A stretch of DNA of 49,550 nucleotides from Mycobacterium barrassiae. GTDB lineage: Bacteria > Actinomycetota > Actinomycetes > Mycobacteriales > Mycobacteriaceae. The translations under genes were made by a program, and so were the position numbers. Location of the stretch: positions 1 to 49,550 of the forward strand of contig NZ_JACKUK010000043.1 of NCBI RefSeq assembly GCF_025822765.1. The letters are read 5' to 3'. How positions within the stretch are numbered: position 1 is the first letter of the stretch; the number at the start of each line of letters is the position of its first letter. Shown piece by piece: positions 1 to 49,550 of this stretch. The notes under the pieces were generated by a model that saw only the letters and a list, made by a program, of their open reading frames with translations, had not been told where the DNA came from and made no database searches.

Positions 1-92
1 GTCTGGTCGAAGGCGCACGCACCAACGGCTGGAAACAAGCGCTGGGCGCATTGGCCCTGACCTACCCCGAACGAATCAACCCCTACCTATAA
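1..92 (+). CDS. Partial transposase C-terminus, probably IS256 (mutator) family
   Basis: Only the last 29 codons are present, read in the frame starting at base 3 and ending with TAA at 90-92. The peptide contains NGWKQALGALALTYPERINP, which resembles the short W..AL..LA......R tail of actinobacterial IS256-family transposases. The sequence just after the stop codon resembles the terminal repeat of such elements, and the next gene is cut at that point, which supports an insertion sequence. The catalytic part lies outside the window, so the family call rests on the tail and terminus only. Confidence 0.5.
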   Translation, partial: LVEGARTNGWKQALGALALTYPERINPYL

Positions 93-1081
93 CGGCCACC
101 TACACAGAAATCTTGACAAGCTCGCCACTGCAGGAACTCCTTGTTCTTCGCGCTGGGCCGATACCCCGGATCCGGGGCCAGATCAGAGGGAACCGCCAGC
201 GGCTTCAGCGTCGCCGTCTTCGCCACCTGACGTACGCATTCGGCGGGCAGGATCCCGAACCCGGCCAGATACCCCGGCTTGTCATTCCTCTCATCAAGGG
301 TGGCCTGTTCGGTCAGCACATGAATCACCGCCGCCTTGGCGTTGGCCTGTACCGCGGCCGCCGCGCAGTCCTCACGCCCACACAAGCACGCCAGGGTGGC
401 TTCTTGGCGACCCAATGCGCCACAGGCATCGGCGCGACGCCGCTCCGCCGAGCGCGGATCATGCTCGCACACCGTGGCGGCCAAGGCATCCAGCCGTGCA
501 CTGAACGCCGCGGCATCGGTGGCACGCAACTGGCCAGACAGCCACGCCATGCCCGGGCTGCCCGGCCCAGTGTCGACGTAACGATTGTCCTCGACCTTGG
601 GCGGCACACGCACACCCGCGGAGTCGAACTCGGCGACAAACTTATCGATCCGATCACGCAGTTTCGGGCCCGAGAGCTTCATCCACTTCTCGACCCGCGC
701 CGCCAACGCCTCATCCAGATCCGGCATCGCCGCGTCCTCGACGTTGGTGGTGCGGTTGATGATCATCGACACCATCCGCATGTCGATGGTCCCGCGCACG
801 AACACCTTGGCCACCGCCGGCAACCGGTACGCCAACGCACACGCGAACTGCACCTGCCCCACCGCGCGGGCATGGCTGATGTTCTGCACCGCCGACACCT
901 CCGCGGCCACCGCCGCACAGTTGTCAATGACACACCAATCCAACTCAGCCAACGCCGACTCACGCCGGACAAACAGCTCGGCCACGGTCAATAATCGCTG
1001 CGCAATGCACGTCGACTCCTCCCGAGTCGCCTCACCCATCACCGCGATGAGCTCCGCATCCGACACCCGATCATCGAACAT
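83..1081 (-). pseudogene. 13E12-repeat (DUF222) protein, 3' end truncated by an insertion sequence
   Basis: The reading frame has 332 codons. Residues 1 to about 320 match the DUF222/13E12-repeat family common in mycobacteria, including the typical GYRPSAKNKEFLQWR segment that normally leads into an HNH nuclease domain beginning near a CRFPGC-type motif. Here the frame passes after Arg320 into the insertion-sequence terminus and stops within 12 codons, so the whole HNH domain is missing. In M. tuberculosis, 13E12 genes are repeated, and some are reported to be DNA-damage inducible. An SOS-box match lies over the ATG. The start could instead be a GTG five codons further in. It is probably non-functional as a nuclease. 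Confidence 0.8.
93..123 (+). repeat. Putative terminal inverted repeat of the IS256-like element
   Basis: The stretch after the transposase stop includes ACACAGAAATCTTGACAAGC. It resembles, from memory, mycobacterial and rhodococcal IS256-type ends that carry a motif like ACACAAAATTCTTGACACGC. Homology of the neighbouring DUF222 protein stops at about base 122, so the element edge is at about 122-123. The other end and the target duplication are outside the window. Confidence 0.5.
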
Positions 1082-1089
1082 GTGTTCGA
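1074..1089. promoter_or_regulatory. SOS box (LexA binding site)
   Basis: TCGAACATGTGTTCGA fits the mycobacterial LexA consensus TCGAAC-N4-GTTCGA exactly. It is the core of a longer perfect palindrome at 1070-1093 with 11-bp arms around a 2-bp centre. The box overlaps the annotated ATG of the DUF222 gene (1079-1081), which suggests either LexA blocking at the transcription or translation start, or a real start slightly further inside the gene. Confidence 0.75.
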
Positions 1090-1178
1090 TGATAACTCAC
1101 TCCACTGACTCGTTGCCTCATCAGCAATGCGCGCGAAGGCCCCCCTCGGCGCCGGCCCGACGAGTTTGCCCGTCGAAT

Positions 1179-2720
1179 TCACAACCTGCCCCTGAGCCGA
1201 TCCCGATATGACCGGCCGTCGGGGTCGTACATCAGGCGATAGACGGGTTCGGCCCACAGTCGCGTGAACGCGCCGGGACGTTCCGCCTTGTGCGGCCTCA
1301 ATCGGCCCGGCGGTCTCGGACCTTTCCGCCCCGATGCGTGCCAGCGCTCCAATCGCTCTGCCGCTTCGACGATTTCCCCGACCGCGGTGGCCGGATCGAC
1401 CAAGCCACGGTCCTCGCTACCGTCCTCGGCACGGTCCAGGTGTTCGCGCAACAGCCGAAGTCTCAGGTCGCGCGCGAACTTTCCCTCCGTGTCGAGCACG
1501 GCACACGTCAATTCACTGTCATGGGTCCACGATCGCCGGTTGAGGTTGTCGCTGCCCACGCAGGACCAGATATCGTCGATGACACACACCTTGGCATGCA
1601 CGTATACCGGTGTGCCCTCGGCGTTTTCGAGGTCGAACACGTGCACCCGCTCCGGGCTGGCGGCATGACAGGTCTCGAGCGCCTGCCAGCGGCCGATGAG
1701 GTTGGGCGGCAGCTCTAGTCGGCCGTCGACGTCGGGATGGCGTGGAATGACGGCTACCAGATGCAGGTCCGGGTTGTCGGCCAGCGCGCGGGCGAACAGT
1801 TTGGCCACCCGCTTGGACCACAGGTACTGATCCTCGACGTAGATCAACCGGCGGGCGCGCGGCACCACCTTGTTGTAGGCGCGGGCGATGCTGCGCTCAC
1901 CACGCGGGGCGAAGTCGTACTCGAAGTGTCCGTCCGGGTACGTGCGCAACACCTGTATCGCATGCGTGCCGCACGGCGGCGGATCGGGCGGCTGATCTGG
2001 CAACGGATCGGCGTTCATATCGGCGCCGCCGAGCCTGTCCCGAAGCCACGCCAGCGGATTGAGCATGTCCAGTGACGCGGGGTCGTTCCACCGCTCGCGG
2101 AACGTCGTATCGAGGGCACCCACGGCCGGTCCCTGTACCCGGAGCTGCACGTCATGCCACGGCGGATGCTCGCCGTACCGCTTGGCCATCTGCACGGCCT
2201 GCGGGTCGCCGCGGTGCGACGCGTCATCGCGCCGGGAATGACACAGGTCGATACCGCCGGCGAACGCGACGTCCCGTTCGGGTGCGCCGGGATGCCTGAT
2301 GACGACCAGCTTCTGATGATGCGACCCGCCGATGCGGACGCGCTGATCGAGCAGCACCTCGCCGCCTGCGCGCTCGATCGCCTCGCCAAGGTGGCGGTTC
2401 TCCTCCTCGCTGTAGGCGAGCTTGTCAATATGCGACCGCCACACCAATCCCTTGACCACCACGCCGCGTTCGGCTGCGCGGCAGAACAACTCGCGGATGG
2501 TCGGGCCACCCTCACGCATCTTCTGGTCGGGGTCACCCCGCCAATCCGTGAAGAACAGATGATCGCCGGCGCCCAGCGCTTCCACTTCCGTCACGAGGTG
2601 GTCGAAGTATGTCGACCCGTGGATCAGCGGCTCCGCCAGATTGCCTTCGCACCAGGCGGGTAACGCGGAATCCGGATTGCCGCGTTCCTCCTCGGTGAGA
2701 AACCAGTCCGCGAATTTCAT
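1179..2720 (-). CDS. Phospholipase D-like (HKD) family protein, copy 1
   Basis: The product has 513 residues. It has the two-lobed PLD superfamily layout: a first motif around residues 133-142 (SHHQKLVVIR, followed by AGGIDL) and a second around 375-392 (HAKVCVIDDIWSCVGSDN). The second HxKx4D motif is intact (His375, Lys377, Asp382). In the first the Asp position is Arg142. Family members act as phosphodiesterases or transphosphatidylases on phospholipids or nucleic acids, but the substrate here is unknown. No signal peptide is evident. The ATG at 2720 is chosen because it overlaps the stop of the upstream paralogue as ATGA and because the start MKFADWFLTEEERG aligns with that paralogue's start. 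Confidence 0.8.
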   Translation of the reverse strand: MKFADWFLTEEERGNPDSALPAWCEGNLAEPLIHGSTYFDHLVTEVEALGAGDHLFFTDWRGDPDQKMREGGPTIRELFCRAAERGVVVKGLVWRSHIDKLAYSEEENRHLGEAIERAGGEVLLDQRVRIGGSHHQKLVVIRHPGAPERDVAFAGGIDLCHSRRDDASHRGDPQAVQMAKRYGEHPPWHDVQLRVQGPAVGALDTTFRERWNDPASLDMLNPLAWLRDRLGGADMNADPLPDQPPDPPPCGTHAIQVLRTYPDGHFEYDFAPRGERSIARAYNKVVPRARRLIYVEDQYLWSKRVAKLFARALADNPDLHLVAVIPRHPDVDGRLELPPNLIGRWQALETCHAASPERVHVFDLENAEGTPVYVHAKVCVIDDIWSCVGSDNLNRRSWTHDSELTCAVLDTEGKFARDLRLRLLREHLDRAEDGSEDRGLVDPATAVGEIVEAAERLERWHASGRKGPRPPGRLRPHKAERPGAFTRLWAEPVYRLMYDPDGRSYRDRLRGRL

Positions 2721-4261
2721 GGCCGGCGTCCCAACAGCCGGTCGGCGTAGGACCGTCCGTCCGGGTCGAAGATCACCCGGTATGCGGGTTCGGCCCACAG
2801 CCGAGTCAGTGCATCGACGTGTTCGATCTCATGCGGTCGCAGCCTGCCCGGCGGACGCGGCCCTCGACAACCGGATTGGTGCCATTCCTCCAAAGCCTCT
2901 GCAGAGGCGATGATTTGGTCGATCGCCGTCACCGGATCAACGAGTCCGCCGTCCTCGCTGCCATCCTCGGCGCGGTCGAGATGTTCCCGTAGCAGCCGCA
3001 ACCGGACGTCGCGGGCGAACACATTGTCGGCGTCCAGCACAGCGCACGCCAACTCGCTGTCGTGCGTCCATGACCGCCGGTTGAAGTTGTCGCTGCCGAC
3101 ACAGGCCCAGGTGTCGTCGATGACGCACACCTTGGAGTGCACGTATACCGGTGTGCCCTCGTGGTTTTCGACATCGAAGAGATGCACTCGATCCGGGGCG
3201 GCGCGTCGGCACGCGTCGACGGCGAGCTGACGGCCGACCAGGGTCGGCGGGCGCCCGAAGCCACCCTCCAGGTCGAAATGGCGTGGGACGACGGCCACCA
3301 GATGCAGCTCCGGGTTGGCGGTGAGGGCCTCCGCGAGCAGCGCGGCCACTTCCTCCGACCACAGGTATTGATCCTCGAGGTAGATCAGCTGCCGGGCACG
3401 CCTGATCGCCTTCGTGTAGCCGCGGGCGATGGTCCGCTCCCCACCCTTGGCGAACTCGTACTGGATCAGGGCGTCGCCGTAGGTCCGCAGCACCTGCACC
3501 GCGTGCGAACCGCACGGCGGCGGATCCGGCGGCTGCTCCGGCAGCGGGTGTCGTTCCGAGGTGCCTACGAACCTGTCGCGCAGCCAGGCGAGCGGATTGA
3601 AGAGATCCAGCGGCGCCCTGGCGGTCCAGCGTTCCCGGAACGTGGTGTCCAGCGCACCGACGACGGGTCCGCGCAACTGCAGCTGCACGTCGTGCCACGG
3701 CGGACGTTCGCCGTAGCGGCGCGACATCGGCACCGTCTGCGGATCGCCGCGGTGGGCTGCGTCGTCGCGGCGGGAGTGACACAGGTCGATACCGCCGATG
3801 AAGGCGACGTCACGAGACGGGTCGTCGGGATGGCGCAGCAGGACCAGCCGCTGATGATGTGATCCGCCGAGCAGCACCCGCTGATCCAGCAGCACCTCCC
3901 CGCCGGCGCGCTCGATCGTTTCGGCGAGGTGGCGGTTCTGTTCCTCGTTGAACTGGAGCCTGTTCGGGTAGGACCGCCACATCAGCCCCTTGACGAGCAC
4001 GCCGCGCTCGGCCGCGGACCGGAACAGTTCGGCGACCGTCGGCCCGTTCTCGCGCAGCCGCTGGTCGGCGTCGCCGCGCCAGTCGGCGAAGAACAGGTGG
4101 TCACCGGCACCCAGCTGGTCCACTTCGGCGACGAGGCGGTCGAAGTACGACGCCCCGTGGATGAGGACCTCCGCCTGATTGCCCTCACTCCACGCCGGCA
4201 GCCGCCAATCGGGATTGCCGCGTTCACCTGACGTGAGGAACCATTCGGCCAGGACAGACAC
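2717..4261 (-). CDS. Phospholipase D-like (HKD) family protein, copy 2 (tandem paralogue)
   Basis: The product has 514 residues and is collinear with the next gene over its full length (both begin with a ..FL/WFLT..ERGNPD segment and end with LWAEP.YR...DPDGRSY). The first HKD motif reads HQRLVLLR, so both the Lys and the Asp positions are Arg; the second, HSKVCVIDD, is intact. The start is set at the GTG at 4261, where similarity to copy 1 begins; the frame stays open further upstream but there it runs antisense to the divergent lipoprotein gene. Its TGA overlaps the ATG of copy 1, so the pair is probably translated together. Promoters for it and the divergent lipoprotein must lie in 4262-4322. 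Confidence 0.78.
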   Translation of the reverse strand: MSVLAEWFLTSGERGNPDWRLPAWSEGNQAEVLIHGASYFDRLVAEVDQLGAGDHLFFADWRGDADQRLRENGPTVAELFRSAAERGVLVKGLMWRSYPNRLQFNEEQNRHLAETIERAGGEVLLDQRVLLGGSHHQRLVLLRHPDDPSRDVAFIGGIDLCHSRRDDAAHRGDPQTVPMSRRYGERPPWHDVQLQLRGPVVGALDTTFRERWTARAPLDLFNPLAWLRDRFVGTSERHPLPEQPPDPPPCGSHAVQVLRTYGDALIQYEFAKGGERTIARGYTKAIRRARQLIYLEDQYLWSEEVAALLAEALTANPELHLVAVVPRHFDLEGGFGRPPTLVGRQLAVDACRRAAPDRVHLFDVENHEGTPVYVHSKVCVIDDTWACVGSDNFNRRSWTHDSELACAVLDADNVFARDVRLRLLREHLDRAEDGSEDGGLVDPVTAIDQIIASAEALEEWHQSGCRGPRPPGRLRPHEIEHVDALTRLWAEPAYRVIFDPDGRSYADRLLGRRP

Positions 4262-4322
4262 GCAGTGGAGTGCCCGTTTATGGGCCGGTTTACGCACCGC
4301 GGTGGTATGCGAAGATCCGGGC

Positions 4323-5561
4323 ATGCTCGTTGTCCGGCGCCTGCTCGTCGCGCTTTGCGTCCTCATCCTGACCGCCGGTTGCGCCCCCGGATCCCTGCCC
4401 GGTGAATCGACAACGACGACGACCGGCACCGACAACACGAAGGCCGACGAGGTGATGCGCGCCGTCCGCGAGACGATGGCCTCCGAGCACCTGAAGGCGG
4501 TCATCGTCCGGGTCACCGTCGACGGGAAGGAGATCGTCACCGATGCGGCCGGTGAGTCGATGACCGGTGTGCCCGCAACTCCCCGCATGCATTTCCGCAA
4601 CGGCGCGGTCGCCATCTCCTATGTCGCCACGCTGCTGCTCAAGCTCGTCGACGAACAGAAGGTCAGTCTCGACGACAAGCTGTCGAAGTATCTGCCGCAG
4701 ATTCCGCACGCCGACCGTGTCACGCTGGCCCAGCTGGCACAGATGACGTCTGGTTACGTCGACTACGTCATCGGCAACACCAAGATGAACGATGCGGTGT
4801 ACGCCAATCCGTTCCGCCGCTGGACGGTGCACGAACTGCTGCAGTTCGCGGTGTCGCAGCCGCTGCTCTACGAACCGGGCACCAACTGGAACTACGCACA
4901 CACCAACTACCTCTTACTCGGTCTCGCGCTGGAGAAGGCGACCGGCGAAGAGATGTCGAAGCTGTTGTCGGAGAAGGTGCTTCGCCCGCTTGGATTGACG
5001 AACACCGTCAGCTCGCTGACACCTGAGATACCGACACCCGTCCTGCACGCGTTCTCCTCGGAGCGTCGCGCAGTCCTCAAAATTCCCCCGGGCACACCGT
5101 TTTACGAGGAGAGCACCTTCTGGGATCCGTCGTGGACCATCACCCACGGGGCGATTCAGACCACCGACATCTACGACATGGAGGCGACGGCAGTCGGTAT
5201 CGGTTCGGGTCGGCTGCTCTCCTCGGATTCCTACCAGAAGATGACGTCCACCGACTTGCGCGGTAAGACCCGCAGACAATCCGGCTGCGCCACCTGCGAG
5301 CCGTTGGACGACGTCTACACCTACGGTCTCGGCGTCGTCATCTCGGGTAACTGGTTGCTGCAGAACCCGATGCTGGCGGGATTCTCCGCGGTGGAGGCCT
5401 ACCTGCCCGCGCAGAAGATCGCGATCGCTGTCGCCACCACCTACCTGCCTGAGGCGTTCGACGATCAGGGTGACTACACCAACGCCGCCGACGTCCTGTT
5501 TCGCAGGATCGGCGCCGTTATGGCCCCTGACGATGCGCCGCCGGTGCGTGCACCGAAATAA
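4323..5561 (+). CDS. Lipoprotein with a serine beta-lactamase/PBP-like fold, catalytic motifs lost
   Basis: The product has 412 residues. An N-terminal signal peptide ends in the lipobox LTAGC (Cys20), followed by a Ser/Thr-rich linker, so it is probably anchored outside the membrane. From about residue 55 it follows the class C beta-lactamase-like family (KLVDEQKVSLDDKLSKYLP, LAQMTSGYVDY, YLLLGLALEKATGE). The catalytic landmarks are changed: the SxxK region reads NGAVAIS (93-99), the YxN triad reads YAH (191-193), and the usual HGG region near the C-terminus is absent. Hydrolysis by the usual mechanism is unlikely; binding or a structural role is inferred. It is followed 7 bp later by the amidotransferase gene, so co-transcription is likely. 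Confidence 0.8.
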   Translation: MLVVRRLLVALCVLILTAGCAPGSLPGESTTTTTGTDNTKADEVMRAVRETMASEHLKAVIVRVTVDGKEIVTDAAGESMTGVPATPRMHFRNGAVAISYVATLLLKLVDEQKVSLDDKLSKYLPQIPHADRVTLAQLAQMTSGYVDYVIGNTKMNDAVYANPFRRWTVHELLQFAVSQPLLYEPGTNWNYAHTNYLLLGLALEKATGEEMSKLLSEKVLRPLGLTNTVSSLTPEIPTPVLHAFSSERRAVLKIPPGTPFYEESTFWDPSWTITHGAIQTTDIYDMEATAVGIGSGRLLSSDSYQKMTSTDLRGKTRRQSGCATCEPLDDVYTYGLGVVISGNWLLQNPMLAGFSAVEAYLPAQKIAIAVATTYLPEAFDDQGDYTNAADVLFRRIGAVMAPDDAPPVRAPK

Positions 5562-5568
5562 TGGGGGC

Positions 5569-6294
5569 ATGACGTCCAAGGTTCTGTTCCTGCACAACGA
5601 GCATCTCGCGACCGAGGGGCTGCTGGGCGAGGCGTTTTCGGAGCAGGGCTTCGACGTCGACACCTTCGGGGTCGTTCCGGCGCACCGCGTCGACGATCCC
5701 GCCGTGGACGTCACGTTCCCCGATCTCACCGACTACGACGTCGTGGTGCCGCTGGGCGCGCGGTGGCCCGTCTACGACGAAGCGCTGCGCCGCGCCTGGG
5801 TGGACACCGAAATGCAGCTGATGCGTGACGCCGCCGACGCGGGCGTGGCGCTGCTCGGCGTGTGCTTCGGCGGCCAGCTGCTGGCCCAGGCGTTCGGCGG
5901 GTCGGTGGCGCGGTCACCTCACCCCGAGATCGGCTGGTACGACGTCGCGAGCGACCGCCCGGACCTGGTCCCCGCCGGGCCGTGGTTCCAGTGGCATTTC
6001 GACCGGTGGACCCTGCCGCCCGGCGCCACCGAGATCGCCCGCACCGCGAATGCCTCCCAGTCGTTCCTGCTGGGCCGTGCCCTGGCACTGCAGTTCCACC
6101 CTGAGGTCGACCTCGGCCTGCTGAAACTGTGGCTGGACGACGACCGCGACGGCGAAGTCGTCGGCTTCGGACACACGCATGACGAATTGCTCTCCCGGAC
6201 AAAGGAACTTGCCGACGACGCGGCGACGAGGGTGCGAAACCTGGTGCATGGCTTCGTGACTCACGTTGTCCGTCAGCCGTGCCCCAGTTCGTGA
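5569..6294 (+). CDS. Class I glutamine amidotransferase-like protein
   Basis: The product has 241 residues. It shows the triad pattern of type 1 glutamine amidotransferases: nucleophile Cys99 in LLGVCFGGQLLAQAFGG and His177/Glu179 in LQFHPEV. This is the stand-alone GMP-synthase-like form, with no synthetase domain attached; such proteins hydrolyse glutamine or gamma-glutamyl compounds and their partners are often unknown. The ATG at 5569 lies 7 bp after the lipoprotein stop. Its last 22 bp overlap the convergent epimerase gene. Confidence 0.82.
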   Translation: MTSKVLFLHNEHLATEGLLGEAFSEQGFDVDTFGVVPAHRVDDPAVDVTFPDLTDYDVVVPLGARWPVYDEALRRAWVDTEMQLMRDAADAGVALLGVCFGGQLLAQAFGGSVARSPHPEIGWYDVASDRPDLVPAGPWFQWHFDRWTLPPGATEIARTANASQSFLLGRALALQFHPEVDLGLLKLWLDDDRDGEVVGFGHTHDELLSRTKELADDAATRVRNLVHGFVTHVVRQPCPSS

Positions 6295-7619
6295 GCCAGC
6301 GCGCCATCGATGTCGGGATGCCGGAAACGGTGGCCCACGATCTCGAGCTTGGTGGGCGTCACCCGTTGGTTGGCCTCTGCGAGCTCTCGTGAACCCTGCT
6401 CCCCCAACAATATTCGCGGCCCCAGCGGGGGTACGGGCAGCACTGCAGGACGGTGCAAGACCCGCGCGAGGGCCTTCGTGTAGTCGGCATTGCGCACCGG
6501 CGTGGGAGCGACGGCGTTGACCGGACCGGACAGCCGCGCGTCGTACAGCGCCCTGTAGTAGACGTCGAGAAGATCGTCCAAGGCGATCCAGGACAGCCAC
6601 TGACGCCCGGTGCCGACGCGTCCACCCAGTCCGGCGGTGAACAGCGGGCGCAGCAGTCGCAATGTGCCGCCGCGGGCGGATTGCACGATTCCGGTTCGTA
6701 CGTTGACCACCCGCAGTCCCGCGTCGGCGGCGGGGGCGGTCGCCGCCTCCCAATCCGCGACGACGTCGGCGAGGAACCCGTCGCCGCGCACGCTTTCCTC
6801 GCAGAGCACGGCGTCTCCGCGGTCGAATCCGTAGACGCCGATGGCCGAGGCGCAGACGAACGGCCCCTTGAAGGATCCGGCGGCGGCGACCTCGGCCAGC
6901 CGGCGGGTCGGCTCGATCCGGCTGTCGCGGATCGCCGCTTTGTGCGCGGTCGTGAACCGGCCCGCGATCGAGGCCCCCGCGAGATGCACCACGGCGTCGA
7001 CCCCCGACAGCAGGTCAGCGTGGGGACGGTCGGGATCCCACCGGCGCTCGTCAGGAGACCGCGGGGCATGCCGGACCAACCGGATCACCCGGTGCCCGCC
7101 GGTGGTCAGGAACGCGGACAACGCGGTGCCGACCAGGCCGGTCGCCCCGGTCACGGCCACGACGAGGGGCCGCAGACCCGCCTCGCGCGCGTCGCGATGG
7201 GCGGCCAGGTCGTCGGCGAGCTGCCGGTGCCGGTACGCGAACATCGGCCGCAACGCCGCGGCCGGCACCGGCGCCTCGACGCGGTCGTACACCCGTGTGC
7301 CCGACGGGACCTCCTCGAATTCGTGAACATGGGTCCAGCGGCCGACGATCCGAGGGGGCCAGGAGCGTGGACCTTCGGACGACAGCACGTCGACGAAGCG
7401 GTGCGGCGGGTCGAACCTGGTGGCGTCGTGCTGCGCCACCCAACGCAATCCCCCGGGCAGGCCGAGCAGCGCGCGGCCGTCAGCCAGCGAATCGGCCTCG
7501 GCCAGCACCTTCATCGGCTGCCACGGCGGCACCAGGCGTCGCATGGCACCGCGCCGCGAGTGCCAGTCGAAGACCTCGGTCAGTGGATGGTCGACGACGC
7601 TTTCGTACTCGATGCCCAC
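6273..7619 (-). CDS. SRPBCC-domain / TIGR01777-type NAD(P)-dependent epimerase fusion
   Basis: The product has 448 residues. The first ~150 residues look like an SRPBCC (START-like) ligand-binding domain. From residue 153 a Rossmann domain begins with TGATGLVG (158-164) and continues with family signatures such as VDAVVHLAGASIAGRF, SAIGVYGFDRGD and RTGIVQSARGG, typical of the YfcH/TIGR01777 extended short-chain dehydrogenase family (often labelled SulA-like). The reaction is unknown; the N-terminal domain may deliver a hydrophobic substrate. The GTG at 7619 is chosen because family homology starts there. The gene is divergent from the phosphoribosyltransferase (84 bp apart). Confidence 0.8.
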   Translation of the reverse strand: MGIEYESVVDHPLTEVFDWHSRRGAMRRLVPPWQPMKVLAEADSLADGRALLGLPGGLRWVAQHDATRFDPPHRFVDVLSSEGPRSWPPRIVGRWTHVHEFEEVPSGTRVYDRVEAPVPAAALRPMFAYRHRQLADDLAAHRDAREAGLRPLVVAVTGATGLVGTALSAFLTTGGHRVIRLVRHAPRSPDERRWDPDRPHADLLSGVDAVVHLAGASIAGRFTTAHKAAIRDSRIEPTRRLAEVAAAGSFKGPFVCASAIGVYGFDRGDAVLCEESVRGDGFLADVVADWEAATAPAADAGLRVVNVRTGIVQSARGGTLRLLRPLFTAGLGGRVGTGRQWLSWIALDDLLDVYYRALYDARLSGPVNAVAPTPVRNADYTKALARVLHRPAVLPVPPLGPRILLGEQGSRELAEANQRVTPTKLEIVGHRFRHPDIDGALAHELGHG

Positions 7620-7703
7620 ATATGGATATTCGCAGCCGTGGCCGTGACGGATTGGCTCCAGGCTGGGTACCCACGGTCGTAGGCTGAAATTTCGGAGAAT
7701 GCG

Positions 7704-8381
7704 ATGAGCGGATTGCGCGGTCTGACCCGCCGCGGCTCGGGTCGTGTGTTCCGGGACCGCCGGGAAGCCGGCGACATCCTGGCGCAGGAGTTGGCGTCCT
7801 ATCGCGGCAGGGAGGATCTGTTGGTGCTGGGACTGGCGCGGGGCGGTGTCCCGGTCGGCTGGCAGGTCGCGCACGCGCTGCGCGCACCCCTTGACGTGTT
7901 CCTCGTCCGCAAGCTCGGCGTCCCGCAATGGCAGGAGCTCGCGATGGGCGCGTTGGCCTCCGGCGGCGGCGTGGTGATCAACGACAGCCTGGTGCGCAGC
8001 CTCGGCATCAGCGACGACCAGATGCAGGAGGCGATCGAGCGCGAAACCGAAGAACTACACCGACGGGAAAGCGCGTATCGAGGCGGTCGACCGCCGGTCG
8101 ACGTGACCGGTAAGACGGTGATCCTGGTCGACGACGGGATCGCCACCGGCGCCAGCATGCTCGCCGCGGTACGCGCGGTGAAGGCGAACGCACCGTCTCG
8201 GGTGGTGGTCGCGGTGCCCGTCGGACCGCCGTCGACATGTCGCGAGCTCGCCACCGAAGCCGACGAAGTGGTCTGCGCGATGATGCCGCCGGGATTCGAA
8301 GCCGTCGGCCAGGTGTTCGAGGATTTCCACCAGGTCAGCGACAACGAGGTGCGCGAATTGCTCGCGACGCCAACGGTTTAG
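7704..8381 (+). CDS. Phosphoribosyltransferase family protein (Rv2143 position)
   Basis: The product has 225 residues. The PRPP-binding loop [13 protein letters not shown] is at 139-151, with the upstream [11 protein letters not shown] motif at 42-52; this is a type I phosphoribosyltransferase of the mycobacterial subgroup whose substrate is not established. A purine-rich CGGAGA precedes the ATG. By gene order it matches Rv2143, which converges on Rv2144c. Its last 30 bp belong to the left copy of a 47-bp direct repeat; the frame is intact and ends with TAG at 8379-8381. The Rv2144c-like gene that should follow immediately is instead 4.3 kb away. Confidence 0.82.
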
Positions 8382-8398
8382 CGATTGGTGTCGTCGCT
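8352..8398 (+). repeat. 47-bp direct repeat, left copy
   Basis: This is identical, base for base, to 12659-12705. It spans the last codons of the phosphoribosyltransferase gene, its stop, and the complement of the last six codons and stop of the Rv2144c-like gene (encoding a ..SDDTNR end). Outside the repeat on the right the sequence departs at once (8399). Confidence 0.95.
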
Positions 8399-8466
8399 TT
8401 GGCGCTTATTCTTAAACGACAAGTAGCGCGAATGCAGTACCGGCGCAACAACATCATTCATGTCAA

Positions 8467-9171
8467 TCATTCGACGCCATAAACCTTCGTTCGGTAGCCG
8501 GCGTATGCGCGTCCTCCGAGGAGCGTCACCACCGTTCGTAGAGTCACGGGCAGAGACGCAAGGAACCGGCGCTGTTCGTCGGGAGAGGCATCGCGAAGCA
8601 GGGCGCCGGCGTATGCGAGTGAAAACCACAGATTTCGGGGCTTGACGTACGCGGCGCCACGGTCGATGAACGCCTGCCATTCCCTCTGCGTGATGTATCG
8701 CGCGATAAGTGGTACCAGGTCGCGTTCCTCGTGGTCGAAGTGTTCTCCGGCGTGCATCGCCAGTTTGTCGATGGCCGCGCCGAGTTCCGCCGCCTGCCGC
8801 GGATCAGCGCTGCGGGCCCACACAAGCCGGACCGACTCGACGGCGTCGATTGCCGCGGCGATGACCGCGTGCTCGTCACGTGGCTCCCGCAACGAACCAC
8901 CCGCGGACGGGATTTGTGCCTCCAGCCGCGGCCACAGCAGTTCGTCCTCGGCGTGGTGATGATGGCGCAGCACCGAAATCAGGTTTCCGAGGTAATTGCC
9001 GACGAATGTCGATCGGCGGGTGTCGCGCGGCGGAAGAGTAAGGATCAGCGCGCCAAGATCGCCGAACTCACGGCGGAACGTGCGATGGATCATCGCCATC
9101 TGGAACGGATCGCTTCGGATCGGGGCCTTTATCGCCCAATCTCGGTCGGTATCAGCTTCATCTACGGCCAC
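8467..9171 (-). CDS. Hemerythrin-like HHE cation-binding protein
   Basis: The product has 234 residues. A four-helix HHE pattern is visible: MIHRTFRREFGDL (His29), then LRHHHHAEDELLW (His70-73, Glu75), DEH (His101) and MHAGEHFDHEERDLVP (His140, His144, His147, Glu148). These residues can form a diiron site binding O2, NO or peroxide, as proposed for mycobacterial hemerythrin-like proteins. About 80 C-terminal residues follow, with no clear motif. The GTG at 9171 is chosen because a strong GAGGAGG sits 6 nt upstream; an in-frame start 20 codons further up lacks this. It is divergent from the regulator and cytoplasmic. Confidence 0.8.
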   Translation of the reverse strand: MAVDEADTDRDWAIKAPIRSDPFQMAMIHRTFRREFGDLGALILTLPPRDTRRSTFVGNYLGNLISVLRHHHHAEDELLWPRLEAQIPSAGGSLREPRDEHAVIAAAIDAVESVRLVWARSADPRQAAELGAAIDKLAMHAGEHFDHEERDLVPLIARYITQREWQAFIDRGAAYVKPRNLWFSLAYAGALLRDASPDEQRRFLASLPVTLRTVVTLLGGRAYAGYRTKVYGVE

Positions 9172-9312
9172 GGTGGTCCTCCTCGATCGAGTGGTCGAGT
9201 TAACCGTGGCCCCCGTCGAACGCCGGATCATCGGGGATTGCCCGTAAATGCCCCGGCCGACTACGGGATTTCCCTGATGTTCGCGGCGTAGCGCGCCGAG
9301 AAGGTGGCTAGC
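9172..9312. promoter_or_regulatory. Divergent intergenic region of the island (promoters expected)
   Basis: These 141 bp separate the hemerythrin-like gene from the regulator gene and must hold both promoters. A GAGGAGG Shine-Dalgarno for the minus-strand gene lies at 9178-9184, and a GAGAAGG for the plus-strand gene at 9298-9304. I see no convincing -35/-10 pair or long palindrome. Confidence 0.4.
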
Positions 9313-12300
9313 ATGACCGAACGTGATTCCCGCGCGGAGACACCGGCGGTGAACTGGGGTGAGTTGGGCGTGAGCGCGCTACCGACGGGGACGGTGACGC
9401 TGCTGCTCGCTGATGTCGAGGACTCAACACGGCTGTGGGAGACGCAACCGGAGGAGATGACCGACGCCGTCGCACGCTTGGACCGTGCGCTGGCAGACTT
9501 GCTCGATATCCACGCCGGCGTGCGGCCAGTCGAGCAAGGAGAGGGCGACAGCTTCGTGCTCGCCTTCACCCGCGCGACCGAGGCCACTGCGTGCGCCTTG
9601 GAGCTTCAGCGGGCGCCCGTTGATCCGATTCGATTGCGCATCGGTCTGCACACCGGCGAGGTGCAACTGCGCGACGAGGGCAATTACGTCGGCCCGACCA
9701 TCAACCGGGCGGCACGACTGCGCGATCTCGCCCACGGTGGTCAGACGGTGCTGTCCGGGACCACTGAGGACCTGATCGCCGACGCGCTGCCGGCCGACGC
9801 ATGGCTGACCGACCTCGGCACGCACGAACTGCGTGGTGTCATCCGCCCCGAACGCGTCGTGCAGCTGTGCCACCCCGGCATCCGCAACGACTTCCCACCG
9901 CTCCGGACCTCGAAATCAGGTGCCGCCGAACACCTACCAGCGCAGCTCACCAGTTTCATCGGCCGCGGCGAACAGATCCACGACGTGCGACGGGCTCTCG
10001 CCGCCAATCGGCTGGTCACGCTGACCGGCGCCGGTGGCGCCGGCAAGACCCGACTCGCCATACAGGTCGCAGGTCAGATGACTGCCCACTTCGGTGACGG
10101 AGTGCGCTATGTCGACCTCGCTCCGATCACCCAACCCGATTTGGTGCCAGCTGCGATGGCCGCCGCCTTGGGTCTGGCGGATCAGCCGAGCCGCTCGACG
10201 ACGGACATGATCATCCGGTTCGTCCGAGAGCGCAGGATGTTGGTGCTGCTGGACAACTGCGAGCACGTGCTGGACGCGTGCGCTGCGCTGGTCGACGCCG
10301 TTCTGACTAGCTGCCCGGGGCTGACACTGTTGGCGACCAGTCGCGAGCCCATAGGTGCGGCCAGTGAGGTGACCTGGCAAGTGCCGTCACTCTCGTTGGA
10401 CGACGAGGCCATCGAGCTGTTCGTCGACCGGGCGCGCCGGGTGCGCGCCGGTTTTACCGTGACTGACGACGGTGCCGTGAAGGAGATCTGCCGTCGCCTC
10501 GACGGCATGCCGCTGGCAATCGAACTCGCCGCGGCCAGGGTGCGCGCGTTGACACTGCTCGAGATCCTCGAGAGCTTGCACGACCGCTTCCGCCTGTTGA
10601 CCGGCGGTTCCCGTACCGCGGTGCGGAGGCAACAGACGCTGCAGGCCTCCGTGGACTGGTCGCACGCGCTGCTGACCGAACCCGAGCGAGTGTTGTTCCG
10701 CCGGCTCGCGGTCTTTTTGGGCGGGTTCGGTCTCAAGGCCGCTCAGGCCGTCGCCTGCAGCACCGAGACGGAGCGCTACCAGGTCCTGGATCAGTTGGCG
10801 CTTCTGGTGGATAAATCGCTGGTCGTCGCCGATGGCGTCGGTGGCCGAACGCGCTATCACCTGCTCGAAACGGTGCGCCAGTACGCCCTACAGAAGCTCG
10901 GTGAATCCGGCGAAGCCGATGCTGTGCGGACACGTCACCGCGACTACTACACCACGATGGCCGACGATCTCGATGCGCCGTCGGCCGCGGGCCGCCAGCA
11001 GAGTGTCGAAAATATGGAGACCGAGATCGACAACCTACGTGCGGCATTCGCCTGGAGCCGCGAGAACTCGGACGTCGACCTCGCGCTACAACTTGCCTCG
11101 TCGCTCCAGCCGCTGTGGCTCACGAGAGGTCGTCTGCGCGAAGGGCTCACCTGGGTCGATGGCGGTCTGAGCGACCTCGCCGCGAGCGGATGCGAAGTGG
11201 CACCGGCGGTGCGTGCCCGGGCTCTCGCCGACGTGGCCCTGTTCGACGGCTGGCTAGGAGTGCCCGCGCGCAGGGAACAGGCGGCAGAAGCGCTAGCGAT
11301 CGCTCGCCGACTCGACGACCCGCCTCTGGTGGTTCGCGCCCTCACCGCCTGCTGCGGAACCGCGGCCTTCGACCCCGAACAAGCGGCGGCGTACTTCGCC
11401 GAGGCCATCGACCTTGCGCGCAGCTTGGGAGACCGATGGCGGCTGAGCCAGCTCTTGGGATTTCACGCATACGCCGCAATGATGGCCGGCGACGCGACCG
11501 CAGCGCTCGCCGCAGGTGAGGAGGGCCGCGCACTCGCCGACGCGATCGGCGATCGGTTCGCTTCAGGTCTATGCCGAGTGTGGGGGCTGGCCGCAGCACG
11601 GGCCGTGCTCGGGGACCTTCGAGGCGGCGACAAGCAGTTGGCGGAAGTGGTTGCGGATGCGGGAGCGGCTGGCGACCTGTTGTGCAGGTTCAACGGTCTC
11701 ACCACGCACAGCTTCGTCCTGGGCTGGCAGGGCAAGACCGCCGAGGCGCGAGCCGCCGCCGAAGAGGCCATCAGCTCCGCTGCGGAGCTCGGCGTGCTCG
11801 TCGAGGGGCAGGGCTACCTGACCTTGTCGAACGCGGAGCTCGCGGCGGGCGACGTCGAGGCTGCCATGAACGCTCTCGTCCAGGGCTGGAAGCGCATTGG
11901 AGACATCGAGTTTTCGGCGATGAACTTGCGTTGGAGAGCGGAAACCGAACTCGCAGCGGGAGATTTGGACATGGCCGCCGGGTGGGCGGACCGGGCTGTG
12001 TCATGCACGACGGGGTTCTTTCACATGTTGTCGCTGACCACTCGTGCTCGAGTGGCGTTGGCACGAACCGACATCGACGCAGCTGAACGCGACGCCTACG
12101 ACGCGCTCGCCTGTGCGACCGAGGTCAGCGCCCTGGTCGGGCTGCCCGACATCCTCGACTGCCTCACCTACCTGGCCGCGAATGCTGGCGCATATCCGCT
12201 GGCGGCCCGCCTCGGTGGCGCGGCGGAAGCAATCCGGGTCCGTACCGGTGAGGTTCGATACAGGATCCACCAAGACGAGGACGAGGCGTCGGTGACTGCG

Positions 12301-12618
12301 CTGCGAAATGCGATGGGCGAAACCGACTTCGACGTCAACTGGGCTGAAGGCGCTTCGTTGTCCACCGATGAGGCGATCGCGTATGCCCAGCGCGGCCGCG
12401 GGGAACGCAAACGCCCGTCGACCGGCTGGGCCTCGCTCACCCCCACTGAACGCGACGTGGTGCGGCTTGTAAGCGAAGGCCTGAGCAACAAGGACGTCGC
12501 CATGAGGCTCTTCGTTTCACCACGAACCGTCGAAACTCACCTCACACACGTCTACACCAAGCTCGGCCTCTCCTCACGCGTCCAACTCGCTCAGGAAGCC
12601 ACCCGCCGGGGGGCGTGA
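9313..12618 (+). CDS. Large regulator: class III nucleotide cyclase domain, NB-ARC-like ATPase, TPR-like region and LuxR HTH
   Basis: The product has 1101 residues. At 25-185 is a class III cyclase homology domain: metal Asp34 in LLADVEDSTRLW, Asp79 in GEGDSF, Asn131/Arg135 in INRAARL. At 210-500 is a STAND-type ATPase with P-loop GAGGAGKT (239-246), LVLLDNCEHVLDA as Walker B region, and GMPLAIELAAARV. A long helical TPR-like region follows. The last 60 residues are a LuxR-type helix-turn-helix (LTPTERDVVRLVSEGLSNKD). This architecture matches M. tuberculosis Rv0386, Rv1358, Rv0890c and Rv2488c. The usual Lys and Asp that select adenine are Gln and Asn here. A GTG three codons upstream is an alternative start, but the spacing to GAGAAGG favours the ATG at 9313. 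It probably regulates the divergent hemerythrin-like gene, among other targets. Confidence 0.85.
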   Translation: MTERDSRAETPAVNWGELGVSALPTGTVTLLLADVEDSTRLWETQPEEMTDAVARLDRALADLLDIHAGVRPVEQGEGDSFVLAFTRATEATACALELQRAPVDPIRLRIGLHTGEVQLRDEGNYVGPTINRAARLRDLAHGGQTVLSGTTEDLIADALPADAWLTDLGTHELRGVIRPERVVQLCHPGIRNDFPPLRTSKSGAAEHLPAQLTSFIGRGEQIHDVRRALAANRLVTLTGAGGAGKTRLAIQVAGQMTAHFGDGVRYVDLAPITQPDLVPAAMAAALGLADQPSRSTTDMIIRFVRERRMLVLLDNCEHVLDACAALVDAVLTSCPGLTLLATSREPIGAASEVTWQVPSLSLDDEAIELFVDRARRVRAGFTVTDDGAVKEICRRLDGMPLAIELAAARVRALTLLEILESLHDRFRLLTGGSRTAVRRQQTLQASVDWSHALLTEPERVLFRRLAVFLGGFGLKAAQAVACSTETERYQVLDQLALLVDKSLVVADGVGGRTRYHLLETVRQYALQKLGESGEADAVRTRHRDYYTTMADDLDAPSAAGRQQSVENMETEIDNLRAAFAWSRENSDVDLALQLASSLQPLWLTRGRLREGLTWVDGGLSDLAASGCEVAPAVRARALADVALFDGWLGVPARREQAAEALAIARRLDDPPLVVRALTACCGTAAFDPEQAAAYFAEAIDLARSLGDRWRLSQLLGFHAYAAMMAGDATAALAAGEEGRALADAIGDRFASGLCRVWGLAAARAVLGDLRGGDKQLAEVVADAGAAGDLLCRFNGLTTHSFVLGWQGKTAEARAAAEEAISSAAELGVLVEGQGYLTLSNAELAAGDVEAAMNALVQGWKRIGDIEFSAMNLRWRAETELAAGDLDMAAGWADRAVSCTTGFFHMLSLTTRARVALARTDIDAAERDAYDALACATEVSALVGLPDILDCLTYLAANAGAYPLAARLGGAAEAIRVRTGEVRYRIHQDEDEASVTALRNAMGETDFDVNWAEGASLSTDEAIAYAQRGRGERKRPSTGWASLTPTERDVVRLVSEGLSNKDVAMRLFVSPRTVETHLTHVYTKLGLSSRVQLAQEATRRGA

Positions 12619-12658
12619 ACCGATCGCGGCCGCGTCTAACTGCTATCGCGACGAAGTT

Positions 12659-12705
12659 CGCGAATTGCTCGCGACGCCAACGGTTTAGCGATTGGTGTCG
12701 TCGCT
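12659..12705 (+). repeat. 47-bp direct repeat, right copy
   Basis: This is identical to 8352-8398. It contains the true 3' end of the Rv2144c-like gene (stop complement at 12685-12687). Just upstream, 12648-12658 still resembles the phosphoribosyltransferase coding sequence, with changes at two third-codon positions. Confidence 0.95.
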
Positions 12706-13011
12706 GGAGATGTCGTCGGCCTGCTGGACGACCGTCGTCTCGGCCTCGTAATCGGGCTCCGACTCGGCCACCGGCTCCTCGGGGTATTCCTCGTCGAACT
12801 CCGCGACCTGGTCGCCCTCGGGGTCTGCCGGACCTTCACGCTCTTCCGGTTCTTTCCTCGACCGGTCGCGTATCGCATCGACGATCAGCAGCACCACGCC
12901 GATGACGCTCGCCGCGATACATACCCACGCGATCAACTCATTGCTGGTGACGACAGCGGTCACCAACGCGGCAAGACCGATGACGGCGAGCACAAGAGCA
13001 ACGATCAACAT
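12685..13011 (-). CDS. Small membrane protein with acidic tail (Rv2144c-like)
   Basis: The product has 108 residues. Two hydrophobic segments (about 2-22 and 26-46) are followed by a basic stop (DRSRK) and a strongly acidic, low-complexity tail of about 55 residues. It lies next to wag31, as Rv2144c does in M. tuberculosis. Function is unknown; its constant place beside the polar-growth and division genes suggests an envelope role. Its last codons lie inside the 47-bp repeat. Confidence 0.75.
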   Translation of the reverse strand: MLIVALVLAVIGLAALVTAVVTSNELIAWVCIAASVIGVVLLIVDAIRDRSRKEPEEREGPADPEGDQVAEFDEEYPEEPVAESEPDYEAETTVVQQADDISSDDTNR

Positions 13012-13058
13012 CGGTCAACCCCGGAGTCGTTGGGACGCGGACTAGTAAACGTAAGTGT

Positions 13059-13868
13059 CTAGTTGTTGCCGCGGTTGAACTGGTTGAAACCGCCGGCATC
13101 GCTGTTGGCGCCGGAATCCACCGGGGCGGCTGAGCCGCGCTGGCCCAGTTCCTCGAGCTGCGATTCCAGGTAGGTCTTCAGGCGCGTCCGGTACTCCCGC
13201 TCGAAGGTGCGCAGCTGTTCGAGGCGACCTTCCAGCACCGTGCGCTGCTGGTTGATGGTGCCCATGATCTCGGAATGCTTGCGCTCGGCATCGGCCTGCA
13301 GGGCGTCGGCCTTCTCCTGCGCCTGCCGCAGCTGGGTTTCCGAGCGGGTCTGCGCGTCGGCCAGCATGGCGTCGGCGCGCTGACGTGCCTCGGCGACCGT
13401 GGTCTCCGCGGTCTGCTTGGCCTCGCTGACCAGGGTATCGGCCTGGGCGCGGGCGTCGGCGAGCATCTTGTCGGACTCGGCCTTGGCGGTTTCGGTCAGT
13501 CGGTCGGCGGTGTCCTGAGCCAGGGCCAGCACGCGTGCCGCCTTGATCGCCTGATCTTCGTTGGCCGACGGGCTCGCGGGCGCCTCATAGGCAGGCTGCG
13601 GGGTCGGCTCGGGGGTGGGCGCGGGTGTCGGGGCGGCCTCGTATTGCGGTGCGGCCTGCGCCGTCTGGCCACCGCCACCTGCAGCGGCGAGCTCCTGGTC
13701 CAGTTCGGCGACGCGCTGACGGAGGTCGGCGTTCTCCTCGATGAGGCGGGTCAGCTCGTTCTCAACCAGATCGAGGAAGGCGTCGACCTCGTCCTCGTTG
13801 TAGCCGCGCTTGCCAATGGGTGGCTTGCTGAACGCAACGTTGTGAACGTCGGCTGGTGTGAGCGGCAT
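13059..13868 (-). CDS. wag31: DivIVA-family polar growth protein Wag31
   Basis: The product has 269 residues. The N-terminal DivIVA domain ([20 protein letters not shown]) is the membrane-curvature-binding crossed-loop region. A Pro/Ala/Thr-rich spacer (about 61-105) follows, then a long coiled coil (about 108-245) with repeated AxxxAxxxx/QAQEKADAL-type heptads, and a short QFNRG-type tail. Wag31 marks the cell poles and organises peptidoglycan synthesis there. The position equivalent to the M. tuberculosis Thr73 phosphosite is Ala73. It is the last division gene before the Rv2144c-like gene. Confidence 0.97.
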
Positions 13869-13935
13869 TGTCTGCCCCCTTGGAGTCTGGACCGTAAACC
13901 GATCTCAAAGTGTAAAGCCTCGCTGGAACGTAACT
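13869..13935 (-). promoter_or_regulatory. Putative wag31 promoter region
   Basis: Upstream of wag31, read on the minus strand, are TACACT (13909-13914) and TACGGT (13891-13896); both fit the mycobacterial -10 pattern TANNNT. No good -35 is seen for either. A 238-bp gap before yggT makes a separate promoter likely, but the exact element is uncertain. Confidence 0.3.
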
Positions 13936-14106
13936 GGCGTCCATCCTGTCACACCAGACCCTGCGGTTGCGGAAGAGCCCAATAATTAAGAGCGAATTTC
14001 AATGTCGGCGATCGCGGTTGTGCGATTCAACGGACGAATATCGACGGCGGCAAACCCGCCGGTCGGCCAGTCGTCAACCAAAGAATTCGCGACCGACGGA
14101 CGGTTC

Positions 14107-14397
14107 TCAGACCGCCGCGCCGAAGGCCAATTGCATACCGATGAACGCCACCAGCAGCAGCACCATGATGGACAGGTCGAACCGGACGGCACCTATCGTG
14201 AGCTGCGGGATCAGCCGACGCAGCAGCTTCACCGGCGGGTCTGTCACGGTCATGATCAATTCCAGGATCACGACCGTCGCGCCCTTGGGCTGCCAGTCAC
14301 GGGAGAACGAGCGGATGAACTCGACCACGACGCGGGCAATCAACAGCAGCCAGAAGACGAACAGGGCGAAGCCCAGGATGTCGAAGAAGAGCGCCAA
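14107..14397 (-). CDS. YggT family membrane protein (Rv2146c)
   Basis: The product has 96 residues, with two hydrophobic stretches (about 4-27 and 71-94) and a central amphipathic segment containing TDPPVKLLRRLIP, the YggT-family signature. YggT proteins accompany division genes in many Gram-positive bacteria. The molecular role is unsettled; a membrane role near SepF and FtsZ is inferred from position. The gap to sepF is 136 bp. Confidence 0.85.
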   Translation of the reverse strand: MALFFDILGFALFVFWLLLIARVVVEFIRSFSRDWQPKGATVVILELIMTVTDPPVKLLRRLIPQLTIGAVRFDLSIMVLLLVAFIGMQLAFGAAV

Positions 14398-14533
14398 CTA
14401 AGCCGACCTCACTACCCGTGTGACATTGGATACAGGCACCAACCCGACCCCGAAAGCCAGGCGCTGGCGCGCGCCGCCAGCCTACCTGGCACGTTCACGG
14501 ACGGCGCCGGGGCTAATCGGCGCCGGCGGTCAG

Positions 14534-15178
14534 CTATTGATACGCGTAAAAACCGGCTTCGGCGATACGGCGACGTTCCTCGGCCGTGACATCGATATCG
14601 GCGGGTGACAACAGGAAGACTTTGGTGGCGACCTTGTCGAACGAGCCGCGCAGCGCGAACGCCAGCCCGGCCGCGAAGTCGACCAGCCGCTTGGCGTCGG
14701 CGTTGTCCATGGTCACCAGATCCATGATGACCGGGGTGCCGTCGCGGAACCGCTCCCCGATGGTGCGCGCCTCGCTGTAGTCCTTGGGACGCAGCGTGGT
14801 GATCTTGGACAGCGGGCTGCCGGCCTCGAAGAGCTCCGCCATCCGCCGCGGATCCATCGCAAGTGCGCCACGGGTCGAGCCACGCAGTGCGCCCAGCCGC
14901 GACGACGCCCGCTCGAACTCACGCGGACCGCGCAGCCTGCCCTCGAAGCGGTCCTCGTCGCGATAACCACCGCGGTAGCCGGGACCGTCGTCGTATTCGC
15001 GGTCGTCGTAACCGCGTGCGTAACCGTCGCCCTCGAACCGGTCGTCGAACCGGTCCTCTCGCGAGCGGCGGGAGTAGCCGCGTGCGGGGCTGCGATCGTC
15101 GTCTTCGTAGTACTCGTCCTCGTAGTCATCCATCGGCGCCATACCGAAATACGCCTTGACCTTGTGGAGTGTGCTCAT
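14534..15178 (-). CDS. sepF: Cell division protein SepF
   Basis: The product has 214 residues. A short amphipathic membrane-binding N-terminus ([13 protein letters not shown]) leads into a long disordered linker rich in Asp, Arg, Tyr and Gly (about 17-95). The globular SepF domain occupies about 115-214 ([51 protein letters not shown]). SepF binds the FtsZ C-terminus and tethers the Z-ring to the membrane; actinobacteria lack FtsA and ZipA. The ATG is preceded by AGAAGGG. The upstream yggS stop is 61 bp away. Confidence 0.96.
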
Positions 15179-15239
15179 CGCTCGACCCTTCTACCTGTCG
15201 CTCTGGTGTCTGTGATGATGATGTGACTGGAGTGACTAC

Positions 15240-15989
15240 TCATGGTGACGTTAGAGGACGTTGTCCCAATAGCGCGGTACCGACACGCACACACGTCGAG
15301 CCGTGTTTCACCGCCACCTCGAGATCGCCGGACATGCCTGCGGACAATTCCAGGCGCTGCTCATAGTCCCGCTGGACCCTCGCGAGCTCGGACTGCAAAC
15401 GCGCGAAGGCCGCATCGGGGTCCGCTCCCAACGGCGGAATGGCCATCAGCCCAACGAACTCCACACCCGCGCAGGCGTCGGCGGCGGCGCACACCTCGTC
15501 GACGGCTCCGGGGTCGCCGATGTCCACACCCCCGCGCTTCGGGTCTCCGTCGAGGCTGACCTGTATATAGATGCGAAGCGGCGCGGTCCGGTGACCGTCG
15601 TCGAGCGCTTGTGTCGCAGCGCGGTCGAGCGCTTCGATGATGCGCACGCTGTCGACGGAGTGCGCGGCGTACGCCCATCCGGCTATCGAGCGCGCCTTAT
15701 TGCGCTGGATCCGCCCGACCATGTGCCAGCGAATGGGGGCGCCACCCACAAGATTGGCGACTTCCGCCGCTTTATTCACCGCTTCCTGCTCGCGTGATTC
15801 GCCAAAAGAGTCGCAACCCAATTGGTGCAGAATTGCCACATCGGTGGCCGGGAAGAATTTGGTAATCGGAAGTAATTCGATTTCGTCGGAATTGCGTCCG
15901 GCGGCCTCCGCCGCCGCGGCCAGCCGCGTCCGGATCGCGCTCAGCGCATCGGCCAATTCCACTTCGCGAGTCGCCACAGCGCTGGTCAT
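15240..15989 (-). CDS. yggS: YggS family pyridoxal-phosphate homeostasis protein
   Basis: The product has 249 residues. The PLP-binding lysine lies in LLPITKFFPATDV, and the barrel signatures FGESREQEAVNKA, WHMVGRIQRNKAR, QVSLDGDPKRGG and GSTCVRVGTALLG are present. YggS proteins bind PLP without known enzymatic turnover and help keep B6 vitamers and amino acids balanced. The ATG at 15989 is chosen because it overlaps the yfiH stop as ATGA; another ATG lies three codons upstream. Confidence 0.9.
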   Translation of the reverse strand: MTSAVATREVELADALSAIRTRLAAAAEAAGRNSDEIELLPITKFFPATDVAILHQLGCDSFGESREQEAVNKAAEVANLVGGAPIRWHMVGRIQRNKARSIAGWAYAAHSVDSVRIIEALDRAATQALDDGHRTAPLRIYIQVSLDGDPKRGGVDIGDPGAVDEVCAAADACAGVEFVGLMAIPPLGADPDAAFARLQSELARVQRDYEQRLELSAGMSGDLEVAVKHGSTCVRVGTALLGQRPLTSP

Positions 15990-16693
15990 TCCATCCACAC
16001 CAGGGACGCCAGCCGACCCGTCGGCGCATCACGGCGGTGACTGAACAGATTGCGGTCCTCCACCGTGCAGCGCGGGTCGATGTCGATCGCGGTGATTCCC
16101 AAATCCGTTAGTTGCCTTGCGATCCCGGCCCGCAGATCCAGAGCGGGGGTCTTCTTGGCAGTCGTGGTCCGGCTGCCCGGCAGGGTGGCCTCCACCTCCT
16201 CTGCCATCGCCGCGGGAACCTCGTAGTTGCGTCCACTCGCCGACGGCCCGAGCAACACCGAGATGTCCTCGACGTGTGCGCCGACGTCGAGCATCGCCTC
16301 GACCGTGCGCAGCACGACACCGTTCTGCGCCCCCACGCGTCCCGCGTGCGCGGCGCCGACCACTCCTGCGCGCGCGTCGCCGAGCAACACGGGGACACAA
16401 TCCGCGGTCACCACCGCCAAGGCCAACCGCGGCGTGGTGGTGACCAATGCGTCGGCCTGGTCGACGGGCGCATCCGGGTGTTCGTCCACGACGACGACCC
16501 GGTCGCCATGCACCTGGTTCATCCACACCACACCGTTGTCCCCCAGCCCGATCGCGGCGGCCAGCCGCTTGCGATTGGCGGCCACCGCGGCGGGATCGTC
16601 GCCGACGTGGTCGCCGAGGTTGAAGGTGTCGAACGGCGGTGCGGACACGCCACCGGCGCGGGTTGTGGTCACGCGGCGAATACGAACCGTCAC
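15986..16693 (-). CDS. yfiH: YfiH/LACC1-family polyphenol oxidase-like protein (Rv2149c)
   Basis: The product has 235 residues. Family signatures are present: FNLGDHVGDDPAAVAANR, WMNQVHGDRV, VVTADCVPVLL and GAAHAGRVG, holding the His and Cys metal-site residues of the DUF152/laccase-domain family, plus DPRCTVED near the end. Relatives act as purine nucleoside phosphorylase/adenosine deaminase-like enzymes or were linked to peptidoglycan quality control. The GTG at 16693 is preferred; longer starts would run into the end of ftsZ, whose stop is at 16716. Confidence 0.88.
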   Translation of the reverse strand: MTVRIRRVTTTRAGGVSAPPFDTFNLGDHVGDDPAAVAANRKRLAAAIGLGDNGVVWMNQVHGDRVVVVDEHPDAPVDQADALVTTTPRLALAVVTADCVPVLLGDARAGVVGAAHAGRVGAQNGVVLRTVEAMLDVGAHVEDISVLLGPSASGRNYEVPAAMAEEVEATLPGSRTTTAKKTPALDLRAGIARQLTDLGITAIDIDPRCTVEDRNLFSHRRDAPTGRLASLVWME

Positions 16694-16715
16694 GTCCGCC
16701 AGTATCGCTGCGATG

Positions 16716-17849
16716 TCAGTGGCGCATGAAAGGCGGCACATCGACGTCGTCGTCGTCGTCCCCGCCGATGCTCACCGTCGCGCCATTGGTGTGCACGGGC
16801 ACACTGACGGCGTCGGCCGGCTCGAACAGCTGTGAGGTCACCTTGCCCGCCGATCCCGCGGCGATCGTCTGACCCGAGCTGACCACCGGCTTGCGCCCCG
16901 GCCCGGCGGAGTCGAATCCCGCGGCGATCACGGTGACGCGAACCTCGTCGCCCAGCGAGTCGTCGATGACGGTGCCGAAGATGATGTTGGCTTCGGCGTG
17001 GGCTGCCTCCTGGACCAGCGAGGCTGCCTCGTTGATCTCGAACAGCCCGAGGTCGCTGCCGCCGGCCACCGACAGCAGCACGCCCTGTGCGCCCTCCATC
17101 GAGGCCTCGAGCAGCGGCGAGTTGATCGCGATCTCGGCGGCCTTGAGTGCACGGCCGTCGCCACGCGCCGACCCGATGCCCATCAATGCGGTGCCCGCCC
17201 CGCTCATCACGCCCTTGACGTCGGCGAAGTCGACGTTGATCAGACCAGGCGTGGTGATCAGGTCGGTGATGCCCTGCACGCCGTTCAGCAGTACCTCGTC
17301 GGCGCTGCGGAAGGCATCCATCAACGACACCGCGGCGTCACCCATCTGCAGCAGCCGGTCGTTGGGGATGACGATCAGGGTGTCGCAGCTCTCGCGCAGC
17401 GCGACGATGCCGGCCTCGGCCTGGTTGCTTCGGCGCTTGCCCTCGAAGGAGAACGGCCGCGTGACCACGCCGACCGTCAGCGCACCGAGCTTGCGCGCGA
17501 TCGTCGCGACCACGGGCGCACCACCGGTGCCGGTGCCGCCGCCCTCGCCTGCGGTGACGAACACCATGTCGGCGCCGCGCAGCAGCTCTTCGATGTCGTC
17601 CTTGGCGTCCTCGGCGGCTTTACGCCCGACCTCCGGGTCGGCGCCGGCGCCGAGGCCACGCGTGGAGTCGCGGCCGACGTCGAGCTTGACGTCGGCATCG
17701 CTCATCAACAGCGCCTGCGCGTCGGTGTTGATGGCGATGAACTCGACGCCTTTCAGGCCCTGCTCGATCATCCGGTTGACGGCGTTGACGCCGCCGCCTC
17801 CGATGCCGACGACCTTGATCACGGCGAGGTAGTTATGCGGGGGGGTCAT
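16716..17849 (-). CDS. ftsZ: Cell division protein FtsZ
   Basis: The product has 377 residues and starts [18 protein letters not shown] as in M. tuberculosis. The GTP-binding tubulin signature GEGGGTGTG, the nucleotide region [10 protein letters not shown] and the catalytic T7 loop NVDFADVK are intact. After the globular core a variable linker leads to the C-terminal binding peptide [10 protein letters not shown], which contacts SepF and FtsW. The ATG at 17849 is chosen over a GTG 12 codons upstream because GGAGGAAAGG lies between them and can serve as its ribosome site. It polymerises into the Z-ring. Confidence 0.98.
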
Positions 17850-18026
17850 CGGATCGCCCTTTCCTCCCAGGTTGGCTGTCGACACGCGGAACGCCTTGGC
17901 AAACTCTCAACCTCAACCAGAGGGTTATAGTTATGTCAAGTTGTTCCGCGCAACCAGAACGGTAGGGTGCGCCCGCGGGTGATCCGTGCAGGCGCGCCGA
18001 CACGCACGCAAAGATTTCTCGCGGAT
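17850..18026 (-). promoter_or_regulatory. ftsQ-ftsZ intergenic region with putative ftsZ promoter
   Basis: This 177-bp gap breaks the tightly packed cluster. Read on the minus strand it contains TTGACA (17934-17939) followed by TATAAC (17924-17929) and a tandem GGTTGAGGTTGAG. TTGACA could be a -35, but the base pairs 17 nt further down do not make a good -10. M. tuberculosis ftsZ has its own promoters in this region, so transcription starts here are likely even though the element is not resolved. Confidence 0.4.
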
Positions 18027-19040
18027 TTATTTCACTGTCGGCAGGTCCGGACTCGAGACGTCGTACGTCTTGCCCGGCTGAGTGAGTAGCGCCGCGAGCT
18101 TCAGCGCCTTCTCCTCGGTGCGGTCGGTGGTCCCCCAGATCACCTGGCGACCGTCGGTGAGCTGCAGGGTGATCCCGGCGACCGAGGGCGCGTCGACGCG
18201 GGCGACCTGGGCGGCCACCTCCGGACGCAACGACGTCATGACCTCCAGCGCCGCCTTCGTGGGCGGATCGTTGGGTCCGGGATTAGTGGTATCGAGGTAC
18301 GGGACACCGGGCGGCGGCGGAGCGACTGCGAAATCCACGCCGTCGCGGTCGAACAGATGCGGTCCGTCGGGATAGTCCTTGACCACCACCGGCACCCGTT
18401 CGACGACGGTGACCCGCAAGGTGGATGGGTATTCGCGCTGGACCCGCACGCTGGCGACGCGCCGGATCGCGGCCACCCGCTCAGCGACCGTGTCCGTGTC
18501 GACCTGCAGCAGCGGCGTTCCCGGCGCAACGGCCACCGCGTTGGTGACCTCCTCCTGCGTCAGGACGCCCAGCCCGACGACGACGATGTTGCGCGCCGAC
18601 ATGATCGGCGTGAAATAAAGCAGCAGGCCCAGCCCGACGACGATCACGCTGATCAACGCCGACCACATGAGCGCCTTGAGGCCTCGAACCGCGCCGCGCC
18701 CAAGCTTTTTCGTGTCGTCGGTGCCGGTGGCGCGGCGCTTGGCGGCGCGCCGGGCCTCTTCGATCGCCATGGCACGGGCCTGGGCGGCGCGGCGTTCCTC
18801 GCGCTCGCGGCGGGCGCGGCGTCGGGGTCCCTCGAAGTCGGTTTCCGCGGCGGGCGTCTGTGCCTCTGGCGTCTGTGTCTCCGAAGCCTGTGTCTCCGAA
18901 GCCTCGGCGGCACCGTCGGCGTCGGCGGGCGTGACGTCGTCGGCCGCCGCGTCTGAAGTCACGGCCGACTCGGGTGATTCGGCCGCGTCAGTGGGCTGGC
19001 CGGGCACGGCAGGCTGGGTGGGCCCGTTCGGGTCCGTCAT
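18027..19040 (-). CDS. ftsQ: Cell division protein FtsQ
   Basis: The product has 337 residues. A long acidic, Thr/Ala/Glu-rich cytoplasmic tail (about 1-70) and a basic Arg-rich stretch (about 71-105) precede one membrane span (about 130-148). An extracytoplasmic POTRA domain begins with [20 protein letters not shown], and the FtsQ beta domain contains [20 protein letters not shown]. It links FtsL-type proteins and FtsW/PbpB to the divisome. The start overlaps the murC stop (ATGA). Confidence 0.95.
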
Positions 19041-20494
19041 CCCGGCACCGCCCCTTGTCCGCCGGGCGCACCGCGGTTGGCCCTGACCCGCAGTGCCGTG
19101 AGGATTTCCGGGCCGAGCATGGTGACGTCGCCCGCTCCCATGGTGACGACGACATCGCCCGGCCGAACCGCTTCGGCGACGCGTTCGGGGACCGCCGAGA
19201 AGTCCGGAATATAGGTGACGGGCACGGTGACGTGTTCGGCGATGATCGCGCCGCTCACCCCGGCCATCGGTTGTTCGCGGGCCGCGTAGACGTCGAGCAC
19301 GAACACCTCATCGGCCTCGTCCAGCGCCAGCGCGAAGTCCTTCGCGAAAGCCTTTGTGCGCGAGTACAAGTGGGGCTGAAACACCACGATCGAGCGACCC
19401 GTGCCGCCCACCACCGACCGCAATGTGTTCAGGTTGGCACGGACCTCGGTCGGGTGGTGCGCGTAGTCGTCGAAGACACGCGCACCGTTCACGGTGCCGA
19501 CGAGCTCCATCCGTCTGCGCACCCCTTCGAAGCCGGCCAGGCCGTCGAGCACGGCGTCGACCGGGGCCCCGGCGTTCACCGCGGCCAGCAACGCACCCAG
19601 CGCATTGAGCGCCATGTGCCTACCGGGCACGGCCAGTCGCATCACCCACGGCTGCGGATCCCCCGCCAATCGCACGTGCGCGACGGCACCGGTGTCGTGC
19701 TGTTCCCAGCTCAACAGGGTCGCGTCGGTTGCCACGGCAGGGTCGCTGCCGTAACGCAGCACCCGGATGCCGAGCGCCTCGGTGCGGTCGGCGAGCGCGG
19801 CTCCGCCGGAGTCGTCGACGCACACCACAAGGGCGCCACCGGGTTTGATGCGCTCGACGAAGTCGTCGAACACCGCGCGGTAGGCCTCCACGGTGCCGAA
19901 GAAATCGAGATGGTCGGCCTCGACGTTGGTCACCACCGCGATGTCGGGGCTGTACTCCAGCAGCGAGCCGTCGCTCTCGTCGGCCTCCGCGACGAAACAG
20001 TCGCCGCTGCCGTGATGGGCGTTGGTGCCTGCCTCGCCGAGGTCCCCGCCGACCGCGAACGACGGATCGAATCCACAGTGCTGCAGGGCGACGATGAGCA
20101 TCGAGGTCGTCGTCGTCTTGCCGTGGGTACCGGTCACCATCAGCGTGGTGTGCCCGGCCATCAACTTGGCGAGCACCACCGGACGCAGGATCACCGGGAT
20201 GCCTCGCCGACGCGCCTCGACCAGTTCGGGATTCGTCTTGGGGATGGCGGCATGCGTGGTGATGACGGCCGTCGGCCCGCCAGGGAGCAGGTCCAGCGAG
20301 GACTCGTCGTGCCCGATGCGGATCGACGCGCCGCGCGCCTGCAGCGCCACCACACCGCGCGACTCCTTGGCATCCGATCCGGACACCATGGCACCGCGGT
20401 CCAGCAGGATGCGAGCGATTCCCGACATACCCGCTCCCCCGATGCCGACCATGTGCACCCGCTGCAGTTCGTCGGGCAATGGCTTTGAGTTCAC
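19037..20494 (-). CDS. murC: UDP-N-acetylmuramate--L-alanine ligase MurC
   Basis: The product has 485 residues. It has a Rossmann-like N-terminal domain ([14 protein letters not shown]), an ATP-binding P-loop [12 protein letters not shown] and the family signatures EADESDGS and [10 protein letters not shown]. It adds L-alanine to UDP-MurNAc, the first amino-acid step of lipid II synthesis in the cytoplasm. It overlaps ftsQ and murG by 4 bp at both ends, which suggests translational coupling. Confidence 0.98.
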
Positions 20495-21651
20495 CGCAAG
20501 CTCTTTCGGGTCGATGCGCGGGCGACGTCGAGGGCGACCTCGGCCACTTTCTGTGCGGCGTCGCGATGGCCGGCCAGCGCGGCGGCCGCCGTCATCGCCT
20601 GCAGTCGCCCTGGCGTGGTGAGCAATTCGGTGACGGTGTCGGCGACGAACTGCGGCGACAGGTCCGCGTCGTCGACGAGGACGCCGCCGCCCGCGTTCAC
20701 GACGGGCAGAGCGTTGAGTCGCTGCTCTCCGTTGCCGATCGGCAGCGGCACATACACCGCAGGCAGTCCGACCGCCGACACCTCGGCGACCGTCATGGCG
20801 CCGGATCGGCAGATCGCGAGATCGGCTGCCGCATAAGCGAGATCCATCCGGTCCAGGTAGGGAACCGCGACGTACGGCGGATCACCGTCGACAGGGTCGC
20901 GCAAGTCGAGGGTGTTCTTCGGGCCGTGGGCGTGCAGGACGGAGATACCGGCCACGGCAAGGTCTTTGGCGGCAGCCGATACCGCACGGTTGAGCGACTG
21001 CGCACCTTGCGAACCGCCGAACACCAGCAGCACCTTGGCGTCGTCGGCGAACCCGAAGTGAGCGCGTGCCTCGGCACGCAGCGCCGCGCGGTCCAGCGAC
21101 GTGATCGCGGCACGCACCGGGACCCCGACCACCTCGACGTCGCGCAGACCCGGATTGGGCACCGCGGACAGCACCCGCTGCGCCGAGCGGGCACCAACCT
21201 TGTTGGCCCACCCCGCGCTGGCGTTGGCCTCGTGGATCACGACCGGCACGGACCTGCGCCGTGTCAGCCCGCGACGGGCGGCCAGGTAGGCGGGCAGCGC
21301 GACGTAGCCGCCGAACCCGATGACGACGTCGGCGTCGACGTCGTCGAGGACCGCGCGCGTCTGACGCACCGCCTTCCGTACGCGCATCGGCAGCCGGGCG
21401 AGGTCGGCGGACGGTTTGCGCGGAAGCGGGACCGGGGTGATCAGTTCCAGGTGGTAACCGCGTTCGGGGACGAGCCGGGTTTCCAGGCCGCGCTCGGTGC
21501 CCAGCGCGGTGATCCGCACGTCAGGGTCGATCGCGCGCAGGGCGTCGGCCACCGCCATCGCCGGTTCGACATGGCCTGCCGTCCCACCGCCCGCGAGCAC
21601 CACGGATATCCCCCGCTCCTGCCCCCGAGGGTCCGATCCCGTGCGTTTCAC
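20491..21651 (-). CDS. murG: Lipid II synthase MurG (UDP-GlcNAc transferase)
   Basis: The product has 386 residues. It is a GT-B glycosyltransferase (GT28) with the glycine-rich loop [20 protein letters not shown], the second loop [10 protein letters not shown] and the UDP-GlcNAc site [12 protein letters not shown] and [22 protein letters not shown]. It adds GlcNAc to lipid I at the inner membrane face. It starts within the ftsW stop (ATGA) and ends within the murC start. Confidence 0.97.
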
Positions 21652-23183
21652 CCGTAACGCTGACCTTCCAGTGTGCGAACCCGTCGGCCTCTCCGATCAT
21701 GGCCGTCTCCATGATGCCTTGGGGCTCGCACGGCCCTGCCGGCCGTAGCGGTTTGGCGCCGGTTCTCCCCGGCGGGCTTGCGGGCGGTCCTGGCGGTTCG
21801 CGACGCCGGACGCGGGCGCGGTTCCTTCTTGGCGCCCTGCGCACGCGCCTTGCCCTTCGCGCCGCGCGCGCCCATCCGGTCACGCAACGCCTCGGTGCGG
21901 CTCGGCACGTAAGGCGCCGGTAGCGGCAGTCGCAGCAGCCTGTTGACCTTGTCGTCGCGGCCTGCCCGCAGTGCGGCCACCGCCTCGGGTTCGTGGCGCG
22001 CCGCATTGGCCATGATCCCGACCATCAAAAGCGTTGTCGCTGTTGATGTTCCACCAGCCGAGATGAGAGGCAGCTGCAGACCGGTCACCGGCAACAGGCC
22101 GACGACATAGCCGACGTTGATGAACACCTGCCCCATCACCCACAGGGTCGCGGTCGCGGTCAGCAGGCGCAGGAAGGGATCCGCCGAGCGACGCGCGATC
22201 CGCATGCCGGTGTAGGCGAACAGCCCGAACAGACACAGCAGGCCCGCGGCCCCGACGAACCCGAGCTCCTCACCGATGATGGCGAAGATGAAGTCGTTGT
22301 GGGCGTTGGGCAGGTAGTTCCACTTGGCGGTGCCCTGGCCGAGTCCGTCGCCGAAGAAACCGCCGTTGGCCAGCGCGAAACGCGCCTGTCGGGCCTGGTA
22401 ACCCGACCCCTGGGTGTCCGCACCCGGGTTCAGCCACGACATCACCCGGTCGGACCGGTAGCCCTCGGCCATGGCCAGCGCCGCCGCCGAGAACATGATC
22501 GCCAGCAGTGAAGAGATGAACACCCGCAGGGGCAGGCCGGCATACCAGAGCAGGCCGAGCAGGATGATGCCCAACGACACGGTCTGCCCGAGGTCGGGCT
22601 GGGCGACGATGAGCGCGAGGGCGACGACCGCCGCAGGCACCAGCGGGATCAACATCTCGCGCAGCGAGGCGCGCTCCATGCGCCGCGAGGCCAGCAGGTG
22701 CGCACCCCAGATCAGGAACGCGATCTTGGCCAGTTCCGACGGCTGCATCGAGAAGCCACTGATGACGAACCAACCGCGAGAGCCGTTGGCCACCTTGCCG
22801 ATTCCCGGGATCAACACCAGGATCAGCAGGATGACCGTGATGGCGAATCCGGTGAACGCCAGGGTGCGCATCAACTGAATCGGCATCCGCATCGCGACGT
22901 AGAACGCGAACAGACCGACGACGGTCCACAGCACCTGCCTGGCGAACACCATCCACGGCGACCCGTCGGTGTCATAGGAGTAGACGCCGGACGCGGAGAG
23001 CACCATCGTCAAGCCCAGGATCACCAGCAGCGTCGCCACCGCGATGATGAGGTGGAACGACGTCATCGGCCTGCCGAGCCAGGCGCCGAACCGGGTACGG
23101 GGACCCTTCTCGGCCGCCGCATCCTGCGACGGTGTCGCGTCACCCGTCCTGCGGAGCCGCAATCGGGTCAGGATGTTGCTCAT
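21648..23183 (-). CDS. ftsW: SEDS peptidoglycan glycosyltransferase FtsW
   Basis: The product has 511 residues. About ten hydrophobic segments run from residue 42 to 405, with SEDS-family signatures LMVLSASG-like near the first span, QPDLGQTVS, and [19 protein letters not shown] near the end of the core. A basic Arg/Ala/Lys-rich tail of about 95 residues follows, as usual in mycobacteria. FtsW polymerises lipid II at the septum together with PbpB. The ATG at 23183 is chosen because it begins 4 bp after the murD stop; an in-frame start 15 codons upstream would overlap murD. Confidence 0.96.
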
Positions 23184-23187
23184 TGGC

Positions 23188-24606
23188 CTACCGCGACAGA
23201 GCGCGCACGGCGGCGGCAAACGCGTCACCGCGGTGGCCGTAGCCGCTGAACTGGTCGAAGGATGCCCCGGCCGGTGCCAGCAGGACGGTGTCCCCAGGTC
23301 GGGCGAGACCGGACGCGGCCTCGATGACGGCCGTCATCACCGCCTCGCCAGTCACACCAGTCTCATCTTTCCCATGCACCCCAAAATCCTCCCCCGTCAC
23401 AGGCTCAACGACGGGGACATCCGGGGCGTGTCGCGATAACGCGTTCGCGATCTGTGCCCGGTCGCGGCCGATCAGCACCGCTCCGACCAGCCGGTTCGCC
23501 ACCGTGGCCACGAGTTCGTCGACCGAGGCGCCCTTGAGCATCCCGCCCGCGATCCACACCACGCGCGGATATGCGCCGATCGACGCCTGCGCGGCGTGCG
23601 GGTTGGTGGCCTTGGAATCGTCGACGTAGGTCACCCCGTCGTGGACGCCGACGACCTCGGCGCGGTGGCGGCCCACCTGGAATCCGGCGAGCGCGTCCGC
23701 GATCGACGCGGGCGGCACACCCACGGTGCGAGCCAGTGCCGCTGCGGCCAGGGCGTCGAGCACGCCGACCGGCCCGGCAACCGGAATGGATGCGGTGGCG
23801 GCCAGCGGTACCCGTTCGCCGAAGGCGTTGTCGACGAGCATCCCGTCGACCACCCCGAGCTCGCCCGCCGCCGGTTCGCCCAGCCGGAAGCCGACCTTCA
23901 CCGGGGCCGCGGCGGATTCCAGCAGCCCCGAGGCGACGGGGTCGTCCAGGCCCACCACCGCGACGCGGCCCTGGAGCACGCGGGCCTTGGTGCCGGCATA
24001 CGCCGCCATGCTGCCGTGCCAGTCCAGGTGATCCTCGGCGACATTGAGGACGACACCCGCTTCCGGCCGCAGCGACGGCGCCCAGTGCAGTTGGAAGCTG
24101 GACAGCTCGACGGCCAACACATCGGACGGTTCGCCGAGCACGTCGATGACGGGATTGCCGATGTTGCCGCACAGCACCGCACGGTGTCCCCCGGCGACCA
24201 ACATGGCGTGCAGCATCGACGTCGTGGTGGTCTTGCCGTTGGTTCCGGTCACGACGAGCCACTTCCGCGGCGGCCCGAACCGGCCGGAACTGTCCAGCCG
24301 CCAAGCCAATTCGACATCGCCCCAGATCGGCACCCCCGCATCGGCGGCGGCGGCCAGCACCGGTGCCGTCGGCGGGAATCCGGGGCTCGTCACCACGAGG
24401 GCGTAGTCGGCGATGGTCGCCTGCGCCTCGGCGACGGTGACCACCGACGCCGGGGTGATCAGACGCTGCAGCGCCAGCGGATCGTCGTCGCAGATGGTCA
24501 GCCGCACCCCGGTCGGCTCCAGCACCGCGCTCACCGATCGCCCGGTGATGCCCGCGCCGGTCACCAGCACGCGCGCCCCAGGCGTCAGCAGATCCAGGTC
24601 GCTCAC
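23188..24606 (-). CDS. murD: UDP-N-acetylmuramoylalanine--D-glutamate ligase MurD
   Basis: The product has 472 residues. It has the N-terminal domain motif [13 protein letters not shown], the ATP-binding [28 protein letters not shown] and the C-terminal [15 protein letters not shown] and [12 protein letters not shown]. It adds D-glutamate to UDP-MurNAc-L-Ala. The GTG at 24606 lies one base after the mraY stop. A 60-bp patch near the 3' end (about 23351-23410) is markedly less GC-rich than its surroundings and encodes a variable loop. Confidence 0.97.
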
Positions 24607-24607
24607 G

Positions 24608-25687
24608 TCAGGCGCCGACGGTGGTGAGCCACTCGCTGTAGAACAGTGCGACACCGAGTCCGCAGGCGATCGCGGTCAACAGCCAGAAGCGGATGATGAC
24701 TGTGGTTTCCGCCCACCCCACCAGTTCGAAATGGTGATGGAACGGCGCCATCCGGAACACCCGGCGCCCGGTCGTGCGGAACGCCAGGATCTGCACGACC
24801 ACCGAGGTGACCTCCGCGACGAACAGTGCGCCGAGCACGACGGCGAGCATCTCGGTGCGGCTGGTCACCGAAAGCCCGGCGATGATGCCGCCGAGCGCGA
24901 GCGATCCGGTGTCGCCCATGAAGATCTTGGCGGGCGCGGCGTTCCACCACAGGAAGCCGATGCAGGCGCCGGCCGTCGCCGCCGCGACGATCGCGAGGTC
25001 CAAGGGGTCGCGCACGTTGTAGCAGCCCAGTCCGGGACTGATCGCACACGCGTTGCGGAACTGCCAGAACGTGATCAGCACGTAGGCAGCACACACCATC
25101 GCCATCGCGCCTGCGGCGAGCCCGTCCAGGCCGTCGGTGAAGTTCACCGCGTTGGACCACGCGTAGATCATGGTGACGCAGAACAGGATGAACAGCACGG
25201 GCGGCAAGGTGACCGTGGCGATCTCACGCACGTACGAGAGGTCCGCGCTGCCCGGAGTCAGCCCGTCGCTGTTGCGGAACTGCAGCGCGAGCACGCCGAA
25301 CATCACCGCGGCGGCCAAAATACCGACGGTCTTCGCCGTCTTGTTCAAACCGAGGTTGCGCGCCCGTCGGATCTTGATCAGGTCGTCGACGAAGCCCACG
25401 GTGCCGAGTGCGGTCGCCAGTCCCAGCACGAGCAGGCCGGACGCGGACGGGCCCTTACCGTCGATGACCACCCCCACCAGGTGGGTGACCAGGTAGGACG
25501 CCCAGATGCCCGCCACGATGGCCACGCCGCCCATCGACGGTGTGCCGCGCTTCTTGTGGTGGCTCGGCGGCCCGTCCTCGCGGATCTCGTGACCGAAGCC
25601 CTGCCGGGTGAACAGCCGGATCAGCACGGGGGTGAGCAGGATCGAAACCGTCAGGGCGATGCCGACGGCGATGAGGATCTGCCTCAT
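24608..25687 (-). CDS. mraY: Phospho-MurNAc-pentapeptide transferase MraY (MurX)
   Basis: The product has 359 residues, about ten membrane spans. MraY signatures are [31 protein letters not shown] and [12 protein letters not shown], with the catalytic Asp residues, and [15 protein letters not shown]. It moves phospho-MurNAc-pentapeptide to decaprenyl phosphate to form lipid I. The start overlaps the murF stop by 4 bp. Confidence 0.98.
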
Positions 25688-27180
25688 GCGGTGGCATCCC
25701 CACTATCGGCGATCAGGGCATCCGCGAGCGCACCCAGCCCGGCCGCGTTGGAGCCTTTGACCAGCACCACGTCGCCGGCCTGCAGCTCCGCGCGGAGCAG
25801 TGCCAACGCAGCGTCGGCGTCGGGGACCATGGTGGACTCAGAGCCCCACGACCCCTCCATCACCGCGCCGTGGTGCATGGCGCTCATAGCCCTCCCCGTT
25901 CCGATGACGATCAGTCGTGACACATCTAATCGCACGGCCAGTCGCCCGATGCTGTCATGTTCCGATATCGCGTCGTCACCGAGTTCAGCCATCTCGCCCA
26001 GCACCGCCCAGCTGCGGCGTTCGGACGCGCCGCTCCGACTAATCCACGCCAGCGCCTTGAGTCCGGCGCGCATCGAGTCGGGGTTGGCGTTGTAGGCGTC
26101 GTTGACGATCGTGACCCCGTCGGCGCGGGTGGCGACCTGCATGCGGTGTTTGGACGCCGGACCGGCCGCGGCGAGCGCGGCGGCGACCTGTTCGAGCGTC
26201 GCGCCGCATTCCAGTGCCACGGCCGCCGCACACAGCGCGTTGGACACCTGATGGTCGCCGTGCACGGCCAGTGTGACGTCGACCTGCTTGCCTCCGGCGT
26301 GCAGCGTGAACCGCGGCCGGGCCAGCTCGTCGAGTGTCACGGCGTCGGCCCACACATCGACCTGGGCACCGGGTTCCCGGGACACCCGCACAACGCGCGC
26401 CGCGGTCGCATCGGCCATCGCGGCGACCGCAGTGTCGTCGACGTTGAGAATCACCGCGCCCGATGACGGGACCGATTGGGGCAGTTCGGCTTTCGTCGCC
26501 GCGATCGCCTCACGGGAACCGAACTCGCCGAGGTGCGCGGTGCCGACGTTGAGCACGACCGCGATCGACGGCGGTGCGATCGCGGCCAGCGCTGCGATGT
26601 TGCCGCGGTGCCTTGCCGACATCTCCAGCACCAGAAAGTCGGTGGCCTCGGTGGCCCGCAACACCGTCCAGGGATGGCCGAGTTCGTTGTTGAACGAGCC
26701 CGGCGGCGCGATGACCTCACCGAGCGGGGTGAGCACCGCGGCGATCAAGTCCTTGGTCGAGGTCTTGCCCGACGATCCGGTGACACCGACGATCGTCAGC
26801 CCGCCGTCCACGAGCTTCGCGGCGACGGCGCCGGCGAGGCGCGCCAGTGCCGCCAGCACCGCCGCGCCGGACCCGTCGACGTCGTGTTCGAGGACGCTGG
26901 CGCTCGTGTCGCCTGCCGAGGGCTCGACGACGATCGCGGGCACCCCGACCGGCCACGCGGCCAGCACCGCGACGGCTCCCTGGTCGATCGCCGCGGCCGC
27001 GAAGTCGTGTCCGTCGGAGCGGGCGCCCGGCAGCGCGAGGAACAGTCCACCGGGGCCGACGGCGCGCGAGTCGAACTCGACGGTCCCGGTGACCCGGGTG
27101 GCGGCGGCCTTTTCGGCGCTGATGTCGGCGAGGCGTCCCCCGACGATGTCGGCGATCTCGGCGATGCTCAGGTCGATCAC
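25684..27180 (-). CDS. murF: UDP-MurNAc-tripeptide--D-Ala-D-Ala ligase MurF
   Basis: The product has 498 residues. It has the P-loop [50 protein letters not shown] and [18 protein letters not shown], all typical of MurF. It completes the pentapeptide by adding D-Ala-D-Ala. Both ends overlap their neighbours by 4 bp (ATGA with murE upstream and mraY downstream). Confidence 0.97.
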
Positions 27181-28709
27181 GTGCGACGACCCAACGCCTC
27201 GAGCGCCGCGGCCAGCTCGTCGCGGTCGTCGAACGGTCGCGTCACGCCGTCGCTGGTCTGTCCCGGCTCATGGCCCTTCCCCGCCACGAGCACGACGTCT
27301 CCTGGTTGCGCCCAGGCGACCGCGTAGTCGATGGCCTCGCGCCGGTCACCGATCTCGATGACCTCTGCGGCGGTGTCCGCCGCGCCCGCGAGGATCGCAG
27401 CGCGGATCGCGGCGGGCTCCTCGTCACGGGGGTTGTCGTCGGTGACCACGACGAGGTCGGCCAGTTCGGCCGCGACCCGGCCCATCGGTTCGCGCTTGCC
27501 CGCGTCGCGGTTGCCGCCTGCGCCGAACACCACGGCCAGCCGCCCGGAACTCTGCTCGCGCAGCGTCTGCAGCACCGCTTTCAGGGCGCCGGGCTTGTGC
27601 GCGTAGTCGACCAGTGCGAGAAACGGCTGCCCGCGGTCGACGGGTTCCAGGCGCCCAGGAACGGTCGCGGTGCGCAGCCCCGGCGCGGCCTGTTCCGGCG
27701 ACACCCCTACGGCGTCCAGCAGCGCCACGGCCAGCAGGCAGTTGGCGACGTTGTACCGGCCGGGCAGGGCGATCCTCAGTCCGTGGTGCACCCCCGCGGG
27801 ATCGACGGCGAAGAACTCCTGGGCCGCCTCGGCGCCTGCGCCGACCGCGCGCACCTGCTCCACCCGCCAGTCGGCGGCTCGCCCGGTCGTGCTCACCGTC
27901 ACCGGCTCGGCGGCGAGCGCGGCGATCGCCTGGCCCGCCTCGTCATCGATACACACCGCCGAAACGCTTGCATGCGTTGCCGATTCGGGGTCGAACAGCT
28001 GCGCCTTGGCGTTGAAGTAGTCCTGCATCGTCGGATGGAAATCGAGATGGTCGCGCGACAGATTGGTGAATCCGCCCACCGCGAACCGCACTCCGTCCAC
28101 GCGGCCCAGTGTCAGCGCGTGGCTCGACACCTCCATGACGACGGTGTCGACGCCCTGCTCGACCATCACAGCGAGCAGCGCCTGCAGATCGGGCGCCTCC
28201 GGTGTGGTCAGCGCACTGGGCTGATCGCGGCCGTCGATGCGGATGCCGACCGTGCCCACGAGCCCGGGCTGGCGCTCGGCCGAACGCAGCCCCGCCTCAA
28301 CGAGATATGTGGTGGTCGTCTTGCCCGACGTTCCGGTGACGCCGATGACGCGCAGCTTGTCCGAAGGATGCCCGTAGACCGTGGCGGCCAACTCGCCCAG
28401 GACCGACCGCGGTGCCGGGTGGACGAGCACCGGCACATCGATGTCGTCCCCGATCTCCGCGACCCCTGCGGCATCGGTGAGGATCGCGACCGCCCCGCAC
28501 GAGACGGCCTCACCGGCGTGGCGGGCGCCGTGGGACGCCGAACCGGGCAAGGCGGCGAACAGATCGCCTGCCGCGACGTCCTGGCTGCGCAGCGTCACCC
28601 CGGTGATCCGGATATCGGGAAGCCGCACACCCTTGGCCGGCACCGCGGCCACCTGCTCGGCGAGCAGAGCGAGCGCGCTGCCCTCGGGGTGGCTGGGACG
28701 CAGATTCAT
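27177..28709 (-). CDS. murE: UDP-MurNAc-dipeptide--meso-diaminopimelate ligase MurE
   Basis: The product has 510 residues. It has the P-loop [33 protein letters not shown] and the substrate-selecting motif DDNPRDE, which marks meso-diaminopimelate rather than lysine as the third amino acid, in agreement with mycobacterial peptidoglycan. It lies 44 bp after the pbpB stop, the widest gap between these core wall genes apart from ftsQ-ftsZ. Confidence 0.97.
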
Positions 28710-28753
28710 GGCGTCAACACGTTACCGGCCCGGCGCCCGGCCCATTTCGCCTA

Positions 28754-30679
28754 TCAGTCGGCCACAAGTGTCAGCCGCGGCCCCTCGGGTGACAGCGGCA
28801 CGTTCTCGCGCTGGAGCAACCAGGATGCGATGTTGTGGAACAGCGGCGCCGCCGTCGTCCCGGGCTGACCGTCGGCTGTGCGGTGCGGGTTGTCCATCAT
28901 CACGCCGACGACATAGCGCGGGTTGTCGGTCGTGGCGATGCCGGCGAAGGTGATCCAGTAGACGTCGCTGTAGTAGCAGCCGCACGCCGGGTTGATCTGC
29001 TGGGCGGTGCCGGTCTTGCCGGAGAGCTGATAGCCCTCGACGGCGCCCTGGGACCCGGTGCCCTGCTGCACACCGGTGGGGTCGCGCTGCAGCGTCGCCC
29101 GCAGCATCTGTCGAACGGTCCGCGCGGTCTCCGCCGACACCACCCGCACTCCTTCGGGCCGCGGTTCCTCCATCCGCGTGCCGTCGGGCGCGATGATGGC
29201 CTTGACGATCCGCGGCGGAATCCGCACGCCGTCGTTGGCGATGGTTTGGTACATGCCCGTCATCTGCAGCAGGGTCATCGAAAGGCCCTGTCCGATAGGC
29301 AAGTTGGAGAACGTGCTACCCGACCACTGGTCGATCGGCGGGACCAGGCCCGCGCTCTCGCCCGGCAGCCCGACGCCGGTGCGCTGGCCGAGCCCGAACT
29401 TCCGCACCATCTCTGCGAACTTCTGCGGACCGAGGCGCTGCGCCAGCATCAGCGTGCCGACGTTGGACGACTTCCCGAAGATGCCGGTCGTGGTATACGG
29501 CATGGTGCCGTGCTCCCAGGCGTCGCCGACGGTCACCCCGCCCATATGGATCGAGCCCGGTACCTGCAGGACCTCGTCGGGGTTCGACAGCCCGTACTCG
29601 ATCACCGACGAGGCGGTGATGATCTTGTTGACCGAACCGGGTTCGAACGGCGATGACACCGCGGGGTTGCCCAGTTGGCGGTGTTCCTGCCTGCCGATGT
29701 CCTGGCTGGGATCGAAGGTGTTGTCGTTCGCCATCGCGAGCACCTCGCCGGTTTTCGCGTCGAGCACCACGGCTGACGCGTTCTTCGCACCGGAGAGATC
29801 CTTGGCCTGCTGAACCTGCTGCTGCACATAGAACTGGATGTCGTCGTCGAGGGTCAGCATCACCGTCGAGCCGTCCACCGCATCGTGGCGGTTGCGGTAA
29901 CTGCCGGGAATGACAACACCGTCGGAGCCGCGGTCGTAGGTGACCGAACCGTCGGTGCCGGCCAGCACCGCGTCCATGGAGTCCTCCATGCCCAACAGAC
30001 CGTGGCCGTCCCAGTCGATACCGCCGACGATGTTGGCCGCCAGCGATCCGCCCGGGTACTGACGCAGGTCCTGACGCTCCGAGCCGACCTCGGGGAACTT
30101 GGCGGTGATGGCGTCGGCGATGGCCGGGTCGACCGCACGGGCGAGATAGACGAACGTCTCGTTGCTCTTCAGCTTCTTGAGCACCGTCGCGGCGTTGGGC
30201 TTGTTGTTCAGCCGCAACGCGACCTCGGCGGCGATGTCGCGCATCCGCTGTTCCGGAGCCGGCGCTTCGGGTGTCTTCGCCCGCGCCTCTTCGAGCTGCT
30301 TGCGGATCTTGAGCGGTTGGAACGTCAACGCGCGGGCTTCGATGGTGAAGGCCAGCTTGTCGTTGTTGCGGTCGACGATGGCACCGCGTACCGCCTTGTC
30401 GACGTCGGTGACCTTGAGTTGGCTCGCCGCCTCGGCACGCAGCCCCTCGGCCCGCGGCACCTGAAGATTGAACAGCTGCCCCGCCGCGACGATCAGCACC
30501 AGGAAGATGACGGCATTACCGACCCGGTGCCGGAACACGAACGACGCACTGCGCAGGCCGGCGTCCGGCGCGGGCACGCGGGTGCGTCGCGAGCGCGCGG
30601 AGCGCTCCTGCGTCTTCACCACGGCACGCTCCTTCGGCTTGCCGCCGCCGCGTGCGGGATCCTTCTTGCCGCGGCTCAT
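28754..30679 (-). CDS. pbpB: Septal class B penicillin-binding protein PbpB (FtsI/PBP3)
   Basis: The product has 641 residues. A basic N-terminus and one membrane span (about 52-71) are followed by the PBP dimerisation domain and a transpeptidase domain with SVNK (catalytic Ser349), SSN (404-406) and KTG (555-557). It cross-links septal peptidoglycan with FtsW. The start overlaps the stop of the FtsL-like gene by 4 bp. Confidence 0.97.
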   Translation of the reverse strand: MSRGKKDPARGGGKPKERAVVKTQERSARSRRTRVPAPDAGLRSASFVFRHRVGNAVIFLVLIVAAGQLFNLQVPRAEGLRAEAASQLKVTDVDKAVRGAIVDRNNDKLAFTIEARALTFQPLKIRKQLEEARAKTPEAPAPEQRMRDIAAEVALRLNNKPNAATVLKKLKSNETFVYLARAVDPAIADAITAKFPEVGSERQDLRQYPGGSLAANIVGGIDWDGHGLLGMEDSMDAVLAGTDGSVTYDRGSDGVVIPGSYRNRHDAVDGSTVMLTLDDDIQFYVQQQVQQAKDLSGAKNASAVVLDAKTGEVLAMANDNTFDPSQDIGRQEHRQLGNPAVSSPFEPGSVNKIITASSVIEYGLSNPDEVLQVPGSIHMGGVTVGDAWEHGTMPYTTTGIFGKSSNVGTLMLAQRLGPQKFAEMVRKFGLGQRTGVGLPGESAGLVPPIDQWSGSTFSNLPIGQGLSMTLLQMTGMYQTIANDGVRIPPRIVKAIIAPDGTRMEEPRPEGVRVVSAETARTVRQMLRATLQRDPTGVQQGTGSQGAVEGYQLSGKTGTAQQINPACGCYYSDVYWITFAGIATTDNPRYVVGVMMDNPHRTADGQPGTTAAPLFHNIASWLLQRENVPLSPEGPRLTLVAD

Positions 30680-31665
30680 GCGGGCGCCCCCGGGACAGGC
30701 GCGGTGACCGGGCCTGGCGCCGGCGGCACGGTCAGCGGCTGCTGGAGCAATGGCGCCGACGGCGCTGCCGGAGACGCAGGCATCGGACCCAGCGCGGGCA
30801 GCGTCCCCGCCCCGTGGGGCACCTCGGCGCCCGGTGCGGCCGGGGCCGGGACCGCAGGCGTGACCGGCGCGGACAGACCCGTGCCGGCCGGCGGGCGAGC
30901 GGACGGCTGCTGCACACGCACGGGGAGCTCACGCGGATCCACGACTCGCGCGGCCGGGCCCGGCGTGGGAGTGGGGGCGGGAGCGGCCGGCGTCTCGTCG
31001 GGTAGCGGGGTGTTGAGTGGCGGCGGCGGAACGCCTTCAGCGGGTTTGGGGGTGCCGACGACGACCCAGTTGCCTGCAGGATCCTGCACGAGGTGCGCGG
31101 TGTCGCGGGACGGGATCATTCCGAGACCACGCGCCGCCTCGGCCAAGGCGGGCGCGGCCTGCGCCTCGAGGACGTCACGCTCCAGCGCTTCCTTCTGTTG
31201 CAGCAGAGCCTGATTCGTCTCACGGGCGGAGCCCAGCTGATAGGACCGCGACGCGGCGTCGGTCGACAGCCACAGCGTCGTGCCCAGGCCGACGCCCAGC
31301 GATCCGATGACCAGGACGACGAACGGCACCTTGGCGACCAGGGTGCGGGGGTTCAGATCGATCGAGGCCAGCTTGAGGATGATCCGTTCGCGTAACGGAG
31401 GCCGGATGACCTTGGGTGCCTTCGCTTTCCGCGCCTTGGCGCGTGCCTTGGCCTGACCGGCGTTCTTCGGCCGGCCGGGGGCACCCTTGGGCCGTGAAAT
31501 CGGGTTGGTCTTCGGCGCTGACCGCGCCGGCCGCTGCTCGCGGGCGGGCTTGCGGCGCGACGGCGCCTCCGGGGCCCGTCGACCGTTTCGGGGATTGCGC
31601 CGACGCTCGTCGTTCCCGCGCGCCGGTGCCGAGCGCTTGACCTTCTTGGGCTGCTTCGCCTTCAT
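30676..31665 (-). CDS. FtsL-like bitopic membrane protein (Rv2164c position)
   Basis: The product has 329 residues. A very basic cytoplasmic tail (about 1-95, rich in Arg, Lys, Ala and Pro) precedes one membrane span (about 112-131). A coiled-coil stretch (about 140-172, [19 protein letters not shown]) is followed by a Pro/Ala-rich extracytoplasmic tail of about 130 residues. Place between rsmH and pbpB, topology and coiled coil fit FtsL, though sequence identity to classical FtsL is low. It probably links FtsQ to PbpB and FtsW. Confidence 0.8.
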
Positions 31666-32837
31666 CGAGATCCCCCAACTTTCTCCAGTGCCCGCAGCCG
31701 CACCGACGCGCTACGTGGGTTCAATGCGATCTCCTCGGCTCCCGCGCGCTCCGCGCCGCGGGTCAAGGCGACGAACTCCGGTTCGTGACCGGGCAGTTCA
31801 ACCGGAAGACCCGGCGGCGTCCTGGATGCGGTGGCCGCCGCGAATTGGTTCTTCACGATGCGGTCCTCCAGGGATTGATAGGCCATCACCACGATTCGAC
31901 CGCCGGGAGCCAGCGCGTCGAGCGCCGCGGGCAGCGCGTTGCGTAGCGAGTCGAGTTCGCCGTTGACGGCGATACGCAGTGCCTGGAAAGTCCGCTTCGC
32001 CGGATGTCCGCCGGTGCGGCGGGCGGGGGCCGGAATCGCTTGGTACAACAGCTCAACCAGTTCGCCGGTGGTCGCGAACGGCCGAGCGGCACGACGCCGC
32101 GCGATCTGCGCGGCGATACGGCTGGCGAACCGCTCCTCACCGAATTCGCGCAAGATCCGGGTCAGTGTCCGTTCGTCGTAGGTGTTGACGACCTCGGCGG
32201 CGGTCAGTGGCGCATCGGGGTCCATCCTCATGTCGAGCGGGGCGTCCGACGCGTAGGAGAAGCCGCGCTCGGTGCGGTCCAGTTGCATCGACGACACCCC
32301 GAGGTCGAACAGGATTCCGTCGACGACGGGGGCACTGCCCACCCAGTAACCGGATTGCTCGAGCGCTCCTGCGATCCCGTCGTAGCGGGTGCGCACCAGC
32401 AGGATCCGGTCGCCGAATTCGGCCAACCGCTCGCCGGCGATCCACAGCGCGTTGGGATCGCGATCCAGGCCGATCAACCGCAGCGCGGGGAACTCGGTGA
32501 GGAATCGTTCCGCGTGGCCGCCCGCACCGAGCGTGGCGTCAACGAGCACCGCGCCGCTGCCGTCGGGGGCGTTGCGGGTCAGCGCCGGGGCCAGCAGTTC
32601 GACGCAGCGGTCGAGCAGGACGGGGATGTGTCCGTGATCGGCGGAGTCTTCAGGTTCGTCGGGCATCGCTGTGCCTCCGTGTAAGCCTCCGGTGAGGGCC
32701 TCTGCATCGAGGTCCCTGCCCGAGAGCACGGACCTGGCGTCGGGGAAGTACGCCAGGGCCGGTTCGGGCAGAGGCCACGGTGCAAGGGCAACGTGCCGGC
32801 TGGCCGGGGCATCAGATGATGTCGTGCAGAGCTTCAT
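31662..32837 (-). CDS. rsmH: 16S rRNA m4C1402 methyltransferase RsmH (MraW)
   Basis: The product has 391 residues. The AdoMet site [16 protein letters not shown] and RsmH signatures [30 protein letters not shown] and [17 protein letters not shown] are present. It methylates C1402 in the ribosomal P site. The first ~60 residues precede the usual HIPVLL start, but [15 protein letters not shown] resembles the N-terminal extension I recall in the M. tuberculosis protein, so the ATG at 32837, 26 bp inside mraZ, is kept. An ATG at residue 58 is the alternative. No clear ribosome site precedes 32837. Confidence 0.93.
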
Positions 32838-33243
32838 CTGTGGCCGCGGAGAAGTTCTCTTCGTGGGACTGCTGGTATTCCTGCCACGCAGCCGAATCCC
32901 AGATCTCGAGGTAGTCGACCGAGCCGATCACCACGCAGTCCTTGGAGAGGTTGGCGTAGCGGCGATGATCGGCCGACAACGTGATCCGGCCTTGTGAGTC
33001 GGGGTGCTGTTCATCGGTGGCCGCGGCGAGATTTCGCAGGAAGGCCCGGGCTTCCGGATTGCTCCGGGACGCCTGCGATGCCCGTCGTGCCAGCTTTTCG
33101 AACTCCGCACGCGGATAGACGGCAAGGCTGTGATCTTGGCTTTTGGTGACCATCAACCCTCCTGCCAGCGCGTCGCGGAATTTGGCGGGCAGTGTGAGCC
33201 GCCCCTTGTCGTCGAGTTTCGGCGTGTAGGTGCCGAGAAACAT
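32812..33243 (-). CDS. mraZ: Transcriptional regulator MraZ
   Basis: The product has 143 residues with two SpoVT-AbrB-like halves: [20 protein letters not shown] and the second repeat around [16 protein letters not shown]. MraZ binds repeated TGGG-type boxes upstream of its own gene and controls the division and cell-wall operon. The ATG at 33243 has GGGAGGTGG shortly upstream. Matching boxes are seen at 33286-33313. Confidence 0.96.
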
Positions 33244-33285
33244 CCCGCCACCTCCCGATACTCCGGAGTCCCGGTTACTCCGTTG

Positions 33286-33313
33286 CCGCCACTTTACCCC
33301 ACAATCCCCCACT
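33286..33313 (-). promoter_or_regulatory. MraZ operator: three boxes at 10-bp spacing
   Basis: Read on the minus strand, the T of a GTGG core recurs exactly every 10 bp (plus-strand CCAC at 33289, 33299 and 33309): AGTGGGGGAT, TGTGGGGTAA, AGTGGCGG. This is the spacing known for MraZ operators. The boxes lie about 45-70 bp upstream of mraZ. TAAAGT inside the array (minus strand) fits the mycobacterial -10 pattern, which would place the operator on the promoter. Confidence 0.75.
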
Positions 33314-33573
33314 TTGCTCCAAATATGCAGGCGAGTTGTGCTGAACTCCCCACTTTGCACCCGCGATCAGTTACGTCCGCACTTTCGAGGTGGAATCAAC
33401 CACCCTCCGACCCGGCAAAAGCCCAGGTGGGCGTACCGAATGCCGCAGACCGCCTGCAGTGGGGCGTGGTGGGGGAAATCTCTAGGCCGCGGGCACCCAC
33501 GTGTGCGAGATCAGGGCAGCGCGGTGGTCCTGTTCTGCCCCGACCGTCCCCAAACTCCCCCACTGAATAGCAA

Positions 33574-33608
33574 AAACAGGGGCGACCCGAGATGGGCTGC
33601 CCCTGTTT
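33574..33608 (-). terminator. Intrinsic terminator of the DUF3040 gene
   Basis: A perfect 10-bp stem (AAACAGGGGC at 33574-33583 with GCCCCTGTTT at 33599-33608) has a 15-nt loop, and on the minus strand it ends in a run of five T. It lies just after the stop of the gene at 33620 and before the mraZ promoter, so it isolates the division operon. Confidence 0.8.
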
Positions 33609-33619
33609 GTCGTTCGGTG

Positions 33620-34027
33620 TTACTCGTCGAAGCGGCGGCGGAAGCGGTCTTCCATGCGGCTGGTGAACGAGCCGCCGGAGCCCTTGGCCCGCTTCTGCCG
33701 CTGCTGTCCGACCTCGTCGGTGGCCAACCGGCCCGGACCACCGGGCACGCGCGGACCCGTGATCGCGAAGACCACGCCGCCGAACATCACGATGAAGCCG
33801 ATGACGGAAAGGATCGCGAAGTCACCGATTCGGGTCGCCGGGATCGCGATGCCGGCCACCAGCATCGCCAGCCCGATCACGAAAAGCGCTGCACCCTGCA
33901 GTCGACGCCGGGTGGAAGGTGTCCGCAGCGTGCCCCCACGAACACTCGAAGCGAACTTCGGGTCCTCGGCATAGAGCGCGCTCTCGATCTGATCGAGCAT
34001 GCGCTGCTCATGATCGGAGAGTGGCAT
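33620..34027 (-). CDS. DUF3040 membrane protein (Rv2169c)
   Basis: The product has 135 residues. MPLSDHEQRMLDQIESALYA is the DUF3040 signature. Two membrane spans (about 46-64 and 70-89) are followed by a Gly/Arg-rich hydrophilic tail. This actinobacterial family sits beside mraZ in mycobacteria; its function is unknown. It ends with its own terminator. Confidence 0.88.
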   Translation of the reverse strand: MPLSDHEQRMLDQIESALYAEDPKFASSVRGGTLRTPSTRRRLQGAALFVIGLAMLVAGIAIPATRIGDFAILSVIGFIVMFGGVVFAITGPRVPGGPGRLATDEVGQQRQKRAKGSGGSFTSRMEDRFRRRFDE

Positions 34028-34258
34028 TCGTCCCTCCCTCGGGGCCCTGGAGCCGATGCGACCGGTCTCAATCGTTCAAACTGATGTCCGCCCGCATGGA
34101 CGGCCACCTAACAGTCATGATACGAGGTCAATCTGAGCCGTACCACCTAGTTCGACGCCCGATTGTATGACGTACACCGCCACTGGCGAGCACCACCACG
34201 CTCCACTCGATAATGGGGTGAAGGTGATCGCAGGACGCTGTTCAGGGACAGGAGCAAG

Positions 34259-34876
34259 TTGGCGACATTTCTGATCGGTCTGTCGCCGAGCGACATGCAA
34301 CGCCGGCTCGGTGAAGCGCTCTCCGTCTACGTCGACGCCATGCGCTATCCGCGCGGTACGGAAGACCAGCGCGCATCGATGTGGCTGGAGCACACGCAGC
34401 GGGGCGGGTGGAAGGCGGTTGCCGCCCTCGAAGTCCCGGAAGTACGAGATCAGGGCGGATCCGACCCGTCACCGCCATCCGATGTCGAGCTCGCCTCGGC
34501 GCCTCTGCTCGGTATCGCCTACGGCTACTGCGGCGCCCCCGACCAGTGGTGGCAGCAGCAGGTGGTCGCTGGCCTGCACCGGGTGGGCACCGACTCCGCC
34601 CGCATCGCGGAGCTGATGAACAGCTATTTCGAGCTGACCGAACTGCACATCCACCCCCGCGCTCAGGGCCGCGGCCTCGGCGAGGCGCTGGCCCGACGGC
34701 TGCTCGCGGACCGTCGCGAATCGCATGTGCTGCTGTCGACCCCCGAGATCAACGGCGAGGCCAACCGTGCCTGGCGGCTGTACCGGCGCCTCGGCTTTGC
34801 CGACATCATCCGTGGCTACCACTTCGCGGGTGACCCACGAGCCTTTGCCATCCTGGGTCGCAGACTGCCCCTTTGA
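34259..34876 (+). CDS. GNAT-family N-acetyltransferase (Rv2170)
   Basis: The product has 205 residues. The acetyl-CoA loop is in LHIHPRAQGRGLGEALARRL (QGRGLG), followed by NRAWRLYRRLGF, a common GNAT end. The start is TTG at 34259 with GGAG 5 nt upstream; no ATG or GTG would keep the conserved N-terminus. By position it matches Rv2170. The substrate cannot be read from the sequence. Confidence 0.85.
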   Translation: MATFLIGLSPSDMQRRLGEALSVYVDAMRYPRGTEDQRASMWLEHTQRGGWKAVAALEVPEVRDQGGSDPSPPSDVELASAPLLGIAYGYCGAPDQWWQQQVVAGLHRVGTDSARIAELMNSYFELTELHIHPRAQGRGLGEALARRLLADRRESHVLLSTPEINGEANRAWRLYRRLGFADIIRGYHFAGDPRAFAILGRRLPL

Positions 34877-34952
34877 AGCCTCTTCGAGCATCCGCGTCTG
34901 GCACGATGACCGTGTGTTCGCTGTGTCCGCTCACCAGCCGCGCAACCATGGC

Positions 34953-35612
34953 ATGAAAAGGTTGCTCGCCGTTGTCCTGCTGATCCTGGTCGTGGCACCG
35001 ACAGTCGTCGGTTGCGTACGGGTCCGCACGTCGATCACGGTGTCGCCGGACGACAGGGTCTCGGGCCAGATCATCGCGGCGGCCAAACCGCGCAACCCGG
35101 ACGACAAGGGCCCGCAGCTGCTCAACAATCTGACCTTCGCCAACAAGGTCGCCGTCTCGGAATACAGCCGCGACGACTATGTCGGGTCCCAGGCGGTGTT
35201 CTCCGACCTCACCTTCGCCGAACTCCCCCAGCTGGCCAACATGAACCGGGACGCCGCCGGGGTGGACATCTCCCTGCGACGGGCCGGCGACCTGGTGATA
35301 CTCGAGGGCCGCGTCGACCTGACCTCGCTGAGTGATCCCGAAGCCGACGTGACGCTGTCGGTGTCGTTCCCCGGAGAGGTCACCTCGACCAACGGCGACC
35401 AGGTGTCCGCAGAGATCGTCGAGTGGCGGCTACGGCCGGGCGTGGTCAGCACCATGAACGCCCAGGCCCGCTACACCGACCCCAGCGCCCGCTCCTTCAC
35501 CGGTGCGGCGATATGGCTCGCCATCGGGTCGTTCATCGTGGCAGCGATCATCGGCGGGCTGGCCTACTACACCCGCGACCAATCCCCCCGCGTCGGCGAA
35601 CCCCAAGGCTGA
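34953..35612 (+). CDS. lppM: Lipoprotein LppM
   Basis: The product has 219 residues. A signal peptide ends at Cys22 in VVAPTVVGC. The LppM body follows (VSPDDRVSGQIIAAAKP, VDISLRRAGDLVILEGRVDL), and a C-terminal membrane span (about 184-205) is followed by a short charged tail. In M. tuberculosis LppM (Rv2171) is linked to phagosome manipulation. Its gene follows the GNAT gene by 76 bp. Confidence 0.88.
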   Translation: MKRLLAVVLLILVVAPTVVGCVRVRTSITVSPDDRVSGQIIAAAKPRNPDDKGPQLLNNLTFANKVAVSEYSRDDYVGSQAVFSDLTFAELPQLANMNRDAAGVDISLRRAGDLVILEGRVDLTSLSDPEADVTLSVSFPGEVTSTNGDQVSAEIVEWRLRPGVVSTMNAQARYTDPSARSFTGAAIWLAIGSFIVAAIIGGLAYYTRDQSPRVGEPQG

Positions 35613-35635
35613 ATGCGGAAAAGGCGGCACTCTGA

Positions 35636-36805
<1,170 letters not shown>

Positions 36806-36807
36806 GC

Positions 36808-38391
36808 ATGACAACCTCGTCACCGGCGGCGCCGTCGAAGAAACCGGCCATGGCGCAACACATTTCACGGTTCGCTACCTTCGCAACGTCTCCGGAGGCG
36901 AAACCGGCCCGCATCGGCGCCCTCGGCGCCGTCCTGATCGCGGCAGGTGGGCTGGGCGCCGGGAGCACCCGCTTGCACGATCCGCTTCTCGAGTCGTTGC
37001 ACCTGTCATGGCTGCGGTTCGGACACGGTCTGGTGCTGTCGTCGGTGCTGCTGTGGGTCGGTGTGGCGCTGATGCTCGTGGCCTGGCTGCGGTTGGGCCG
37101 CAGCGTGATCGACCGCACCGCGACCGAATACACCATGCTCGCGACCACCGCGTTCTGGCTCGCGCCGCTTCTGTTGAGCGTCCCGGTGTTCAGCCGCGAC
37201 ACCTACTCGTACCTCGCGCAGGGCGCACTGCTGCGCGACGGCTTCGACCCGTATGTCGTGGGACCCATCGACAACCCGAACTCGCTGCTGGACAACGTGA
37301 GTCCCATCTGGACCACCACCACCGCGCCGTACGGGCCCGCCTTCATCCTGGTGGCGAAGTTCGTGACCATGCTGGTCGGCGACGACGTCGTGGCCGGCAC
37401 GATGCTGTTGCGGCTGTGCATGCTGCCCGGTTTGGCGTTGTTGATCTGGGCGGCGCCGCGGGTGGCCCGCCACGTCGGCGCCAACGGCGCTGCGGCCCTG
37501 TGGATATGCGTGCTGAACCCGCTCGTGATCATCCATCTGATGGGTGGCGTGCACAACGAAATGTTGATGGTCGGGCTGATGATGGCCGCGATCGCGCTGA
37601 CCTTCAGCGGCCACCATGTCTGGGGCGTCAGCCTGATCGCCGTCGCGGTCGCGGTGAAAGCGACGGCGGGTCTTGCGCTTCCGTTCATGGTGTGGGTGTG
37701 GACCCGCGATCTGCGGCAGCGGCGCGGTTATGGGCCGGCCAAGGCCTTCACCGCGGCGACGGCGGCCTCGATACTCATCTTCGTCGCGGTGTTCGCGGTG
37801 CTGTCGCTGGCCGCCGGGGTGGGCCTGGGGTGGCTGACGGCGCTCGCCGGTTCGGTGAAGATCATCAACTGGCTGACACTGCCGACGGCCGCGGCCAACC
37901 TGGTCAACGTCGTCGGCGGCATCTTCCTGCCGGTGAACTTCTACGCCGTCCTCGACGTCACCCGGATCACCGGCATCGCCATCATCGCCATCTCACTCCC
38001 GTTGTTGTGGTGGCGGTTTCGCCACACCGACCGGGAGGCGCTCGTCGGCATCGCCCTGGTGATGGCCGTCGTGGTGCTGTTCGTTCCCGCCGCGCTGCCC
38101 TGGTACTACACGTGGCCGCTGGCGGTCGTTGCGGCGCTGGCGCAGAGCAGACAATCGATCGCGATCATCGCGGGCCTGTCCACCTGGATCACGGTGATCT
38201 GGAAACCCGACGGCGCGCATGGCATGTACTCCTGGACGCACGTGCTGCTGGCCACCGCATGCGCCGTCGGCGCCTGGTACTGGCTCTACAACGCCCCCGA
38301 CCGCGATGCGGTCAGTACGCCATCGCCTGGGCCCGACGAACCACCTCACGGGCCTGATGCGAGTGCAACGCATCAACCGGCCGGGCATTAG
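36808..38391 (+). CDS. mptA: Alpha-(1->6)-mannopyranosyltransferase MptA
   Basis: The product has 527 residues. It is a GT-C type polytopic membrane enzyme with about 12-13 hydrophobic segments; FSRDTYSYLAQGALLRDGFD in the first large loop carries the catalytic Asp region of this family. MptA (Rv2174) extends the mannan core of lipomannan and LAM with polyprenyl-phosphomannose. The ATG is 2 bp after idsA2. The last 80 bp overlap the convergent Rv2175c-like gene, which is coding on the other strand. Confidence 0.92.
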   Translation: MTTSSPAAPSKKPAMAQHISRFATFATSPEAKPARIGALGAVLIAAGGLGAGSTRLHDPLLESLHLSWLRFGHGLVLSSVLLWVGVALMLVAWLRLGRSVIDRTATEYTMLATTAFWLAPLLLSVPVFSRDTYSYLAQGALLRDGFDPYVVGPIDNPNSLLDNVSPIWTTTTAPYGPAFILVAKFVTMLVGDDVVAGTMLLRLCMLPGLALLIWAAPRVARHVGANGAAALWICVLNPLVIIHLMGGVHNEMLMVGLMMAAIALTFSGHHVWGVSLIAVAVAVKATAGLALPFMVWVWTRDLRQRRGYGPAKAFTAATAASILIFVAVFAVLSLAAGVGLGWLTALAGSVKIINWLTLPTAAANLVNVVGGIFLPVNFYAVLDVTRITGIAIIAISLPLLWWRFRHTDREALVGIALVMAVVVLFVPAALPWYYTWPLAVVAALAQSRQSIAIIAGLSTWITVIWKPDGAHGMYSWTHVLLATACAVGAWYWLYNAPDRDAVSTPSPGPDEPPHGPDASATHQPAGH

Positions 38392-38716
38392 CCTGCTTGT
38401 CCGTCGCCCCGTCGCGGGTGATGGTCAGCGAGGGATCCGGCGTGAACAGCCAGCGCACGATCTCGGTGTCGCGGTAGCCCCCGTCGCGTAGCACGACAAG
38501 CAGGCCGTGGAGGCTCTTCACCACATGGCCGGTGTCGTCGAAGAAGATCTTCGGCACCACCACCGAGCCGTTGCGCCGGACACCGATCAGATGGCCTTCC
38601 CGAAGTTGGTGGTGCACCTTGGTCACCGGGACGCCCAGCAGATCGGCGACGGCGGGCAGGTCGTAGACGGCCTCGCCGGGGTCAAGAACATCGTCGGCGG
38701 CCGGAATGCTGCTCAC
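38312..38716 (-). CDS. DNA-binding protein, PknL partner (Rv2175c)
   Basis: The product has 134 residues. A winged-helix DNA-binding part (YDLPAVADLLGVPVTKVHHQ) and the tail LHSHQAREVVRRAQAMAY match Rv2175c, the known substrate of PknL. The only available start is GTG at 38716, giving VSSIPAADD at the N-terminus; the upstream segment holding Thr9 in M. tuberculosis is not translated from a normal start here. It is divergent from pknL with 36 bp between them and overlaps mptA by 80 bp. Confidence 0.88.
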   Translation of the reverse strand: MSSIPAADDVLDPGEAVYDLPAVADLLGVPVTKVHHQLREGHLIGVRRNGSVVVPKIFFDDTGHVVKSLHGLLVVLRDGGYRDTEIVRWLFTPDPSLTITRDGATDKQANARPVDALHSHQAREVVRRAQAMAY

Positions 38717-38752
38717 GCCATCGAGTCTAGGTGTCTCGGACCGACTCGTAAC

Positions 38753-39934
38753 ATGTCTTTGATGGAGACCTACCAGCAGTCGGGACCGCTCGACGGGACT
38801 GTGCTGGACGGTCGGTATCGCGTCGACACCATGATCGCCACCGGCGGGACGAGCACCGTGTACCGCGGGCTCGACCTTCGCCTGGATCGGCCGGTGGCGC
38901 TGAAGGTCATGGAATCCCGTTATGCGGGCGACGAACAGTTCCTCACCCGGTTTCAGCGTGAGGCGCGCGCGGTGGCGCGGCTGTCCGATTCCGGTCTGGT
39001 CGCCGTCTACGACCAGGGCATCGACGGCAGGCATCCGTTCCTCGTGATGGAGCTCATCGAGGGCGGCACCTTGCGGGAGCTGTTGCGTGAACGCGGTCCG
39101 ATGCCGCCGCACGCCGCAGCGGCGGTACTGGCACCCGTGCTCAGCGCACTCGCCGTCGCGCACGCGGCCGGACTGGTGCACCGCGACATCAAGCCGGAGA
39201 ACGTGTTGATCTCCGACACCGGTGACGTGAAGATCGCCGACTTCGGACTGGTCCGCGCGATCGCCGAGGCCAAGATCACGTCCAGCAGCGTCATTCTCGG
39301 CACCGCGGCATATCTGTCGCCCGAACAGGTCAGCACCGGTGACGCCGACCCGCGCAGCGACGTGTACGCGATGGGCATCCTGACCTACGAGCTGCTCACC
39401 GGCACCACCCCGTTCACCGGTGACAGCACATTGGCGGTGGCGTACCAACGGCTGGATCACGACGTCCCCGCACCCGGCACGGTGATCGCCGGTGTGCCAA
39501 GACAATTCGACCAACTGGTGCTGCACGCGACCGATCGTGATCCGGCGGGACGGTATGCGGACGCCCGCGACATGGCCGACGATCTCGCGGTCATCGTCGA
39601 CGAACTCGGGCTGCCCCCTTTCCGTGTCCCGGCCCCGAGCAACTCGGCGCAGCACGCCGCGGCGCTCACCGCCGCGACCGCCGCCCGCAAGCCCGCACAC
39701 CAGGTTCCACCCCAGCACACGCGCGAACTCACCCGCGACGGCATCCCCCCGCAAGAACCCGAATACGAGCCGGTATCAAGGCAATTCGCCGGCGTGGATC
39801 TCGAGGAGTTCTACTGGGCGCGCCAGCGGTCGAAGCGGGCGCTGATGTTCTGGGTGATCGCCGTCATCACGCTGACGGGCCTGGTCGCCGCCGGCGCGTG
39901 GACGCTCGGCGGCAACATCAGCGCGCTTCTCTAG
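38753..39934 (+). CDS. pknL: Serine/threonine protein kinase PknL
   Basis: The product has 393 residues. Kinase domain about 20-280: glycine-rich loop ATGGTSTVYRG, VALK Lys51, HRDIKPEN Asp145, DFG Asp163, and an activation loop with several Ser/Thr (KITSSSVILGTAAYLSPEQ). A juxtamembrane linker and one span (about 368-388) end in a very short outer tail; no PASTA domains. PknL phosphorylates the neighbouring DNA-binding protein in M. tuberculosis. ATG at 38762 is an alternative start. Its stop abuts the aroG stop with no gap. Confidence 0.95.
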   Translation: MSLMETYQQSGPLDGTVLDGRYRVDTMIATGGTSTVYRGLDLRLDRPVALKVMESRYAGDEQFLTRFQREARAVARLSDSGLVAVYDQGIDGRHPFLVMELIEGGTLRELLRERGPMPPHAAAAVLAPVLSALAVAHAAGLVHRDIKPENVLISDTGDVKIADFGLVRAIAEAKITSSSVILGTAAYLSPEQVSTGDADPRSDVYAMGILTYELLTGTTPFTGDSTLAVAYQRLDHDVPAPGTVIAGVPRQFDQLVLHATDRDPAGRYADARDMADDLAVIVDELGLPPFRVPAPSNSAQHAAALTAATAARKPAHQVPPQHTRELTRDGIPPQEPEYEPVSRQFAGVDLEEFYWARQRSKRALMFWVIAVITLTGLVAAGAWTLGGNISALL

Positions 39935-41326
<1,392 letters not shown>

Positions 41327-41368
41327 TCAATGGTAACTGGGCGGCGACAGCGGATTTTACCCGCGCAT

Positions 41369-41866
41369 TTACGCCTGTGCTGGCACTTCGCCGGCGGTCA
41401 TCAACCGGAAGCGCAGCAGATTGTGGCGGGCGTCGACGAGGGCGTCGTGGGCGTCGCGCGGTCGCGGCGGCATCCGGGGCGATCCGCGTTCCTCCCAGAA
41501 CTGGCGTAGCTCGCGGGTGAACCGCGGGATCGCAGGCGGCAGGTCGGTCATCGGGCCCCACAACTGACACAGCACCACGTGGTCGTAGGCCCCGACCCAG
41601 GCCCACAGTTCGATCGGCTCGTCACCGTCGATGCCGAAGAAGTCCTCCAGGTCCGAGCGGATCTGGCGTCGCGAACGCCACAGCTGCGAGGACGGCGACG
41701 GCAGTTTGGGCAGTACGTGTTTGCGCACCCAACTGCCCGCCCGATCGGGATTGAATTCCGTTGAAATAGCGTAATATTCGCGCCCGTCCTCGGCGGCGAC
41801 GCCTATTGAGATCAGCTCGATCGTCCGACCGTTGTCGATGAACTCGGTGTCGTAGAAGTACCTCAC
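41369..41866 (-). CDS. 3'-5' exoribonuclease, DEDDh type (Rv2179c)
   Basis: The product has 165 residues. Motifs of the DEDDh family: FYDTEFIDNG (Asp6, Glu8), an Asp in WVGAYDHVVLCQL and HDALVDARHN near the end. Rv2179c was shown to be a 3' exoribonuclease. It starts 4 bp inside the stop of the upstream membrane gene (ATGA), so they are co-translated. Confidence 0.88.
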   Translation of the reverse strand: MRYFYDTEFIDNGRTIELISIGVAAEDGREYYAISTEFNPDRAGSWVRKHVLPKLPSPSSQLWRSRRQIRSDLEDFFGIDGDEPIELWAWVGAYDHVVLCQLWGPMTDLPPAIPRFTRELRQFWEERGSPRMPPRPRDAHDALVDARHNLLRFRLMTAGEVPAQA

Positions 41867-42732
41867 ACCTCGACCGCCGTTCGCCGCGGCGCCGGAGCGG
41901 CGGCATGGATCTCGCGGTCGAGTTCCTGATCGACTTCAGAATCGTCGGGGAACTGCGGTTCACCCGCGATGACGTGCTGCAGCCAGAGCTTGGCCTGCAC
42001 TATCGGTCGCCGCAATATGCGCTCTCGGATCAGCGCGCGGCGCATCTTGCGAGGCTTGTCGCCGTAGCGCCAGCGGGCCCACGGCGCGTGCGGACGGGAC
42101 AGCCGGATGGCCCCGACGAACAGCAGTGGAGTGATGAACATGCCAATCAACCCGGTCCACACCTTGCCTTTGAGAAGCACGACAACCGCAAGGAGCAGCG
42201 TCAGTACCGCCATGACGATGACGCTGGCCCTGGCCTCGATCGAGTGATCCTCCTGCCAGATGCCGATGTCGAAGAACGACAGCGGGTTGAAGCCGAGGAT
42301 CAGCAGACCGGCGACCGCGATGGCGACGAACACCGCATCTACCGAAGTTCGCCCGTCCTCGGCCCAGTAAACGTCCTGCAAATGCAGGATCAGCGCGAAC
42401 TCGTCCAGGACGAGCGCTGCCCCGATACCGAAAAAGGTTGCCGCGACCGTGAATTCGGGTACTCCCCCGTCGACACTCAATGTCACCATCGAGACCCCGG
42501 AGATCATGACCAAGATCACGCCGATCACCACGTGGTGGATGTGCAGCCCGTTGCCTGCGGAAATGTTGCGCGGCTGCCACCACTTGCGCGGCGCGTCGGA
42601 GTCGGCGTGGCTGCGGATATATCGGACGATGGTACGTGTGACAAAGAACGTCACGATGAACGCGACCAGGCAGAACAGCAGCGGCATGCGGCCATGTGGG
42701 ATGCCCAGGTTCAGATCGAAGCTCTCGCGCAC
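41863..42732 (-). CDS. Polytopic membrane protein (Rv2180c)
   Basis: The product has 289 residues. Seven or so hydrophobic segments, the motif HIHHVVIGVILVMISG and LVLDEFALILHLQDVYW, then a hydrophilic acidic C-terminus. The start is GTG at 42732, where the frame gives VRESFDLNLGIPHGRMPLL; the open frame continues far upstream but is antisense to mptC there. Function unknown; it is next to lipomannan genes. Confidence 0.8.
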   Translation of the reverse strand: MRESFDLNLGIPHGRMPLLFCLVAFIVTFFVTRTIVRYIRSHADSDAPRKWWQPRNISAGNGLHIHHVVIGVILVMISGVSMVTLSVDGGVPEFTVAATFFGIGAALVLDEFALILHLQDVYWAEDGRTSVDAVFVAIAVAGLLILGFNPLSFFDIGIWQEDHSIEARASVIVMAVLTLLLAVVVLLKGKVWTGLIGMFITPLLFVGAIRLSRPHAPWARWRYGDKPRKMRRALIRERILRRPIVQAKLWLQHVIAGEPQFPDDSEVDQELDREIHAAAPAPRRTAVEV

Positions 42733-42816
42733 GGTCGAAAACTTACGCCGACCTGCGGGTGTCACGCCCGGGATACCCGCCGACGCGCCGATGAGCACCG
42801 ATAGTCTGGTCGCGAA

Positions 42817-44109
42817 ATGAGTATTCGGCGGTCGCCCGGGGGGCCTGAACGGGCACGAACGCTCGTCTGGCGGCTGTTTCAGCTGCTCACCGCGGCGGCG
42901 TTGGGCTGGGCGGGCTGGCGGCTGCTCGGCCACGTCCCGTACCGCATCGACATCGACGTCTACCGGATGGGTGGCCAGGCCTGGCTCGACGGGCGTCCGC
43001 TGTATGCCGACGGCGTCATGTTCGCGACCCGCGGCGGGCTGGATCTGCCCTTCACGTACCCGCCGCTGGCCGCCGTTGCGTTCGCACCCTTCGCGCTGTT
43101 CTCGCTGGACGTCGCCAGCATCGCCATCACCTCGAGCACCCTGATCCTGCTGATCGTCGCCACGACCATCGTGTTGACCCGGCTGGACGTGTGGCCGGAT
43201 CCCGCAGGGGGCAGGAGCCCCGTGACAGGCGAGCCTGCCTGGCTGCGCCGCGTGTGGCTGGCCGCGGCGATCGTGGCGCCCGCAGTCATCTACCTGGAGC
43301 CGATCCGATCGAACTTCGACTTCGGGCAGATCAATGTCGTGTTGATGACGCTGGTCATCGCCGACTGCGTACCGCGTAAGACGCCCTGGCCGCGGGGAAT
43401 GCTGCTGGGCCTGGCGATCGCGCTGAAACTCACGCCGGCGGTCTTCCTGCTGTACTTCCTGCTCCGACGCGATACCCGTGCGCTGATCGTCGCCGTGGCC
43501 TCGGCGCTCGTCGCCACCCTGGCTGGGTTCGCGTTCGCGTGGCGCGATTCGATCGAGTACTGGACCGAGACGGTCCGCAACACCGACCGCATCGGCACCG
43601 CGACGCTGAACACCAACCAGAACATCGCGGGCGCGCTGGCCCGGCTCGGCCTCGGCGAGGGCATCCGGTTCGTGCTGTGGACGGTCGCCTGCTTCGCGGT
43701 GCTGGCGTTGACGGTCTGGGCCGCACGCCGGGTGTTGAAGGCCGAGCAGCCGGTGGTCGCCCTGATCTGCGTGGCGATGTTCGGCCTCGTGGTGTCGCCG
43801 GTGTCGTGGTCGCATCACTGGGTATGGGTGCTGCCCGCCGTTCTGGTGATCAGCATCGTGGCCTACCGAACGCGGCACGTGGGTCTGGCGGTCGTGTCGC
43901 TGGTGGGCATCGCGCTGATGATCTGGACGCCAATCCAGCTGATGCCCGAACACCAGGAAACCTCGGCGTCGCTGTGGCGCCAGCTGGCAGGCGGGTCCTA
44001 CGTGTGGTGGGCGATCGCCGTGATCGCCGTCGCCGGCACCGTGACACTGCGTCCAGCGGCCCGCAACGACACCGTGGTCGCCGAGACGCGCGTCCCCGCC
44101 GTCAGTTAA
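42817..44109 (+). CDS. mptC: Alpha-(1->2)-mannosyltransferase MptC (GT87/DUF2029)
   Basis: The product has 430 residues, about 10 membrane spans. The GT-C Asp pair lies in [20 protein letters not shown], and [20 protein letters not shown] and [11 protein letters not shown] are GT87 signatures. It matches Rv2181, which adds the single alpha-(1->2)-mannose branches of lipomannan and LAM with polyprenyl-phosphomannose at the outer membrane face. Its stop overlaps the stop of the convergent acyltransferase gene by 4 bp. Confidence 0.92.
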
Positions 44110-44831
44110 CCGGCGGCGACTTCAGGCATCCGAGCCGACGGCTTGGCCGTCGCGTCCACCTTGCCCTCTTTGACATCGGCGGCGTACAGATCGACGTATT
44201 CCTGCCCGGACAGCCGCATCAGCTCGTACATGACCTCGTCGATCACCGCGCGTTCGATGAACCTGTTGCCAGCGAGGCCCTCGAACCGGCTGAAATCCAT
44301 GGGCTTACCGAACTTCACCGCCACGCGGCCGAATCGCAGCCCCTTCTTACCCGGCGGGTTGACGACGTTGGTTCCGATCATCGCGACCGGAATCACCGGA
44401 ACGCCTGTTTCGAGCGCGAGCCGCGCCAGACCTGTCTTGCCCTTGTAGAGCCGTCCGTCGGGTGATCGGGTGCCCTCGGGGTACATCCCGAGCAGCTTGC
44501 CCTGCCCGAGAATGCGGGCTGCGGTGTTCAACGCGTCCTGGGCCGAGTCGGCGTCGGTGCGATCGATCGGTACCTGGCCGACGGCGGTGTAGAACCACGC
44601 GAGAAAACGGCCCTTGATGCCTGTGCCCGTGAAGTACTCCGACTTCGCCAGGAACGTGATCCGTCGCTTCACCACAAGGGGAAGAAAGAAGCTGTCCATC
44701 ACCGCGAGGTGGTTACTGGCCAAGATCATCGGTCCGGACGCTGGAATGTATTCCAGCCCTTCTGTTCTCGGTCTACCTATGACGGCCAGCAGGGGACCCA
44801 TCAAGATGTACTTGAACAGCCAATACCACAT
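44106..44831 (-). CDS. 1-acylglycerol-3-phosphate acyltransferase family protein (Rv2182c)
   Basis: The product has 241 residues. The PlsC-type HX4D motif is NHLAVMD (His41, Asp46) and the second motif is [10 protein letters not shown]; a hydrophobic N-terminus ([17 protein letters not shown]) suggests membrane attachment. Related proteins acylate lysophosphatidic acid or phosphatidylinositol mannosides. The ATG at 44831 follows AGGAGGG. Confidence 0.9.
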
Positions 44832-44848
44832 GGGCCCTCCTGATGATC

Positions 44849-44879
44849 GAACACACCGCGGTGTTCTGCGACAACTGTA
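44849..44879 (-). promoter_or_regulatory. Putative promoter with 12-bp palindrome upstream of the acyltransferase
   Basis: Minus-strand TACAGT (44874-44879) fits a mycobacterial -10. The perfect palindrome ACACCGCGGTGT (44853-44864) lies where transcription would start, inside a wider GAACA-N8-TGTTC inverted repeat (44849-44866). It could be an operator; no regulator is identified. Confidence 0.3.
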
Positions 44880-44933
44880 CCCACGCACCCCGATTGCGAC
44901 CACAGCGAAGCACGGCGTGCAGAGATTATCCGG

Positions 44934-45368
44934 CTACTCCTCCACGGTGACCGGAATGTGCTGATATCGGCCCGGTCCAGGTGGCGGACCCTCCGGTGGA
45001 GGGCCGCCTCCGTTGGGTGGTGAGGATGGCGGACCGTCGGGCGGAGCCCCACCGCCGTCGGGCGGGGGCGGCGGCCCGTCGGCCGCCCCAATGTTTTCGG
45101 CGTCGTCGAGCATTGCCCTGATCAGCGCGAGCAGCGCCACGCTGTGATCAGCGACGACCGTCAGCAGCGGGTGATGCTCACCGGTCGCCAGCGCTGCCAG
45201 CGCGCACACCGGGCACCACACCTGCTGACACTTGCCTGGGCTGGCAGCATCTGACGACGCGCGCGCCGCAGCCAGCCGCACCAGCGGGTCGATCTGGTCC
45301 AAGATCGTCTGCGCCAACTGCCGCAACTCGGGACTGATGTCGGGGTGCTCGCCACTCACTTCGGCCAC
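44934..45368 (-). CDS. Conserved mycobacterial protein with Cys motif and Pro-rich tail (Rv2183c)
   Basis: The product has 144 residues. After a helical N-terminus (ELRQLAQTILDQIDPLVRLA) there is CQQVWCPVC, which could bind a metal or form disulfides, then a helical stretch and a Pro/Gly-rich tail (about 96-135). It overlaps the ATPase gene upstream by 13 bp, so the two are probably translated together. Function unknown. Confidence 0.78.
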   Translation of the reverse strand: MAEVSGEHPDISPELRQLAQTILDQIDPLVRLAAARASSDAASPGKCQQVWCPVCALAALATGEHHPLLTVVADHSVALLALIRAMLDDAENIGAADGPPPPPDGGGAPPDGPPSSPPNGGGPPPEGPPPGPGRYQHIPVTVEE

Positions 45369-46618
45369 ACCTCCGGATTTGGTCGGAACCGTACTGTCAG
45401 CTCGCTGCCTCGCAGCTGCGCATCCATCACTATGCAGCGACGCAGGACGGAAGCCAGCCGGACACGGCGCCGCATCCCACCGGCACCGATGATCAAGTCA
45501 TCGTCGACCCGCCCCAGCGAGAGGGCGGAGGAGTCGACCTGCGGCAACTCTAGCCGCAACCGGTAGACGGCTTCGAGCCCGGATCCGGATTCCCTGTCGA
45601 CGATCGGTTTCAGCGGGCCGGGAGGCGGTGCGCCATCGCGCCTGCGCGCCGCGTCGAGCAGCTCACCGAGTGCCTTGGCGCCGATCGGTTCGCCCGCGAG
45701 GTGCGGGACGAGCACCAGCTGCACATCGCCGATCATGGTGTCGAGTTCATCGAGCACAGTCTGCTGTTCCGAGATCCGCTCGGCGTACCAGTCGAACGCC
45801 GGATGGTCGGGCAGGTTCCGGTACTCGTACGAATCGTCCTGCACCAGAATCTGGTTCACGATCAACTCGTCGACGCGAACCCCCATCAGCGCGAGTGAAC
45901 CCAGTGTGCGCGCCGCCTCGGCGGCGACCACCCGCTCCGCGGTCATCACCAGATGCGCGCTCAGGACCGACCCGTCGGTGAGTAGCTCGCTCAGTCGCTC
46001 CGTGCCCGCGGCGATGCGTTCGACGAGCCCGACGACCGCGGCCGACCGCGCATCGTCGATGCCAGACAACCTGCGATGCCGTGGCCACGCCCGCTCCAGA
46101 TAGAGCGCGAACGTCGCGGGCAGCGTCAGCATCCGCAACGCGTCGGCGGTGGAGGCGCAGTCGACGACGACGTGGTCCCACTCGCCGGACACGGCGAGCT
46201 CACCCACCTCGTGCAGGCCGAGCACCTCCTGAATTCCGGGTAACGCCGAAAGTTCCTCGGGGGCAACGTTTCCCACATCGGATTCGGGAAACTTGCCGGC
46301 GAGCAGACCGGAGATGTCGCACCAATGAGTCTCCAGCAGTGCCAACGTGTCCAGCGCCAGCGCATCGAGGAATCCGCCACCGTCGTCCCGCCCACTCTCG
46401 AGGTGGGCGAACACCCGGGTGGGTGCACGCTGGCCGGTGGGGGTGATCGGTGTGCCGAGCACGTCCCCGATCGAGTGCGCCTGGTCCGTCGACACCAGCA
46501 GCACGCGCATGCCCGCGCGCGCGTCGCGTACGGCGGTGGCCGTCGCCAACGTCGACTTCCCGACGCCGCCCTTGCCGACGAAAAGACTGATCCGGGCCGT
46601 CGACGGACCCGGATTCAC
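45356..46618 (-). CDS. ArsA/Get3-like anion-transporting ATPase (Rv2184c)
   Basis: The product has 420 residues. The deviant Walker A GKGGVGKST is at 15-23, with VSTDQAHSIGDVLG as switch I and HVVVDCASTADALRML as switch II region. The C-terminal part (about 340-420) is a small beta-rich domain like those of actinobacterial ArsA-type ATPases. Such proteins target membrane or lipid-linked clients; arsenic resistance is unlikely, as no ars genes are nearby. GTG start at 46618. Confidence 0.85.
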   Translation of the reverse strand: MNPGPSTARISLFVGKGGVGKSTLATATAVRDARAGMRVLLVSTDQAHSIGDVLGTPITPTGQRAPTRVFAHLESGRDDGGGFLDALALDTLALLETHWCDISGLLAGKFPESDVGNVAPEELSALPGIQEVLGLHEVGELAVSGEWDHVVVDCASTADALRMLTLPATFALYLERAWPRHRRLSGIDDARSAAVVGLVERIAAGTERLSELLTDGSVLSAHLVMTAERVVAAEAARTLGSLALMGVRVDELIVNQILVQDDSYEYRNLPDHPAFDWYAERISEQQTVLDELDTMIGDVQLVLVPHLAGEPIGAKALGELLDAARRRDGAPPPGPLKPIVDRESGSGLEAVYRLRLELPQVDSSALSLGRVDDDLIIGAGGMRRRVRLASVLRRCIVMDAQLRGSELTVRFRPNPEVWPK

Positions 46619-46640
46619 ACCGCGCGGGGGTGGCGGAAGA

Positions 46641-47081
46641 TCACTCAGCCTCTGCTCGTTTCTTGAGGTCTTTCAACGCGGTATCGGTGAGGCGCCGTTC
46701 AGCCTTGCGCTTCAGCAGTCCGATCATCGGGATGATCAGGTCGACTGACAGTTCATAGGTGACATCGGTTCCAGAACCCTTGGGCGTCAACCGATATGCG
46801 CCATTCAACGACTTCAGCAGCGAGCTGGACACCAGCGTCCACTCCACCGATCCGCGGTCGACCTGATCCCAGTCGTATTCGAGCACCATGGTGTCCTTGA
46901 GCACGGCGGCATCCAGCACGAGGCGTGCGGTCTTCGGGTAGCCGTCCGGGCCCGCTTCGAGGACCTCACAGTCGTGATACTCGTTCACCCACTCCGGATA
47001 GGACGCGATGTCGGCGATGACATCCATGACCTTCGAAGGTTCGGCATCGATGTAGATGGTCTGCGCCGTCTTGTCCGCCAC
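46641..47081 (-). CDS. SRPBCC/polyketide-cyclase-like protein (Rv2185c, TB16.3)
   Basis: The product has 146 residues. [21 protein letters not shown] begins a START/SRPBCC fold ([15 protein letters not shown], later [19 protein letters not shown]), which forms a hydrophobic ligand pocket. It precedes the ATPase gene by 22 bp, so the two probably form one operon. Ligand unknown. Confidence 0.85.
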
Positions 47082-47148
47082 TGCCTCTTTCCCGTCTGTC
47101 TGCCGATGGCAGAAAATCTACCCCCCTGCGCTGCCTTCGACCGAAGTC

Positions 47149-47538
47149 TCAGGCCAGCCGCGACACGCCGACCGGACGCGTCGCCTCCAGGCGCTGCTTG
47201 ATCTCGAACGCCATATCTTTGCCCGCGACCCGGCGCCGATGGTTCATTTTGGCGAGGTTCATCTTGGCCAGTTGCCAGGCCGCCACACCCGAGGGCTCGG
47301 CGTGCAGGAAATAGTGCAGGATCACCCCGTCGAGGACGGGTTCCAGCCAGACCTCCATCGTTCCGGTGAGCGCACCGTTCACCGTCCACCGGTGCCCGAC
47401 CTGACCGCGGTCCTCGACCACCGTCAACCGCAGATCCGGCCACCAGCGCCGCCAGCTGGCCGGGTCGGCGACTGCCATCCCGACCTCGACGGGATCGGCG
47501 GCGATGAACGTCTCGTCCGCGATCTGGATGCTGTTCAT
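47149..47538 (-). CDS. SRPBCC-like protein (Rv2186c)
   Basis: The product has 129 residues from the ATG at 47538; a GTG five codons upstream is an alternative. It has the same fold pattern as its neighbour ([40 protein letters not shown]) but low identity. Ligand unknown. It is divergent from fadD15. Confidence 0.78.
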
Positions 47539-47628
47539 GGCCACCAGCTTCACATATGCCCCGGCCAGCGCCCAAGGTGGCCGACTAGGCTGGTGACCGG
47601 CAACGTCGCTAGTCGAGAGGCCATGATC

Positions 47629-49431
47629 GTGCGCGAGTTCAGTGTCCCCGCCTCATTCACCGTGGGTGAGCACGACAACGTCGTCAGCTCTGTGTTCAGC
47701 CATGAGCGCGACGATCCCGACCATGTGATCTTCCAGCGCCTCGTCGACGGTGTCTGGACGGACGTCACGTGCAAGGAAACCGCCGAGCAGGTCCGGGCGA
47801 CGGCACTCGGGCTGATCGCCGAGGGTGTGGCGCCCGGCGATCGCGTCGCCATCCTGTCGGCCACCCGCTACGAATGGCCGATCCTGGACTTCGCCATCCT
47901 GGCCGCGGGCGCCGTCACGGTGCCGATCTACGAGACCAGTTCCGCCGAACAGGTGAAGTTCGTGCTGGAGAACTCCGAGGCCGTGCTGATCATCGCGGAG
48001 TCCGACGCGCATGCCGACAAGGTCGAACAGTTCAAGGACCAGCTGCCCGCGCTGCGCAAGGTGCTGCGGATCGACGGGTCGGGCACACCGGCGCTGGATG
48101 CGCTCGCCGAAGCGGGTAAGTCGGTGGACGCCAAACAACTCGACGACCGGCTGGCCGGCGTGAAGTCCGCCGATCCGGCGACCCTGATCTACACATCGGG
48201 CACCACGGGCCGGCCCAAGGGCTGCCAGCTCACCCATTCCAACCTGCTCTACGAGATCCGCGGCGCCAAGGCCTGCTTCCCGACGCATCTGGCCAAGGGC
48301 GAACGGATGCTGGTGTTTCTGCCGCTCGCGCATGTGCTGGCCCGCGCGATCACCGTCGCGGCGTTCACCAGCAAGGTGACGCTCGGGTTCACCAGCGACA
48401 TCAAGAACCTGGTTCCCACCTTCGCCGTCTTCAAGCCGACGTTGGTGGTGTCGGTGCCGCGGGTGTTCGAGAAGGTGTACAACACCGCCGAGCAGAACGC
48501 CGAAAACAGCGGCAAGGGCAAGATTTTCGCGGCCGCCGCAGAGACCGCGATCGAATGGAGCAAGGCCCAGGACACCGGCGGCCCCGGGCTGCTGCTCAAG
48601 CTGAAGCACGCGGTGTTCGACAAGCTGGTCTACGGCAAGCTGCGGGCGGCGCTCGGCGGCAACTGCCACGCCGCGATCTCCGGCGGCGCCCCGCTGGGAG
48701 CACGGCTCGGCCACTTCTACCGCGGCGTCGGGCTGTCCATCTACGAGGGCTACGGACTCACCGAGACCAGCGCGGCGATCACCGTGAACCGGATCGGTGA
48801 GCTTCGCGTCGGCTCGGTGGGCAAGCTCCTGCCCGGCAACAGCATGAAGCTGGGCGAGGACGGCGAGCTAATGGTCAAGGGCGGCGTCGTGTTCAGCGGC
48901 TACTGGCGCAACGAAGCCGAGACCGACGCGGTGTTCTCCGACGGCTGGTTTCACACCGGTGATCTGGGTGCCATCGACGCTGACGGGTTCCTGACCATCA
49001 TCGGCCGCAAGAAGGAGATCATCGTGACCGCGGGCGGCAAGAACGTCGCTCCCGCGGTCCTCGAAGACCGCCTGCGCTCCCACGCGTTGATCAGCCAGGC
49101 GATGGTGGTGGGCGACGCGAAACCGTTTATCGCAGCACTGATCACGATCGACCCCGAGGCGTTCGAGGGTTGGAAGGAACGCAATCACAAGAATTCCGGG
49201 GCGTCGGTCGGCGATCTCACCACCGATCCCGACCTCGTCGCCGAGATCGATCTGGCGGTCAAGGAGGCCAACGAGGCGGTGTCCAAGGCCGAGGCGATCC
49301 GCAAGTTCCGCATCCTGTCGGTCGATTTCACCGAGGCGACGGGCGAGCTCACCCCGACCTTGAAGGTCAAGCGCAAGGTGGTGGCCGAGAAGTTCGCCGC
49401 CGACATCGAAGGGCTCTACCAGAAGGACTAG
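47629..49431 (+). CDS. fadD15: Long-chain fatty-acid--CoA ligase FadD15
   Basis: The product has 600 residues, the length I recall for M. tuberculosis FadD15. AMP-binding motif [20 protein letters not shown], then [31 protein letters not shown] and [16 protein letters not shown], and the C-terminal lysine region [11 protein letters not shown]. It activates long-chain fatty acids with ATP and CoA. The GTG at 47629 is preferred over the ATG at 47623, because GAGAGG (47615-47620) is 8 nt from it but only 2 nt from the ATG. Confidence 0.95.
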
Positions 49432-49550
49432 CCTCGATCTTTCGTGAGTGAGTCGATTATGGTGGGTTTGTTCGGCGCGTAATGCACGGAAGTGCCTGTC
49501 CAGCAAGGGAAAATGGGCTTGTCGAAGGTCCATTTGCCCAAGTAGCTGAA
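49432..49550. mobile_element. Possible IS1380-family terminus, cut by the window end
   Basis: Directly after the fadD15 stop, CCTCGATCTTTCGTGAGTGA resembles the terminal repeat of IS1380-family elements (the ISEcp1 end, from memory, begins CCTAGATTCTACGTCAGTAC; 13 of the first 18 bases agree). In M. tuberculosis pimB follows here instead. No transposase start is visible in the remaining bases. Confidence 0.4.

Follow-up and report, generated by a model that had tools for sequence, protein, structure and literature searches.

CIMEs (cis-mobilizable elements) are islands flanked by att sites that carry no integration genes (PMC5704250). Among the ssrA islands of Dehalococcoides, 15 are without an integration module and are bounded by a direct repeat of the 3′ end of the gene (PMC3146451). 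IS1549 (M. smegmatis) and IS1634 (M. mycoides) have been reported to generate direct repeats of 8 to 514 bp (PMC2266710). In the openly licensed literature we found no account of a mycobacterial genomic island with attL at a phosphoribosyltransferase integration site, and none of a mycobacterial hemerythrin island with direct repeats and without an integrase. The locus described below is an insertion of a kind already known in outline. An earlier analysis from the letters of the DNA alone (the sequence-only reading) had suggested that it may be an undescribed recombinase-free island, which was too strong a claim since CIMEs and ssrA islands have already been described (PMC5704250, PMC3146451).

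The window, by which we mean the whole stretch of 49,550 nucleotides that was analyzed, is the entire contig C43 of a Mycobacterium barrassiae genome of 5.9 Mb in 49 contigs. Direct comparison of the copies showed that positions 8352-8398 and 12659-12705 are the same over 47 bp with zero mismatches, and the coordinates, length and identity reported for this pair by the sequence-only reading were exact. When the flanks are placed on the empty site of the nearest relative found, G063, they overlap by 57 bp, so the duplicated piece is 57 bp long and consists of the 47 perfect bases and 10 bp at the 5′ edge. The two 57-bp copies differ at three positions, all within these first 10 bp. The repeat covers the 3′ ends of two genes that converge and overlap there, a phosphoribosyltransferase-domain (PRT) gene, which we take to be Rv2143-like, and a gene for a small membrane protein, presumably Rv2144c-like. 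The PRT stop codon (8379-8381) is inside the left copy and the 3′ end of the second gene (12685-13011, minus strand) is inside the right copy. Both genes are intact, and the proposed 4.3-kb insertion at their ends is supported. The insert itself (8399-12648, about 4.25 kb) holds two genes, one for a hemerythrin-domain protein and a divergent one for a cyclase/NB-ARC/LuxR protein, both with intact frames. The features are listed in Table 1. The product of the Rv2144c-like gene matched no Pfam family, and its match to the SCO2097 family was weak and below the cut-off.

Table 1. Position and supporting evidence of the features at the insertion site.
Feature	Position	Strand	Evidence or remark
Phosphoribosyltransferase-domain gene (PRT), intact	7704..8381	+	Pfam PF00156 2.3e-16
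Left copy of duplicated junction	8342..8398	.	perfect part 8352-8398
Left end of insert, non-coding, AT-rich (44% G+C over 8399-8470, against 67% for the window)	8399..8466	.	comparison with G063
Hemerythrin HHE-domain gene, 254 aa	8467..9231	-	PF01814 3.8e-13
Stretch upstream of cyclase gene, common to many relatives	9262..9303	+	BLAST matches listed
Cyclase/NB-ARC/LuxR gene, 1104 aa, intact frame	9304..12618	+	PF00211 1.1e-7, PF00931 1.5e-7, PF00196 1.3e-18
Right end of insert, non-coding	12619..12648	.	comparison with G063
Right copy of duplicated junction	12649..12705	.	perfect part 12659-12705
Small membrane protein gene, Rv2144c-like, intact	12685..13011	-	3′ end in right repeat
wag31/DivIVA gene, anchor of conserved order	13059..13868	-	NF050102, 389.6 bits against a cut-off of 260

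With up to three mismatches allowed, the 47-bp repeat is present at two places only in the 5.9-Mb genome, and its 25-bp core was found at the same two places; no sibling att sites were found elsewhere in this genome with either query. As a control, perfect direct repeats of at least 25 bp spaced 0.3-30 kb apart were sought in the window and in two 400-kb segments taken from this genome. The window gave only the 8352/12659 pair, and the 800 kb of control sequence gave seven pairs of which the longest measured 35 bp. The repeat that flanks the insert is exceptional in length, and a chance repeat was rejected on the basis of the two genomic copies and the 35-bp maximum of the controls. The 35-bp pair (C23:55399/56740) was also considered as a second case and rejected, being a dispersed palindrome with a gene between its copies. 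At this locus (L218:15399-15433 and 16740-16774) two copies of a REP-like palindrome of roughly 50-60 bp enclose a gene whose sequence reads as acyl-CoA-dehydrogenase-like.

The PRT of G063 shares 91% amino acid identity with that of the window, and its junction is an empty site at which the PRT and Rv2144c-like genes directly abut and the flanks are collinear. The DNA of G063 is 90.8% identical to the window up to position 8398 and 92.1% identical from 12649 onward. Of 145 other mycobacterial genomes that were surveyed, 144 have the two genes side by side, with a distance of 291-538 bp from the PRT end to the Rv2144c-like start; in G014 this distance is 1560 bp. The survey consisted of G022 and 144 of 219 other genomes with a PRT match at E ≤ 1e-88. 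Duplicate loci were excluded from the count, and so were six named loci (including M. elephantis, M. neglectum and M. hubeiense) that are probable repeats and in all of which both genes are adjacent. Neither the two insert genes nor integration genes were found at the junction in the 145 genomes, 144 of which have no room for an integrase gene. Comparison of the junction across mycobacteria, a check put forward with the sequence-only reading, gave an empty site in G063 and adjacent genes in all but one of the 145 genomes surveyed; it bears out the view that the empty junction is the ancestral order and does not support the alternative of an ancestral island fixed in close relatives. The insertion is real and lineage-specific. 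Another proposed check was to look in other genomes for the repeat at further sites. When up to three mismatches were allowed, a 29-bp version of the site was present in 12 of 386 genomes. It is found twice here and singly in 11 others, always at the PRT 3′ end. Since it is single in all 11, no other genome sampled shows two copies, and a second copy was lacking in all 385 other genomes.

G014 (contig C16, L074:4176-5312) has a different insert of about 1.1-1.2 kb between the PRT and Rv2144c-like genes. It contains genes for an M24 metallopeptidase and for a helix-turn-helix protein of 88 aa, and no strong direct repeat was found around it, the best spanning pair being 18 nt at 78%. Palindromic units (GCGGCTGAGCCGC followed by GAATTCA or similar) occur, one to three per locus, in L078 (G365), L083 (G148), L087 (G237), L091 (G169) and L093 (G293). 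They sit between a shortened PRT end and a CCAACGGTTTAGCG-like motif, that is, within the stretch that is duplicated in the window.

The 10 bp at the edge of the repeat distinguish its two copies. The right copy agrees with G063 at 9/10 of these positions and the left copy at 7/10; over the full 57 bp the agreement is 55/57 and 53/57, respectively. Inside the 47 bp there is one position where both window copies differ from G063. Among the 49,478 10-mers of the window only 2 match the ten bases of G063 at 9/10 or better and 390 match those of the left copy at 7/10 or better, which indicates that the edge is homologous and not a chance extension. In simulations that placed three substitutions at random on an exact 57-bp duplicate, a perfect run of at least 47 bp was kept with a probability of 0.016. 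The clustering of the three differences at the edge, as seen in 1.6% of the trials, therefore favors an exchange in which the two copies of the site differed slightly. With G063 as the outgroup two of the three differences are assigned to the PRT-coding left copy, and the third is ambiguous. The 17 bp of the Rv2144c-like gene that fall within the repeat point the other way. They are fully conserved in G063 (17/17), which provided the top two of the 22 best-matching loci, whereas the other 20 loci reach at most 13/17. Since these 17 bp are identical only in G063, a fresh local duplication is a simpler explanation than an old phage-type site. Measured in windows of 50 and 250 bp, the identity of the flanks to G063 does not change abruptly at either junction except for one dip, the 50-bp window at 12799 (0.66), which lies in the variable tail of the Rv2144c-like gene.

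The sequence-only reading had stated that the insert lacks a recombinase, and this was upheld. No recombinase or transposase domain was detected by Pfam in the two insert genes, and ten further frames of 105-186 aa matched no Pfam family. PF00589 was not found on contig C43; the genome has 17 phage-integrase-type matches above the cut-off, none of which is on this contig. Terminal inverted repeats of the insert were not found, as 83-84% of random pairs were as alike as its ends under either choice of boundary. Att sites of tyrosine integrases have imperfect inverted arms separated by a short spacer. The core of the duplicated piece has an inverted repeat with 8/10 matching arms and a 9-bp spacer, which was equalled by 14.7% of 1000 random 57-mers of the window.

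A phage, plasmid or viral source was rejected, and the site had no useful match in the collections searched. The insert with its flanks hit 55 plasmid records, and the 20 of 55 listed each covered at most 10% of the query, within the cyclase-LuxR gene; the same query gave 1 phage record. For the right junction there were 61 phage records at E ≤ 10, and the 20 of 61 listed were all short; two records at ≥99% may be outside these 20. The 57-bp site alone hit 21 phage records (longest match 29 bp at 86%), the left junction gave three weak plasmid records, and the att pattern had no match in viral contigs. With the hemerythrin protein 18 plasmid records below 60% identity were obtained (36.8% for the best among the rows shown), and the viral collection contained no relative.

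In several respects the insert resembles a CIME (PMC5704250). It has att-like repeats at both ends (57-bp putative att repeats, 47 bp perfect), it is located at a gene 3′ end and the gene is kept whole. No integration or transfer genes were found, the two genes having other domains and the ten frames no Pfam family. It differs in that no parent ICE or IME, tandem partner or integrase for the site was found and in that the att role of the repeats is putative. A CIME arises by decay of an ICE or IME, keeps attL and attR at its ends and can be excised or moved by a related element. As to a putative decay in this case, no integration genes were seen at the junction in 145 genomes and no second site copy in 385 others. 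The insert looks like a CIME, but an origin from an ICE or IME and the att role of its repeats are putative, so we do not file it as one. With the Dehalococcoides islands it shares the direct repeat of a gene 3′ end and the missing integration module. Those islands have a 20-bp repeat and serine-recombinase siblings at the same site (PMC3146451), whereas the present island is single, has a longer repeat and no sibling that we could find. Neither a relative nor a partner integrase nor a second occupied site turned up, a further reason why the earlier suggestion of an undescribed recombinase-free island was too strong.

The explanation that we tentatively prefer, at somewhat less than an even chance, is an acquired lineage-restricted island that brought along a slightly different copy of the junction and recombined through it with the chromosome in one crossover. 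The entering DNA, probably circular, would have carried a roughly 57-bp copy of the PRT/Rv2144c-like junction from the same species clade. With the crossover inside the 47 identical bases, the sequence beyond each copy would stay native and neither gene would be broken. The island itself would lack the enzyme, which may have been lost, may have acted in trans, or may be host RecA using short homology. A source in trans could be among the 17 phage-integrase-type matches of the genome, and the island would then be like a cis-mobilizable element. Campbell-type integration of a circle by RecA via short homology amounts to one crossover between homologous copies; it would give exactly the layout seen here and calls for an explanation of how the circle acquired the junction of the clade. 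The insertion, the empty site, the duplication and the intact cargo frames are observed; a foreign origin of the cargo, a circular donor, a single crossover, any particular recombinase and any present mobility are inferences. The crossover is supported by the empty collinear site in G063 and the adjacency in 144 of 145 genomes, by the homologous but non-identical edges of the copies, such as two alleles of one site would leave when they recombine, by a cargo that is closer to G211, G364, G382 and G120 than to G063, and by the lack of a recombinase or transposase in the insert and of PF00589 on C43. Against it are the 17 clade-specific bp, which there is no reason for a classical phage attP to imitate, the lack of a second site in 385 genomes, of a junction integrase and of a useful att match in the phage, plasmid and viral collections, the ordinary core inverted repeat, and the different kind of insert that G014 has at the same junction. 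The circle joined by one crossover, as suggested in the sequence-only reading, agrees with the non-identical edge; the 17 bp do not fit it well, and target duplication is a strong rival.

This strong rival, a long target duplication at a staggered break, we consider possible although well short of an even chance. A foreign fragment would have been captured at a staggered double-strand break or by template switching, with the target copied on both sides. An overhang of about 47-57 nt would be filled and ligated, for example by end joining, and the left edge would have changed afterwards by substitutions or by exchange with sister strains. The entire repeat including the 17 bp is clade-specific like a fresh target copy, no inverted ends, recombinase or other occupied site were found, and by simple arithmetic three differences in 57 bp fit an event part-way along a branch of 8-9% total divergence. 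The confinement of these differences to the first 10 bp, with its low simulated probability, and the assignment of two of them to the PRT-coding copy argue against it. In addition, a stagger of 47-57 nt is long, and a limited literature search gave no precedent. Because the edge favors the crossover and the 17 bp favor duplication, both are kept with the crossover slightly ahead. Ordinary homologous recombination, by which a segment of a sister strain with the island replaced the junction and the left breakpoint fell inside the repeat, would agree with the resemblance of the right copy to a sister allele and with the uneven G063 identity just right of the junction. It is nevertheless unlikely, as the flanks show no step apart from the dip at 12799 and a chance breakpoint in 47 bp within long homologous flanks is hardly to be expected. 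An assembly artefact, with two unrelated places or an empty chromosome and a separate 4.3-kb circle joined via the repeat, could arise in a 49-contig draft where a 47-bp repeat may confuse short k-mers; the collinearity of the outer flanks with G063 on both sides and the lack of resemblance of either insert gene to a replication gene make this very improbable. Least credible is transposition with an unusually long target duplication. The long, variable direct repeats around IS1549 and IS1634 (8 to 514 bp; PMC2266710) are a likeness, but the insert has no terminal inverted repeats, as shown by the random pairs, and no transposase was found in the genes and frames searched, although one may have acted in trans.

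If the repeats are active att sites, the insert would be a minimal passenger island. If they result from target duplication, it would be a clean case of DNA capture by a mycobacterial chromosome, with a duplication of 47-57 bp and no evident enzyme. Either way, two genes can be added between two others with neither broken. A broader proposal, which we regard as doubtful, is that two-gene regulatory cassettes move between mycobacteria without a recombinase of their own by carrying a clade-specific copy of a convergent gene junction. Host recombination or the integrase of another element would then allow entry and exit with neither gene broken.

The cargo is probably foreign. The hemerythrin protein has matches at E ≤ 1e-40 in 11 of 395 other genomes of the genus, at no more than 39% identity, and among 277 other genomes of the order only in G211 (37%) and G022 (36%); its gene start was called mechanically and may in fact lie further inside the frame. 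When the entire insert was used as a DNA query, matches at E ≤ 1e-30 were obtained in 189 of 395 other genomes. The top-scoring matches listed had 75% identity (G211, G364 and G382), with up to 79% over part of the query in G120, and the best match of G063 was 71% over 1.6 kb. The best matches listed span the cyclase gene and omit the hemerythrin gene. The cyclase gene product combines cyclase, NB-ARC/AAA and LuxR helix-turn-helix domains in one chain according to the Pfam search. This is the Mclx architecture of M. tuberculosis, found in Rv0386, Rv1358 and Rv2488c (PMC4452763). From the domains one might guess that a gas- or redox-responsive protein is placed beside a cyclase-type regulator.

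Many of the matches listed start at query base 862-864, corresponding to about position 9262 of the window. Among these matches some 42 bp 5′ of the cyclase gene are conserved in many relatives despite a different divergent neighbor, and 9262-9303 is probably a promoter or leader region, a candidate regulatory stretch. The upstream frames of cyclase-gene relatives were scanned at 33 loci, ten of which were read (L063 and L035 are from one genome). In all ten the divergent neighbor is cytochrome P450-like, as was confirmed by family search for L059. Unlike these Mclx relatives, the gene studied here is on an insert and beside a hemerythrin gene. The hemerythrin gene takes the place of the P450-like neighbor, which suggests that the two insert genes may have been united before or during transfer. 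In L054, L059-L064, L066 and L067 a P450-like gene is divergent to the cyclase-LuxR relative, and this pairing may be functional.
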